Of a stretch of DNA of 64,000 bases, positions 1-64,000 are shown one piece after another. Origin of the DNA: Oscillospiraceae bacterium (GTDB lineage: Bacteria > Bacillota > Clostridia > Oscillospirales > CAG-272); contig SVRM01000003.1 of NCBI GenBank assembly GCA_015064785.1, forward strand, positions 1-64,000, given 5' to 3'. Each line of letters opens with the position of its first letter. Within the stretch, counting starts at the first letter, position 1. A program made the translations under genes and the position numbers. Under the pieces are notes generated by a model, which saw only the letters and a list, made by a program, of their open reading frames with translations, searched no databases and was not told the DNA's origin.

Positions 1-19
1 TACACCGAAATGGGTTGTT

Positions 20-241
20 ATGCATGTTCAACCGCAAACAGATTATACCCTTCAGCTGACATTTGCCTGCGGTGAACAACGTATTTATAACGCAAAACCG
101 CTTCTTGAAAAGTCTCTGTATGCGCAGCTGCGCAATCCGTCATTTTTTATGACTGCAAAAGCAGAATGCGGCACTGTTGTATGGAATGATGATATTGATA
201 TCGCACCGGAACATCTTTATGATGCCAGCATCCCCGTATAA
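20..241 (+). CDS. DUF2442-like small protein
   Basis: 73 aa ORF with a DUF2442-like pattern (YTLQLTFACGEQRIYNAKPLL...NPSFFMTAKAECGTVVWNDDIDIAPEHLY). Confidence 0.7.
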   Translation: MHVQPQTDYTLQLTFACGEQRIYNAKPLLEKSLYAQLRNPSFFMTAKAECGTVVWNDDIDIAPEHLYDASIPV

Positions 242-472
242 TCATTCCACACCGGATTCACCCCCAAACACCTCCTCTGCCGTCAAATGAAAATAATCCA
301 TCAGACGGTATACCACCGCACATGAGATCCTCGGCATCACGCCATCCTCCAGTTTGTTCAGACTGGATACGCTGATGCCGAGGATTTTTGACATTTCGGT
401 TTTGGATAATCTGTGCTTTCGCCGCAAGTCAGAAACAGTTACACAAAAATGTTTTAATTCAGAACAAGACAA
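242..472 (-). CDS. small XRE-family HTH regulator
   Basis: HTH_3 pattern LRRKHRLSKTEMSKILGISVSSLNKLEDGVMP; convergent and abutting the DUF2442 ORF. Confidence 0.65.
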   Translation of the reverse strand: MSCSELKHFCVTVSDLRRKHRLSKTEMSKILGISVSSLNKLEDGVMPRISCAVVYRLMDYFHLTAEEVFGGESGVE

Positions 473-699
473 AGCAAACTCCTCTTTTCATGATATTACA
501 CCGGTGTATCAACAGTGTAACACAAAAAAGAAGCATTGTCTGCAAACAAAATGTTATCACATCCCATTTTTCATATTTTTTCGGAGAAAATTTTTTATAC
601 ATCGAACTTTGCCATGGTAAAGTTCCACATAGCCGCAAAAAAATATTCATCCCGCCAAATTTGCGCGAATAGCATAACAATTCCGCCAGAGCAAGCGTA

Positions 700-866
700 G
701 GTCTGCTGCCGCTTCGTGCCTCGCGGTTCGCTGGACACATCATGCGGCAGCCGAACCGAAGCGCAGGCGCGCTTCTTTGGCTACTTTCTTTCGCGCAGGA
801 AAGAAAGTAGCATCGCCTCCGGCGTAGCAGACGGTCAGTTTCGCGCTTTCTCAAAGCGTGGCAAAA
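700..866. repeat. palindrome-rich intergenic element
   Basis: Perfect 13-bp inverted repeat GCTACTTTCTTTC-gcgcag-GAAAGAAAGTAGC (780-811), CGCTTT-ctc-AAAGCG (844-858), and nested CGGTTCG/CGAACCG arms upstream. Confidence 0.6.
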
Positions 867-900
867 ACGCACGGCGTGGTTTGATTTCCATGCCGTGCGT
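867..900 (-). terminator. rho-independent terminator after anti-sigma gene
   Basis: ACGCACGGC...GCCGTGCGT stem followed by a T run on the minus strand. Confidence 0.7.
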
Positions 901-926
901 TGTCATTTCCAGCCGAAGGCTGTTAT

Positions 927-2081
927 TTAATTCAGCGGAATTGTCAGTCCGCCGATTGTGACGGATTCGATTTCATCCACCGGAAGCGGTGCGGAGAAGG
1001 TAAAGATATGATGTCCGTGATACTGCTCTCCCTCGCGGAGATTGTAACCGCCGCCACCGCCTGCAAGCTCGATATGATTGTCTGCAATCTCGTCTTCCGA
1101 GAGTTCCGCCCATGTCTGATCTTCTTCCTTGAGACGAATCAGCATCTTATCCGGTCCGACGATATAATCACGCCGCGTGATAACCGTACCGTCTTCCTTT
1201 GTCAGGTAGATATCTTCAATCATATATTCGCTGAAAAAGTCGCGATACTTCAAATCCGCCGAGAAATAAATACCGATGCTCAAAGGTGAAAAACGCACCT
1301 CGTCCACCGTCACCTCGATTGCATCCACATCCTCCGCAGTGCGTTCTTCCGATACGGCTCCCCAATACGTACCGTACATCACACCCTCAATCCCCGGGTA
1401 CAGCACCTCGGTCAGATCATTGTAATTGAGCGAAAATGCCATTGTCCACTTGCCCTCAACCATGGTATGATAATCCGTGTAGTCCGTATCCCATCCGGCA
1501 ATGCCTTCACAGGTCACGACATATTTGCTTGCCATGACACCGTCCTCGGCGTGCAGAGACAGCATACAGGCATACGTCGTCGAGCCGTCGCCGTTCTGCG
1601 TTTTTCCAAGGACACGAGCCGAGGTTCCGTAGGCAGCCAGATTCGTCTCCCACGGAAGACCCGTGTCGGATAAATCCATGACCGGACGGTATTTCTCGCC
1701 GGGAATCCCACATTCCGCCGCTACGGTCACATCGACAAAGACATTGACCACCTGACAGTCACCGACAAGCCCTTTCATTTCGAGCTTGATTTCCTCGCCG
1801 GACGAACGGTACGCAACGGGCTCGGGCATCGAGGTCATCTCGTCCAGCATTTCATAGCTGTCCCCGAACGCCGCCGCCAGATAAAAGCCGAGATCAACAG
1901 GCGCTGCCGCATTGACAACAAACATCGCCATCGCAAACAGTGCCGCGGCAATCGGCACAACCGTCCACTTCCGGCGGGATATGTGTGATCTTCCACGCCT
2001 GATTTCCATTCCCGCTTCTGCCGCTTCGGCGATAAACCGGTCATCAATGGCGGTTACAGCGTCCGCAAATACATTCTTCAT
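927..2081 (-). CDS. DUF4179-like membrane-anchored anti-sigma factor
   Basis: Single N-terminal TM (VVPIAAALFAMAMFVVNAA) with large extracytoplasmic domain; overlaps an upstream ECF sigma gene. Confidence 0.6.
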   Translation of the reverse strand: MKNVFADAVTAIDDRFIAEAAEAGMEIRRGRSHISRRKWTVVPIAAALFAMAMFVVNAAAPVDLGFYLAAAFGDSYEMLDEMTSMPEPVAYRSSGEEIKLEMKGLVGDCQVVNVFVDVTVAAECGIPGEKYRPVMDLSDTGLPWETNLAAYGTSARVLGKTQNGDGSTTYACMLSLHAEDGVMASKYVVTCEGIAGWDTDYTDYHTMVEGKWTMAFSLNYNDLTEVLYPGIEGVMYGTYWGAVSEERTAEDVDAIEVTVDEVRFSPLSIGIYFSADLKYRDFFSEYMIEDIYLTKEDGTVITRRDYIVGPDKMLIRLKEEDQTWAELSEDEIADNHIELAGGGGGYNLREGEQYHGHHIFTFSAPLPVDEIESVTIGGLTIPLN

Positions 2082-2641
2082 AGTGTAATCCCTTCCTTTT
2101 CAAGATAAGCACGGAGCTTCTTTTTGCATCGGGTCAGTCTGACACGCGCATGATTTTCCGAAATGCCGAGAATTCCTGCAATCTGTGCAGGATCATCCTC
2201 AAACCAGTACCGACGGACAAACAGAATCCTGTCCTCCCGCCGCAGACCGCCGAGAAAGCCGTTCAGTGCATCACGGATGCGTTCACTGTCGTCCTCGCAC
2301 GCAGAGGTCAGCTCCAGTTCAGCGACAGTGTCCCAGTCCTCCGGTGACAGAACCTCACCGCAGCTCCGCTTCTGTGCAGTCATCGTACGGCGGCGCTTAA
2401 GCGCAAGATTGCGCACCGCACGCAGAAAATACGGCAGCAGCGGCTCCGGATGATTCGGCGGAATCTGTTCCCACATCGCCTGCAGCGCATCGGCAAGACA
2501 TTCCTCGGCATCTGCGTCATTTTGCAGAATATTGTACGCAATCTGCATACCGAGCCGCCCATGCCGTCCGTGCAGACACGCAATGCCGTCCTCGTCGCGT
2601 TTCAAAAGCTGTTCTGTGATATCCGCGTCCCGGTCAGCCAT
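2078..2641 (-). CDS. ECF-type RNA polymerase sigma factor
   Basis: Region 2 (ADALQAMWEQIPPNHPEPLLPYFLRAVRNLALKRRR) and region 4 (RYWFEDDPAQIAGILGISENHARVRLTRCKKKLRAYLEKEG). Confidence 0.85.
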   Translation of the reverse strand: MADRDADITEQLLKRDEDGIACLHGRHGRLGMQIAYNILQNDADAEECLADALQAMWEQIPPNHPEPLLPYFLRAVRNLALKRRRTMTAQKRSCGEVLSPEDWDTVAELELTSACEDDSERIRDALNGFLGGLRREDRILFVRRYWFEDDPAQIAGILGISENHARVRLTRCKKKLRAYLEKEGITL

Positions 2642-2713
2642 GTCATCATCTCCTTATTTCTGAAATCCGATCGACCGTCTTCGTCCATTACCTACCCATT
2701 TTTGAAAAAAAAT

Positions 2714-2750
2714 TACAGGTATCCGAAAAATTTTCGTGATACCTGCGTTT
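2714..2750 (-). terminator. terminator after aroQ
   Basis: CAGGTAT...ATACCTG hairpin with A/T runs on both sides. Confidence 0.6.
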
Positions 2751-2751
2751 T

Positions 2752-3213
2752 TTATTTGGATTCTTCCAGTCTGGGGGTCTGCTGATTGAAGCGGAAGGCA
2801 AGTGCTGTCAGTGCCAGGTCATAGCTGTCTGCACCGAAACCGGAAATCTGACCGATACAAACAGGGGCAATCACCGAGGTGTGACGGAATTCCTCACGCG
2901 CGTGAATGTTGGACAGATGCACCTCAACAACCGGGATTTTGATTGCCGCAATCGCATCGCGAATAGCGTAGGAATAGTGTGTGTAGGCACCGGCATTCAG
3001 AATAACACCGTCGCATTCGAGCCGCGCGGCGTGCAGAATATCGATCAGCTCACCCTCATGATTGGACTGCGCAAAGGCCAGCGTAATGCCCATTGCTTCT
3101 GCCGCTGCAGTCAGATGTGTACAGATATCGTCAAGCGAGGTGGAACCGTAGACTCCGGGTTCTCTCTCTCCAAGCAGATTCAGATTCGGTCCGTTCAGAA
3201 CAAGTACTCTCAT
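2752..3213 (-). CDS. aroQ: type II 3-dehydroquinate dehydratase
   Basis: [71 protein letters not shown] motifs. Confidence 0.96.
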
Positions 3214-3424
3214 TGGGATTCCCTTCTTTTTCTTTTATGGCAAATTTCAGATTATAATATAATAGTATACACCATATGTATGAACATTTCAAGAAGATAC
3301 CGCAAAAAAACTGACTTCTGCGAAACAAATTGACATGTATTCCGTAAATTATTATCGCGCATTTATCGTTCAATGCATGAAATGTTATTTTCTGCTGTTT
3401 TTATCATTAATTTGCACAAATCTA

Positions 3425-3453
3425 TTGACAAGCGACAAAAAACGATGTATAAT
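3425..3453 (+). promoter_or_regulatory. sigma-A promoter of marR-ABC operon
   Basis: TTGACA - 17 nt - TATAAT, followed by inverted repeats ATTCAA-ga-TTGAAT (3455-3468) and TTAATC-n7-GATTAA (3501-3519). Confidence 0.75.
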
Positions 3454-3562
3454 AATTCAAGATTGAATCATCAAAATCTGAACAGTTAAGTTTTTAATTA
3501 TTAATCATTTATCGATTAAAAAGTAAATCAAATAAACATTTCACATAAAGGAGCATATCATC

Positions 3563-4081
3563 ATGTGTCACACCTCGAATGAAAAGAAGCACAAGTGCTG
3601 TGTCGTTTCCTCTCTGATGAAGACGGAACGTATGCACAAGACCGTTGTGGATTCCCGCATTTCTGCGCTCGGTATTCACCGCGGACAGCATTCCATTCTG
3701 CGCGAAATCGCACGTGCCGAGCGGAACCCCAATGAACGCGCCCTCTCCCAGAAAGACATCGCGCAGCGTTTCGGTGTCAGTGCCGCAGCTGTTGCCATGA
3801 TGATGAAAAAGATGGAAGCGGAAGGCTACATCACCCGCAACATGTCTTCCTCCGACAACCGCTTCAACGAACTGCATCTGACGGAGCTCGGTCATTCCCT
3901 GCTGTCCCAGTCCCACGAAATTTTCCACGAAATCGACGCAGCAACCTATGACGGTATCTCCGAAGAAGACCTGGAAATTTTCATGCGCTGTCTTGCAAAG
4001 ATGCAGGAAAACCTCTCCGCAATGCCGGAGCTTGACGGTAAAAGCGATCTGCCCAAGGGCAGCTTCGGCGGAAGAAACTGA
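3563..4081 (+). CDS. MarR-family transcriptional regulator
   Basis: wHTH pattern LSQKDIAQRFGVSAAAVAMMMKKMEAEGYITRNMSSSDNRFNELHLTELG; good SD upstream. Confidence 0.88.
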   Translation: MCHTSNEKKHKCCVVSSLMKTERMHKTVVDSRISALGIHRGQHSILREIARAERNPNERALSQKDIAQRFGVSAAAVAMMMKKMEAEGYITRNMSSSDNRFNELHLTELGHSLLSQSHEIFHEIDAATYDGISEEDLEIFMRCLAKMQENLSAMPELDGKSDLPKGSFGGRN

Positions 4082-4251
4082 GCCGAATCAAAAATTTCAC
4101 ACGTTTATCATTGATTTTTCACACGAAATCTGCTATAATATATTGGTACCGTGCATACGGCGAAAGCTTCTGACTTTCCGGCCGTCATGCACGGTATTGT
4201 ATGTTCCGAATTATTTAATCCAAGTTAACCAAGAAAGGATGAGATTACCCA

Positions 4252-6060
4252 TTGAAACGCTGGATGAAATATGTCAAACCCTATTGGCCGTATTTTGTTC
4301 TCGGACCGCTGTGTATGATTATCGAGGTTGTCGGCGAAATGCTGATGCCCAAAACACTTGCGATGATCATCGACTACGGTGTCGGTGCAAAGCCGATTGA
4401 AGAAGCATCCGCCCTCGTCCGCTGGATCTATTCCGTCTGCGGCGAAAACGCATCTCCGTTCATTATCACCGCGATGGTCGGTATGATGATTACCGCCGTT
4501 ATCATGATGATCGGTGGTGTCGGCGGCGCGTACTACGGCTCCAAGGCCTCCGTCAACTTTGCGGCAGACCTGCGCGAGGACATATACCGGAAAGTGCAGA
4601 CCTACTCGTTTGCCAACATCGATAAGTTCTCCACCTCGTCGCTGATTACCCGACTGACCAACGACGTCACTCAGATGCAGAACTTCATCATGACGCTCCT
4701 GCGCATGTGCCTGCGTTCCCCCGGTATGATGATCGGTGCGCTGATCATGGCGCTGTCGATCAATCTGCGCCTGTCGCTGGTGCTGGCGGTTGTCATGCCG
4801 CTGCTGATTTGCGCCATTGCTCTGATCATTTCCCGCGGCTTCCCGCGCTTTGCGGCAATGCAGACCAAAATCGACGGACTGAATGCAACGGTGCAGGAAA
4901 ATCTGACCAATGTCCGCGTCGTCAAGTCCTTCGTGCGCGAATCGTTTGAGCGCGACAAGTTTGCCAAGTCCAATGCAGAGCTGAAAAAGAGCGGTATGGC
5001 AGCGGCCGGTGTCATGATCTTTATGTCCCCGATCATGTCGTTCTTTATGAACATCACCACGCTGGCGGTACTCTGGTTCGGCGGCAATATGCTGGTGTCC
5101 GAAACCATGTCTGCCGGTGACCTCTCCGCATTTGTTACATACATTACGCAGATCCTCTCCTCACTGATGATGGTCACGATGATGTTTGTGCAGATGTCCC
5201 GTGCGATGGCATCGGCAAAGCGTATCTCCGAGGTTCTGGACGAGGTACCGGACATCGCCGATACGGCAGCGGATGACACGCGCACCGTACAGTCGGGCGA
5301 CATCCGGTTTGAAAACGTCTCCTTCCGCTATTATAAGAACAGCGAAGAATCCGTGTTGGATCATATCAATCTGCACATTCCTGCCGGCTCCACCGTCGGC
5401 ATCATCGGCTCCACCGGCTGCGGCAAAACAACGCTGGTCTCGATGATCGCGCGCCTGTACGATGCCGACGAGGGTGCGGTTCTGATTGACGGTGTCAATG
5501 TCCGCGACTACAGCCTCTACCACCTGCGCGAAGGCGTCGGTATGGTGCTTCAGAAGAATACGCTGTTCTCCGGCTCCGTTGCCGACAATCTGCGCTGGGG
5601 CGATCCGACCGCATCCATGGAGGAAATGCGCACCGCCGCGTCCCACGCACAGGCAGACGGCTTTGTCAGCGCGTTCAAGGATGGCTATGAAACCGAAATC
5701 GAGCAGGGTGGTACGAACGTCTCCGGCGGTCAGAAGCAGCGTCTGTGCATCGCACGCGCCCTGCTCAAAAAGCCGAAAATTCTGATTCTCGACGACTCCA
5801 CCTCTGCCGTCGATACGGCAACGGAAGCACGCATCCGCGAAGCCTTCCGCGGTGAGCTGAAGAATTCCACCAAAATCATCATCGCACAGCGCATTGGCTC
5901 CGTCCGTGAAGCCGATCGGATTATCGTCATGGATGACGGACGCATCACCGGTATCGGCACGCACGACGAGCTGCTCGCATCCAATACCGAATATCAGGAA
6001 ATCTATGCCTCCCAGATGGAATCCAACAACCAAAGTGAAGCAAAGGAGGTGCTGGCATAA
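4252..6060 (+). CDS. ABC transporter ATP-binding/permease protein (exporter half)
   Basis: TM domain plus Walker A GSTGCGKTT, signature VSGGQKQRL, Walker B ILILDDSTSAVD; TTG start. Confidence 0.93.
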   Translation: MKRWMKYVKPYWPYFVLGPLCMIIEVVGEMLMPKTLAMIIDYGVGAKPIEEASALVRWIYSVCGENASPFIITAMVGMMITAVIMMIGGVGGAYYGSKASVNFAADLREDIYRKVQTYSFANIDKFSTSSLITRLTNDVTQMQNFIMTLLRMCLRSPGMMIGALIMALSINLRLSLVLAVVMPLLICAIALIISRGFPRFAAMQTKIDGLNATVQENLTNVRVVKSFVRESFERDKFAKSNAELKKSGMAAAGVMIFMSPIMSFFMNITTLAVLWFGGNMLVSETMSAGDLSAFVTYITQILSSLMMVTMMFVQMSRAMASAKRISEVLDEVPDIADTAADDTRTVQSGDIRFENVSFRYYKNSEESVLDHINLHIPAGSTVGIIGSTGCGKTTLVSMIARLYDADEGAVLIDGVNVRDYSLYHLREGVGMVLQKNTLFSGSVADNLRWGDPTASMEEMRTAASHAQADGFVSAFKDGYETEIEQGGTNVSGGQKQRLCIARALLKKPKILILDDSTSAVDTATEARIREAFRGELKNSTKIIIAQRIGSVREADRIIVMDDGRITGIGTHDELLASNTEYQEIYASQMESNNQSEAKEVLA

Positions 6061-7974
6061 ATGAATACGCAGAAAACCATAGCAGGCACCCGTTCACTGG
6101 AAGAGCTGCAGAAGCAGTATTCCGGTGCAGGCAAGCCCGGTGCTCCCGGCGGCAGAGGTCCGATGGGCGGTCCCGGTCCCAGACGCGGCGGCGGTCCCGG
6201 TGTCCGTGCAAAGGGCAAACCGAAAAATATGCGTGCCACCGTCATACGGCTCCTCTCCTATGTCGCAAAATACCGTTTCCAGCTGGTGCTGGTCTTCCTC
6301 TTTATGATTACCAATACGCTGACTTCGCTGTATGCGGGATATCAGCTCAAGCCGATCTTCAATATGCTGATCGACACCACCGTGACAGCAAGTGATCGCA
6401 TTGCATCGCTTCTGCATACCCTGCTCATTCTGGCCTGCGTCTATGCAGTTGGTATCGTGACCAACTACGTGCAGGCGCGTCTGATGCTGAAGATCTCGCA
6501 GAACACGACAGAGGCGCTGCGGCGTGATCTGTTCAATTCTGTACAGGAGCTGCCCGTCCGCTTCTTCGACGGCACACCGACCGGTGAGACGATGTCCCGC
6601 TTCACCAACGACATCGACGCCATCGACATGATGATCAACCACTCCCTGACCGGTATGGTCTCCGGCGTGATCAACCTCATCGGTACATTTGCCATGATGC
6701 TGTACACCAATGTCTGGCTGACGATCATCACAATCGTATTTATTCCGATCTTTGCCAAGGGCGGCGGTGCCATCGCCAAGCTGTCCACGAAGTACTATTC
6801 CGGTCAGCAGGCGGCACTCGGTGCGGTCAACGGCTACATCGAGGAATCTGTCTCCGGACAGAAGGTCGTCAAGGTCTTCAATCATGAGGACATCTGCGTT
6901 GAGGAGTTTACCGCGCTGAACAACGATATGCGCGACAAGCAGTTCCGTGCACAGTTCTGGGGCGGTGTTATGGGTCCGATCATGGGCAACACCTCACAGA
7001 TCTCCTACGCACTGACAGCCGGTATCGGCGGTCTTCTGTGTCTTGCAGGACGCTTTGACGTCGGCGGTCTTGTCGTCTTTGTCAACTATTCCCGCCAGTT
7101 CTCGATGCCGATCAATATGATTTCGGGACAGATGGCGACGATCTTCTCCGCGCTTGCCTGTGCAGAGCGTGTCTTCACCGTCATGGATCAGCCGCAGGAG
7201 GAGGCGGACCGCGAAGGCGCACAGATCATGCCCGCGGATACCCCCGGCCGTGTCGAGCTTGAACATGTCACCTTCGGTTATAACCCCGACAAGGTCGTTC
7301 TGCGCGATATCACCCTCACGGCAGAACCCGGTCAAAAGATCGCGTTCGTCGGCTCCACCGGTGCCGGAAAAACGACCATCACCAATCTGCTCAATCGCTT
7401 CTACGACATTCAGGAGGGCGAAATCCGCATTGATGGTATCTCCATCCGCGATTACACACGGGATTCCCTGCGCGGCGGCATTGCGATGGTATTGCAGGAT
7501 ACGCACCTGTTTACAGGCACGGTCATGGAAAATATCCGCTACGGCCGACCCGATGCGACGGACGATGAGGTTGTCGCGGCGGCAAAGACCGCCTCGGCGC
7601 ACTCGTTCATCATGCGTCTGTCCGACGGCTACCAGACGATGCTGGAAGGCGACGGCGCGAACCTGTCACAGGGTCAGCGTCAGCTTTTGAACATTGCCCG
7701 CGCTGCAATCTCCAAAGCACCGATCCTCGTTCTGGACGAAGCGACCTCGTCCGTCGATACCCGTACCGAGCGTCACATCGAACACGGTCTGGCGCGTCTG
7801 ATGAAGAACCGCACAACGTTCGTCATCGCGCACCGCCTGTCCACCGTCCGCAACTCCGATGCCATTATGGTACTGGAGCGCGGCGAGATCATCGAGCGCG
7901 GCTCCCACGACGAGCTGCTGGCGCTTGGCGGTCGGTATTACGAGCTGTATACCGGCGTCAAGGAGCTGGATTGA
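6061..7974 (+). CDS. ABC transporter ATP-binding/permease protein (exporter half)
   Basis: Walker A GSTGAGKTT, signature LSQGQRQLL, Walker B ILVLDEATSSVD; directly follows its partner. Confidence 0.93.
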   Translation: MNTQKTIAGTRSLEELQKQYSGAGKPGAPGGRGPMGGPGPRRGGGPGVRAKGKPKNMRATVIRLLSYVAKYRFQLVLVFLFMITNTLTSLYAGYQLKPIFNMLIDTTVTASDRIASLLHTLLILACVYAVGIVTNYVQARLMLKISQNTTEALRRDLFNSVQELPVRFFDGTPTGETMSRFTNDIDAIDMMINHSLTGMVSGVINLIGTFAMMLYTNVWLTIITIVFIPIFAKGGGAIAKLSTKYYSGQQAALGAVNGYIEESVSGQKVVKVFNHEDICVEEFTALNNDMRDKQFRAQFWGGVMGPIMGNTSQISYALTAGIGGLLCLAGRFDVGGLVVFVNYSRQFSMPINMISGQMATIFSALACAERVFTVMDQPQEEADREGAQIMPADTPGRVELEHVTFGYNPDKVVLRDITLTAEPGQKIAFVGSTGAGKTTITNLLNRFYDIQEGEIRIDGISIRDYTRDSLRGGIAMVLQDTHLFTGTVMENIRYGRPDATDDEVVAAAKTASAHSFIMRLSDGYQTMLEGDGANLSQGQRQLLNIARAAISKAPILVLDEATSSVDTRTERHIEHGLARLMKNRTTFVIAHRLSTVRNSDAIMVLERGEIIERGSHDELLALGGRYYELYTGVKELD

Positions 7975-8008
7975 TCCGATTTATCATACAAAAACAAAAA
8001 TAGATCAG

Positions 8009-8041
8009 ACACCGCCAAGGGTTGCCCCTTGGCGGTGTTTT
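8009..8041 (+). terminator. rho-independent terminator
   Basis: ACACCGCCAAGGG-tt-GCCCCTTGGCGGTGT then T-rich tail. Confidence 0.85.
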
Positions 8042-8048
8042 GTTATGT

Positions 8049-8981
8049 TCATTTTTCGATTTTGCCTTCAATTTCTTTCGCATAACCCAATGCCTGTTCA
8101 GCCTCTACATCGTATCCGTTTTTCCGATGAATATCAGCAATGTCCCGATAGATTTGGTATGCATCCTCAAATCGCTCAAGCTGCCGATAACACCACGCAA
8201 TCTGATACTTTTCATCGCAAAAGGGAGTTCCCATTTCTCCTGCTTGTTCAAAATATGCGATCGCCGTTTCATATTCGTTCAAGCTGCAATAAACAATCCC
8301 CGCAAGAAAATGGAATTCCCAATAATCGGGAAATTTCTGCATTGCATCCCTGCAAACAGAGAGCGCTTTTTCATATTGTCCTGCACGGTCGTACGCTTCT
8401 ATCAGCAAACACCATTCCCGCTCGTCAAGCGCACCGTGTGCCTCGTCCATTTCGCGCTGACGCTCTGCCAAAATTTTATCTCCCTTTCCAAAAGCAAAGA
8501 GCATACACTGTTTCATTGTCGCAGCGCGTCTGTACGGAAGCACATTCTTTTCCGTTTTGTCGGACAGCACTTCATCAAACCATTTGAGTGCCTCATCCTT
8601 GCAATAATACATCATCTCCATATGAAGCCAGCCGTAATCCCATTTATCGTATGTTGAGAGTTCGCCTGATTTCATCAATTTTTGATATTCGAGACGACAC
8701 CTCAAAAAATCCTCGGGATCATTACTGACTTCGTAGAGCGCAGATAATCTTTGGGCATAATTATCGTAAGCCACGGACTGCTTTTTGAAAAGGTCATCCA
8801 CCATAACGCCGTAAAGCTTAGCGATTTCGGGAAGAAGAAGCACGTCGGGCAGAGTATTTCCGCACTCCCACCGTGATACGCTTTGTGCTGTTACACACAG
8901 CATCTCCGCAGCCTCTTCCTGTGTATATTTCTTTGCCAATCTGAATTTTTTCATATTTTCGGAAAACACAGTAGAGTTCAA
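8049..8981 (-). CDS. XRE-family HTH regulator with TPR-like C-terminus
   Basis: KKFRLAKKYTQEEAAEMLCVTAQSVSRWECGNTLPD plus TPR-like repeats (YCSLNEYETAIAYFEQAGEMG). Confidence 0.85.
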   Translation of the reverse strand: MNSTVFSENMKKFRLAKKYTQEEAAEMLCVTAQSVSRWECGNTLPDVLLLPEIAKLYGVMVDDLFKKQSVAYDNYAQRLSALYEVSNDPEDFLRCRLEYQKLMKSGELSTYDKWDYGWLHMEMMYYCKDEALKWFDEVLSDKTEKNVLPYRRAATMKQCMLFAFGKGDKILAERQREMDEAHGALDEREWCLLIEAYDRAGQYEKALSVCRDAMQKFPDYWEFHFLAGIVYCSLNEYETAIAYFEQAGEMGTPFCDEKYQIAWCYRQLERFEDAYQIYRDIADIHRKNGYDVEAEQALGYAKEIEGKIEK

Positions 8982-9194
8982 TTCATCATCTCCTTTGAAG
9001 TATCCGTAAGCTTACACTTATATTATACCAACAGCAAAAGCAAATTGCAACATCTCGTTTTGTGAGTAAACTCTCATTTTCTGCATGGAAAAGTCAAAAA
9101 ATCTGCAGCATACACACCATTACCATTGGCGGTGTTCTTTTGTCGGAACATCTCAACCGCAGGTTGCACTGCCGCTCAAAGAACGGATGATAGC

Positions 9195-10091
9195 TTACGC
9201 ATCTGCGATCGTTCCCGTCGCATATCCGATGAATTCCTCACGGTTACGGCGTCCGTTATACCAGATATGATAGGTTCCGTCCTCTGTGCGGATAACACCC
9301 GGCTTATAGCAGGAATGCTCGTCCCATGTGTCGGGCGTCGGCGTGACCAGCGGATTTTCGGCAACTCTGTGCCAGTCCGTGATCCCGTCTTTGGAACGTG
9401 CTGCACAGATACAGGCGGTATGGATATCCCGATAACCGATGTAAAACATCAGATAACTGTTTTCCTCTTTCAGGATCTGCACGGCACCGATGCGGTTCTG
9501 TTCATATTCATTTTCCGGTTCACAGCAGAACATCGGATTGTTTGCGTACTTTTCCCAATGAATGCCGTCATCGGATTCCGCATAGCAGATGGCATTCGGT
9601 TCATAGGTCTCACCGGCGGCATACCACATACGGAATCTGCCGTTATCAAACATGACAAACGGGTTCATGACGGATTCCTTTTCAAAATCCATTTCCGGCA
9701 CCAGAACGGGGTCTTTGTAAAAGCGTTCAAAGTGAATGCCGTCATCGGAGCGCGCGATGCCAATCCACGATTTTCCATACGAGCCCTCCCAGTACTGGCT
9801 GGAATACCACATCAGATAGCCCTCTCCATGCGGATCGGGAATGACACAGTTGCGGTTCAGATCGTTTTCTCCGGTCGTGGGATCACATTCGAGTGTGATC
9901 TGCGGCTCGTCCCAATGAATGCCGTCATCGGAAAACGTGACCGCCAGCGCCTTCTGCGGACGCCACGATACATCCATACGGATTCTGCCGCGATCCTTCC
10001 ATACATATGCATCAAACATTGTTCCGGTTTCCTTGCTGCCGAAGACGGGACCGTCTCCGTATTTTGTGAAAGAGCCTGTCTTATAGGTCAT
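9195..10091 (-). CDS. five-bladed beta-propeller glycosidase-like protein (GH32/43/130-type fold)
   Basis: Repeated SDDGIHWE blades; MWYSSQYWEGSYGKSWIGIARSDDGIHFERF, HIWYNGR. Confidence 0.7.
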   Translation of the reverse strand: MTYKTGSFTKYGDGPVFGSKETGTMFDAYVWKDRGRIRMDVSWRPQKALAVTFSDDGIHWDEPQITLECDPTTGENDLNRNCVIPDPHGEGYLMWYSSQYWEGSYGKSWIGIARSDDGIHFERFYKDPVLVPEMDFEKESVMNPFVMFDNGRFRMWYAAGETYEPNAICYAESDDGIHWEKYANNPMFCCEPENEYEQNRIGAVQILKEENSYLMFYIGYRDIHTACICAARSKDGITDWHRVAENPLVTPTPDTWDEHSCYKPGVIRTEDGTYHIWYNGRRNREEFIGYATGTIADA

Positions 10092-10120
10092 AGCTTTTCT
10101 CCTTTATCCTGTTTCGTTGA

Positions 10121-11461
10121 TTACAGATCGATTTCCAGACGGATCTCACCGTCTGCATCGCAGCAGTATACACGGCTGCCGTCAACGGTCACGCTCAGAC
10201 CGGATGCCTTGCTCCATACGATCGCAAGCGTGTGTCCGTGGTAATGGACATCAGAGACAGAGAATGTGTCAAGCGACGTCCCAAGCGGATGAATTACAAG
10301 GTGATTGCCCTCTGCGGGACAAATGCCGCAGATACCGGTCATGACAAGGTCGATGAACGAGGAATGGTTGTAGTGCTGTCCGCGTGTGGGGTCCTTGCCC
10401 GGACGGTTCCAGCTGCGCATGATCTCACGTGCCAGCCAGATACCGGTATCGGGGTCCATATTTTCGTCAAGACACGGTGAGCCGTCGGTATCTCTGTGGG
10501 AATATGCATACTGCAAAAGCAGGCGCATAAAGTCATCCGCAGTGATCTTCGGCTGCTTTTCCGTATGCAGATAAGCAATGACCGCGGTCAGCGTCTGCGA
10601 TGTCGCAAACGGCCAGACAGGTCCGTTCCAAAGACACTCATGGTCAAATGGCTTGTTATATTCGGGATGCGAAACATCCGCCGTGCGCAAACCGTATTTC
10701 GCAAGGAAACAGTCGGGATCCAGCAAATATCGGAAACAGCTGTCCTTACCTGTCGTCGGAATACCGTAAATCCACGGGACATAACCGATCTGTTCCCGTA
10801 CATTCTGACGGATACCGTCGTCGGAAACAACACCGAACATTCCGATTTCCTCATTCCACAGCGTTTCGTTGATCTGACGGGATAATGCTTCTGCTTCGGT
10901 ACGGTATGCACGCGCCTCATCTGCATTTCCGATTTTGTCCGCAATCCGTGCCAGCGCAAATTTATCCGCTGTCATGTAGGCATTGATGGTCGGGCGGATA
11001 CCGTCGCCGGAGATGGAATATTCCATACCGTCACGGTCACATCTCTGCCGGTACATCCCGCCATCGACTTTATGGTCATCCCATGCGGCATGAATTTCCC
11101 TGAGCTGCGGATACAGTGCTTCTGCTGTGGAATCATCGCCCGTGACATCGGCCAGCACGGCAACACTGTTTGCAATCGGAAAGCTGTACAGACGGGGATT
11201 GCCCGCGGTACACCAGAATTTTGCGTATTCCTCCAGAAGATACGTTTCGTGAAGCCATCTGCCGTCACGGAAATGATGGCTTGCGGCACAGCTGATGGTA
11301 TTGTATTTTCCGCTCCACGGAACGTCCGGAAGAAATTCTGTAATGACATATCCGTCGGGCGTTTCTTTGACGTGGTGCCGGTACACCTCACAGCGGTAAT
11401 TGTAGGTAATGTCCAGTTCCTGATCGGAGGATGTAAATTTTGGGAAATGAATCTGTGTCAT
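10121..11461 (-). CDS. MGH1/GH63-like (alpha/alpha)6 glycoside hydrolase
   Basis: LWNGPVWPFATSQTL and YNHSSFIDLVMTGI motifs; ORF open to 11497, start taken at 11461 (MTQIHFPKF). Confidence 0.72.
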   Translation of the reverse strand: MTQIHFPKFTSSDQELDITYNYRCEVYRHHVKETPDGYVITEFLPDVPWSGKYNTISCAASHHFRDGRWLHETYLLEEYAKFWCTAGNPRLYSFPIANSVAVLADVTGDDSTAEALYPQLREIHAAWDDHKVDGGMYRQRCDRDGMEYSISGDGIRPTINAYMTADKFALARIADKIGNADEARAYRTEAEALSRQINETLWNEEIGMFGVVSDDGIRQNVREQIGYVPWIYGIPTTGKDSCFRYLLDPDCFLAKYGLRTADVSHPEYNKPFDHECLWNGPVWPFATSQTLTAVIAYLHTEKQPKITADDFMRLLLQYAYSHRDTDGSPCLDENMDPDTGIWLAREIMRSWNRPGKDPTRGQHYNHSSFIDLVMTGICGICPAEGNHLVIHPLGTSLDTFSVSDVHYHGHTLAIVWSKASGLSVTVDGSRVYCCDADGEIRLEIDL

Positions 11462-11693
11462 TGGTTCTGACCCCTTCTCACTTGATATGATGTACATATA
11501 TTATATCATATTTCGTTTGCAGTATCAACCGGTTCGCATAGATTTTCAAACGGAATATCCGCCTGCATCCCCTGTGCCGCGGCAATCAGGCATCCGCTGT
11601 TCTGCGGCATTGCTTTCGTTACGAGAATCGTTTTTTCGCGGCCTCCTCTGCAGTTCGCCGCAGGAATGCCCCGGATTCTGATTGAAAAAGCAG

Positions 11694-11960
11694 CCCCATG
11701 GAAGCAATCCCGGTCTCCCCGCGATAAAATTTCAACCTGCGGTTCATATCCGGTTTCCTTTTGTTCCCTTTACAAATGCGTGATTTATGCTATAATAGAA
11801 GCAGAAGCAGACGTCGGCTTACTCTTACGAAATCGAAGCAATCACTATGGAAATGAGAATCGGAGCAAATATCAAGCGCTTGCGTACCGCAAAAAACATC
11901 ACACAGGAGCAGCTTTCCGCGGCAATGAATGTCACCTGTGCAGCGGTCAGCAAATGGGAA
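11694..11960. repeat. direct repeat copy 1 (promoter plus start of XRE gene)
   Basis: Aligned by eye to 12978-13244 with constant offset 1284, no indels, about 3 mismatches. Confidence 0.95.
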
Positions 11961-12929
11961 AGCGGCGCATCAAGTCCCGACCTGTCGCTGATCGTACCAC
12001 TCGCAAAGCTCCTGCACGTAACGACAGACGAGCTGCTCGGCATGGATGCATCGGAGGAGGACGCACGAAAACAGGAATACGAGGTGCTGTATGCGACAGC
12101 ACACCATCCCGGACAGCTGGAAATCGCCCGGCAGGCAGCGAGGGACTATCCGGGAGAGCTGAAGTATGTCAAATGGCAGGCAAACTGTCAGTATATGGAT
12201 GCGTTTGAGCATTACACGACGCAGGAAGCCTTTTACGAAGACCTGGAAAAAGCACTGAGGCTGGAGCGGGTTGTGTTTGAAAACACGGATGACGAAACAC
12301 TGAAAAACAGCGCACTTGCGGGGATTGTGATGAATCTGTCCGGTCTGCACCGGAACGACGAGGCTGTCCGATACGCAGAGCAGTATCCCGATGCGCCTGT
12401 GCTTGACAAAAAGACCGTCATGGGTTGGGCGCTGACGGGAGAGGAAAAAGAACGTCATTCCCAAAAGATTCTGATGGAACACCTGGATGGGATGCTCTGG
12501 ATTCTGATCGAAAAAGCAGACCCCCAGAACCCCAACCTCAAGCGCATGGAATCTCTCGACTGCGCCGAAGGTCTGATTCATATGCTGTTTCCGGGGGGCG
12601 AATACAACCGCTATTACGATGAGCTGTTTCTCATTTATGTTTACAAAGCGGTCATTTACGCCAACCATGCGCCGGAAAAAGCAGCGGACGCATTGAAGCA
12701 GGCACGGTCTTACGCACAGGCATTTGATGACTTATTCATGAGAGAACCTGCCGCCATCCCGTACCGTTCCCCGTTTTTCAATCTGCTCAACTACAATTCG
12801 GCAGATTTGCTCCTGTACGGTTCGCTTGAGGAAAACCGGCTCACCGACAGATTCCGGTGGTGGCTTTCCGGCGCATGCTTTGATGTGATCCGGGAGCGGG
12901 AGGATTTCAAGGCGTTTCTGGCGGAATGA
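11847..12929 (+). CDS. XRE-family HTH regulator with long variable C-terminal domain
   Basis: MRIGANIKRLRTAKNITQEQLSAAMNVTCAAVSKWESGASSPDLSLIVPLAKLLHVTTDELL. Confidence 0.88.
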   Translation: MEMRIGANIKRLRTAKNITQEQLSAAMNVTCAAVSKWESGASSPDLSLIVPLAKLLHVTTDELLGMDASEEDARKQEYEVLYATAHHPGQLEIARQAARDYPGELKYVKWQANCQYMDAFEHYTTQEAFYEDLEKALRLERVVFENTDDETLKNSALAGIVMNLSGLHRNDEAVRYAEQYPDAPVLDKKTVMGWALTGEEKERHSQKILMEHLDGMLWILIEKADPQNPNLKRMESLDCAEGLIHMLFPGGEYNRYYDELFLIYVYKAVIYANHAPEKAADALKQARSYAQAFDDLFMREPAAIPYRSPFFNLLNYNSADLLLYGSLEENRLTDRFRWWLSGACFDVIREREDFKAFLAE

Positions 12930-12977
12930 CGGCACGATACCGCAAAACGAGGCTTCATAACAGGCAATGCCAAATCC

Positions 12978-13244
12978 CCCCATGGAAGCAATCCCGGTCT
13001 CCCCGCGATAAAATTTCAACCTGCGGTTCATATCCGGTTTCCTTTTGTTCCCTTTACAAATGCGTGATTTATGCTATAATAGAAGCAGAAGCAGACGTCG
13101 GCTTACTCTTACGAAATCGGAGCAATCACTATGGAAATGAGAATCGGAGCAAATATCAAGCGCTTGCGTACCGCAAAAAACATCACGCAGGAGCAGCTTT
13201 CCGCGGCAATGAATGTCACCTGTGCGGCGGTCAGCAAATGGGAA
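12978..13244. repeat. direct repeat copy 2 (promoter plus start of XRE gene)
   Basis: Near-identical to 11694-11960. Confidence 0.95.
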
Positions 13245-14210
13245 CGCGGCGAAACATTCCCGGATATCACACTGCTGCAGCCGCTGGCTTACTATTTCGG
13301 TGTCACGCTGGATGAGCTGATGGGCTACAATGAAGAAAAAATCCAAGCAGAAATCGAGGATGTGATCGCCCTCTACCGGCAGCATTGGCTGCGTGACTAT
13401 GCCAAAGCACGCGAAATCATCGTCCAGGCGTATCACGATTACCCCAATGACTACCGCATCATGCACTATTATATGTGGAACATCGGCGGTGACATGGCAG
13501 ACAACGATCCTGCCGTTCTGATCGCACACAAGGAGGAATTCCTCTCCATCTGTTCTAAAATTCTGGACGGCTGTACCGATGAAAATCTGCGGCACAGCGC
13601 ATGGAATATGCGCGCAAAAATTCTCCACGCAGAAGGAAAAACAGACGAAGCACTGGAAATTTACAGAACCAAATTCCCCGACTGGTTCTCCACATGGGGT
13701 CAAAAGACGGAGCAGCTGTTTGCCAAGGATACCGACGAATATTACTTCCATGTGCAGAAAAATATGTATGAATTAGCAGATTTTGCGGCTGACAAATTCG
13801 GCAGAACCGTCTTTTTTGATCCGAACCGTTCCATGCAGGAAAAGACCGATCATGCCCTGCACTGCGGGAATCTGCTTCTGCACGCCTTTGAGGAAACCGG
13901 GGAAGTCTTCTTCCTGATGCTTGCAGAATCGTTCCTTGGAAGAATGGAAAACGATCTCTCCTATCGCGGCGGCACCGATGAACAGGTCACCGCGCTGATG
14001 GATCAGAATCTGTACGCAAAGCAGAAAACACAGGCATTGCGGGCAGGAAACGATGCCTTTGACCATGCCTTTGATCGCTACGGTCACGGCGCACGGGAGA
14101 ATCTGTTTCAGTTCAACCTGGATTATCGCATCCATGCTGCCGGCGGAAGACGCGCGGAGCTGCTGCACAATCCCGATTACAAAGCGGTTTTGGAGAAATA
14201 CAGAACATAA
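13131..14210 (+). CDS. XRE-family HTH regulator, mosaic paralogue of 11847-12929
   Basis: First 38 aa identical to the neighbour, then divergent (RGETFPDITLLQPLAYYFGVTLDELMGYNEEKIQAEIED). Confidence 0.88.
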   Translation: MEMRIGANIKRLRTAKNITQEQLSAAMNVTCAAVSKWERGETFPDITLLQPLAYYFGVTLDELMGYNEEKIQAEIEDVIALYRQHWLRDYAKAREIIVQAYHDYPNDYRIMHYYMWNIGGDMADNDPAVLIAHKEEFLSICSKILDGCTDENLRHSAWNMRAKILHAEGKTDEALEIYRTKFPDWFSTWGQKTEQLFAKDTDEYYFHVQKNMYELADFAADKFGRTVFFDPNRSMQEKTDHALHCGNLLLHAFEETGEVFFLMLAESFLGRMENDLSYRGGTDEQVTALMDQNLYAKQKTQALRAGNDAFDHAFDRYGHGARENLFQFNLDYRIHAAGGRRAELLHNPDYKAVLEKYRT

Positions 14211-14222
14211 TCACATGACAAA

Positions 14223-14252
14223 AACACCACGGAACGCAAACTCCGTGGTGTT
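14223..14252. terminator. bidirectional terminator
   Basis: AACACCACGGA...TCCGTGGTGTT between convergent genes. Confidence 0.8.
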
Positions 14253-14278
14253 CATTATTTTGTATTCGTGTATGTATA

Positions 14279-14818
14279 TCAGCCAAGCAGTCCTTTGACT
14301 GTCTCAGCCGCTGCCGCATTGTCCTCGGAAATGACATAGACAACGGTGCAGCCCTTGACTGTAATGACCGGATTGTCCAGCTTCGGTACCTGATGCGCCG
14401 CGTAATCCGAGTATTGCTCAATCTGATATGTAACATAGGCATTGAGCTTGTCAACCAGCGCCGCGGTATCCCCCTCGGTTTTTACTTCAAATACGAGCAC
14501 TTCCTCGGGTGTGATTCCCGCCGGAACATACGCCGCATAGGATACAAAACTGTCAGAAAGCGTCATAAAACCAAAGAGGTGATTTTCAAGATATGCATTG
14601 TTGAGCATCAGCTCCTCGGAGAACGCACAGGAAGCGGCAAGCGTCTGTGCCAGCGTCGGTACATCGATCGGCTGCACTTCGGTAACAGCGGCGGTATCGG
14701 AGGTCTTTGCGGCAGTATCGGTGGTATCGGTTACAGCGGGATCACCACCGCAGGAAACAGCAGTCAGGGCGATGGCAGTCAGCAAAGCCGCTGCGGTCAG
14801 CTTCAGTTTCATCATGGG
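14279..14818 (-). CDS. DUF4358-like lipoprotein
   Basis: Lipobox LTAVSCGG; ORF open to 14866, start probably MMKLKLTAAALL near 14818. Confidence 0.65.
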   Translation of the reverse strand, partial: PMMKLKLTAAALLTAIALTAVSCGGDPAVTDTTDTAAKTSDTAAVTEVQPIDVPTLAQTLAASCAFSEELMLNNAYLENHLFGFMTLSDSFVSYAAYVPAGITPEEVLVFEVKTEGDTAALVDKLNAYVTYQIEQYSDYAAHQVPKLDNPVITVKGCTVVYVISEDNAAAAETVKGLLG

Positions 14819-14889
14819 AATTCTTCCTTTCGTTATCCGTTTGGTCAAAGAAAGCGATTCTCTCACATTGAGCGGAATCGCTTTCCGTG

Positions 14890-16107
14890 TTATTCTGTGA
14901 TTTCTTCGGTCTGATAGAACAGCGCGGGATCGACATCCTCGACTGTATGCGTATAGAGATACTCTGCCCAGCGGCGGATGAGGTTGGCATTCATGTGAAT
15001 GCCGTCTGTTGTCGCGTCGGAGGGAAGACTGCCGGTTTCATCCGCAAGCACCTCGCCGGGGGTGAGATACACAACCGACTTACGTTCCGCCAGTGCCGAC
15101 AGCCTTTCGTTGTACTGCGCAATCCGGGCGTTGGTGAAGTATTCGGACGGGGTTTCTGTACTTGCGGCATATACCGCTTCATTCATCGGCGTCAGTGCCT
15201 GCACATAAATAACCGCATCGGGACGGACATTGAGAATCAGGTCAATCAGCCGTTCGTAGTAATCAAAAAATGCGGAGGAGCCGGGCCAGCCAAGCTCATT
15301 GACACCGAACATCAAATAGACACGACGGAAATCGCCGTCACGCACCACCGATTCTGCGGTCGTAATCAGCTTTCCGGAGCCGTCTGGGGATAAGAACATC
15401 GGCTTTTCAAAGAACTGCTTTACCGACATGCCGATGTTGGCATAATATTTTGTATCGATGACACCGACCTTCTGCATACCGACGACCAGCGAGTTGCCGA
15501 TGAACAGCGTATCCTCGGCGAAATATGACTTGTCGGCGCGGTCGGATTTCTCCGGTGTACCGCTCACTGTCTTTGCAGTCATCGGTGCAATGGGATTGCC
15601 GTACAGATACGGCGAACCTTCTTCGTCAAAGGTAACCGCGTTCCCTGTCCAACCCTCGGGAACACGCAGCGACGGACGTTCATATACAATTTCGACCGGT
15701 TCTTCCGTTACCACCGGCTCCGGCGGGAACAGGGCAAGAACATCGGCTTCGTTTAGCGGCTGCTCAGCCAGCAGGGTCATGCTGACAACCTCGGGAATCT
15801 GTGCGGAGAACGCATTCGGTCCCGCCTGCAAATCACTGTCCAGTGCGTAAGAGGTCACACCGCCGAACTGAAGCTGTGTGGATGACGCAATCAGCACGCA
15901 CGCACCGCAGCCTGTGATCGCCGTTTTGATAAGACGCACCAGCGCGCGCATTCCTTTGCTTCGCCGGGATATCGCATCTAATTTATTCATACTGTTGTCT
16001 CTCAGACTGCATGGGCGGCGACTCCGCATCGGACGGTAAAAGAGAAACGGCGTACCGATTCTGACTGCGGGCTGACAGAATCGGGATGTGATTTTCTCCA
16101 TCCGCAA
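14890..16107 (-). CDS. SGNH/GDSL-family hydrolase with N-terminal membrane segment
   Basis: FIGNSLVVGM (block I), LMFGVNELGW (block III), DGIHMN (block V); exact start uncertain. Confidence 0.8.
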   Translation of the reverse strand: MRMEKITSRFCQPAVRIGTPFLFYRPMRSRRPCSLRDNSMNKLDAISRRSKGMRALVRLIKTAITGCGACVLIASSTQLQFGGVTSYALDSDLQAGPNAFSAQIPEVVSMTLLAEQPLNEADVLALFPPEPVVTEEPVEIVYERPSLRVPEGWTGNAVTFDEEGSPYLYGNPIAPMTAKTVSGTPEKSDRADKSYFAEDTLFIGNSLVVGMQKVGVIDTKYYANIGMSVKQFFEKPMFLSPDGSGKLITTAESVVRDGDFRRVYLMFGVNELGWPGSSAFFDYYERLIDLILNVRPDAVIYVQALTPMNEAVYAASTETPSEYFTNARIAQYNERLSALAERKSVVYLTPGEVLADETGSLPSDATTDGIHMNANLIRRWAEYLYTHTVEDVDPALFYQTEEITE

Positions 16108-16532
16108 AAAAACCGACGGAAACTGTACACTGCGCCGAGCCGCCTTGTTCGGATACAGTCGTGGTACAGACCCGTTCGATCGTTCTGTGTGTAACGTTTA
16201 CACGCAAGTCGTGCATCGTTTCACATGATGAGGTCACATCTGCCTTTGAATCGTTCTGTAAAAAACAGCGGGAAACGAACCGACCTCCAAAAACAGCATA
16301 TCGATTCTTAACTTTCCGCATGGCAATATTATAACACAGAAATTTCCACAAATCAACTATTTTCCGAATATTTTTGACTTTTTTTCAAAATATTTTTTCT
16401 TCTTCGACAGCCGACTTCGACAAAAAACAGGTTAAGAACAGAACGCGAAAAAGTTTTCAACAGCCTGTGTAAAACGCTTTACGAAAATTGCTGTAAAACG
16501 TTACCAAAAGCCGGTGTATCGTTATACTAAGA

Positions 16533-16595
16533 TCAGACAAACAGAAGCGCACGGCACTTCCGTTTTGTGGGAAGTTCTGCGTGCGCTTCGTCTGA
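16533..16595 (-). terminator. strong hairpin/terminator just after spoVM-like ORF
   Basis: TCAGACGAAGCGCACGCAGAACTTCC / GGAAGTGCCGTGCGCTTCTGTTTGTCTGA (minus strand). Confidence 0.6.
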
Positions 16596-16597
16596 TT

Positions 16598-16675
16598 TCA
16601 TACCTTTGGAATATGGAACAGCCGTCGGATCAGCGGCGTCAGCATACGGGGAGATTTCACAACAACGACCTTCAT
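16598..16675 (-). CDS. spoVM: stage V sporulation protein M (SpoVM)-like micro-ORF, 25 aa
   Basis: Hand translation MKVVVVKSPRMLTPLIRRLFHIPKV, matching the SpoVM pattern MK....K.P[KR]..L...[IL].R; SD-like AGAAAGGGTGAG upstream; hairpin downstream; thiN nearby. Confidence 0.75.
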   Translation of the reverse strand: MKVVVVKSPRMLTPLIRRLFHIPKV

Positions 16676-16785
16676 GGCAGAACTCACCCTTTCTGCGGCA
16701 GTCACTGCTGCCGTCACTTTCAGTCTATGCATCCGCCGGAAAACGTGTGTATCACCGTCACCGTCACAGCCGGATGCCGTCCGTA

Positions 16786-17265
16786 TCAGTGACCGCCGCC
16801 CGCCGTTCCGTTCTGTACCTCGCCGCCGTTTCCGGGCGCAACCGATGCCACTGCTGCAGGTGCCGGTGCATGTGCGGCATCTGCCGGTACTGCGGCACGC
16901 TGCCCTGCGTGCATCCGGTCGCCGCCCAGTCCGATCGAAACGGAAATGGCCTCATTGACCCGCTGCATCACGCTGTCGTCCAGGTGTCCCATTTTCTCCT
17001 TGAGACGCCGCTTGTCGATCGTCCGGATCTGTTCCAATAATATAACGGAATCCTTTGCCAGTCCGAACCGGTCCGCAAACACATCAATGTGTGTCGGCAG
17101 CTTCGCCTTTGTCATCTGACTGGTAATCGCCGCCGCAATCACCGTAGGACTGTATCGGTTTCCAACATCATTCTGAATAATCAGCACCGGTCTGAGTCCG
17201 CCCTGTTCGGAACCGACCACAGGACTCAGGTCGGCATAAAAAATATCACCGCGTCTGATCTGCAC
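16786..17265 (-). CDS. MazF/PemK-family endoribonuclease toxin
   Basis: [45 protein letters not shown]...LPTHIDV; GTG start with AGGAG upstream; extra Ala/Pro/Gly-rich tail. Confidence 0.93.
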
Positions 17266-17502
17266 GGAAATTCACACTCCTGATTCTTTACTGCAATCCC
17301 GGAGCCGATGATCCGCTGTCCCTCAGCGGCACTCTGCCCCGCAGAAAAAGTATTTCCCATCCGCACCGCTTTCATGCAGAACCGGCGGAAAATGCCTTTC
17401 TGGGAATCCGACGGGATCCGCGCCTCAACGACGACCGCAATCCCGCTCACGTCCCGATACCATTGTATGCCGCGGAGACACGAATTGATTCGGCAAACGC
17501 AA

Positions 17503-17543
17503 AAAACAGTGTCACCGCAAAAATTGCAGTCACACTGTTTTGC
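17503..17543 (-). terminator. terminator after thiN-HAD genes
   Basis: AAAACAGTGT...ACACTGTTTT hairpin next to HAD stop codon. Confidence 0.65.
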
Positions 17544-17546
17544 ATT

Positions 17547-18212
17547 TCAGAAAACATCATCCGCAAAAAGCTCGGAGAAGCTGAAAATATACCGATCACA
17601 AACCGCGCGCAGAAGCTCCGGATTGACGCAATGCGCGTCGTATACCGCGATGGTGTAAAAGCCGCCGGCCGATGCCCCGCGCACGCCGGGAACAATGTCC
17701 TCAAAGACGGCACAGTCGCAAGCCTCCCGTCCGAGCTTTTCGGCGGCACGCCAGTAAATATCAGGATTGCCCTTGCCGCGCGACACCTCGGAAATCTCCG
17801 TAATCGACGAAAACCAGTCTGCGATCCCGAGTCTCCGCAGAGCCGGCAGATAGAATACCGCCTGCGATGCGGTTGCCGCGGCAAACGGAATGCCGCGCCG
17901 GCGCAGAGAGGTCAGATAGTCCCGAACACCGTGCTTCAGCCCGACATGATTGGCATACGCATCCACGGCAAGCGCGTGCCATTCCGCCATGATGGATGCC
18001 TCATCCTCGGGAAGCGAGAACCGCGTTTTCGTATACGCCGCGGCAGCCGGAAATCCCATCGGCGAGATCGCGGCGGCATAATCGTCCGGAAGCGCAATCC
18101 CGCGCCGCGCAAGAAAGACCCGGTCCACCTCCAGCCAAACGCCCATGGAATCGAGCAGCGTCCCGTCCAAATCAAAAATTGCGGCTTTCTTTTTTGTAAG
18201 CAAGGTACTCAT
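17547..18212 (-). CDS. HAD-family hydrolase (beta-phosphoglucomutase-like)
   Basis: AAIFDLDGTLLDSMGVWLEVD; KGNPDIYWRAAEKLG; FEDIVPGVRGASAGGF. Confidence 0.9.
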   Translation of the reverse strand: MSTLLTKKKAAIFDLDGTLLDSMGVWLEVDRVFLARRGIALPDDYAAAISPMGFPAAAAYTKTRFSLPEDEASIMAEWHALAVDAYANHVGLKHGVRDYLTSLRRRGIPFAAATASQAVFYLPALRRLGIADWFSSITEISEVSRGKGNPDIYWRAAEKLGREACDCAVFEDIVPGVRGASAGGFYTIAVYDAHCVNPELLRAVCDRYIFSFSELFADDVF

Positions 18213-18889
18213 AACGGCTTCACCACCAGCAAAAGTCCGTCCCGTACTGTCACACGCGCCGTCTCTCCGGGCAGAAATTCATTGGATATGCCCAGCGCCA
18301 CGTGCGGCTGCAGCGTCTGCTCACAAAGCGGATACTTCAGATGCTCCAGCGTCACACCGTGGGCATCCCCACCCCAGGCTGCAAGCGACAGATAGCCCCG
18401 CGCACGGTCGGAAAAGGTCAGAGTGCCATCCTTCACGGCAGTGATGTATGACGCACACCGACCGTCCTGTGTCTGCTCAAAGGCATAGCCCGCCGCACCG
18501 GCTTCCGCCAGAAACGCCACCGTCTGTAAGGTACCGACCGTGTGGTCAAATCTGCCGCCGAACATACCGAACAGCAGGAATTTCCGATAGCCGAGCGAAA
18601 GTCCGTGCCGGACAGCCAGCATGGTATCCGTGTCATCCTTGATCGGGTTATAGCGCCTGGTTTCCGTGCCGATCACCGTATCCGGCGGCAGAGAATCCAG
18701 ATCGCCCATCAAAAGGTCACAGCGCACACCGGCCGCCTGTAAATAGCGGTATCCGCCGTCTGCCGCAATGACCAGATCATCCCCGCCCGGTGCGATCTCA
18801 TAGTCACCCAGATCCCCCGCCCCGACGATAATGCAGACAGGCGCATCATCAAAAAAAGCCGTTGGAAGCGCATCATAAAACCGATTCAT
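18209..18889 (-). CDS. thiN: thiamine diphosphokinase
   Basis: IAADGGYRYL, LLMGDLDSLPP, KDDTDTMLAVRHGLSLG, GGRFDHTVGTLQ motifs. Confidence 0.93.
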   Translation of the reverse strand: MNRFYDALPTAFFDDAPVCIIVGAGDLGDYEIAPGGDDLVIAADGGYRYLQAAGVRCDLLMGDLDSLPPDTVIGTETRRYNPIKDDTDTMLAVRHGLSLGYRKFLLFGMFGGRFDHTVGTLQTVAFLAEAGAAGYAFEQTQDGRCASYITAVKDGTLTFSDRARGYLSLAAWGGDAHGVTLEHLKYPLCEQTLQPHVALGISNEFLPGETARVTVRDGLLLVVKPL

Positions 18890-19476
18890 TTTTTCGTTTT
18901 CCCTTCCATAAAGACGCTTGCCTCCATGTCTGCCGTATGCAGCGCAAAGGCGAGCGGGAATTTTTCAAAGGCATCACTGACCAGCCGCACCTCCTCCGTT
19001 CCGGAAAATCCCATATGGAAGCGGATGGCGAAAGCCTCCTCACGGGTCAGACGCAGAAAACCGGAGAGAATGTACACCGACTTCTCGCCGTGTCCGTAAG
19101 GAAGCGCATCTTCATACTCATAGGACGGCACCTTCTGCCACACCCCGTGTTCATCCTTGACATTGCGGAAGGACGGTTTGTAGCAGTTGATCTTGCAGAC
19201 ATCGTGGAGCAGCGAAACAATGGCAAGTGTCTCCTCGGAGCAGGTCAGCCCGTACAGCTCACGTACACGGTCGCGGTGCATATAATCGCACAGACAGTCG
19301 TACACATTCAGAGAATGCTCGCACAGTCCACCTTCATATGCGCCGTGAAAACGTGTGGATGCAGGCGCCGAAAAAAAGTCGCATCCCGGTGAGGCGAGAT
19401 AGTCCAAGAGCTTATCGGCACCGTCCCGCGTAATTTTCTCGGTATACAGCGAATAAAAACGTTCCTTTGCGGTCAT
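18886..19476 (-). CDS. HD-domain hydrolase
   Basis: HGAYEGGLCEHSLNVYD...AIVSLLHDVCKI; start at 19476 preceded by GAGGAGG. Confidence 0.82.
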   Translation of the reverse strand: MTAKERFYSLYTEKITRDGADKLLDYLASPGCDFFSAPASTRFHGAYEGGLCEHSLNVYDCLCDYMHRDRVRELYGLTCSEETLAIVSLLHDVCKINCYKPSFRNVKDEHGVWQKVPSYEYEDALPYGHGEKSVYILSGFLRLTREEAFAIRFHMGFSGTEEVRLVSDAFEKFPLAFALHTADMEASVFMEGKTKK

Positions 19477-19510
19477 AGGGTTTGGGACCTCCTCAATCAT
19501 TCTGATATTA

Positions 19511-19725
19511 GGCAATTGCAAAATTGCCTACCTTCATCGCCCAAAGGGCGATATATAAACAAATTGCGTCGCTTGGGCGGGTTTCCCGCCCAAAAAGACA
19601 CCTTCAAAGCGACCAAAGGGATGCCACCCGAAGAAATGCTGTGCATTTCTTCAGAAGTTGCGCTGCAACTTCGTTGGCTATGCGTCAGCCCGATGAAACC
19701 GATTGCAAAATGCAATTTTGCAATC
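19511..19725. repeat. tandem array of short perfect palindromes
   Basis: GGCAATT/AATTGCC; TCGCCC-aaa-GGGCGA; TTGGGCGGG-ttt-CCCGCCCAA; AAGAAATGC-tgt-GCATTTCTT; GAAGTTGC-gct-GCAACTTC; GATTGCAAAAT-gca-ATTTTGCAATC. Confidence 0.85.
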
Positions 19726-19885
19726 GATTATATTCTGATATGTCAATATTATAGCGGAAAACCGAAATCTTGTCAAGGGTTCCGCCGATGCCGCACCGAT
19801 TTTGCTGTCCGGGAATACAATGATGACGAGTCCCGGTGCAAAACAGATGCCTCTGGGACAGCTGATTGAAATGAGGTCTGATCGT

Positions 19886-20797
19886 ATGACAACCACTCCC
19901 GCATCCGCATCTCCGCCGAGAAAGCTCGCATTGCTCGGCGGAGATCTGCGCCAGATGATTACTGCACGGTCGCTTGCGGCAGAAGGCTACGAGGTCGCCG
20001 TGTACGCCATGGATACTTACGCCGGAGAATGGGGCAGTGTCACGCGCGCATCCGATTTGCAGTCCGCGGTCGGCGGTGCAGATCTGATCGTACTGCCGCT
20101 TCCCGTCACGCAGGACGACGAGCGTCTGCATTGTCCGCTGACACGCCATACCGTTCTGCTACGCGATGTCTTTGATGCGCTGACACCGGGACAGCGCGTG
20201 GTCGGCGGCAAGGTCGGCGCACACGTCCGATCACTTGCCGAGGCACGCGGCATCACCATCACCGACTACCTCCAGCGCGAGGAGCTTGCTGTCGCCAATG
20301 CCGTACCGACGGCGGAAGGCGCACTTGCAATTGCCATGGCGGAGGTTCCCTACACCATCCACGGCGCGCGCTGTCTGATTCTCGGCTACGGACGTGTCGC
20401 AAAAGCACTGGCCAAAACACTGTCTGCCGTCGGTGCCGTCGTCACCGTTGCCGCACGGAAACCGCAGGATCTTGCATGGATCGATGCCAACGGACAGATT
20501 CCGATGTCCTTTTCCGCACTGACCGGCGGCGATGCTCCGCTTGCTTTTGACATTGTATTCAATACCGTACCCGAGCAGATTATCGGTGCCGATCTTCTTT
20601 CGCGTCTGCCGGACGATGTCCTGCTGCTCGACCTTGCCTCCGCGCCGGGCGGATTTGACCACGACTGGGCGAAATCCCACGGATACCATGTTGTCTGGGC
20701 GCTGTCTCTGCCCGGCAAAACGGCCCCTGTCACTGCCGGACGCATCATCGGCGAAACCATCCGGCAGATGCTGAACGAAGAAAGAGGGAACCCATGA
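19886..20797 (+). CDS. dpaA: dipicolinate synthase subunit A
   Basis: LALLGGDLRQMITARSLAAEGYEVAVYAMD; GYGRVAKALAKTL; PGGFDHDWAKSHGYHVVWALSLPGKTAP; start inferred within ORF 19802-20797. Confidence 0.93.
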   Translation: MTTTPASASPPRKLALLGGDLRQMITARSLAAEGYEVAVYAMDTYAGEWGSVTRASDLQSAVGGADLIVLPLPVTQDDERLHCPLTRHTVLLRDVFDALTPGQRVVGGKVGAHVRSLAEARGITITDYLQREELAVANAVPTAEGALAIAMAEVPYTIHGARCLILGYGRVAKALAKTLSAVGAVVTVAARKPQDLAWIDANGQIPMSFSALTGGDAPLAFDIVFNTVPEQIIGADLLSRLPDDVLLLDLASAPGGFDHDWAKSHGYHVVWALSLPGKTAPVTAGRIIGETIRQMLNEERGNP

Positions 20798-21342
20798 TCG
20801 GTTATGCACTCTGCGGTTCCTTCTGCACACATGCACGTGCGGTCGATACCCTGCGGGTTCTGCGCGCACGCGGTCATGACATTCTGCCGATTGTCTCGGA
20901 AATCGTCTATGATACTGACACCCGGTTCGGGCGGGCAGAGGATCTGATCCGTGAGCTGGAGAGCATCTGCGGCAGGAAAACCGTTCATACCATCGTTGCC
21001 GCCGAGCCGCTCGGACCCAAAACACCGCTCGATCTGCTCATCATCGCGCCATGTACTGGCAACACCCTCGCCAAGATGGCAAACGGCATCACCGACACCG
21101 CTGTTACAATGGCGGCAAAGGCACAGCTGCGTGCCGATCGTCCCGTCCTGCTGGGACTCGCCTCCAACGATGCGCTGTCTGCCAATCTTCAGAACATCGC
21201 CGCGCTCCATACCCGCCGTCACATCACCTTTGCCCCGATGGCAATGGATGACAAAATCGGGAAACCGTATTCGCTTGTCTGTGATTTTTCCGTCATTCCC
21301 GACCTTACGGAATCGATTCTGCACGCACGCGGCATCGGCTGA
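20794..21342 (+). CDS. dpaB: dipicolinate synthase subunit B
   Basis: GYALCGSFCTHARAVDTLRVLRARGHDILPIVSEIVYDTDTRFG; CTGNTLAKMANGITDTAVTMAAKAQLRADRPVLLGLASNDALS; overlaps dpaA by 4 nt. Confidence 0.95.
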   Translation: MIGYALCGSFCTHARAVDTLRVLRARGHDILPIVSEIVYDTDTRFGRAEDLIRELESICGRKTVHTIVAAEPLGPKTPLDLLIIAPCTGNTLAKMANGITDTAVTMAAKAQLRADRPVLLGLASNDALSANLQNIAALHTRRHITFAPMAMDDKIGKPYSLVCDFSVIPDLTESILHARGIG

Positions 21343-21350
21343 AAACAACA

Positions 21351-21381
21351 GCACACCCGGTGCGTGAACCTCCGGGTGTGC
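21351..21381. terminator. terminator between convergent genes
   Basis: GCACACCCGG...CCGGGTGTGC. Confidence 0.75.
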
Positions 21382-21398
21382 CGTACTTTTTCAATCAT

Positions 21399-22406
21399 TT
21401 ACAGAAGTGCTTCGATCTCCGCCTTTTCCTCATCGGTAAAGGTCAGGTTGTCAAGCGTACCAAGGTTTTCCTTGATCTGCGCGGCTGAAGACGCACCGGT
21501 CAGAACGGTGGTAACAGCGGGATTGGACAGACACCATGCCAGTGCCATCTGCGCAAGCGACTGGCCGCGGCGACGTGCGATTTCGTTCAGCGCATTGAGA
21601 CGGGCGACCTGACGCGGAACGTCATTGCGCAGCCATTCGGTTCTCGACGCACGGGAGCCTTCGGGGATATTACCGTCCAGATACTTGTCCGTCAGAAGAC
21701 CGGATTGCAGCGGGCAGAAGACGGCAAGACCGAAGCCTTCTTCCACCGCGAGCTTATCAAGACCGTCCGATTCGATCCAGCGGTTGAGCATCGAGTACGA
21801 CGGCTGATTGACGACAAACGGCGTTTTCAGCTCACGCAGGAGAGACAGCATTTCGGCGGTCTGCGCACGGTTGTAGTTGGAAATACCGACATACAGCGCA
21901 CGTCCGGAGCGAACGATCTGGTCGAGTGCCATCGCGGTTTCCTCCATCGGCGTATCGGGGTCAGGTCTGTGGTGATAGAAAATGTCGACGTAGTCCAGCT
22001 GCATCCGCTTCAGGCTCTGGTCCAGACTGGAAATGAGATACTTGCGCGAGCCGCCGTCACATCCGTAAGGACCTGCCCACATGCCGTATCCGGCTTTCGT
22101 GGAAATGCAGAGCTCATCGCGGTACGGGCGCATGGAATTGGCCATGACGCGGCCGAAGTTTTCTTCCGCCGAGCCGCCGACGGGCTGACCGTAGTTGTTT
22201 GCAAGGTCAAAGTGGACGATGCCGCCGTCAAACGCGGTGTGAATCATCTCCTCGACGGTATACATCGGCGTCGTCACGCCAAAGTTCTGCCACAGCCCAA
22301 GGGAAATGGCAGGCAGCTTCAGACCGGAGCGTCCGAGGCGGTTATAGGGCATTTTGGAATAGCGGGCGGGATTTGCACGGTACATAAGTGAATTCTCCTT
22401 GTTCAT
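21399..22406 (-). CDS. aldo/keto reductase (YghZ/MgrA-like)
   Basis: YNRLGRSGLKLPAISLGLWQNFG; FDLANNYGQPVGGSAEENFGRVM; VDIFYHHRPDPDTPMEETAMALD; YVGISNY. Confidence 0.95.
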   Translation of the reverse strand: MNKENSLMYRANPARYSKMPYNRLGRSGLKLPAISLGLWQNFGVTTPMYTVEEMIHTAFDGGIVHFDLANNYGQPVGGSAEENFGRVMANSMRPYRDELCISTKAGYGMWAGPYGCDGGSRKYLISSLDQSLKRMQLDYVDIFYHHRPDPDTPMEETAMALDQIVRSGRALYVGISNYNRAQTAEMLSLLRELKTPFVVNQPSYSMLNRWIESDGLDKLAVEEGFGLAVFCPLQSGLLTDKYLDGNIPEGSRASRTEWLRNDVPRQVARLNALNEIARRRGQSLAQMALAWCLSNPAVTTVLTGASSAAQIKENLGTLDNLTFTDEEKAEIEALL

Positions 22407-22593
22407 TTTTCACCATTATAACACAGATGCCCCCCGATTGCAACCCCGGTGAGAAAACTTTTGAAATCAAAGGGTTTATTTTTCATCTGACGGGATTTTC
22501 TCGGCAAACCTCTTGATTTGTTCACCGATTTATGTTATACTTATTTTGTTATCATTGGGATTTTTATCTTCCGAAAAATAGGAGCGAAACATT

Positions 22594-23391
22594 ATGTCAA
22601 AATCAACTCCTGAAAATAAATTCATTCGTCTGACAAATGACATCCGTGATACCTTCCTCTGGGCAGGCAGTCAGATCCGCAAAAACAAAGATGTCATTCC
22701 GGCAGCAGACAAAGTCATCGCCGCGATTGACGAAATCCGCGACGAAGTCCGTGTCGTCAAGGAACGCGACCCTGCGGCAACCTCCGATCTGGAGGTTCTG
22801 CTGCTCTACTCCGGTCTGCACGCAGTGCTGGCACATAAGGTCTCGCACAGACTTTACAAAAAGGGACACTTCTTCACAGCACGCGCCGTCAGCCAGGCGG
22901 CACGGGCAATCACCGGCATTGAAATCCATCCCGGTGCAACCATCGGACGTGGATTTTTCATCGACCACGGTGCCGGTGTTGTCATCGGTGAGACGGCGGA
23001 GATCGGCGACAACTGTACCCTCTATCAGGGCGTAACCCTCGGCGGTACCGGCAAGGATACCGGCAAACGTCACCCGACGCTCGGCAACGGCGTCATGGTC
23101 GGCGCGGGTGCAAAGGTGCTCGGTCCGTTCAAAATCGGCGACAATGCCAAAATCGCGGCAGGTGCCGTTGTTCTCGAAGCGATCCCGGAGGACTGTACGG
23201 CGGTCGGTATTCCGGCGCGCGTCGTCAAATGCAAGAACAGTAAAATCAACTGCGAAGCAAACAAAAACCTCGACCATGTCCACATTCCCGACCCTGTGTC
23301 GCAGGAGCTGTGCAAGCTCCGCGAGCAGCTGCGCCGTCTGGAAGAGGAAATCGAGCGCATGAAAAACGAAGAATCTCAGAAAGGGGACTAA
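22594..23391 (+). CDS. cysE: serine O-acetyltransferase
   Basis: GIEIHPGATIGRGFFIDHGAGVVIGETAEIGDNCTLYQGVTLGGTGKDTGKRHPTLGNGVMVGAGAKVLG; upstream promoter TTGATT-17-TATACT. Confidence 0.95.
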   Translation: MSKSTPENKFIRLTNDIRDTFLWAGSQIRKNKDVIPAADKVIAAIDEIRDEVRVVKERDPAATSDLEVLLLYSGLHAVLAHKVSHRLYKKGHFFTARAVSQAARAITGIEIHPGATIGRGFFIDHGAGVVIGETAEIGDNCTLYQGVTLGGTGKDTGKRHPTLGNGVMVGAGAKVLGPFKIGDNAKIAAGAVVLEAIPEDCTAVGIPARVVKCKNSKINCEANKNLDHVHIPDPVSQELCKLREQLRRLEEEIERMKNEESQKGD

Positions 23392-23397
23392 TCACCC

Positions 23398-24861
23398 ATG
23401 AAATTATACAACTCTCTGACACACACACGCGACGAATTCGTCACACATGAGCCGGGCAAGGTCACGATGTACACCTGCGGTCCGACCGTATATCACTTTG
23501 CACACATCGGCAATCTCCGTTCCTATATCATGGAGGACGTGCTGGAAAAGTACCTGTCCTACGCGGGATACGATGTCAAGCGCGCAATGAACATCACCGA
23601 CGTTGGTCACCTGTCCTCGGACGGCGATACCGGTGAGGACAAGATGCTCAAAGGCGCGAAGCGCGAGCATAAGACCGTCATGGAGATCGCGCAGTTCTAC
23701 ACCGATGCGTTCTTTGCAGACTGCGCAAAGCTCAATATCAAAATTCCGGAAATCGTCGTTCCGGCAACGTCTTATGTCGATCACTTCATTGAAATGGTCG
23801 AAAAGCTCATCGCCGACGGTTATGCATATGAAGCAGGCGGCAACATCTACTTCGATACATCCAAGCTCGAGGAATATTACGTTTTCAACAAACAGAATCA
23901 GGAAGACCTGGCTGTCGGCGTCCGTGAGGGCGTTGAAGAAGACGGCAATAAACGCAACAAGTGCGACTTCGTTCTGTGGTTCACCAAGTCCAAGTTCGAC
24001 GATCAGGAGCTGAAATGGGATTCTCCGTGGGGCGTCGGCTATCCCGGCTGGCATATCGAATGCTCCGCAATCTCGCTGAACACCCTCGGCGAATACCTCG
24101 ACCTGCACTGCGGCGGTATCGACAATGCATTCCCGCACCACACCAACGAAATCGCGCAGTCCGAGGCATATCTCGGTCACAAGTGGTGCTCGCAGTGGTT
24201 CCACGTCCTGCACCTCAATACAAACGACGGTAAGATGTCCAAGTCCAAGGGCGAATTCCTGACCGTTTCCCTGCTGGAGGAAAAGGGCTACGATCCGCTC
24301 GTTTACCGTTTCTTCTGCTTGCAGTCGCATTACAGAAAGTCGCTCGTCTTCTCCTGGGAGGGTCTGGACAACGCGCGTGTTGCCTATGACAAGCTCATCG
24401 ACCGCATTGCCGCCCTCGTCCCCGGCGGTGAGGTCAACGAAGCTGCCTGCGAGCGGCAGCTCGGAGCCTTTGCCGATGCCATGGACAACGACCTGAACAC
24501 CGCCATGGCAATCACCGCACTTTACGATGTCCTCAAAGCGAAGATTTCCGATGCAGACAAGCTGTGGCTGATCGGACGCTTTGATACCGTCCTGTCTGTC
24601 GGTCTGATCGCGGCGGCTGATGCAAAGCGCGAAGCTCTTGCACGCGAAAAGGCAGCGGCGGAAGCCAAAGCAGCAGCGGAAAAAGCAGAAGCGATGAAAG
24701 ATCCCTTCGTTGCGGAAATCTATGCCGCCATCGACGAACGCGCAGCAGCCAAGAAGGCAAAGAACTTTGCCCGTGCCGATGAAATCCGTGCTGAGCTGCT
24801 TGCCAAGGGAGTCACGCTGATTGACACCCCACAGGGTACAACCTATAAAATCGGCGAATAA
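23398..24861 (+). CDS. cysS: cysteine--tRNA ligase
   Basis: YTCGPTVYHFAHIGNLRSYI; NITDVGHL; GYPGWHIECSA; HHTNEIAQSEA; GKMSKSKGEF. Confidence 0.98.
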   Translation: MKLYNSLTHTRDEFVTHEPGKVTMYTCGPTVYHFAHIGNLRSYIMEDVLEKYLSYAGYDVKRAMNITDVGHLSSDGDTGEDKMLKGAKREHKTVMEIAQFYTDAFFADCAKLNIKIPEIVVPATSYVDHFIEMVEKLIADGYAYEAGGNIYFDTSKLEEYYVFNKQNQEDLAVGVREGVEEDGNKRNKCDFVLWFTKSKFDDQELKWDSPWGVGYPGWHIECSAISLNTLGEYLDLHCGGIDNAFPHHTNEIAQSEAYLGHKWCSQWFHVLHLNTNDGKMSKSKGEFLTVSLLEEKGYDPLVYRFFCLQSHYRKSLVFSWEGLDNARVAYDKLIDRIAALVPGGEVNEAACERQLGAFADAMDNDLNTAMAITALYDVLKAKISDADKLWLIGRFDTVLSVGLIAAADAKREALAREKAAAEAKAAAEKAEAMKDPFVAEIYAAIDERAAAKKAKNFARADEIRAELLAKGVTLIDTPQGTTYKIGE

Positions 24862-24883
24862 ATCGTACAGAATATTCTCATCC

Positions 24884-24919
24884 GGGAATGTATCTTGTGA
24901 TACATTCCCGCGCTTTTTT
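24884..24919 (+). terminator. terminator after cysS
   Basis: GGGAATGTATC-ttg-TGATACATTCCC then T run. Confidence 0.85.
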
Positions 24920-24939
24920 CATCCGAGAACATCGGGGAA

Positions 24940-24969
24940 TTGACAAACAGCCCTGTGATATGGTATAAT
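24940..24969 (+). promoter_or_regulatory. sigma-A promoter of cotH pair
   Basis: TTGACA - 18 nt - TATAAT. Confidence 0.75.
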
Positions 24970-24997
24970 GGAACAAAACGAGGAGAGGAGTACATAA

Positions 24998-26569
24998 ATG
25001 AAACCGCAATACCGCAGATGTCTGTATGCAGCCATTGTGATTCTTCTCCTCTGTCTCTGTACATCATGCCATCAGACATCGCATTCATGCGCAGAAACCA
25101 CGTCTGCGGAAGCCGTAACCGCGGCGGATGACGGTACTGTCAAGCTCCAGTATCAGATTCATACCGCTGCCGGCGGACGGCTGGAGGGCTGGAAAACACA
25201 GACGGGACTTCCCGGAACTGACGCGCGCGTGCAGGTCACTGCCGTCCCGGACTTCGGATTTGTCTTTTCCGGATGGAGCGACGGCGTTACGGAACCGGTG
25301 CGCCGCGATAGATTCGGGGATACCGACAGGACAATCACCGCCAATTTCTCCTTTGACCGCCGGGAGCTTCCGATTGTCTCCATCACCACCGCCACAGGGC
25401 ACGACGTCACCTCAAAGGATACCTACGTCGGTGCCGCCGTTTCCATCTGCAATACCGGCGCCTCGGAATACGAAATGAGCGGGGTTTCCGCCGGAATCCG
25501 CGGTCGAGGCAATGCGACATGGACACACGAAAAGCTGTCCTACCGTATCCGTTTTGCAAAGAAGCAGCAGCCGCTCGGGCTTGGCAATGCACCCGACCGC
25601 ACCTGGGTTCTGATGGCGAATCACTGTGACCAGACGCTTCTGCGCAATGCACTCGCCATTGATCTGGCAAACCGTCTGGACGGCATCGTGTTCAACAGCT
25701 CCTGCAAACATGTGGAGCTGTATCTCAACGGCGAGTACCGCGGCGTTTATCTGCTGACCGAACAGATTCAGGTCGATGCAGCGCGTGTCGACATCGGTGC
25801 GGAGGAACCCGGCTACGATCCGATGGCAGAGGATGCGGGCTTCCTTGTGGAGCTGGACAGCTATTCCGAGCCGCCCTATGAATTCCGCGTCGGCGACAAA
25901 CGGTATCAGGTCAAAAGTGAGGTTCAGACAGACGAACAGTTCCGTTATATTCAGGATTACATTGCCGCAGCAGACAAAGCCGTGCAGGACGGTGATCGCG
26001 ATGCACTTGCGGCACTGGTGGAGCTGGATTCCTTCATCGACGGTTATCTATTGGAGGAATACTTCAAAAATATCGATGTCGGCTGGTCCTCGTTTTATAT
26101 GTACAAAAAGCCGGGCGGGAAACTGATTCTCGGTCCGTTCTGGGATTTTGACCTTGCGGCCGGCAACGATCACCGCCTGGACAACGGTTCTGCCGAAGGA
26201 CTGTACGCCGGCAGATACCGCCGCGGCTTTGACCAGTACCATCCGTGGTTCACCGCGCTGACAAGGCAGGCATGGTTCCGGAAAGCGGCAATTGCCCGCT
26301 GGGTGGAAATCCGTCCGCACATTGAGGCAAATCTTGCCTATCTTGACAGCATCACCGCATCCGCACCGCAGTCGTTTGCGCGAAACTTTGAGAAATGGGA
26401 CATCTTCGGACAGCGCATCAATCAGGAGCCGGAGCATATCATGGCTCTGGATTCATGGGAGGAACACACCGCAGCACTGCGCAAGTGGCTCCTCGCACGG
26501 GCTGCGTGGCTGGATGACTGCTTTGCATCCGACGCATCATTTGAAGAAGCCATCCGCCAGAGACGGTAA
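24998..26569 (+). CDS. CotH kinase-family lipoprotein with N-terminal InlB-like B-repeat
   Basis: Lipobox LCLCTSC; VTAVPDFGFVFSGWSDGV; GRGNATWTHEKLSYRIRF; GEYRGVYLLTEQIQVD; GPFWDFDLAAGN. Confidence 0.88.
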   Translation: MKPQYRRCLYAAIVILLLCLCTSCHQTSHSCAETTSAEAVTAADDGTVKLQYQIHTAAGGRLEGWKTQTGLPGTDARVQVTAVPDFGFVFSGWSDGVTEPVRRDRFGDTDRTITANFSFDRRELPIVSITTATGHDVTSKDTYVGAAVSICNTGASEYEMSGVSAGIRGRGNATWTHEKLSYRIRFAKKQQPLGLGNAPDRTWVLMANHCDQTLLRNALAIDLANRLDGIVFNSSCKHVELYLNGEYRGVYLLTEQIQVDAARVDIGAEEPGYDPMAEDAGFLVELDSYSEPPYEFRVGDKRYQVKSEVQTDEQFRYIQDYIAAADKAVQDGDRDALAALVELDSFIDGYLLEEYFKNIDVGWSSFYMYKKPGGKLILGPFWDFDLAAGNDHRLDNGSAEGLYAGRYRRGFDQYHPWFTALTRQAWFRKAAIARWVEIRPHIEANLAYLDSITASAPQSFARNFEKWDIFGQRINQEPEHIMALDSWEEHTAALRKWLLARAAWLDDCFASDASFEEAIRQRR

Positions 26570-26614
26570 GCAATACCAATGTATCACATAACAAGAAAGA
26601 AGGAACAACCGATT

Positions 26615-28177
26615 ATGAAACTGGGACTGCGTATTCTGCGGCTGCTGTTTATCACGGCGCTGCTCTGTATCCTCTGCGCATGCTCCGCTGATACCCCGGT
26701 CGGTACGGAGCCTGCCCCAATACCGGAGGAAACCGCAATCACATACAAGGTCTGCCGTACCGGCGGCGGACGGCTCGAAGGCTGGACCTCCCAGCACGGT
26801 GCACCCGGCGCCCAGACAGCACAGCCGGTCACCGCGGTACCGAAATACGGCTATGTCTTTTCCGGCTGGAGCGACGGTGTACAGGAGGCAACCCGCACCG
26901 ATCTGTTTGGGACAGCCGACAAAACCGTCACCGCAAACTTTTCCTATGACCGCAAAAATCTGCCCATCATCTCCATCACGACGGAAACCGGCAAGGATGT
27001 CACCTCCAAGGATACCTACATCGGCGCAACTGTTTCTGTCTGCAATACAGGCAATGTCGACTGGGAGCTTTCCGGTGCGGCGGCAGAAATCAAGGGGCGC
27101 GGCAACGGTACCTGGACCTACAACAAAAAATCCTACCGTCTGCGCTTTGACCAGAAGCAGCAGCTGCTTGGCCTCGGCACGGCAGAAGACCGCACATGGA
27201 TTCTGATGGCAAACCACGCCGACCGTTCCATGCTCCGCAATTATCTTGCCATCGACCTCATCAACCGCATTCCGGATATGGAATTCAACAACTCCGCACG
27301 GCATGTGGAGGTGTATCTCAACGGTGCGTACCACGGCGTCTATATGCTTGCCGAGCAGATTCAGGTCGATGCGCACCGCGTTGACATCGGACAGAATACG
27401 CTTGCCGATCCCGAAGCGGAGGACGCCGGATTCCTTGTGGAAATGGATGAATACGCCAACGAGGAAACCAATTACTTCTACGTGGAAGGCAAATCCTATC
27501 TGGTCAAGAACGATATCCTCAACGACGCACAGTTTGACTACATCAGAAACTATATCTCCGACGTGGATGCCGCCATCCGTGCCGGGGACCGTGATACGCT
27601 GGAGACACTCGTCGATCTTGACTCGTTTGTCAACGGCTATATCGTTGAGGAGCTGTTCAAGAATCTGGATGCCGGTTGGTCATCGTTCTATATGCACAAG
27701 AAGCCCGGCGAGAAAATGGTCTTCGGTCCGTTCTGGGACTTCGACCTTGCTGCCGGCAACAACAGCAGTCTGGACAACGGCGGGCATGAGGGCATATACG
27801 TCGGACGGGAGCTTGGCTTCTCCCAGCGTCATGTCTGGTATACGCAGATCACCAACCATGAATGGTTCCGTACCCTTGCCATTGCGCGCTGGAACGAGCT
27901 TCTGCCGTATATCGACGAAACCATCGCCCACGCCAAATCCTTCCTTGACATGCCGACCGACGCCTTTGACCGCAATTATGAGGTGTGGCCGATGTCGGAA
28001 TACTTCTGGCACTTCACCGAGGAAATTTTCTCCTTCACCACATGGCACGAACATGTCGCCGATCTGTGCGACTGGCTTCAGGACCGCCGTGACTGGCTGT
28101 GCGATTATTTTGCGCAGGAGGACGCGCTCGTCTTTGAACCGTATGTTCCGCCCAGACGTCCGCACAGAGGACATTGA
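26615..28177 (+). CDS. CotH kinase-family lipoprotein, tandem paralogue
   Basis: Lipobox LCILCAC; VTAVPKYGYVFSGWSDGV; GRGNGTWTYNKKSYRLRF; GAYHGVYMLAEQIQVD; GPFWDFDLAAGN; SD AGAAAGAAGGA. Confidence 0.88.
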   Translation: MKLGLRILRLLFITALLCILCACSADTPVGTEPAPIPEETAITYKVCRTGGGRLEGWTSQHGAPGAQTAQPVTAVPKYGYVFSGWSDGVQEATRTDLFGTADKTVTANFSYDRKNLPIISITTETGKDVTSKDTYIGATVSVCNTGNVDWELSGAAAEIKGRGNGTWTYNKKSYRLRFDQKQQLLGLGTAEDRTWILMANHADRSMLRNYLAIDLINRIPDMEFNNSARHVEVYLNGAYHGVYMLAEQIQVDAHRVDIGQNTLADPEAEDAGFLVEMDEYANEETNYFYVEGKSYLVKNDILNDAQFDYIRNYISDVDAAIRAGDRDTLETLVDLDSFVNGYIVEELFKNLDAGWSSFYMHKKPGEKMVFGPFWDFDLAAGNNSSLDNGGHEGIYVGRELGFSQRHVWYTQITNHEWFRTLAIARWNELLPYIDETIAHAKSFLDMPTDAFDRNYEVWPMSEYFWHFTEEIFSFTTWHEHVADLCDWLQDRRDWLCDYFAQEDALVFEPYVPPRRPHRGH

Positions 28178-28193
28178 TCGATCACAAACAGTA

Positions 28194-28237
28194 AACCACC
28201 CCGAGCTGCGATCTGTTGTATCGCATCGGGGTGGTTT
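28194..28237 (+). terminator. terminator after cotH pair
   Basis: AACCACCCCGA...TCGGGGTGGTT then TTTT. Confidence 0.8.
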
Positions 28238-28488
28238 TTGAATCATTTGAGACGGTCTTTGCCGCAGTGCAGTCAGTTCCCGCACGACGTTCCGCAGACA
28301 CTGACCCAGACACCACGGAAACGGCAGTCTCCGTCCATTCGGGATACGGGTATCTCACATGCACCGCATCTGTCAGGCGTTCTCGGCGGAGCAGGACACA
28401 TCCGTCCTCTCCTACAGTATACCACAGAACAGCCGGGAAATCCACGAAAACCGTCCGACAAAGTTTGCATCCGAAGACAGTGTCCGCA

Positions 28489-29475
28489 TCACTTTGCCGC
28501 AGTCAGCGCCTCATAACGCGCTTTTGCCGCGCCGAGTGTTTCTGTACCCATCTGCTGGCGTTCGGCATAATTGGGCATCATCGGACGCCAGACGGTCTGC
28601 ATAAAGCCTGCCAGACGGTCACCGCCGATGCGCGGAAGCGTATAATCGATCATACGCTCAAAATTACCCTTCCACGACCAGACACTGCCGGCAGGAATCT
28701 GCTCATAGCCGCCCTGCTCCAGCGCATCAAAGCCGCGCAGATAAACTTCATCCTCTGCTTCAAAGCCGCCGTAATACCAGTTGGACTGGAGCACGTCACG
28801 GGACATATTGCGCAGGAACTCTTCTTCATGATGCCAGATATAGTCCGACCAGATCCACGGTCTTGCGCCGCAGCGCATCGTCGTTCTGACAAGGAAGTTC
28901 AGATCGTGCCACCACTGCTCTGCCTGGCGGATGATGACGAGATTATAAAGGCTCTGATGGCCGTAGGTTTCCTCATCCATACCGAGATGGAACAGTCTGG
29001 GATGACCGAACACCTCGCAGACCTCGGTAATCACATCCTCACAGAAGCGGTAATACGGCGTGGTCGACACCATGCGTCCGTACTCACCCATCCATTCGTC
29101 GTGGCAGGCAGAGAAATTCAGCTTCGGAATCGCTTCAATGCCGAGCATCTTCAGATTGAAGATTTCCTCCTGTAAAATGTCCTTCGACCACGCACCCTTG
29201 CACGCAATCTCCGGATGGCTTTCATATTGCAGCCCCTCTCCGATGTCGAGAACGATCATATTGCAGCCAGCCGCCGCCAGATCCTTCGTCGTCTTGTGCC
29301 ACAGATCGAGATCGAACCGCAGATGATCCTCGGCACAGACCTGCGTCAGGTTCTGCGGAATACCGGGAACACCGCGCTTGTCTCTGACCGGGTCCGCCCA
29401 CATATTATATCCGAGATGCGCCAGGAATGCCCAGTTGAATTTCGGATTTTCAAGAAAAACACTGTCGTTGTACAT
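28489..29475 (-). CDS. GH20-like TIM-barrel protein of unknown specificity
   Basis: WHKTTKDLAAAGCNMIVLDIGEGLQYES; RLFHLGMDEETYGHQ; start MYNDSVFLENPKF at 29475. Confidence 0.55.
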   Translation of the reverse strand: MYNDSVFLENPKFNWAFLAHLGYNMWADPVRDKRGVPGIPQNLTQVCAEDHLRFDLDLWHKTTKDLAAAGCNMIVLDIGEGLQYESHPEIACKGAWSKDILQEEIFNLKMLGIEAIPKLNFSACHDEWMGEYGRMVSTTPYYRFCEDVITEVCEVFGHPRLFHLGMDEETYGHQSLYNLVIIRQAEQWWHDLNFLVRTTMRCGARPWIWSDYIWHHEEEFLRNMSRDVLQSNWYYGGFEAEDEVYLRGFDALEQGGYEQIPAGSVWSWKGNFERMIDYTLPRIGGDRLAGFMQTVWRPMMPNYAERQQMGTETLGAAKARYEALTAAK

Positions 29476-29494
29476 TCCACTCTCCTCTGTCCGA

Positions 29495-30259
29495 TCAATC
29501 GCCGTAGTAAGCGCCGCCGATTTTTTGCAGCTTGACAAGCAGTTCGGTATTCACAACCTCGCCCTCCTGCGTATCATCGGGCATAAAGTTGTTGCCGACG
29601 GGTGTTCTGCCCAGCAGCGTCTTGAACCAGACACATGCCAGAAGGTAGCGTCCGTAAACAAGATGCATATGGAATCCGTCGCGGTACAGAGACTGCCCGC
29701 CTTTGGCAGGATCAAATTCCGGCAGCTGCTTTGCCGCGTGAATCGCCTCACCGGACGGAATGATTGTCAGATCGTTTTCCTTTGCCTTTTCACGGCAGGT
29801 CTTCTTCACGCGCTCGAACATGACATCGGGATCACAGCCGTATTCCGGGAAAGCATAATGTGTCGAACCGATTTCATATTCCCATGTTTCCTGGAAATAG
29901 AGCTTTGCGTTCGGACACAGCGCACGGATTGCGGTCAGAAGGTTGGGCAGGTACGGCTCAAAGGTCTCGGGCTTGCCCGCATTCTGGGAAACCTGCTGAA
30001 TGGTGATGATATCCCATTCGTCCTCCATGAGTCCCTGCGTCAGCGTGTATTCGTTTGCCGCCCAGACACCGTCCTTTTCCAGTGCGTAGTTCTTTTCATC
30101 GTTCTTGAAATAGTTCCAGTGCTGTTCCAGAGAGCAGCCGCCGATCTCCAGATTCCGGGTCATAATATCGACACCCGCCGCCTTTGCAAACCGGGTCAGA
30201 TAGCGATGTGCATCCTGAGAGAAGCTGTTGCCGATGGATAAAATTTTCAACATAGTCAT
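29495..30259 (-). CDS. DUF4886-like SGNH protein
   Basis: KILSIGNSFSQDAHRYLTRFAKAAGVDI; WDIITIQQVSQNAG; DGFHMHLVYGRYLLACVWFKTLLG. Confidence 0.7.
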   Translation of the reverse strand: MTMLKILSIGNSFSQDAHRYLTRFAKAAGVDIMTRNLEIGGCSLEQHWNYFKNDEKNYALEKDGVWAANEYTLTQGLMEDEWDIITIQQVSQNAGKPETFEPYLPNLLTAIRALCPNAKLYFQETWEYEIGSTHYAFPEYGCDPDVMFERVKKTCREKAKENDLTIIPSGEAIHAAKQLPEFDPAKGGQSLYRDGFHMHLVYGRYLLACVWFKTLLGRTPVGNNFMPDDTQEGEVVNTELLVKLQKIGGAYYGD

Positions 30260-30358
30260 AAGTTCCTTTCCGTAATATTCGGTATTGATTTAAGTATATC
30301 ACACTTTCCCCGAAGTTGCAATAGCATTGTAAAAATTTCAGATACAGGAAATTTCCTC

Positions 30359-30387
30359 TTGACAAATACCCCCGGGGGGTATATAAT
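30359..30387 (+). promoter_or_regulatory. csoR-copA promoter with CsoR-type operator in the spacer
   Basis: TTGACA (30359-30364), 17-nt spacer, TATAAT (30382-30387); palindrome ATACCCCCGGGGGGTAT at 30366-30382. Confidence 0.88.
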
Positions 30388-30438
30388 AGTAACAGGCGGT
30401 ACGATACCGCCGAAATCTGCAAAACAGGAGATTCACCC

Positions 30439-30735
30439 ATGTCCGACACCTGCTGTCAAAAGAAAAAACATCGATCCGAGGAAGAAATCCGTGCGCTCTG
30501 CAACCGACTGAGCCGCATGGAAGGTCAGATCCGCGGCATCCGCACAATGGTTGAGGAGGATACCTACTGCACCGACATTCTGACCCAGGCCGCGGCAGTC
30601 TCTGCGGCGCTGAACGCCTTCAAGTCCGAGCTGCTCTCAAACCACATCCGCACCTGTGTCGCAGACGATCTGCGCGAAGGAAAAGACGAGGTTGTGGATG
30701 AGCTTCTCGATACGCTGAAAAAACTGATGAAATAA
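30439..30735 (+). CDS. csoR: CsoR-family copper-sensing repressor
   Basis: [54 protein letters not shown]: Cys plus distal H..C ligand pattern. Confidence 0.92.
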
Positions 30736-30751
30736 ACGTGAGGAATACCAG

Positions 30752-33319
30752 ATGAAACAATATAACGTTACCGGCATGAGCTGTGCGGCATGTGTCGCCC
30801 GCGTGGAAAAAGCCGTCAATGCGGTACCGGGAGTCGAGCAGTGTGCCGTCAGCCTTCTGACCAATTCCATGGGCGTGGAAGGATCGGCATCCCCCGAGGA
30901 CATCATTGCCGCGGTCACAGCTGCAGGCTACGGTGCATCCACAAAGGACAACACCGCGTCTGCCGCCTCCGCTCCAACCGGAGCAGATGCACTTACCGAC
31001 CGCGAAACGCCGCTGCTGAAAAAACGGCTGATCGCATCTGTGATCGTTCTACTCCTTCTGATGTACGTCTCCATGGGACATATGATGTGGAGCTTTCCGC
31101 TGCCCGCCGCCCTTGCGGACAATCCCGTCGCGCTCGGGCTGACACAGCTGCTTCTGTCGGCTGTTATCATGGTCATTAACCAGAAATTTTTTGTCGGCGG
31201 TGCCAAAAGCCTGTGGATGCGCGCCCCGAATATGGACGCACTCGTTGCGCTTGGCTCTTCGGCCGCGTTTGTCTACAGCACCTATGCGCTGTACGCCATG
31301 TCCGCCTGTGTGCAGACCGGCGATATGACCGGCGCACACGGATACCTGCACAATCTGTACTTTGAATCGGCGGCCATGATTCTGACACTGATCACCGTCG
31401 GCAAAATGCTGGAAGCCCGTGCCAAAGGAAAAACGACCGATGCACTGAAAGGTCTGATGCGCCTGACGCCGAAAACCGCCCGCGTGATCCGAAACGGTAA
31501 GGAAACCGAGGTGGACATCGCGCAGGTACACAAGGGCGATGTCTTTGTAGTCCGTCCGGGCGAGGCAATTCCGGTTGACGGCATTGTTTCAGACGGTATG
31601 AGTGCCGTCAATGAAGCAGCGCTGACCGGTGAGAGCATTCCTGTCGATAAGGCGGTCGGTGACAGCGTATCTGCGGCGACCCTGAACACCTTCGGCGTTC
31701 TGCGCTGTGAAGCGACACGGGTAGGAGAGGACACCACACTGTCACAGATCATCCGGATGGTCTCGGATGCGGCGGCGACCAAGGCACCGATTGCCAAAAT
31801 TGCCGATCGGGTCGCCGGTATTTTCGTTCCGGCTGTCATGCTCATTGCCCTTCTGACCGCCGGCATCTGGATGCTCTGCGGTGAGAGCTTCGGCTTTGCA
31901 CTGGCACGCGGCATTTCCGTGCTGGTCATCAGCTGTCCGTGTGCACTCGGTCTGGCAACGCCTGTTGCGATCATGGTCGGAAGCGGTGTCGGTGCCAAAA
32001 ACGGCATTCTGTTCAAGACCGCCGCATCGCTGGAAAGTGCCGGACGTGTGACTATCGTCGCACTTGACAAAACAGGCACCATCACATGCGGCGAGCCGTC
32101 GGTGACCGATCTTCTGCCCGCAGACGGTATTTCCGCGGAAATGCTCCTTTCCTGTGCAGCATCGCTTGAGAAAAACAGCGAGCATCCGCTTGCCCGTGCT
32201 ATCCGCCGTCAGGCAGAGGAGGAAGACATTCCCGCCGACAATGTCACCGATTTTGAAATCCTGCCCGGAAACGGTCTGCGTGCCAAGTGCGGTGATGCTC
32301 TGCTGTGCGGCGGCAGTCTGCGGTATATCGCATCGGTTCTGTCCACGCCCATCTCCGCGTCCGTCCATTCCGCCGCACAAACCCTCGCAGAACAGGGAAA
32401 GACACCGCTGTTCTTTGCCAAAAACGGCAGGCTGCTCGGCATCATCGCCGCTGCTGATACCGTCAAGGAGGACAGCCCCGAGGCCATCCGCCAGCTGCGG
32501 GAAATGGGCATCCGCGTCGTCATGCTGACCGGTGACAATGCTGCAACCGCGGCTGCAGTCGGTTCTGCCGCCGGTGTTGATGAAGTCATCGCAGGCGTTC
32601 TGCCGGACGGCAAAGAGGAGGTCATCCGCCGTCTGCGGGAAACAGGTCACGTTGCCATGGTCGGCGACGGTATCAATGATGCCCCTGCGCTGACCCGTGC
32701 GGATCTCGGCATAGCCATCGGAGCCGGTGCCGATGTCGCGGTCGATTCGGCCGATATGGTCCTCATGAAGAGCCGCCTCTCCGATGTTCCTGCCGCCATC
32801 CGTCTCGGACGCGCGGTTTTGCAGAATATCCGCGAGAACCTGTTCTGGGCATTCGGCTATAACATCATCGGCATTCCGCTGGCGGCAGGTCTGTTCATCC
32901 CGCTTGGCGGATGGGAAATGAACCCGATGTTCGGTGCCGCGGCAATGAGCATCTCCAGCTTCCTCGTCGTTTCCAACGCGCTCAGACTCAACCTGTTTGA
33001 TATCCGCCGGCACAAACCCGCCAAAAATACCGTCCCCGATGCGTCCCCCACACCAAAAATCACCGATCAGTCACCAATCACAATCAATACAAATACGGAG
33101 GAAACCACAATGACAAAAACCATGAAAATCGAAGGCATGATGTGCCCGCACTGCGAAGCACACACAAAAAAGGCGCTGGAAGCACTGGCGGGCGTTGCAG
33201 AAGCGACTGCCGACTTCAAGGCTGGCACCGCTGTGGTCACGCTGACAGCGGAGGTCGCCGACGAGGTGCTGAAGACCGCGGTCGAGGATGCCGGCTATAC
33301 CGTTCTCGGAATTGAATGA
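30752..33319 (+). CDS. copA: copper-translocating P-type ATPase with N- and C-terminal HMA domains
   Basis: [68 protein letters not shown]-terminal [17 protein letters not shown]. Confidence 0.97.
33110..33319 (+). CDS. possible free CopZ chaperone from an internal in-frame start in copA
   Basis: GGAGG at 33097-33101, 8 nt, ATG at 33110, in frame with copA; 69-aa product [28 protein letters not shown]... Confidence 0.55.
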
Positions 33320-33329
33320 GGACCTGCCC

Positions 33330-34073
33330 ATGACAGAAAAGAAAACGTACCGTCTGACCGCTGTATCTCCCGATACGTTTGCCGATGCCTGTGCCGAAGT
33401 GCTTTTCCGCACCGTCTGCGACAAACCCGATGCGGTCATCGGTCTGTCCACAGGACGCACCACCGGCGACATCCATCGCAGATTCGCTGCACTGGTGCAC
33501 GAACACGGCATTGATGTTTCCCGCCTCACGATCTTCGGTCTGGACGAGGTCACCGGTGTCAGCCGCGATTACTTCGGCAGCTGTATCTGGATGTTGGAGC
33601 ATGAATGTGTCAACGATCTCGGCATTCCGGCGGAGAATTTTCTGATGCTGCCGCTGACCTCGGATGACTGGGAACGAGACTGTGCAGCCTTCCGTGCCGA
33701 GCTTGCACGCCGCGGCGGCATCACGCTGCTTGAGCTTGGACTGGGTGAAAACGGACACATCGGCTTCAACCAGCCCGGAACCCCGTTTACCCAGCGCGCT
33801 TTCCATGGCTCCATGCACGATTATCTGGAGGCACGCATCCGCCGCGAGACAGGCACCCCCGATGATGTTCCGCTCGGCGGCGTGACGCTCGGCATCGCCG
33901 ATGTCATGGATGCAAAGACCATTATGCTCTGTGCCAACGGCGCACACAAAAAGCAGGTACTGACCGATGCGCTGTACGGTCCCATCTCCACCGATCTTCC
34001 GGCGACGGTATTGCAGTCCCATCCTAACCTGCTCATTTTCTGCGACACCGATGCCGCACCCGATTCCATCTGA
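33330..34073 (+). CDS. glucosamine-6-phosphate deaminase/isomerase-family protein
   Basis: GLSTGRTTGDIHRRF; TIFGLDEVTGV; LGLGENGHIGFNQPGTPF; start MTEKKTYRLTA at 33330. Confidence 0.85.
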   Translation: MTEKKTYRLTAVSPDTFADACAEVLFRTVCDKPDAVIGLSTGRTTGDIHRRFAALVHEHGIDVSRLTIFGLDEVTGVSRDYFGSCIWMLEHECVNDLGIPAENFLMLPLTSDDWERDCAAFRAELARRGGITLLELGLGENGHIGFNQPGTPFTQRAFHGSMHDYLEARIRRETGTPDDVPLGGVTLGIADVMDAKTIMLCANGAHKKQVLTDALYGPISTDLPATVLQSHPNLLIFCDTDAAPDSI

Positions 34074-34098
34074 TTTCCGGATGAAAGGAGAACACGCC

Positions 34099-36357
34099 AT
34101 GCTTTATCTGCACGACGAAATGGCGGCAAAGAAGCAAACAACGGTCTTAGACCTGCTGTCCGTATCCGCACCGCGCCATGCAGGACGCGGCACCCTGTCT
34201 CCCCGCGACGACGGTACCTGGGTACTGTCCGCACCGCCGACCCATGACAACTGGGCGGCACACCACTGTCCTCCCGACGGTGATTACTGCAACTTCGGTT
34301 CCTGTACCATGGTCATAGACCTTGACGGCCGGGATCTTTCTGCATATAACCGACTAACCTTTTCGGCATTTGCCGTTGATACCGGGATTCCCGCACCGAT
34401 GCTGTACTGCGGCATCCAAAGCAGCGGCGCACATCCGATCCCAGATGCGTTCGGCAGAAGCGGCACCCATCAGGCGTCCCTTGTCACAGGACAGTGGTGC
34501 GAGGTGATCTGGGAATTTCCGGAGCTGACCGCAGACCGCTGTGACGCAATCACCATCTCCATGCCGCTCAACGGCGATTTCGGTCTTGATCTGCCCGATA
34601 CCACGGTGTATCTGCGCGATGTCACCCTCTCACATATCAGCGATCCCGAGCCGTGTCACGGCTGGGACTGCGGCGAGCGCATCGCCTATTCCTTTGCAGG
34701 CTATCCTGCCGACAGCGAAAAGATCGCCGTAACGCAGATTCCGTGCGACAGCTTTGCTGTCCTCAACCGGACACGGAACACCGAATGCACCCTGCCCGCA
34801 AAGACAGTTGTCTTTTTGGGACAGACCTACCGGCTGTTCGATTTTTCTGCGGTCACGGAATGCGGTACCTATGCGCTGTGTGCCGGGAATGTCACAACCG
34901 ACGACTTCCCGATTGTCACACGGGAAGCATTTCAAACGGCACTGTCGGAAAAGCTGCTCACCTTCATTTCTGCCGAGCGATGCGGCTGTGCGGTAGCCGG
35001 ACATCATCCCGCCTGTCACGCCGATATTGTCGCCGAACACAACGGCGTTGTAAAGTCCTACCACGGCGGCTGGCACGATGCGGGAGATCTGTCCCAGCAG
35101 ACACTGCAGTCGGCAGAAACCGCCGCCGCCCTGCTCCGTGCCGCAGGACATGCTCCGTCCTGTGCGGGAGCTCTTCTGGCTGAATCCCGCTGGGGCATGG
35201 ACTTTATCCTGTCCATGCGGTTCGGTGACGGATACCGCGCCACCTCTGCCGGCATCACGCGCTGGACCGACGGTGTCATCGGCACCATGGACGACTGCTA
35301 TGCACGTGTCCACAATCACGCCTTTGAAAACTATCTTTTTTCCGCAATCGAAGCACAGGCGGCAATGGCAGAAACCGACTCCGCCCGCCGCGATGCACAG
35401 GCTCGTGCCGCCGTCGAGGATTTTGCGTATGCCGAAGAACGATACGCAGAATACGGACGGGAGCTGCCGATCTTCTTTGAACATTCCTATTCCTCCCCGC
35501 GGTCCCTGTATGCGGCGGCGGCAATCGTCGGTGCGGTATCGCTGTACCGTTTGACGGAAAATCCGGCGTACCTTGACGCTCTGCGGCCGCACATCGCGGT
35601 ACTTCTCTCATCCCAGATGCGCGATTCTGCTTTGCCGATCACAGGATATTTCTGCCGTGATGAATCGCTGACAGTGCCAACGCATTTCACACACCAATCG
35701 CGTGAATACCTCTACGGCGAGGCACTGGCAGGACTTTTATCCGTTCCGCTGGATTCCGCGGCAAGCGCACGTGTCAGAGAAGCTGCCGACGCATACAGCG
35801 GCTATTTCAAGCAGCTATATTCATATGCCTCCCCCTATGGGATGCTTCCAGCCGGTGTTTATGCGCTGTCGGAAACCGATGACACACCCCAAAACCGCGA
35901 AATTTTCTCGCTCTGTCATCTGTTTGCCGACTTTGACAGTACACTTGCCGAGCAGAAGGAACAGATTTACGCCGGTACGCAGATCGGTGAAGGACTGTAT
36001 GTAAAGCAGTTCCCCGTCTGGTTCTCCTTCCGCGGAAACAACGTCATCTTCCTGTCTCAGGCGGCATCCCTGCGCGCGTTGGCAAAGGTCTGCGAGGATC
36101 CTGCGCTGAACGCAATCGCCGACCGGCAGATTCTATTTGTACTCGGCACCAATCCGTTCCGTCAGTCGATGGTCTACGGATACGGCGGCCGATGCGCAGA
36201 ACCGTACTTTGCCCTGCTCGGACGGTGCGAGGGTGCGGTTCCCGTCGGCATTCAGACGGACGGCAACGAAGATGAACCCTTCTGGCCGTGCGGCATCAAT
36301 GCGACCTATAAGGAGGTCTGGCTGTCGTCCGCCACGGCCCTGCTCAGAAGCATGTGA
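34099..36357 (+). CDS. GH9-family glycoside hydrolase, no signal peptide seen
   Basis: SYHGGWHDAGDLSQQTLQSAETAAALLRA; GTNPFRQSMVYGYG; start ATG 34099 with AAAGGAG; Ig-like N-terminal region. Confidence 0.82.
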   Translation: MLYLHDEMAAKKQTTVLDLLSVSAPRHAGRGTLSPRDDGTWVLSAPPTHDNWAAHHCPPDGDYCNFGSCTMVIDLDGRDLSAYNRLTFSAFAVDTGIPAPMLYCGIQSSGAHPIPDAFGRSGTHQASLVTGQWCEVIWEFPELTADRCDAITISMPLNGDFGLDLPDTTVYLRDVTLSHISDPEPCHGWDCGERIAYSFAGYPADSEKIAVTQIPCDSFAVLNRTRNTECTLPAKTVVFLGQTYRLFDFSAVTECGTYALCAGNVTTDDFPIVTREAFQTALSEKLLTFISAERCGCAVAGHHPACHADIVAEHNGVVKSYHGGWHDAGDLSQQTLQSAETAAALLRAAGHAPSCAGALLAESRWGMDFILSMRFGDGYRATSAGITRWTDGVIGTMDDCYARVHNHAFENYLFSAIEAQAAMAETDSARRDAQARAAVEDFAYAEERYAEYGRELPIFFEHSYSSPRSLYAAAAIVGAVSLYRLTENPAYLDALRPHIAVLLSSQMRDSALPITGYFCRDESLTVPTHFTHQSREYLYGEALAGLLSVPLDSAASARVREAADAYSGYFKQLYSYASPYGMLPAGVYALSETDDTPQNREIFSLCHLFADFDSTLAEQKEQIYAGTQIGEGLYVKQFPVWFSFRGNNVIFLSQAASLRALAKVCEDPALNAIADRQILFVLGTNPFRQSMVYGYGGRCAEPYFALLGRCEGAVPVGIQTDGNEDEPFWPCGINATYKEVWLSSATALLRSM

Positions 36358-36381
36358 ATCGTTACACACAAACTGTAAACC

Positions 36382-36420
36382 AAAAGCCGATGCCGGTTGT
36401 CAAACCGCACATCGGCTTTT
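36382..36420. terminator. terminator between convergent genes
   Basis: AAAAGCCGATG...CATCGGCTTTT. Confidence 0.8.
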
Positions 36421-36421
36421 C

Positions 36422-37447
36422 TTATTTCAAAGGAATGATAACCTTCCCCGGTACAACCGTCAGATCCGGCGTCCATCCACCATCGAGAATCCCCGGTGTT
36501 CCGGCATTTTTGAGATTGTGTACACCATCTGCGTCAAAGCGTGTCAGCTCCACACGGTCACGGTAAACGGCAAACACAGTACAGCTGCGCGTCTCCCCTT
36601 CCTCACCGGTCGCGGTAAAGCCGACATAGCCGGCATTGAGGTAGGTAAAGTGCAGATCGGTCATATGGTACCGCATCGTCCCGTATTCCGCCTCTGCGTC
36701 TGGAACCGGCATCGGATCGCCGGGTGCAAGATAAATACATGACCCGCCGAGATAGCTGTCATAATCATCAGAATGGTTGTGCGCAAACAGCACAATGAGA
36801 TTCAGCCCCGCTGCACCGGCACGATTGAGTACATCGACCAGATATGCGGCATACCGGTTATCCTCACGCCAGCTCATATGAAGCGGAATGTGCGTCATCA
36901 CAAAGATCGGACGTGTCTCACCTGCCTCCGCTTTTTCCGTCAGATAAGCCTCGAGCGCCGCTGCGGTTTCCTCGATCAGAAACGCATTGTCCTCATCGGC
37001 AAACGCCGGAAAATCGCCTTCATGAATCAGATAAACAATATAATCCGACCGCTCATAGGCACCGCCGGAATCCAGCCCCGGCGTGTCCTCGGGATCGTGG
37101 TTGCCCTGCAAAAACAGAATATCATCGGCATCCAGCGCATACGCACGGCGGATTTTGTCACAGACAATACCGATGCCCTCGGCGGAACGTTCGGTATCGT
37201 AGGCACTGCTGTAGTCGCCGAGAAACAGTACCTCGTCAACTGAACGGTATCCGTTCTTCTTTGCCGTCTCCAGCAGCCGGGAAAGCACAGCACCGTCGCG
37301 TCCATCACCCTGCAGGTCCGACCCGGCCCAGATCACAGCGCGCGGGGATGTCAGATGCTGCCAACAAAGGAACATCGCCGCCAGCAGAAGCAGTACCGCC
37401 GTGCCAGGGATCAGCCACCTGCAAAAAAACTTCCTCTGCTCCGTCAT
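36422..37447 (-). CDS. membrane-anchored metallophosphoesterase
   Basis: VIWAGSDLQGDG, FLGDYSSAY, LQGNHDPEDTP, MTHIPLHMSW, FAHNHSDDYD; N-terminal TM; start 37447 or 37462. Confidence 0.82.
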   Translation of the reverse strand: MTEQRKFFCRWLIPGTAVLLLLAAMFLCWQHLTSPRAVIWAGSDLQGDGRDGAVLSRLLETAKKNGYRSVDEVLFLGDYSSAYDTERSAEGIGIVCDKIRRAYALDADDILFLQGNHDPEDTPGLDSGGAYERSDYIVYLIHEGDFPAFADEDNAFLIEETAAALEAYLTEKAEAGETRPIFVMTHIPLHMSWREDNRYAAYLVDVLNRAGAAGLNLIVLFAHNHSDDYDSYLGGSCIYLAPGDPMPVPDAEAEYGTMRYHMTDLHFTYLNAGYVGFTATGEEGETRSCTVFAVYRDRVELTRFDADGVHNLKNAGTPGILDGGWTPDLTVVPGKVIIPLK

Positions 37448-38391
37448 TCTGTCAGATCGCACTGGAAGAATACCATCTTTTCGCGCTTCCAGGTATATGC
37501 GCCGTAGAGATACTTGCCGTCGGTAATAACTGCGGGATAGGAATATTCACCCGGTTCGGTTTCCAGATCAAACAGCCGCACAAACGTATCACCGCTGTCG
37601 GTACTTTCAAACAGGGAAAGCGGTGTGCGTCCCTCGGTCACGGGATTGCAGCAGAGGATGATGCGGTTATCAGATACCTTGACCAGATCCAGACCGCTGT
37701 TGTTGTTCGGCAGTCCGCTGTCGTAAAACGTACACCAGGTCTTGCCGAAGTCCGTGGAATCGGAGCGGAAAATCTTTTTATTTTTGGAGCGCACCAGCAT
37801 ATGCACGCCACGATCGTCCTCCCAAAGCGACGGCTGAATCACCTCCGTGTCCTCCGTCGGAACAGGAATGAACGGCGTTTCCTCCCATGTGTAACCATTG
37901 TCGGCAGAAATATCGCAGAAGCAGCGCCACGGTCCCTGCTCAAAGGATGCACCTGCCAGAATCGTACCGTTGGACAGACGGATCGGCTTGTTCTTGACAG
38001 GACCTCTGCCGTCGATGTCGTGCTCGCACAGGCGGCGCGGCTCTGACCACGTATAACCGCCGTCGCGCGAAGTCGTGAACATTGTATTCCATGAATCAAT
38101 GTTCTTACTGCGCTTATAGTACAGCAGAATCTCCTCGCCGTTGTCATAAAGCACAGGATTCCAGTTTGGAATCGGTTCGACGGTTGATACACATTGTGGT
38201 GCCGACCATGTTCCATCGGCGTCCGAACGGCGTGCAACGTAGATCTGCACATCGTCCCGTCCTTCGTAGGTACCGCCGAACCACGCGGCAAGGATGCCGT
38301 AGTCTGTGCGGATCAACGTTGCCGCATGACCGGACATGGGAATATCAAGGGTTTCGGGATTATAAATAAATTCTTTTTTTAACAGTTCCAT
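37444..38391 (-). CDS. BNR/Asp-box sialidase-family protein, no signal peptide
   Basis: Asp-box-like repeats SRDGGYTWSE, SADNGYTWEE, STDFGKTWCT, STDSGDTFVR; start MELLKKEF at 38391. Confidence 0.75.
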   Translation of the reverse strand: MELLKKEFIYNPETLDIPMSGHAATLIRTDYGILAAWFGGTYEGRDDVQIYVARRSDADGTWSAPQCVSTVEPIPNWNPVLYDNGEEILLYYKRSKNIDSWNTMFTTSRDGGYTWSEPRRLCEHDIDGRGPVKNKPIRLSNGTILAGASFEQGPWRCFCDISADNGYTWEETPFIPVPTEDTEVIQPSLWEDDRGVHMLVRSKNKKIFRSDSTDFGKTWCTFYDSGLPNNNSGLDLVKVSDNRIILCCNPVTEGRTPLSLFESTDSGDTFVRLFDLETEPGEYSYPAVITDGKYLYGAYTWKREKMVFFQCDLTE

Positions 38392-38407
38392 TTTGAATTC
38401 TCCTTTG

Positions 38408-39217
38408 TTATAACGCAAGCGGCAGATTTTCAATCATCAGACCGCCGATATACATACTTGCAAGGTTCGCACACAGTGCGTAGGGGATACTGCGTCCCCG
38501 TTTTTCCCGCAGGGTATTCCAGTATGCAAGCACTTCAAAAATCACAATCACCGCTTCCAGCAGATAATAACCGAACAGCACATACGAATCCATCGTTGCG
38601 CCGCCGAGCAGCAGATTCAGAAGCAGCTGTGTCATGGCGTTGAAGCAAAGGAATACACCCCAGCTGTGTTTTTCCCGATAGCCGAACGCCCAGAACAGAA
38701 TGCCCTCAATGAGCAGTGTCAGTGCGACACGCAATCCGATGATCAGCGTCATGCGTCCCGCATAAAGATCATTGCGCAGCATGTACGGCGCGGGAAAGGA
38801 CTCCGGAAACCGTTTCAGCTCCGAAAGATCCAGTAAAAGCACATTGTTGTAGCGTTCAAAGGTCTGATCGGGCAGCGCCAGACATGTCGTGTTCCCGCCC
38901 GTTGTCACCGCCAGATGCAATGCGGACAGATCAAAGCTGTCCTCGGAATCGGTCATCCCCGGCAGAAGGACGTGGCTGTAGGTAAAGCGGAAATACGTCT
39001 CCCAGCCGCGTACCGACTTCCGTGTTTTCAGCTGAAAGGCTTCCTTGTGATTGGCATCCTCCAGCGCAAGTGCAAGATCATCCGGCGCATTGACAACCAC
39101 AATGGTCAGACACGGCGGCTCCGCAGAATTTGCAAAGACAGGGAACACAAACAGGACTGTCATACAAAGCGTCAGCAGAAACAGGAACAGGGAACGGTAC
39201 CTCATTTGTTGTCTCAC
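38408..39217 (-). CDS. multi-pass membrane protein of unknown function with signal peptide
   Basis: Signal-like LFLFLLTLCMTVLFVFPVFA and several hydrophobic segments near the C-terminus. Confidence 0.6.
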   Translation of the reverse strand: MRQQMRYRSLFLFLLTLCMTVLFVFPVFANSAEPPCLTIVVVNAPDDLALALEDANHKEAFQLKTRKSVRGWETYFRFTYSHVLLPGMTDSEDSFDLSALHLAVTTGGNTTCLALPDQTFERYNNVLLLDLSELKRFPESFPAPYMLRNDLYAGRMTLIIGLRVALTLLIEGILFWAFGYREKHSWGVFLCFNAMTQLLLNLLLGGATMDSYVLFGYYLLEAVIVIFEVLAYWNTLREKRGRSIPYALCANLASMYIGGLMIENLPLAL

Positions 39218-39247
39218 CTCACTTTGATTGCGGTTGATTGTCAGTTA

Positions 39248-40147
39248 TCATACCTCGTAGCAGCCGTATTCCTCCAGAATGCACCTGCCGATTTCATAAA
39301 GATACTTCTCCGCTGTCTGCCGCAGACGAAGCGGCGGCTTGGCAAGGCGCGTATCTCCGTCATATGGACGGCGCTTGCCTGCGGGATAGAAGATATTACC
39401 CGATTCAAACGTGAAATACCCCTTGTAACCGATATCAAGCAGACCGTGCATCAGGGAATCGAGATTGAGTGAACCGGAGAACGGCGCCAGATGATGGTCA
39501 TCGTTGCCCCAGTTGTCCTGCACATGGAGTGCGCAGACATGATGCCCGAGAATCTTTAAGGATTCATGCTGCGGCATTTCCTGCATATTGCCGTGACCTG
39601 CATCCCAAACGGCATGGAAGTTCGGATGGTCAACGGTTTCGATCATCGCAAGCAAATCGGGTGCGTTGTCGATCCAATAAAGCCCGTCGATGCACATCTT
39701 GTTGAAGTTTTCCACAAGGATGTTGACATTGCATTCGGCCGCCAGACGCAGCAGCGGTGCATAAAATTCGGCGTTTGCCTCAAAGGTCTGTTCTTTTGTC
39801 AACCCTTTGGTGTAACCGGAATGGACGACGAGATTCGGAATCCCGAGAATGCCGCACGCCTCAACACACCGTGCGGTATCGGCGATAAATGCGGCATTGT
39901 CCGCGGCAATCGGTGCGCCCATCGGTGCATGTGCCTGAATAAACGTCGCACCGAGATCAACGGATTTCTGCTTTACACGTGCCAGAAATTCCTTCCAGTC
40001 ATCGGCATAAACGCCGCCGCGCATGTGATAATCCTGCCCGAAATCGTAATCGAGATACCGGAAGCCCGCGTCACGGATGTACTGCATGGATTCTTCTTTT
40101 ACTTTCGTATAGGCGTTGAAGTCGCCTGTGGTTGTCGCCAGCTTCAT
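39248..40147 (-). CDS. sugar phosphate isomerase/epimerase (AP endonuclease 2-like barrel)
   Basis: FIQAHAPMGAP; LVVHSGYTKG; AVWDAGHGN; HHVCALHVQDN; YFTFES. Confidence 0.85.
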   Translation of the reverse strand: MKLATTTGDFNAYTKVKEESMQYIRDAGFRYLDYDFGQDYHMRGGVYADDWKEFLARVKQKSVDLGATFIQAHAPMGAPIAADNAAFIADTARCVEACGILGIPNLVVHSGYTKGLTKEQTFEANAEFYAPLLRLAAECNVNILVENFNKMCIDGLYWIDNAPDLLAMIETVDHPNFHAVWDAGHGNMQEMPQHESLKILGHHVCALHVQDNWGNDDHHLAPFSGSLNLDSLMHGLLDIGYKGYFTFESGNIFYPAGKRRPYDGDTRLAKPPLRLRQTAEKYLYEIGRCILEEYGCYEV

Positions 40148-40173
40148 GAATCAGAACACCTCCGAATGCTTTT

Positions 40174-41016
40174 TCAGTCCAGCGCCGCAAGGCAGGAGAG
40201 AATCAGATCTCTTGCCTTGGCAATGTCCTTTGTCTGCTGATCGCCGGAAATTTCGCGCTCGATGATGTACGGTCCCTCATAGCCGCAGTTCTTCAGCGCG
40301 GCGATAATGCCGGGAACGTTGGCACGACCGTCTCCGAGCGCACATTCATGACCAAGCTCCCGTCCGGTCGTCGGATAGAAGCCATCCTTGAAGTGCGTGT
40401 TGCGGACGTATCGGCCGAAGACCTCGATGGCATCAACGGTATTCGCCTTGCCGTACAGAATCAGATTGGCGGTGTCGAGATTGATGCCGAGATTGCCCGT
40501 ACCGACTTCCTCGATGTAGCGCAGCATCGCAACCGGCGTTTCCTGTCCCGTTTCAAACAGGAAGTACTGACCGTACTGCTTCAATTCCTCTGCGATGTCG
40601 GCAATGGCCTCCTTAATCGGCAAAAAGTCCGGACTGTTGGGATCCTCCGGGAGAAAGCCTGCATGGGTAATGACGTCGGTAACACCAAGCAGACGCGCAA
40701 ACGCCGCCTCTGTCTTAATCTCTGCAATGCGCTTTTCGCGGTACTGCTCAGGAACGATGCCGAGTGTGGTCGGACCCTCATAGAAGTTCCAGACGGCAGG
40801 TGCACTCCAGCCCGCCCAGACAGCGGTGATGCGGATGCCATGTTTTGCCGCCAGCGTCTTGACTGCCTCCGCCGCTTCTTCGGTCATCACCGACGAAGGA
40901 TGGACATTGAGCTGACATGCATTCAGCTCCAGTGACTTCAGGCGTGCAAAGTCTGCGTCAAGCGCTTCAAGATTACCGGAATAGCCGATCAGCGCACCGA
41001 TTTCATATGATTTCAT
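40174..41016 (-). CDS. sugar phosphate isomerase/epimerase
   Basis: ITHAGFLPEDPNSPDFLPIKEAI; LFETGQETP; GINLDTANLILYGK; GPYIIEREISGD; start MKSYEIGALIGYSG at 41016 with good SD. Confidence 0.87.
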   Translation of the reverse strand: MKSYEIGALIGYSGNLEALDADFARLKSLELNACQLNVHPSSVMTEEAAEAVKTLAAKHGIRITAVWAGWSAPAVWNFYEGPTTLGIVPEQYREKRIAEIKTEAAFARLLGVTDVITHAGFLPEDPNSPDFLPIKEAIADIAEELKQYGQYFLFETGQETPVAMLRYIEEVGTGNLGINLDTANLILYGKANTVDAIEVFGRYVRNTHFKDGFYPTTGRELGHECALGDGRANVPGIIAALKNCGYEGPYIIEREISGDQQTKDIAKARDLILSCLAALD

Positions 41017-41106
41017 AAGTTGATTTCCTTTCCGTATAAAAAATGGGAATTGCCCTGTTACGTTCATTATATCATGAACAGCAACATCTGTCAATTCCCT
41101 TTTCTT

Positions 41107-43041
41107 TTATAATTTTTGCAGAATCACGGCAGTATCCGGCATGACACTGACGCCGTCGCGATATTCGGCTGCCGTCAGAAGATCATACCAGTCGCCGGAA
41201 ATCGGATACACCTCATCCGAACGGTTGACACAGATACGCAGTGTCTCCCCCTCATTTCTGCGTTCAAACACAAAGACACCGTCCGCGGCACAGAGAATTT
41301 CCGTATCGCCGTCCGCAAAGACTGCATGAGAGGTGCGAATCGCGGCAAGTGTGCGGTAATGCGCCAGAAGAACCGTATCCTCCTTGCCCCACGGGTAAGG
41401 ACGGCGGTTAAACGGATCGCGGTAGCCCTCCATACCGACCTCGTCTCCGTAGTAAATACATGGAATACCGGGCAGAGTGAATTGCAGAACCGACGCAAGC
41501 CGGACCAGCGCACGTCCGCGTGCCTTTTCCTCATCGGTCATCGAAATCAGTGCCAGCGCATCGTTGTCAAGGTCACCCATCGGTTTTGCCGCAAGCGCAC
41601 TGATGATACGCTCCGTATCGTGCGTGCCGAGCAGATTCATCAGAAGATGCGTACAGCCCGCGGGATAGTGTTTCAGAATCATCTGTACCGCACGTGACAG
41701 CGCACCTGCATCCCGGTCACGGACGAATGCAAGGATGCCATCACGGAACGGGTAGTTCATCACAGAGTCCAGCTGCCCACCGCGGAAATAACGACGACGG
41801 CGGTTGTAGGCAATCTTATTCGATGCATCTTCCCAGACCTCGCCCCAGATCACAGCCTCGGGATTCTCCGCCTTGACCCGCGTCCGCAGATCGCACAGGA
41901 AGCGGTTGTCCAGCTCATCCGCGACATCCAGCCGCCAACCGGATACGCCGAGCGACATCCACTTGTGCAGAATGCCCTCCTCGCCGCAGATGTATTCTCT
42001 GAAATCGGGATTGCCGGAATAGAGTGCAGGAAGCACCTTCACCCCCCACCAGCAGTCATACTCGTCGGGATAGTTTTTGAACCGATACCACGAAAAATAC
42101 GGAGATTCCTCGGACTGATAAGCACCAACGGTGTCATACTTGCCGTATCGGTTGAAGTAACGGCTGTCATCACCCGTATGGTTGAAGACACCGTCGCAAA
42201 TGACGCGGATGCCGCGCTTGCCTGCCTCCCGCAGGAGATGCACAAATGCCGGGTCTCCGCCAAAGGACGGATCGACGGTCTCATAGTCTCCGGTATCGTA
42301 CTTGTGGTTGGTATAAGCACGGAAAATCGGCGAAAGATAGATAACCGTCACACCAAGCGACTGCAAATACGGCAGACGTTCTGCTATGCCCCACAGGTTT
42401 CCGCCGAAAAACTCATTGTTTTCGACCTGTCCGCCGGGGCGATGCGCGTGCTGCGGAATGCCGTGGTACCAGTCATCGTTGTAGACGGCATCGCCGCGCT
42501 GCGGCATCTTGGGATGCTGTTCACTGCGGGAAAAACGGTCGACGAAAATGTGATACATGATGCCGCCGCACATGGAATCGGGCAGCACATAACGATCCTC
42601 GGTCACCGTCCACTGAAAGGCGTGGATATTTTCATCCTGCCACCTGTAGACCGCGCCGAAGTCGTTTTCTTCTTTTGCGTAGATCAGATGCCCGAACCGG
42701 GTATCAAATTCAAAACGGAAATAGAAAAGCCCGCTCTGCTCGCCGTCCGCACAGACATCCCGGCCTCTGACCGTGACCGACCAGACGCCGCCGGCATCAC
42801 CGGTCATTTCCAGCCACAGCACCGCGCCGTCATCGTCACGGAACAGACGCATCCGTCCGCTCACGGCTTCCAGTTTTTTCTGAAGACGAACGGAAAATGT
42901 CAGTGTGTCAGAGGCACAGCTGACGGTGTGCGGCATCGTCCGACCGCTGCCATCGGTCACTGTCATCGGATACGGGGTTTCCTGTTCGATAGGAAAAACC
43001 GGATGTTGTCCGGTTTTTCCTGCATAGTTTGTATTGCTCAT
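41107..43041 (-). CDS. GH13-family alpha-amylase/neopullulanase
   Basis: DGVFNHTGDDSRYF; GWRLDVADELD; IWGEVWEDA; LLGTHDTERI. Confidence 0.94.
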   Translation of the reverse strand: MSNTNYAGKTGQHPVFPIEQETPYPMTVTDGSGRTMPHTVSCASDTLTFSVRLQKKLEAVSGRMRLFRDDDGAVLWLEMTGDAGGVWSVTVRGRDVCADGEQSGLFYFRFEFDTRFGHLIYAKEENDFGAVYRWQDENIHAFQWTVTEDRYVLPDSMCGGIMYHIFVDRFSRSEQHPKMPQRGDAVYNDDWYHGIPQHAHRPGGQVENNEFFGGNLWGIAERLPYLQSLGVTVIYLSPIFRAYTNHKYDTGDYETVDPSFGGDPAFVHLLREAGKRGIRVICDGVFNHTGDDSRYFNRYGKYDTVGAYQSEESPYFSWYRFKNYPDEYDCWWGVKVLPALYSGNPDFREYICGEEGILHKWMSLGVSGWRLDVADELDNRFLCDLRTRVKAENPEAVIWGEVWEDASNKIAYNRRRRYFRGGQLDSVMNYPFRDGILAFVRDRDAGALSRAVQMILKHYPAGCTHLLMNLLGTHDTERIISALAAKPMGDLDNDALALISMTDEEKARGRALVRLASVLQFTLPGIPCIYYGDEVGMEGYRDPFNRRPYPWGKEDTVLLAHYRTLAAIRTSHAVFADGDTEILCAADGVFVFERRNEGETLRICVNRSDEVYPISGDWYDLLTAAEYRDGVSVMPDTAVILQKL

Positions 43042-43054
43042 CGTTATGGGAGAA

Positions 43055-45514
43055 TTATTTCTTTCTTGTCTTGCTTGTCTTGACAACCGGAGCGGTGATG
43101 GGCGTCATGTGCCAGATGTTCTTTGCGTATTCGCTGATGGCACGGTCTGCGGCGAAAATACCGGCGGATGCGGTATTGACCAGCGACATTTTTGCCCACT
43201 TGTCGCGGTTGTTGTAATCGATGGTCATACGGTCATGCGCACGGCAGTAAGATTCAAAGTCCGCCAGACACATATACGGGTCAGCAATACCGCGTCCGAT
43301 GACGAGATAATCGACGAAATCGCGGTAGGAGTTGCCGTTGAAGCCGTAGGTGAAGGTATCGACGGTTCTCTTGAGCTTGTCGTTTGCAACATAGTAGGTT
43401 GCCGCATTGTAGCCGTGACGCCACAGATCATCAACCTCAGGTGTGGTCAGACCGAACAGATACATGTTGTCATCGCCCACAGCCTCATGGATTTCGACGT
43501 TCGCACCGTCCAGCGTACCGATGGTGACAGCACCGTTGATCATCAGCTTCATACAGCCCGTACCGGATGCTTCCTTACCGGCAAGAGAAATCTGCTCGGA
43601 AATATCGGCGGAGGGAATCAGTACCTCAGCCATGGAGACATTATAGTCCTCCATGAAGACAACGCGGAGCTTTTCGCGGATGCGCGGATCACGTTCGATT
43701 TCCGCCTGAAGGTCACAGATCATCTTGATGATGCGCTTTGCCATGTCATAGCCGGGCGCCGCCTTTGCACCGAAGATGAAGGTCTGGGGCGTGATGTCAA
43801 GGTTGGGATTGTCGCGCAGCTCGTTATACAGACTGATGATGCGCAGGGCGTTCAGCAGCTGACGCTTGTATTCATGCAGACGCTTGACCTGTACATCGTA
43901 GATGGAATCGGGATCGAGCGCAATGCCGGTCTTCTGCGCAACATAGTTGGAGAAGCGAACCTTATTTTCGCGCTTAATGGCAAGAATCTGGTCAAGTACT
44001 TTCTTGTCATCCTTGTATTCGAGCAGGCGGGACAGCGTCTCAGGCTGCTTCTTGTAATCGGAGCCGATCAGCCCGTCGAGCAGGTTCGTGAGTCCCGGGT
44101 TGGAGTAGCACAGCCATCTGCGGTGTGCAATACCGTTGGTGACATTGGTGAACTTGCCGGGGGTATATTTGTAGTAGTCGTGGAAGACCGTCTTTGTCAG
44201 AATGTCGGAGTGGAGCTTCGATACACCGTTGACTGTGTGAGAGCCTGCGACACACAGGTTTGCCATGCGGACAGAGCCGTAGCCGATGATCGCCATGCGG
44301 GAGATACGGTCCCAGTCACCGGGATAGCACTTCCACAGATCCTCGCACAGGCGGCGGTTGATTTCGCGGACGATGGTATGGATACGCGGCAGCTTGAGCG
44401 CAAACAGATCTTCCTTCCATGTTTCGAGTGCTTCCGGCATGACGGTATGGTTGGTGTAGGAAACGGTACGGGTGACAACATCCCAAGCCTGCTCCCAGTT
44501 ATAGCTGTGGACATCCATCAGCTGACGCATCAGCTCCGGAATGACGAGTGCCGGGTGCGTATCGTTGACATGGATAGCAACCTTATCGGCAAAGTTCCAC
44601 AGCGAGCCGTAACGGCGCAGATGGTCGGAGATGATCGACTGCAGGGATGCGGAAACGAGGAAGTACTGCTGGGACAGACGGAGCAGCTTACCTTCGGTGT
44701 GATTGTCAGACGGATACAGAACCTTGGAGATGATTTCCGCGTTGGTATTCTGTTCCATTGCCTGCATATAGGCGCCCTGCGAGAACAGGTTCATATTAAA
44801 GGAGGTGGTGCTCTTTGCCTTCCAGAGACGCAGGACGTTGACGGCCTCAGAATCGGCACCGGAGATCATGATGTCATACGGAACCGCCTGGATTTCCTCA
44901 TAGTTGGAGTGGACAATGTCGCACTTGCCGTTCTGCCAGGTTTCCTTGATGTGACCGCCGAAACGGACAGTGCACGCCTTGTCGGTTCTCGGCACGAGGA
45001 CGACATCACCGCCGGGCAGCCAGTTGTCAGGCAGCTCGATCTGCTGACCGTCGACGAGCTTCTGCTTGAACAGACCGTACTCGTAGAGGATGGAGAAACC
45101 GGTTGCGGGATAATTGAGCGTCGTTGCGGCATCCATAAAGCAAGCCGCAAGTCTGCCAAGACCGCCGTTGCCCAGACCCGGATCGGGCTCATGCTCACAG
45201 ACGGATTCGAGCGAGAAACCAAGCTCGGACAGGACTTCACGGTAGGTTTCGGTTAAGCCCAGGTTGCCGAGGTTGTTCTTCAGCGAACGGCCGATCAAAA
45301 ATTCCATGCACATGTAGTACAGGGTCTTGCCGGACTGACGCTTGACTTCTTCTTTATATTCAGAGCGCTTCTGGGACAGAATATCCTTGACGCACATCAT
45401 CACGGCGCGGTAGATCTGATCTTCATTGGCCTCAGCCATGGTCACGCCGAAATAGCGGGAGAGCTTTGTCGCAATGGCCTCTCTGACTTCTTCTTTGGTA
45501 AATTTCTGATTCAT
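43055..45514 (-). CDS. glgP: glycogen/alpha-glucan phosphorylase
   Basis: GNGGLGRLAACFMDAATTL; YNVSMAEVLIPSADISEQISLAGKEASGTGCMKLMINGAVTIGTLDGANVEI; start 45514. Confidence 0.98.
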   Translation of the reverse strand: MNQKFTKEEVREAIATKLSRYFGVTMAEANEDQIYRAVMMCVKDILSQKRSEYKEEVKRQSGKTLYYMCMEFLIGRSLKNNLGNLGLTETYREVLSELGFSLESVCEHEPDPGLGNGGLGRLAACFMDAATTLNYPATGFSILYEYGLFKQKLVDGQQIELPDNWLPGGDVVLVPRTDKACTVRFGGHIKETWQNGKCDIVHSNYEEIQAVPYDIMISGADSEAVNVLRLWKAKSTTSFNMNLFSQGAYMQAMEQNTNAEIISKVLYPSDNHTEGKLLRLSQQYFLVSASLQSIISDHLRRYGSLWNFADKVAIHVNDTHPALVIPELMRQLMDVHSYNWEQAWDVVTRTVSYTNHTVMPEALETWKEDLFALKLPRIHTIVREINRRLCEDLWKCYPGDWDRISRMAIIGYGSVRMANLCVAGSHTVNGVSKLHSDILTKTVFHDYYKYTPGKFTNVTNGIAHRRWLCYSNPGLTNLLDGLIGSDYKKQPETLSRLLEYKDDKKVLDQILAIKRENKVRFSNYVAQKTGIALDPDSIYDVQVKRLHEYKRQLLNALRIISLYNELRDNPNLDITPQTFIFGAKAAPGYDMAKRIIKMICDLQAEIERDPRIREKLRVVFMEDYNVSMAEVLIPSADISEQISLAGKEASGTGCMKLMINGAVTIGTLDGANVEIHEAVGDDNMYLFGLTTPEVDDLWRHGYNAATYYVANDKLKRTVDTFTYGFNGNSYRDFVDYLVIGRGIADPYMCLADFESYCRAHDRMTIDYNNRDKWAKMSLVNTASAGIFAADRAISEYAKNIWHMTPITAPVVKTSKTRKK

Positions 45515-45553
45515 GGGTAGTTCTTCCTTCTGTATGGTAATTGATGCCCTATT

Positions 45554-45582
45554 ATTATACCATAAATTACGCATACGGTCAA
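45554..45582 (-). promoter_or_regulatory. glgP promoter
   Basis: Minus strand TTGACC - 17 nt - TATAAT. Confidence 0.7.
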
Positions 45583-45688
45583 GATGGTAAACACGTGTTT
45601 TTCCATGAAATTTTGGGGATTTTTGCTATTTGGATGAACTGTCAGTTGTTTTATCTCACAAATTTGAATAGGTTTCGGCAAGAATGAC

Positions 45689-45726
45689 AAAACCGGAATA
45701 CCGCCGCATGACAGTATTCCGGTAAT
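45689..45726 (-). terminator. terminator after lipoprotein gene
   Basis: ACCGGAATAC...GTATTCCGGT. Confidence 0.65.
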
Positions 45727-45733
45727 TTTTGTA

Positions 45734-46585
45734 TTATGTAATCGGTTTTGCGGCAAGCGCAAACAACCCCTCCGCATCCAGCGGTGCATTGAACAGAAAA
45801 TACAGCGGCAGTGCGGGATCAAACACATACAGGTTTCCCGACCACACGGTTCCGTCCGCGTAATACCGGCGGATCAGTACCCGGCGAATACCCGCCTCAT
45901 CGGTGAAATCGAGATACGTCGTTTTCATATCGGTCTTAACGGAGGTATCATAAACGGTGATCTGCATTGAGCCCCACGGCGTTTCTTCCTCCGAGACGCG
46001 AAGATTGCGCAGATTGTCATTGCAGCGCAGACCTTCTGGCGTGCCGTCCGTTTCCAGCTTTTGCAAAAGCAGCTCATCCAGCTCCATCAGAGACGATACC
46101 GCGGAAAAAGACACCGTATCCTCAATACTGTCCCTCATATATGTTACGGTATATGACGAGCCGACTGTCCATTCCACAAGCAGCGGCTGATACGCCTCCG
46201 GCAATCCGGAAAGTGCGTATACAGGCATCTCGCGGTATTCCGCAAGCGCTTCATCGGACAGAATATCCGCCCGCATTTCATCCGGACTTTGATAAGAGCG
46301 GATCTCCCCTGTCATCTCACAGGTCGCATTCGGACCGGTATATGCCGTTTCCGCCGCTTCCGTATCGGCTTCTGCCGTCTCTGCTTCCTCAGTCACAGCC
46401 ACGGTCATCGGCGCGGTTTCCGCTTCCGTCTGCGGCTCAGTGTCGGATGCAGTCACGGCGGTATCTGTCTCTGTAATGGAAGAAGCCGATGACGTTCCCT
46501 CTGCGGTACCGCAGGATAACAGTCCGACTGTCAACAGGTAAATGAGCAACGTGATGCATTTCTGTTTCATGTGCATGGCATACAC
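45734..46585 (-). CDS. lipoprotein with Thr/Glu-rich linker, unknown function
   Basis: Lipobox VGLLSCGT; low-complexity SSITETDTAVTASDTEPQTEAET linker. Confidence 0.7.
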   Translation of the reverse strand: MYAMHMKQKCITLLIYLLTVGLLSCGTAEGTSSASSITETDTAVTASDTEPQTEAETAPMTVAVTEEAETAEADTEAAETAYTGPNATCEMTGEIRSYQSPDEMRADILSDEALAEYREMPVYALSGLPEAYQPLLVEWTVGSSYTVTYMRDSIEDTVSFSAVSSLMELDELLLQKLETDGTPEGLRCNDNLRNLRVSEEETPWGSMQITVYDTSVKTDMKTTYLDFTDEAGIRRVLIRRYYADGTVWSGNLYVFDPALPLYFLFNAPLDAEGLFALAAKPIT

Positions 46586-46680
46586 CTCCTTTCTCGATTT
46601 TATTGTATCATATGTCCGGTAAAAAAGTCAAGTGATTCAATTATTGTTCACGGAACGCAAAAAAAAAGTTACATTTCCGT

Positions 46681-46719
46681 AAAAAAAGCGGCACACCCAC
46701 CATGAGGTATGCCGCTTAC
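46681..46719 (-). terminator. terminator of glgBCDA operon
   Basis: AAGCGGCATACCTCATGGTGGGTGTGCCGCTTTTTTT on minus strand. Confidence 0.75.
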
Positions 46720-46733
46720 AGATTCCATTGTAA

Positions 46734-48164
46734 TTACAGCGCGTTATACATATCAAGATACTTCTTTGCCGATACCGACCAGGAGAAGTCGACCTTCATT
46801 GCATTGGCACGCAGGGTTTCCCACTGTTTTGCATCCCCATACAGATCAACCGCGCGGATGATCGCATCGAGCATATCGAGTGCATCGTAGTTGCAGAACG
46901 TGATACCGTTGCCCTCGCCTGTTGTCGGATCATAGGGATGAATGGTATCGTAAAGACCGCCGACCTCGCGGACAATCGGCACCGTGCCGTAACGGGAAGC
47001 GATCATCTGCGCAAGACCGCAGGGTTCGCTCTTGGACGGCATTAAGAAGATATCCGCACCGGCGTAAATCTGCTTGGAAACGTCCTTGTTGTACGCAAGC
47101 AGGATCGAAACCTTTTCGGGATACCGCTTCTGCAGACCTTCAAAGAAGTTCTCAAGGTCAGCCTCACCCGTACCGAGCAGGACAAACTGCACATCGCGTA
47201 CAAGCAGCCGCTCAATGGCATACTTGACCAGATCAAAGCCTTTGTGGGAAGCAAGTCTGGATACCATCGCAATGACCGGCGTGGTCGGGGATTCCGGCAG
47301 TCCGAAGACCTTCTGAAGCTCTGCCTTGTTGGCAGCCTTGCCTTCCTCCACAGTCTCCACCGTGAAGTTCTGCTTGATAACAGGATCGGTTTCGGCATTG
47401 TAATAGTCGACGTCGATACCGTTGACAATACCCATAACCTTGCCCGAGTACATGCGCAGAATATGCTGAAGTCCCGATGCAAAATAATCCATCTGGATTT
47501 CCTCGGCGTAACGGGAGGAAACGGTGGACAGTCTGTCACAGCAGACAATCGCGCCCTTGGTCAGGTTGATCATACCGTTGTATTCGACGATGGAGTGTTC
47601 GTAGTCGGACAAACCGAAAACATCACCGAGAATGGACAGATCGTAAATGCCCTGATAGTCGATGTTGTGGATCGTGTAAACGGTCTTGATGCCGCGGTAT
47701 TCCTGCATCCAGTTGTACTTGGTGCGCAGATAGATGATGGAGAGCGCGCTCTGCCAGTCATGTGCATGAAGAACATCCGGGAAGAAGCCGATCTTGGGCA
47801 TCATTTCCATGACAGCCATACAGAAGAACGCAAAGCGTTCGCCGTCATCGAAGTTGCCGTACAGATTGCCGCGGGAGAAGTAATACTGGTTATCGATGAA
47901 ATAATAGGTGACATCGTTGAGCTCATAGGAATACAGACCGCAGTACTGGTTTCTCCAGGACAGCTGGACATAGTATTCGGTCACCTTTTCCATCTTGTCG
48001 CGGTATTTTTCGGAAATGGACTGGTACAGCGGGAGCACGACGCGGATGTCAAGATCGTCGCCTTCTTCGCGCTTGAGCGCTGCCGGCAGAGAACCGAGAA
48101 CGTCCGCAAGACCGCCTGTGGATGCAAACGGAAGTGCTTCTGCACCGACAAATAATAATTTCAT
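46734..48164 (-). CDS. glgA: glycogen synthase
   Basis: MKLLFVGAEALPFASTGGLADVLGSLPAAL; HAHDWQSAL; MPSKSEPCGLAQMIASRYGTVPIVREVGGL. Confidence 0.98.
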   Translation of the reverse strand: MKLLFVGAEALPFASTGGLADVLGSLPAALKREEGDDLDIRVVLPLYQSISEKYRDKMEKVTEYYVQLSWRNQYCGLYSYELNDVTYYFIDNQYYFSRGNLYGNFDDGERFAFFCMAVMEMMPKIGFFPDVLHAHDWQSALSIIYLRTKYNWMQEYRGIKTVYTIHNIDYQGIYDLSILGDVFGLSDYEHSIVEYNGMINLTKGAIVCCDRLSTVSSRYAEEIQMDYFASGLQHILRMYSGKVMGIVNGIDVDYYNAETDPVIKQNFTVETVEEGKAANKAELQKVFGLPESPTTPVIAMVSRLASHKGFDLVKYAIERLLVRDVQFVLLGTGEADLENFFEGLQKRYPEKVSILLAYNKDVSKQIYAGADIFLMPSKSEPCGLAQMIASRYGTVPIVREVGGLYDTIHPYDPTTGEGNGITFCNYDALDMLDAIIRAVDLYGDAKQWETLRANAMKVDFSWSVSAKKYLDMYNAL

Positions 48165-48198
48165 TGCGTATTCTCCTTTCAGAGGATCCTGTGAAAAG

Positions 48199-49329
48199 TT
48201 ACAGCATCTGATTCTTGCCGATGAAGTACGGCTTGGACGGATGACCTGCCAGCACATTGCCGTCACGGATAACCGTATTCTTGTCGGAAATGACGCAGTT
48301 CATGAAGACATTTTCACCAACCACGGTATCCTGATACAGAATGCAATTCTTAACAACAGCACCGCGTCCGATCTTGACACCACGGAACAGGATGCAGTTT
48401 TCAACGGTACCGTCAATGGTACAGCCGTCGGCAATCAGGGAGTTCTTGACAACGGAAGCGTCGGTGTAGCGGGTCGGTGCAGAGTTGCGGACCTTGGTCA
48501 GAACCGGTCTCCGGTCGACACCGAACAGCGCATTGCGGAATGCAGTGTTGGTAATCAGCTCCATGCTGGTTGCAAAGTAGTCTTCCAGCGAGGAAATGGT
48601 CGCAAATGCACCTTCATAACGGTAGATACGGTAGATACGTTCTTCCTTGTTGCGCATCATGATGTCACGGGTCAGGGAGGTAAAGCCGTGCGCGATGGCT
48701 TCCTGTACGATATTTTGCAGGTACTTGGTATTGATGACAGTGATGTTCAGTGCGACATCATGTTCACCTTCCGCATACTTGGGATTCATGGCAAGGTCGG
48801 TGATGCGGCCGCTCTCATCTGCTTCGATGATCGTTGCGGTTTCGCTGAGACCGCCATTGATGTTCAGACGCTTGGTCATCATCGTGATATCGGCGTTGTT
48901 GGCAATGTGATCGCGCAGCAGATCGTCCAGATCAATGTTGCAGATGCCGTCACAGTCTGCCATGATGACATAATCTTCCTTGATGTGGTTGAGGCTTGCC
49001 GCGATACCCATCAGAGATTCCAGTCTGGAATGTGCGCCGCCCATATAGTTCTGGTTGTAGCGCATGTTGGGCGGAAGGATCTTGATACCGCCGGAACGTC
49101 TTGCCAGATCCCAGTCCTTACCGGAGCCGATGTGGTCCATCAGGGACTGATAGTTGTACTGGGTAACGACGCGGATATCGGTGATGCCGGAGTTGACCAT
49201 ATTCGACAGCGTGAAGTCGATCAGACGGTATCTGCATCCGAACGGAACGGAACCGACAGTACGGATGCGTGTCAGCTCGGGAATGTTTCTTTCATGCAGG
49301 TTTGCAAAGATAATACCGATTGCGTTCAT
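48199..49329 (-). CDS. glgD: glucose-1-phosphate adenylyltransferase subunit GlgD
   Basis: GlgC-like fold with degenerate N-terminal loop ([27 protein letters not shown]); LbH repeats; next to glgC. Confidence 0.95.
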
Positions 49330-50543
49330 GCGATATTACCTCCTTCCTTGAGTTCAGAGAGTTTGGCTTCGTTGACCATTTCACCGGCAGCGATGGTCAT
49401 ACCTGCGGGAACGGTCAGCTTGGTACCGATGACAGCGATCTTTTCTTCCTCGTTCTTGGCACCGACAACCGCACCTGCACAGATGACGGTATCCGTATCA
49501 ATGATGGAGTATTCGACACGTGCGCCGGCCTCCACTCTGGTACCGCTCATAATGACGGAATCGCGGACAACCGCACCGGGTGCGACATAAACACCGTCAA
49601 AGAGCACGGAATTTTCAACACAGCCATAGATTACACAGCCTTCGCTCATCATGGAGCCGTGAATCTTCGCATCCTCACCGACGAACTGCGGCGGGCGCGC
49701 GGAGGTGCGGGAGAAGATTCTCCAGTTCTTATCATAAAGATCGAATTCGGGCTTATCGCCGAGCAGATCCATGTTTGCTTCCCACAGAGATGCGATGGTT
49801 CCGACATCCTTCCAGTAGCCTTCAAAGGGATACGCATACATGGACTTGCCGTCGTCAAGCATCTTCGGGATGATGTTCTTACCGAAGTCCTTGGAGGAAT
49901 TCGGGTCGTTTTCGTCAGCAATGAGGTATTCCCGGAGCAGCTTTGCGTTGAAGATGTAGATACCCATCGAAGCCTTGGTGGACTTGGGCTGCTTGGGCTT
50001 TTCTTCAAACTCGAAGATCTTGCCGTTTTCATCAGCGTTCATGATACCGAAACGGGAAGCCTCAGACAGCGGAACCTCCAGAACGGAGATGGTGCAGTCG
50101 GCGTTCATCTTCTTGTGGTAATCGAGCATTGCCGCATAGTCCATCTTGTAAATGTGGTCACCGGAGAGGATCAGCACATAATCGGGATCATAGCGGTCAA
50201 TGAAGTTGAGGTTCTGGTAAATGGCGTTTGCGGTACCGGAATACCAGTCAGCACCATTCTTCCCCTGATAAGGCGGAAGAACCATAACACCGCCGCGGCT
50301 GCGGTCGAGGTCCCAGGGCTGACCGTTGCCGATGTACTCGTTGAGGACAAGCGGCTGATACTGTGTCAGGACACCGACGGTGTCAAGACCGGAGTTGATG
50401 CAGTTGGACAGCGGGAAGTCGATGATACGGTACTTGCCGCCGAACTGGACTGCAGGCTTTGCCGTGGATTCTGTCAGCGTGTACAGTCTGCTGCCCTGTC
50501 CTCCGGCAAGCAGCATAACGACACATTCTTTCTTTTGGAACAT
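49326..50543 (-). CDS. glgC: glucose-1-phosphate adenylyltransferase catalytic subunit
   Basis: [55 protein letters not shown]; start MFQKKE at 50543. Confidence 0.98.
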
Positions 50544-50626
50544 GATTGCAATATTCCTCCTTCTATTTTCGCGTTCTGCGGCAGCGTCGCCGCCGCAAAA
50601 ACGTTTATGGTACAAATTTGGGGATA

Positions 50627-52720
50627 TCAGGATCTGCGCTGACGCTTCACCGGAGCAAGGATCACGGCCGACATGCCGGGCAGCGTGATACTGAGACAGC
50701 GGCGGGTTTCGCTGTTGTCCGGTGCCATGACCGGCTGCGCTGTCAGTCTGCCTTCGTTATGAAGATCGGATCCGCCCCATGCCGCATCGTCTGTCGAGAA
50801 CAGCTCCTCATAAACAGCCGGTGCATCTGCCGGAAGCATCATGGAATAGTTTTCACGCGTGACAGGTGAGAAGTTGACCGCAATCAGAAGCGGCATTCCT
50901 CCCCGGTCATAACGGACATAGGAAATGGTGTTGGTATCGCGCTCCTCCGTACCCATCCAGCGATAGCCGGCCCAGGAAAAATCATCCTCCCAAAGCTCCC
51001 GCCGTTCCAGATACAGATGGTTGAGCGCACGGGTAAACGACTGCATCTGCCGGTGTGACTCATAGTCAAGCATGAACCATTCCAGCTGGTTTTCAAAGTC
51101 CCATTCGCGGAACGGCGCATACTCACATCCCATGAAGGTCATCTTCTTACCGGGCTGTGTCATCATATAAGCGAAGAACGCACGCATACATGCGAACTTT
51201 TCATCATAGTCGCCGAACATCTTGTCAATCAGCGATTTTCTGCCGCCCGAAACATCGTCGTGGGTGATCGGCAAAACGTGATTTTCAGAAAATGCATACA
51301 TCAGCGGGAAGGTCAGCCGTTCATGCTTGTCCCGGCGGCAGATCGGATCGGTGCCGAGATAGTCAAACAAATCGGCACTCCAACCGCGATTCCACTTGAA
51401 GTTGAAGCCAAGTCCGCCCATATCAACGGGCTTGGACACCAGCGGCCAGTTCGAGGATTCCTCGGCGATCATCAGTGCATCCGGGAATTCCGAGAACAGC
51501 TTTGTGTTCAGCTTGCGGAAAAACGCCGTCGCGGCAGGATTCTGTCCGGAACCGTCCGCATTGGGCTTCCACCCCGGATGTCTGTCATAATCGAGATACA
51601 GCATCTCCGTTACCGCATCGCAGCGCAGACCGTCGATGTGATATTCGCGCAGCCAGAACATGGCGTTGGACACGAGGAACGACTGTACCTCCGGCCGTCC
51701 GACGTCAAACCTGCGCAGACCGCGCCCGTCCTGTTCTGTCCTGTCATAGCCCTGATATTCGTAGCAGCGGCTGCTGTCAAACGCACAGAGACCGTGTTCG
51801 TCCTCCGGGAAATGCGCGGGAACCCAGTCCATAATCACACCGATGCCGGCGGTATGGCAGGCATCAACGAAGGCTTTGAAATCCTGTGGTGTGCCAAAGC
51901 GCGAGGTCGGTGCATAGTATGAGCCGACGCGGTATCCCCACGAGCTGTCGTCTGGATACTCGGTGATGGGCATCAGGGCAATGTGTGTATAGCCCATTTC
52001 CGCGACATACGGAACCAGCACCTCTGCAAGCTCACGGTAATTCAGATACGCCGCAGGGTTGTCCTTTGTCGTCATGCCCTCCCGTGTCCGGAAGGAACCG
52101 GGATGCACCTCATAAATGTTCATCGGTGCAGGATAGAACGCACGTGCAGCCTTCGGCTGCGCTCTGCGCTTCTTTGCAGGCGCCCCCGAATCCAATGCAG
52201 CTTCGTCGGACACTGCCTTCGGCTGTGGATTGGAAAAAATTCTGCGCCGATGCGCACGCCATCCGCGGTCATGCCACTCAAACTTCGGCGGAATATAGAG
52301 AATGGATGCGGCATCCTGTGTACATTCCGACCAGATTCCGTACGGATCCGCCTTCAGATGCACTCCGTTGGCGCCGGTAATGCGGTATTTATAGCGCTGT
52401 CCGACCAGACAGCCGTCATCCTCCTGTTTTTTATCCTTTTCGGGAAGCGGAACAATACACTCCCAGACACCGGACGCTGTGATCCGTTCCATCGGATTGC
52501 CGTCCCCCCATCCGTTGAAGTCGCCGACGACCTCAACCTTGTGCGCGCCCGGAGCCCAGACCCGGAAGATCCAGTACCTGCCGTCTTTTCCGTCTGAATA
52601 ATGTGCGCCGAGATAATCGTATGCGTAGGTTGTGGTTCCCTGATGAAAATAATAAGCGGCAAGATCATCGGGGCGGTTGACTGTAACTGCGGATTTCGTT
52701 TGCGGTTTGCCAAATGCCAT
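50627..52720 (-). CDS. glgB: 1,4-alpha-glucan branching enzyme
   Basis: CBM48-like N-terminus ([13 protein letters not shown]); [37 protein letters not shown]; start MAFGKPQTK at 52720. Confidence 0.97.
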
Positions 52721-52793
52721 GTGTATTACTCCTGTGTTTATGCATAACGGAATCTCCCGCACCCCTTGCAGGCCGAGAGTTTCACTTATCTAT

Positions 52794-52822
52794 ATTATAT
52801 CTCATTCTCAAGCATTTTGCAA
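52794..52822 (-). promoter_or_regulatory. promoter of glgBCDA operon
   Basis: Minus strand TTGCAA - 17 nt - TATAAT. Confidence 0.7.
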
Positions 52823-52943
52823 GAGGATTTTCGCACTTCTCCATACTTTTCTTCATAAAGTTCGGCTATTTCAGTCAAATATCGACCTGTATTTTTGTTT
52901 AATTTGCCATATCGCGTGTTTCGTCGGAAACTGACAGCAATGC

Positions 52944-52975
52944 AAAAACGCCTGCCGCTACCCGGGCAGACGTTT
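52944..52975 (-). terminator. terminator after GH31 gene
   Basis: AAAACGTCTGCCCGG...GGCAGGCGTTTT. Confidence 0.75.
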
Positions 52976-52991
52976 TCTGTATCATGATCTG

Positions 52992-54944
52992 TTATCCTGT
53001 AATATGCTCATGACCCGCAATCCGATACCGTACAGAATCCACCGTTTCGGTATCTGCGCACACCTCCAGCACACGCATCGGTGCGCCGACCGTCACGCCG
53101 TCATCTTCCGTCAGACGGCAGACAGAAGCGGAGCAGTCCCCGTATGCACGCAGCGTAATCGCAAACTGCGTATCTTCCGTGACATGGGATACCGGTTCTG
53201 CCAGCGGCAGCAGGGTTCCCTCTTTGACAAAGACGGGGATCTCATCGGTCACAACGGTATGCCAGCCGCCGTCGTAACGTTTGCCGTCAAAGAAGCCGTA
53301 CCAGACACCGTGCGGCAGCCAGACGCGGCGTTCCCGCTCACCCGCGACCATCGGAGCGACAATCATGGCATCCCCGAACAGATACGCATCGTCACAGTCC
53401 CACGCCTCGCGCTCATCCTGATAGTCACAGACCAGCGCACGAACCGGCGGCTTACCGGTTGCGCGGTAATCGAAAAATGCGGTATACAGATATGGAATCA
53501 GCTGCATACGGACACGGAACAGACGGCGGATCTCATCGATGCAGTCAAATTCCTCCCACGGCATCCGGTCAAGATACCATGCATTGACGAGTGCCTGCAC
53601 GGAGAATACCACAGTCTGCACACGCCGGATCAGATCCTCGGCAGTTTTGCCCTCTCTGACCTCCGGCGCCCAGAGCAGTCCGGAAAAACCGGCATTGACG
53701 GTCCCGCGGATGAAATCCTTGTGCGCATACAGATCGGAATACAATACAAACGGATACGATGCGGCAAGCGCACCCATGTTGCGCACCTCCGACCAGGTCC
53801 GCCGCTCGCCAAGTGCGCCGAGCAGCGTCTTTGCATACAGAAGCCCGAACAGATTATGATACTGCTCGCCATCCATACCGGACGGGAATTCTTCACAATC
53901 CGGGAAGGTCCAGCCGCCGGTATAGTCGGAGCCGTCGCATTCATCGAGCTTGAAGCCGGTGATGCCCATATCGCAAAGCGTCTTCTGGTGTGCGGCAAAA
54001 ATCTCCTGCGCTTCGGGCAGTGTGAAATCCGGAACCAGACCGCGGTTGAACACCTCATAGCTTCCTGCATACGGCTTGAGCGCTTCATAAACAGGTGCTG
54101 TCGGATTGGTAAAGGCATGTTCCCACAGATTGACATGGAAGCCCATCTCAACAAGCGACGACACCGTTTCCTCCGGATGCGGGAATCTGCCCTCTCTGTC
54201 CCACAGATATGAGCAGGAATACGCGCAGGTCTGCCATCCCGGCTCCAGACCGAGAATGTCACACGGAATATCATATTCCCGGAAGCGGCGCGCAATATCC
54301 AGCACCTGCTCCTCGTTGAACTTGCCGCAGCAGCGATAAAAGCCGCCGAGACCCCACAGCGGAGGCATACAGCCGCCGCCGGAGAACATGTTGTATTGCG
54401 AAACAAGATCAAGAATCGATTTCCCGGTGAAATAATACACATCCACGCCGGGAGCAAACGGGATTTCGATCGTCATGACAGTATCGGCACCGGCACTGAC
54501 CGCGGCATACAGCGCCTCAGTCGTCAGTGCAACCTCGCGGCGCTCTGCGGCGGCATCGGCATGGGCACCGGTATCGCGGCGCTTGCACTTGCCGTTGTAG
54601 AACGACACATACCGTGCCGTGTCGACAAACAGTCCCCAACCGGAAGTGGTGACAAAGAACGGTACCGGTGCATGGGAGTCGCCGCTGTCAGACAGAGGAT
54701 CGGCATTGGATCGAATCGTCTTCTTCTTGCCGCGCTGCTGAAAACCGCGCAGCTGCAAACCGAAGCCGTAAACGCCGGCATCGCCATCGATGGGCATGGT
54801 CAGACAGACGCCGCGGCGTGTCATCTTTCCGTCGATGGTGATCCCCGCAGGAAGACCATCGATGACCTCACATAACGGTTTCGGCGCAAAGCGTGTCGGT
54901 ACAAATTCCTCCGGCGTACCAAACCGGATCTTATAGATGCTCAT
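52992..54944 (-). CDS. GH31-family glycoside hydrolase (alpha-glucosidase/alpha-xylosidase type)
   Basis: GLEPGWQTCAYSCSY; ITGFKLDECDGSDYTGGWTFPDC; RVRMQLIPYLYTAFFDYRATGKPPVRALV. Confidence 0.9.
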   Translation of the reverse strand: MSIYKIRFGTPEEFVPTRFAPKPLCEVIDGLPAGITIDGKMTRRGVCLTMPIDGDAGVYGFGLQLRGFQQRGKKKTIRSNADPLSDSGDSHAPVPFFVTTSGWGLFVDTARYVSFYNGKCKRRDTGAHADAAAERREVALTTEALYAAVSAGADTVMTIEIPFAPGVDVYYFTGKSILDLVSQYNMFSGGGCMPPLWGLGGFYRCCGKFNEEQVLDIARRFREYDIPCDILGLEPGWQTCAYSCSYLWDREGRFPHPEETVSSLVEMGFHVNLWEHAFTNPTAPVYEALKPYAGSYEVFNRGLVPDFTLPEAQEIFAAHQKTLCDMGITGFKLDECDGSDYTGGWTFPDCEEFPSGMDGEQYHNLFGLLYAKTLLGALGERRTWSEVRNMGALAASYPFVLYSDLYAHKDFIRGTVNAGFSGLLWAPEVREGKTAEDLIRRVQTVVFSVQALVNAWYLDRMPWEEFDCIDEIRRLFRVRMQLIPYLYTAFFDYRATGKPPVRALVCDYQDEREAWDCDDAYLFGDAMIVAPMVAGERERRVWLPHGVWYGFFDGKRYDGGWHTVVTDEIPVFVKEGTLLPLAEPVSHVTEDTQFAITLRAYGDCSASVCRLTEDDGVTVGAPMRVLEVCADTETVDSVRYRIAGHEHITG

Positions 54945-54947
54945 AGA

Positions 54948-56429
54948 TCAATCATCGTTTGACATATAGAAGTCCAGCGTTTCCTGCATTGCCGCCTCAC
55001 ATGCTTTTTCCTTGGAATCCCAGACAGTGGCAAAGGACTTTTCGTTGGTTGCAATGACTTCCAGCTGTGCCTTGATTGCACCCCAGTTGAAAACGAAGCC
55101 GAGGTCGTAACGCTTGGTGGAGAAGATGATGTCGAGCATGTCGCCGGATTCGTTGTCACGTGCCATCTTGGTGTACAGGTTGAGGTCATAGTATGCCTTT
55201 GTGACAGTATCGCGGGATTCATATGCCAGTGCTTCCAGCAGATGGCAGGTCATGTCGAGGTTTTCCACGTTGGTGGTCGGGACACAGATACCGGGTGCAA
55301 CGTGCGTTGCGATCAGATGGTAGTAGTCCTCCTGATTTTCGTCATACAGCGGATACGGCAGAATACCGAAGTCGTGTTCCATGTTGCGGTAGTAAATGAT
55401 ATCGTAGATGGAACCGGGGCGGAACAGATTGCGGTTTTCCATGAAGACCTTGTCAATCGTGGTCCAGGTTTCGGAACACTTGGATGCCCAGAGCATATTT
55501 TCGGTATCGTTGAAGTATTCCTTCAGATTTTCACAGACATCAAAGGTACGCTGGGATTCTACCGTGAAATGCGGTACACCTTCATCGTCCAGCGTAACGA
55601 GGTTGTTGCCGCAGGTGAAGTAGAACAGGAAGGTCATACCGCCGTCGGAGAGAATACCGAACTGGTCGTTTTCATCGCGGACACCGTCACCGTTGAGGTC
55701 CTGTGCGACCTGCTTGCCGAGGGTCTGCATCTGTTCCATGGTCCAGGTCTTGTCACGCGCCATCTGATAAACGTCCGGAACGTCATAATCGGCCGCAACC
55801 TTCTTGTTGAAATAGACACAGTAGTTCAATTCTTCGTCGTAAACGGAGATATCACCGGTCATGACATAAATCTTGTCAAACATTGCAAGGTCACGCTGAA
55901 TGGCCTGATCCCACCACGGAGCGTCCATCTTGACCGACGGCAGCTCATACCAGTTCAAGAACATGCCCTCCATCGCCATCGACATAGCATCATTGATGTA
56001 CAGCTCCATGATTTCAAAATCATCGGAGCCGGCAGAAATGGAGTTGCGTGCGGTTGTTGCCGGTGCGGAATCATTGGTAACCACGATCTCGCAGTTATAG
56101 CGTTCTTCAATCATCAGATTGCGGGCACGGATGGCATCGTTGATCAGCTCGCCGGCCATCGTCTCGTCATAATAAAAGTCATACTGATGAATACAGTCAA
56201 TGCCCAGCTCATAACCGAGAATGCGCAGCTTATCACCGCCGAAGTCTGCCTCCGGCAGATCGAGTGCAGGTCTGTCATCGGTTTCGGCATTCGATTCCAC
56301 TGCGGTATCGGCAGGGGTTGTACCGGCTGTGGTATCCACAGCAGAACCGCCGTCACCGCCGCAGGATGCAGCCGTTCCCATCACCGTACAAAGCAGCAAA
56401 AATGCGGGAAGTATTCTCTTGAAATTCAT
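54948..56429 (-). CDS. extracellular solute-binding lipoprotein (ABC SBP family 1-like)
   Basis: Lipobox GTAASCGG; KLRILGYELG..., ELNYCVYFNKKVAADYDVPDVYQMARDKTWTMEQMQTLGKQVAQDLNGDGVRDENDQFG. Confidence 0.85.
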   Translation of the reverse strand: MNFKRILPAFLLLCTVMGTAASCGGDGGSAVDTTAGTTPADTAVESNAETDDRPALDLPEADFGGDKLRILGYELGIDCIHQYDFYYDETMAGELINDAIRARNLMIEERYNCEIVVTNDSAPATTARNSISAGSDDFEIMELYINDAMSMAMEGMFLNWYELPSVKMDAPWWDQAIQRDLAMFDKIYVMTGDISVYDEELNYCVYFNKKVAADYDVPDVYQMARDKTWTMEQMQTLGKQVAQDLNGDGVRDENDQFGILSDGGMTFLFYFTCGNNLVTLDDEGVPHFTVESQRTFDVCENLKEYFNDTENMLWASKCSETWTTIDKVFMENRNLFRPGSIYDIIYYRNMEHDFGILPYPLYDENQEDYYHLIATHVAPGICVPTTNVENLDMTCHLLEALAYESRDTVTKAYYDLNLYTKMARDNESGDMLDIIFSTKRYDLGFVFNWGAIKAQLEVIATNEKSFATVWDSKEKACEAAMQETLDFYMSNDD

Positions 56430-56478
56430 GTCATAATCCTCCGGATATTGTTATTATAGTATGATATTTATTTTCTGA

Positions 56479-58629
56479 TCAATAATGCTCTGTCCGCGCA
56501 AGAATATCCTCCTGCACCGCACGGTCGAGCTTCGTATAGTACGCCGAAAATCCCGACACACGGACAACCAGAGACGCATAGTTCTCCGGATGCGCCTGTG
56601 CATCACGCAGGGTATCCTTGGAAACACAGTTGATTTGCAATTCCTGTCCGCCCATTAAGAAATACGAGCGGATCACGGCACCGAGCTTGGCGCGCTTTTC
56701 GGCATTCCCAAACATATCAGGCGTATATTTCTGATTGACAACGGTACCGCAGGCAACGCGCGTGTAGTCGGGCTTGCACAGTGACAGTGCCGATGCCGTG
56801 GGACCCGAGCGGTCCATGCCGCGCATCGGAGATGCCGCATCGGAAACAGGCAATCCCGCGCCGCGTCCGTCGGGTGTAGCTCCGACCTCACGTCCTGCGC
56901 TGATGTTCTGCGTATTGGATGCGATGGCAATGTAGTATCTGCCGCCGTCAGGCGTGCGGTACGAATCGAACAGATCCGCCTGTGCATCGACAAACCAGAT
57001 GGCGTATTTGTCCGCAATGTCATCGTTGTTGCCGTACTTCGGCGCGTCGATCAGCTTCTTGCGCAGGTCGTCATACCCTTCAAAGTTCGCCGCAAGTGCA
57101 TCACGCAGTTCTCCGAGCGTGAGAACCTTGTCGCGGTAGACCAGCGTTTCAATCGCTGCAAGGGAATCCGCGACTGTAGCAATGCCCATACCGCAGGCAC
57201 CGTGTGCTGTGGGATACTTCGCACCGCCGCGGTTGATATCGATCCCGCGCTCGATGCAGTCATCACAGAAGCAGGAAAGGAACGGCGACTGGTGGTTGAT
57301 CGAATCGGCAACCGTATTGACACGGTTGAAACTCTCGACATAATTCTTCGCGCCGACGCGCAGCTGTGCCGTGAACGCTTCCATGAAGTCATCCATTGTC
57401 GCAAACGAATCGGGATCCCCCGTTTCGATGCCGCGCTTGACGCCGTCGAGCAGAGAGCAGCCGTTGTTGAGTGCATATTCGAGATACACAGGCGTATTGA
57501 AGCGTCCGTCGGACCACGGCGGCTGCTTGCCCTGAATGAAGTTCTCAATACAGCCGACCATACAGTAGTCGCGGCAGTCCTCAATGGAATATCCCATACG
57601 GTGAAGTGCCGGGATGTTGACGTCGTCGTTCATCAGCGCAGGATAGCCGAGTCCCGTGCCGATGACCTCCAGACACGCATCGAGAAACTCCTTCGGCGTA
57701 TCTTTATGAATTCTCGCCGACAGATTCGGGCCGGGAATGAAGCACCGTCTGACCGCGCGGAGAATACAGAACGACAGCGCATTGGTCGCATCCGATCCGT
57801 CTTCCGGTTTGACACCGCCGATGGCAATGTTGGAGACATCGTCACCGCCGCCAAGCGATCTGCGCTCACCGATCTTGATGAAAACCGATGCCAGATCGTC
57901 GGTTGCTTCTTCCTCGGTCAGAACACCGGACGCAATGTCGCGCGCAAAGAACGGATACAGATACTGATCAAGCCGTCCGAACGCCATGGCATATCTGCCC
58001 TCATAGGCAAACGCAATGTAGGTAAACCACACCAGCTGCAGCGCATCCGCAAAGGACTGCGGCACATCGTGCGCAATCCTGCGGCACCGTGCGGCAATGC
58101 CGGCAAACCGGAGCTTGTCATCCCCGTCTGCGGCAAGTGCTTTCTTTTCCGCTTCCCCGGCATAACCGAGAATCATTTCAGCAAAGCCCTCCATGGCAAT
58201 CCGCGCCGCGCGCAGAAAGGATGTCTTTTCCGCATCATCGGCATAACGGACAAGGGACGCATCGATGTCCTCCAAGGTTCCGCCGATACCGCGCGTCAGA
58301 AAATGTGAATAATTTGCGCCATAATGGTCAGAATTGGTATGAAAGCCTCTTTCCGGATACGGCGCACAAATGGCACGTGCCGCCTCCGCAGCTTCTGCCG
58401 ACACCTCGGCATACATGCCGCGCTGAGAACCGGCAAACCGGTCGTTATCGTAAAGATGCTTTCTGTGGGACACAAACAGCGACCGGATGGCATAAGCACG
58501 GGCGATGACATTTTCATCCTCCGCATGGGCAGAATATCCCTCCGCACGGTAAACCTGCGCAGCATATCTGCCGACTGCCGGTGCCTGCATTTCCATCTTC
58601 AGCGCTGCAAGGTCAAACTGCATTTGCAT
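56479..58629 (-). CDS. glycyl radical enzyme (PFL-like superfamily, CxE type)
   Basis: Active-site MVGCIENFIQGK; C-terminal glycyl radical loop VVRVSGFSAYYTKLDRAVQEDIL; start 58629 with GGAGG SD. Confidence 0.93.
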   Translation of the reverse strand: MQMQFDLAALKMEMQAPAVGRYAAQVYRAEGYSAHAEDENVIARAYAIRSLFVSHRKHLYDNDRFAGSQRGMYAEVSAEAAEAARAICAPYPERGFHTNSDHYGANYSHFLTRGIGGTLEDIDASLVRYADDAEKTSFLRAARIAMEGFAEMILGYAGEAEKKALAADGDDKLRFAGIAARCRRIAHDVPQSFADALQLVWFTYIAFAYEGRYAMAFGRLDQYLYPFFARDIASGVLTEEEATDDLASVFIKIGERRSLGGGDDVSNIAIGGVKPEDGSDATNALSFCILRAVRRCFIPGPNLSARIHKDTPKEFLDACLEVIGTGLGYPALMNDDVNIPALHRMGYSIEDCRDYCMVGCIENFIQGKQPPWSDGRFNTPVYLEYALNNGCSLLDGVKRGIETGDPDSFATMDDFMEAFTAQLRVGAKNYVESFNRVNTVADSINHQSPFLSCFCDDCIERGIDINRGGAKYPTAHGACGMGIATVADSLAAIETLVYRDKVLTLGELRDALAANFEGYDDLRKKLIDAPKYGNNDDIADKYAIWFVDAQADLFDSYRTPDGGRYYIAIASNTQNISAGREVGATPDGRGAGLPVSDAASPMRGMDRSGPTASALSLCKPDYTRVACGTVVNQKYTPDMFGNAEKRAKLGAVIRSYFLMGGQELQINCVSKDTLRDAQAHPENYASLVVRVSGFSAYYTKLDRAVQEDILARTEHY

Positions 58630-58789
58630 GATAATCCTCCAATCCCCATGTTCCGCTTTTGCGGAAACAGCAATCGTAATCATGATAAAGTTAGTATATC
58701 ATATTCCGCAGAACTTGTCCATACGATTTTGCAAAAAATTTGTTTTTCTTTTGAATTTTTCCCTGAATATAAGGAAAGGAATCTCTGTC

Positions 58790-61309
58790 ATGTCGGTTTC
58801 GAAACTCAGCAACACCACACTTCCCATTCTGCTCGCAGGCGGCGAGGGAACCCGTCTGCGTCCGATCACATCCGATCTTCCCAAACCGCTGATTCCGGTC
58901 GACGGCACACCTGCCATCTGCCGGATCCTCGACACACTCTCCGCGCTCGGTACCAATCGTGCCGTGGTTACCGTTCGATACCGTGCTGACGACATCATCG
59001 GACTGCTCGGCGACAGCTACGCCGGTATCCGCCTGTACTATTCCCGTGAAGATACCGCTCCGCGCGGAACTGCCGGCGGTGTGCGTGACGCATGGGACCG
59101 CTATGCCGATGATGCGGATACCGATGCACTGATCATCAGCGGCGACGCAGTCTTCACCTGCGATCTTGCCGCCTTTGCCGCATTTCATCGGGACAGAAAC
59201 GCCGACGCCTCCCTGCTGTGCGTACATGTTCCCGACCCCGGTGCGTTCGGTATTGTCAGTACCGACACGCACGGCCGCATTACCGGCTTTTCAGAAAAAC
59301 CGTGTGCCGCAGAAACGCTGTCCGACACCGTCAACACGGGCATTTACTGCCTGCGGCGCAGCTTTCTTGCGCAGATTCCAGCAGACGGCACACCGGATTT
59401 CGGACAGGATGTCTTCCCCGAGGCCCTGCGCGGAGGACTGGCATTGTATGCCTTTGAAAGCGACGATTATTGGTGCGATGTCGGTTCCTTTGCAGCTTAT
59501 CTTGCCTGCTCACTCGACATCAGTGCAGGCAAAATTCCAAACACCGCAACACCGCGGATGCGGACCGTGTACCCACCGCATATCACGGACTCCTCCGTCG
59601 GACAGGCTTGCTTTGTTCCGGCAACGGCATCGGTGCGCGGCAGTATCCTGTTTGACCGCGTCATCATCGGTGCAGGTGCATCTGTGACCGGTTCCATTCT
59701 GTGCGAAGGCGTCCGTGTCGGCGACGGCACAATCATCGATGCCGGATGTGTCATCGGCCGCGGCTGCATCATCGGTGACCATCAGCGCCTGCCGCGCGGA
59801 AGCAGATTGGAGCCGGGAACGCATCTGACGGAAGACCCGCTGACATCCGGCGGAACGCGCGGCGGCATCCATGCTGCAAGTGATGCGTTTGACGGCGGCG
59901 CGGCACTGTCGCCCTACCTGTCCGATGTCGGCTATGCGCTGTCAGTCAGCTGTCATCCGGAACCGGAAACTGCGGTCTGCTTTGCGCGTGCCCTTGCCGC
60001 CTTTGCGCAAAAAGAACACTGTGTGCTGTTTCTCTGCCGTGCCGAGGACACCCCAGCCCTTGGCTGTATCGAAGGGCTGATCGGCGAAACACTTGCCTGC
60101 ACTGTCCGCGGCACGCCGGATGCCGTTCCGGTATGCGGTGCAGACGGGGTACTGCCGCTGTCAGCTGCACGGATGCCCTCCCTGCCGATCCCGTTCAGCC
60201 ATGCGGAGTATCCTGGAGGCGTCTTCCGTGTGGTACTGCTGCGGCGCGGCGGCATTCCGTGTGCGGCGGTCTTTGACAATGCGGGACTGCACCCGACACG
60301 GCGCATCGAGCGGCTGCTCGACACCTGCTTTTCCGATGCACTGTCCTGGGTCCGCCGTCCGCAATACGCGGCATCTCCTTCTGTTTCCGCCGGGGTTCAG
60401 CCGATTCTGCGGCTTTCAGCGGAGGATCTGCTGTCGGCATACCTTGCCCGGTATGTATCGGACAGACTGTATGCATTCGACGGCAGTCCGTTCCTGTTCT
60501 CCTGCGGCACAACCCCGCAGGACCGCCTGCTTTCGCGCCTGCTGTGCAGCATGGGCGGTATAGAACGCGCCGCCGCACCGCTGCATTTTTCCGTACAGGC
60601 ACCATCGGAGGACAGCGGTGACATTCTCTGCCCGCTTCAAGTCACCGATCTGCAAAAGTCCCCGGCCGCCTCCTATTCCCACTGGACACTGCTGTCTCTG
60701 CTCGCTGCATACAGCCGTTCTGCACGCAGTACCGCGCATTTCTTTCCAACACCACGCACACCGGATCCCGACAGGACGGCACCGCTGTCCGTTCCCGTCT
60801 GCGCACCGGAGCATCTTCTGTCCGATTACCGGTATTCCAACACACCGGCAATCTCCGATCATGCCGCCGCAGATGATCCTGCCGTTCTTGCCCGGCAGTA
60901 TGCCGCGGCAGAAGCCGAAGATGCGGTTCTTCTGGCACGGGATATCGCCCTTTTGTGTTCGTCACACGCGCAGTCCATCGGAAATCTTCTGCGTACCGTG
61001 TCATCCGGCGCAGAACAGCCGACGACCTGCCGCCGCCACGGCTTTGCGGTATCGCATACCGATCCTGCACATCCGCTGACCCTGTCCGCACCGCTGTCGG
61101 CACTGACCCGAAGCACGGCGGATGAGGCGTTTCATCCTGCGGTGGAGGGCGTTCTGTACCGGCGGAACAGCGGCACCGTCCGCATCGTCGCCACACGGGA
61201 CCACAATTTCCGCATCATCGCCGATGCCTATACAGCAGAAGCGGCAGAGGAGCTGTTCCGCTTTGCCAAAGATCGGCTTTTGTGTACGGTGATCTCCGAT
61301 CAGAAATAA
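58790..61309 (+). CDS. sugar nucleotidyltransferase with degenerate C-terminal phosphomannomutase-like region
   Basis: LLAGGEGTRLRPITSDLPKPLIPVDGTP; LbH repeats; C-terminal RRNSGTVRIVATRDHNFRIIADAYTAEAAEELFRFA resembles PMM domain IV; SD AAGGAAAGGA. Confidence 0.85.
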   Translation: MSVSKLSNTTLPILLAGGEGTRLRPITSDLPKPLIPVDGTPAICRILDTLSALGTNRAVVTVRYRADDIIGLLGDSYAGIRLYYSREDTAPRGTAGGVRDAWDRYADDADTDALIISGDAVFTCDLAAFAAFHRDRNADASLLCVHVPDPGAFGIVSTDTHGRITGFSEKPCAAETLSDTVNTGIYCLRRSFLAQIPADGTPDFGQDVFPEALRGGLALYAFESDDYWCDVGSFAAYLACSLDISAGKIPNTATPRMRTVYPPHITDSSVGQACFVPATASVRGSILFDRVIIGAGASVTGSILCEGVRVGDGTIIDAGCVIGRGCIIGDHQRLPRGSRLEPGTHLTEDPLTSGGTRGGIHAASDAFDGGAALSPYLSDVGYALSVSCHPEPETAVCFARALAAFAQKEHCVLFLCRAEDTPALGCIEGLIGETLACTVRGTPDAVPVCGADGVLPLSAARMPSLPIPFSHAEYPGGVFRVVLLRRGGIPCAAVFDNAGLHPTRRIERLLDTCFSDALSWVRRPQYAASPSVSAGVQPILRLSAEDLLSAYLARYVSDRLYAFDGSPFLFSCGTTPQDRLLSRLLCSMGGIERAAAPLHFSVQAPSEDSGDILCPLQVTDLQKSPAASYSHWTLLSLLAAYSRSARSTAHFFPTPRTPDPDRTAPLSVPVCAPEHLLSDYRYSNTPAISDHAAADDPAVLARQYAAAEAEDAVLLARDIALLCSSHAQSIGNLLRTVSSGAEQPTTCRRHGFAVSHTDPAHPLTLSAPLSALTRSTADEAFHPAVEGVLYRRNSGTVRIVATRDHNFRIIADAYTAEAAEELFRFAKDRLLCTVISDQK

Positions 61310-61356
61310 AAAAGCCCGACCGACGGCGTCTCCTCACGAGACAAACCGATCGGTCG
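61308..61356. terminator. terminator between convergent genes
   Basis: AAAAAGCCCGACCGAC...GGTCGGTTTTT region. Confidence 0.6.
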
Positions 61357-61369
61357 GTTTTTCTGTAGT

Positions 61370-62071
61370 TCACTCTGTAATATCGCGGAATTCTGTTTCG
61401 TAGGTACCGTCGTTGGCACGCTTCGGTGCGTCGTTTCCGAATCTGTGGAGGGTAACATGGAGTGCGTGCGATGTCCAGAACGCGCCAATCCCGTTGCACA
61501 GGATCAGAAATCCGCCCACACGCAGTGTCAGCTCCAGCGCATCAAACGGATGCAGCAGCATCAGAATTCCGCCGAGTACCGTCACCGCGCCGATGATGCA
61601 GGCAGAATAAAACATCCGCTTCTGTCTGCCGGCAGATGCCGCCTGCCGCTTGTTTGCCGCTGTATTCCGCACCGTCCGGTGCATCGCCGCAGCACAGCGG
61701 ATGCGGTCCACGCCGTCCATCAGGAAAAAGACACCGACAGCCATCGGCAGAAGGGAAAAAATGTTTTCCGGCTGAAAGAGAATATAACAGCCGATCAGAA
61801 TTGCTGCGGTGCCGAACAGAATCGCACCGATCCGGAAAAACTGTGCCGTCCGCAGTGCTGTCACCAGCTTCCATATGCCGTATGCAATGCACAGCAGACC
61901 CAAAATCAGCGACAGTGCGCCGACCACCAGTCCCGGGAAAAACAGAAAAACAGCGCCGATCAGAACACAGCACAGCACATACACCGCCGAGGATATCTGA
62001 TTGGTTTCTTCTTGATAATCGTGCATTCCGCAATCCCCCTCTCCTGCATTTCTCACTATTATTATACGCAA
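61370..62071 (-). CDS. DUF308-like (HdeD-type) membrane protein
   Basis: Repeated TM pairs: FPGLVVGALSLILGLLCIAYGIWKLV; FLMDGVDRIRCA; LTLRVGGFLILCNGIGAFW. Confidence 0.7.
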   Translation of the reverse strand: MRIIIVRNAGEGDCGMHDYQEETNQISSAVYVLCCVLIGAVFLFFPGLVVGALSLILGLLCIAYGIWKLVTALRTAQFFRIGAILFGTAAILIGCYILFQPENIFSLLPMAVGVFFLMDGVDRIRCAAAMHRTVRNTAANKRQAASAGRQKRMFYSACIIGAVTVLGGILMLLHPFDALELTLRVGGFLILCNGIGAFWTSHALHVTLHRFGNDAPKRANDGTYETEFRDITE

Positions 62072-62152
62072 AAATTATGAGCGAATCAGCGATACTTCGT
62101 GACAATTTTTTGAATTTCCTGTAAACATGTTGACTTTTCCGGAAATTCTCTT

Positions 62153-62158
62153 TATAAT
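62153..62158 (+). promoter_or_regulatory. -10 of amidase promoter
   Basis: TTGACT at 62130-62135, 17 nt, TATAAT. Confidence 0.7.
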
Positions 62159-62203
62159 AAAAATGTCAGACCAGATTGTCATACCGACAAAGGAGGAAAA
62201 CCC

Positions 62204-62815
62204 ATGAGCAAATGCATCGTTCTGGATGCCGGACACGGAAGATACGGCAATCCGTACCCGACCATCGAAGGTAAATACGAAGGTACACAGAATTTCATTT
62301 ACGCCGGAAAGCTGGCATCCCGTCTCAAAGCCGCCGGCTTTACCGTACTTCTCACGCGTCCGGACATTGACGACGATCCCCAGCTTTCCGAACGCGGTGC
62401 GCTGGCAGGCAAAAACAACGCCATTCTGTTTCTGTCCCTGCATTCCAACGCGCCGGGATCATCAACCCCGCCGGAGCGTTATCCGCTGGTGCGTGGTGTC
62501 ATGACGTTCTATTCGCTGACCGCAAGAGAGGAAAACGCGCCGTTTGCCGCAGAACTCAATGCCATCGCCGCCGAGGTCATGCAGAGTGACAACCGCGGCA
62601 TTATGATCCGTGAATATCCCGGAGTTCCGGAAGATGATTACTACGGCGTCATCCGTGCGGCTGCCAAAAGCGGCTGCCGTCAGGCCTTTCTGATCGAACA
62701 CGGCTTCCACACCAACATCGACGACGCGACATTTTTAACCACCGATGCCTGTCTTGATGCGCTTGCCGATGCCGAAGCAGCTGTGATTATCCGCCATTTC
62801 GGTTCATTGACATAG
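62204..62815 (+). CDS. N-acetylmuramoyl-L-alanine amidase (Amidase_3), no signal peptide
   Basis: IVLDAGHGRYGNPYPTIEGKYEGTQN; FLSLHSNAPG; AFLIEHGFHTNIDDATFL. Confidence 0.9.
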   Translation: MSKCIVLDAGHGRYGNPYPTIEGKYEGTQNFIYAGKLASRLKAAGFTVLLTRPDIDDDPQLSERGALAGKNNAILFLSLHSNAPGSSTPPERYPLVRGVMTFYSLTAREENAPFAAELNAIAAEVMQSDNRGIMIREYPGVPEDDYYGVIRAAAKSGCRQAFLIEHGFHTNIDDATFLTTDACLDALADAEAAVIIRHFGSLT

Positions 62816-62923
62816 GATCTCCCCATGGAAGTTGTTCCTGTTTTTCATTTTCCGGGCAGAAATTTTCATTTTTCTCTTGTAATTTCTTTTGGAATATGGT
62901 ATAATAATGGAACAGTTTCCTAT

Positions 62924-63000
62924 TGGGGTATCGCCAAGTCGGTTAAGGCACAAGACTTTGACTCTTGTATTCGCAGGTTCGAGTCCCGCTACCCCAGCCA
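62924..63000 (+). tRNA. tRNA-Gln (anticodon TTG) with encoded CCA
   Basis: TGGGGTA/TACCCCA acceptor, CAAGA-CTTTGAC-TCTTG anticodon arm, GGTTCGAGTCC T-arm; promoter TTGTAA-17-TATAAT upstream. Confidence 0.96.
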
Positions 63001-63001
63001 T

Positions 63002-63038
63002 AAAAGAAGGAATCGCCGCAGGCGGTTCCTTCTTTTAT
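63002..63038 (+). terminator. terminator after tRNA-Gln
   Basis: AAAAGAAGGAATCGCC-gca-GGCGGTTCCTTCTTTT. Confidence 0.8.
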
Positions 63039-63072
63039 CTTTGGAGTGGTGGGACTATACTACCTACGACAG

Positions 63073-63331
63073 AAAGAATTTCCACAGGAAATTCTTTTGC
63101 GGAACCGAAGCGGTTCCGCGGCAGGTCTTCGAGTCCCGCTACCCCAGCCCCTTTTCAACAAAATTTGCCCTTCGGGCAAGTGAAATCGCTTCGCTGTGAA
63201 ATATTTGCTCCGCAAATGTGCAATATTCGCTGACGCGAATGTGGGCAAATTTCAGTTCATATGGTGACCGGCGGGAGCCATATTTCACAATGTGCGTAAG
63301 CACATTATTTCACATTCGGAGCAAGCCGAAT
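63073..63331. repeat. tandem array of short palindromes
   Basis: AAAGAATTTCC-aca-GGAAATTCTTT; GCGGAACCG-aag-CGGTTCCGC; TTGCCC-ttc-GGGCAA; ATTTGC-tcc-GCAAAT; ATTCGC-tgac-GCGAAT; AATGTGC-gtaa-GCACATT; ATTCGG...CCGAAT. Confidence 0.85.
63128..63149 (+). repeat. partial copy of tRNA-Gln 3' end
   Basis: TTCGAGTCCCGCTACCCCAGCC identical to 62978-62999 inside the tRNA. Confidence 0.95.
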
Positions 63332-63512
63332 ATTTCACGAAATCTTTCAGGTCAAATGTTTTCGAAATTTTGCAGATGCATTTGGGGTTTGCAGACAGAT
63401 TTGAACCTGCGAAAAAATTTTTTCAATCGTCATGTACATCCACTCTCTCTATGGTATATGGACAAAGAAATAATAGTATGGTAGAATAATACCACAACAG
63501 AGGAGGTGCGAT

Positions 63513-64000
63513 ATGATTTATCAAACAATCGGCAAAAACATAAAACAACTCAGACAAGAACGAGGAATGACGCAAAGCGAACTCGCCGACCGTTTATTTG
63601 TTTCACCGCAAATGGTTTCTCGATATGAAAACAACAGTGCGGCTCCCGATGTTGCTATGCTTGCCAAAATAAGCTCCATCTTTCAGGTTTCGCTTGATGT
63701 TCTTTGCGGTCTTGATAACACTTCAAAAGATCGCTGTATTAACTACCTTATAGAAAAATACGCTGATAAAACATACGATTCTTTTGCGGTTCTCAATGAA
63801 AAGTACGAAAACTTTTTAAGGGAAGCAAGTGACGTATTGTACGATGATAGAGTAATGAAAATCCAACTTTTGCTTCTCATAAATTTACATGACAATATTG
63901 AGAACAACAAACATCATCGTGAAATCAACGAGAAAATATTCGAATGTACCTCCCGTATTTTAGACATTTCACGTGACGACGAACTACGCAGTTTTGCCAA
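63513..64000 (+). CDS. XRE-family HTH regulator, truncated by window end
   Basis: ATG with AGGAGGTGCG SD; MIYQTIGKNIKQLRQERGMTQSELADRLFVSPQMVSRYENNSAAPDVAMLAKISSIFQVSLDVLCGL; open to window end. Confidence 0.88.
   Translation, partial: MIYQTIGKNIKQLRQERGMTQSELADRLFVSPQMVSRYENNSAAPDVAMLAKISSIFQVSLDVLCGLDNTSKDRCINYLIEKYADKTYDSFAVLNEKYENFLREASDVLYDDRVMKIQLLLLINLHDNIENNKHHREINEKIFECTSRILDISRDDELRSFA

Follow-up and report, generated by a model that had tools for sequence, protein, structure and literature searches.

A divergent spoVM gene of 25 codons in a gut Clostridia lineage and its sigmaK-type promoter-like sequence

The spoVM micro-ORF and its neighborhood

The window, i.e. the whole analyzed stretch of 64,000 nucleotides from an Oscillospiraceae bacterium, contains on its minus strand a short open reading frame at positions 16598-16675. 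Its translation is MKVVVVKSPRMLTPLIRRLFHIPKV followed by a stop codon, which agrees with the 25-codon ORF read there in a preliminary description of the sequence. The SD-like sequence upstream and the strong hairpin directly after the stop reported in that description were located as well. The following features of the locus were assigned:

16532..16596, minus strand: hairpin 3′ of the spoVM stop with a U-rich stretch after the inner stem, terminator-like (folding)
16598..16675, minus strand: spoVM, 25 codons plus stop (translation; SpoVM_broad match; genus dN/dS)
16687..16693, minus strand: GAAAGGG, ribosome-binding sequence, 11-12 nt 5′ of the ATG (sequence)
16722..16729, minus strand: CATAGACT, −10 element of the sigmaE/sigmaK kind, CATA 54 nt 5′ of the ATG (motif scans, held-out test)
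16747..16748, minus strand: AC core, sigmaK-type −35 element, 17 nt before CATA (motif scans, held-out test)
16786..17265, minus strand: ndoA/mazF-type ribonuclease gene, context outside the SpoVM system (PF02452, E 5.1e-36)
17547..18212, minus strand: HAD-family phosphatase gene, context (PF00702, E 2.6e-21)
18209..18889, minus strand: thiN, thiamine diphosphokinase, ancestral neighbor of spoVM (TIGR01378, E 2.7e-33)

The spacing between GAAAGGG and the ATG is slightly long. Sequences of the AAAGG/GGAGG kind recur 5′ of nearly all spoVM homologues. The folding energy of the hairpin was −33.4 kcal/mol compared to −15.2 ± 2.8 kcal/mol for shuffled sequences (z −6.5), and none of 200 shuffles was as stable. 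The promoter-like sequence spans positions 16722-16748.

The peptide begins with MK and carries K2, V6, Lys7, Pro9, a basic residue at position 10, L15 and R17. Its amphipathic helix has a hydrophobic moment of 0.72, which is reached by 2% of the shuffled peptides, and the charge is +6. It resembles SpoVM of B. subtilis (26 aa; PDB 2mvh; NF033436, PF08183) in length, the MK start, Lys7, Pro9, the basic residue 10, Arg17 and the cationic amphipathic helix. The B. subtilis sequence given in the preliminary description matches PDB 2mvh letter for letter. In contrast to the B. subtilis protein, the window peptide has Pro14 instead of Gly and Val6 instead of Ile, its N-terminus is valine-rich (VVVV), and RRLF replaces RAML.

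The reported proximity of thiN holds for distance and strand, the end of the gene lying about 1.5 kb upstream of spoVM in the same orientation, but the two are not adjacent. In the window's genus thiN is mostly kept, and the genes for the HAD phosphatase and the ndoA/mazF-type ribonuclease intervene before spoVM, which is different from B. subtilis. The position of the ribonuclease gene between thiN and spoVM is conserved within the genus. In the sister lineages the order thiN-spoVM, which had been suggested as a point to check, is the usual arrangement, and there spoVM follows thiN as in B. subtilis, closing the block rsmB-rlmN-prpC-prkC-rsgA-thiN. All six genes of this block (prpC encoding a PP2C phosphatase) could be identified with Pfam in genome G057, and thiN was found immediately 5′ of spoVM in G024, G027, G031, G039 and G057. 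The genes sipL and spoIVA come next after spoVM in G057 and G047, while sipL is next in G048, G049 and G053. A distance of 3.5 kb or less from spoIVA was observed for 14 SpoVM matches in the relatives and the class sample, with about 0.5 expected within 5 kb; since these matches include closely related genomes, the count overstates their independence. The nearness of thiN does not imply shared transcription, because spoVM is preceded by a promoter-like sequence and followed by a terminator-like hairpin of its own.

The neighborhood also bears on whether the peptide belongs to the adjoining mazF-type ribonuclease, as an antitoxin-like or leader peptide with a likeness to SpoVM that arose by chance. 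Within the genus spoVM is located 110 bases downstream of the ribonuclease gene, which speaks for such a partnership. In other genera, however, the ribonuclease is missing where the peptide lies next to thiN, sipL or spoIVA, and none of 80 ndoA loci in named genomes of other genera has such a peptide in the flanks examined. Because the pairing is confined to the window's genus, this explanation was rejected and is regarded as very improbable.

Past its conserved domain, the ribonuclease (16786-17265, minus strand) extends into a C-terminal tail of about 45 residues rich in Ala, Pro and Gly; an adjacent antitoxin gene was not noticed. Elsewhere in the window, the region 11666-14210 on the plus strand contains tandem HTH regulator genes (11847-12929 and 13131-14210). 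Their N-terminal 40 residues are near-identical and their C-terminal parts differ; the stretches preceding the two genes look duplicated too.

Assignment to the SpoVM family and occurrence in Clostridia

The model search proposed in the preliminary description gave a match below the cut-off with one of two models. NCBIfam SpoVM_broad (NF033436) matched residues 1-24 of the window peptide with an E-value of 1.5e-6, although the score of 28.0 bits is 3 bits below the curated cut-off of 31 bits, whereas Pfam (PF08183) gave no match to the peptide. In the whole 3.58 Mb genome, which is about 86% complete, the window peptide is the best SpoVM_broad match (genome-wide E 8.6e-5), and the next match, with an E-value of 0.76, is at chance level. 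A PF08183 search of the same genome resulted elsewhere only in weak partial matches at chance level (E 0.23 and worse). The window peptide is thus the only plausible SpoVM in this genome at its completeness of about 86%.

A clade profile (A1) was built from 40 peptides, among them the window peptide, which as one of the 40 rows matches the profile with an E-value of 2.0e-12. A1 aligned to B. subtilis SpoVM over residues 1-22 with an hhalign probability of 90.7. Among 177,635 PDB sequences SpoVM was the best A1 match, but a weak one (E 0.84). When 59 genomes (the own genome and relatives) were searched with SpoVM_broad, matching short ORFs were found in most of them. The consensus among the peptides of the relatives is MK[IV]VVV[KR]SP[KR]xLxPxLRRxFxI, with ribosome-binding sequences 5′ of the ORFs.

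With 25 codons and a model score below the cut-off, the ORF could in principle have arisen by chance. The genome-wide E-value of 8.6e-5 speaks against this, as do the conserved ribosome-binding sequence, the conserved gene context and the pattern of substitutions. Among eight members of the genus, 155, 76 and 326 differences were counted at codon positions 1, 2 and 3, respectively. The mean pN/pS was 0.25, and pN was smaller than pS in all 28 pairs, which are not independent of each other. For the 18 pairs with a computable dS, dN/dS averaged about 0.17. As judged from these comparisons, the pattern is that of a translated, constrained peptide under purifying selection. Conservation and codon-position bias rule out a chance ORF, which is considered extremely improbable.

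The family match, conservation, synteny and co-occurrence with SpoIVA support the identification made in the preliminary description. Homologues were plentiful, Pro9 was conserved and a single SpoVM was found in the genome, the reverse of the three results named there as speaking against it. The micro-ORF at 16598-16675 is therefore assigned as the spoVM gene of a gut Clostridia lineage, encoding the SpoVM peptide of endospore-forming bacteria, with a probability of about 0.95. The gene adds a new and divergent member to a known family, and its short length together with the model cut-offs explains why it was overlooked by annotation.

The distribution of SpoVM was analyzed in a class sample of 243 Clostridia genomes, all of which except the window's own are at least 90% complete. 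With A1 at an E-value of 1e-3, SpoVM was detected in 101 genomes, and 98 of these also have SpoIVA; in 84 genomes SpoIVA was present and SpoVM was not detected, and in 58 neither was found. The odds ratio of this co-occurrence is about 23 (Fisher p about 5e-13, a value that ignores phylogeny). In the nearer sample of 59 genomes, 42 have both, 6 SpoVM only, 5 SpoIVA only and 6 neither, some of the absences stemming from incomplete genomes.

Only 8 of the 243 Clostridia genomes reach the NCBIfam cut-off of 31 bits, compared to 84 with a match to the same model at an E-value of 0.01 or better. The SpoVM_broad cut-off is therefore a poor test in Clostridia, and annotation pipelines under-call clostridial SpoVM. 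A1 matches at an E-value of 0.01 were found in 116 of the 243 genomes; a few of those between 1e-4 and 1e-2 are partial matches inside longer frames, and some are due to chance. Compared with this number, most SpoVM of Clostridia escapes detection at the curated cut-off. In a survey of sporulation genes from 2012, SpoVM was not found in several clostridia, and the question of distant versions was raised (PMC3533761). No publications dealing with SpoVM in Ruminococcaceae turned up in a literature search.

The own genome encodes SpoIVA, SipL, SigE, SigK and DpaAB. The dpaAB genes mentioned in the preliminary description were confirmed in the window (dpaA 19802-20797; dpaB 20794-21342). At G000:C77:6439-7955 (L223, L227), sigK immediately precedes sipL in the same orientation and reads through without an interrupting element.

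The promoter-like sequence of spoVM

A first scan with the full sigmaE consensus gave a marginal signal upstream of spoVM; the −10 element alone then revealed the pattern and a sigmaK-type −35 element. The −10 element common to sigmaE and sigmaK (CATANNNT) was found 5′ of spoVM in 20 of 23 family genomes, compared to 2.7 in shuffles. The −35 element is ATA for sigmaE and AC for sigmaK in C. difficile (PMC3789822), and the residue contacting it is Gln in sigmaE and Arg in sigmaK (PMC517825). SigE of the own genome reads SQSYISR, with Gln at the −35 contact, and SigK reads SRSYVSR, with Arg.

The sigmaK-type rule was defined as AC-N16/17-CATANNN[TA] within 180 nt upstream. It applies to spoVM in 7 of 8 genomes of the genus and in 15 of 23 of the family (shuffles: 0.25 and 0.9, respectively), whereas the sigmaE-type rule applies in none of the 23. 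For spoIVA of the same family, the result was 0 of 20 for the sigmaK type and 11 of 20 for the sigmaE type; in the window's genus, spoIVA has the −10 element and a divergent −35 element. The sigmaK-type rule was chosen after inspection of the first 23 genomes and then fixed for 59 new family genomes, in which 30 spoVM loci were of the sigmaK type (1.8 expected) and 4 of the sigmaE type (1.4 expected). In these held-out genomes the gap between AC and CATA peaks at 16 and 17. Among 30 spoVM loci across the class, the sigmaK-type motif was present in 3, one of which is that of the window. Taken alone, the motif in the window is not significant. A −10 element of the mother-cell type (CATA) and a −35 element of the sigmaK type are present and conserved at spoVM.

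The spoVM genes of B. subtilis and C. difficile belong to the sigmaE regulon (PMC517825, PMC5607322), and the promoter sequence of the window spoVM differs from the B. subtilis one in being sigmaK-type instead of sigmaE-type. This suggests a SpoVM with shifted timing, which would be transcribed late by sigmaK when SpoIVA assembly has already begun, and would stabilize or complete the coat or cortex instead of initiating the coat. The recurrence of AC-N16/17-CATA in genus, family and held-out genomes with its gap peak, the different result for spoIVA of the same family, and the Arg and Gln residues in the genome's own SigK and SigE are all consistent with late transcription. On the other hand, promoter sequences of sigmaE and sigmaK overlap, and both factors recognize some of them (PMC517825). 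The strict motif is also absent from about half of the family genomes, and dpaA, the hoped-for positive control for a sigmaK promoter, has no such motif. Late synthesis is a real possibility, and SpoVM of this family may be made late in sporulation; as an account of the promoter data we place it slightly short of an even chance. It concerns the same protein family as the assignment to SpoVM, and the two are not mutually exclusive.

Proline variants and the proposed role of SpoVM

A published alignment of SpoVM shows full conservation for Pro9 alone (PMC5607322), and this residue is required for curvature-specific localization (PMC5607322, PMC4307972). Its conservation at orthologous loci, on which the preliminary description had made the identification depend, was observed in 58 of 59 held-out family genomes. 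Pro14 was found in 56 of 59, a count biased upward somewhat since these members were detected with a profile already carrying Pro14. In the same genomes K2 was identified in 57, a hydrophobic residue 6 in all 59 and R or K at residue 17 in 56. SpoVM peptides from outside the family mostly share Gly14 with B. subtilis, and among the loci sampled across the class the window peptide alone has Pro14. A specialist would expect neither the family-wide sigmaK-type promoter nor Pro14.

Some other clades have Ser9 instead of Pro9, e.g. MKVVVVKGSKFWGFVLRKMFHIKKEQ in G057, encoded directly before sipL and spoIVA. The Ser9 clades depart from the published full conservation of Pro9 (PMC5607322). Peptides of this kind (KGSKFW or KASKFW), which are SpoVM in other respects, are L152 (G057; start 7561, minus strand), L178, L179, L189 and L199.

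By homology to known SpoVM, the mother cell would produce the peptide during sporulation, and its cationic amphipathic helix, from about residue 11, would insert in the convex outer membrane of the forespore. Pro9 would break the helix and be needed for curvature-specific binding, while the N-terminal stretch around residue 6 would contact SpoIVA. In this way SpoVM would hold the basement layer of the coat, consisting of SpoIVA and SipL, on the spore surface. Translation, membrane binding, SpoIVA contact and a need for the window SpoVM in sporulation are all predicted by homology.

The C. difficile SpoVM is similar to that of the window in being clostridial, in keeping Pro9 and in sharing its genome with SpoIVA and SipL. 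It differs in that its gene lies close to rpmB, is cotranscribed with CD25622 and is controlled by sigmaE (PMC5607322). The C. difficile protein binds SpoIVA, yet is largely dispensable (PMC5607322), and for this reason the importance of the window SpoVM for sporulation cannot be assumed. A late-acting SpoVM fits the encasement of the forespore by SpoIVA without SpoVM in C. difficile.

We tentatively propose that SpoVM of this family was transferred from the early mother-cell program under sigmaE to the late one under sigmaK and gained Pro14 as a second proline at the start of its helix, acting once encasement by SpoIVA and SipL is under way; this combined proposal is put at somewhat less than an even chance. 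If true, curvature sensing would be uncoupled from the start of coat assembly. With the present family, one lineage of the distant clostridial SpoVM versions and a usable profile are now supplied. The family bears on whether SpoVM must act before SpoIVA, and its proline pattern (Pro9 and Pro14, with Ser9 elsewhere) offers natural variants for relating proline positions to curvature sensing.
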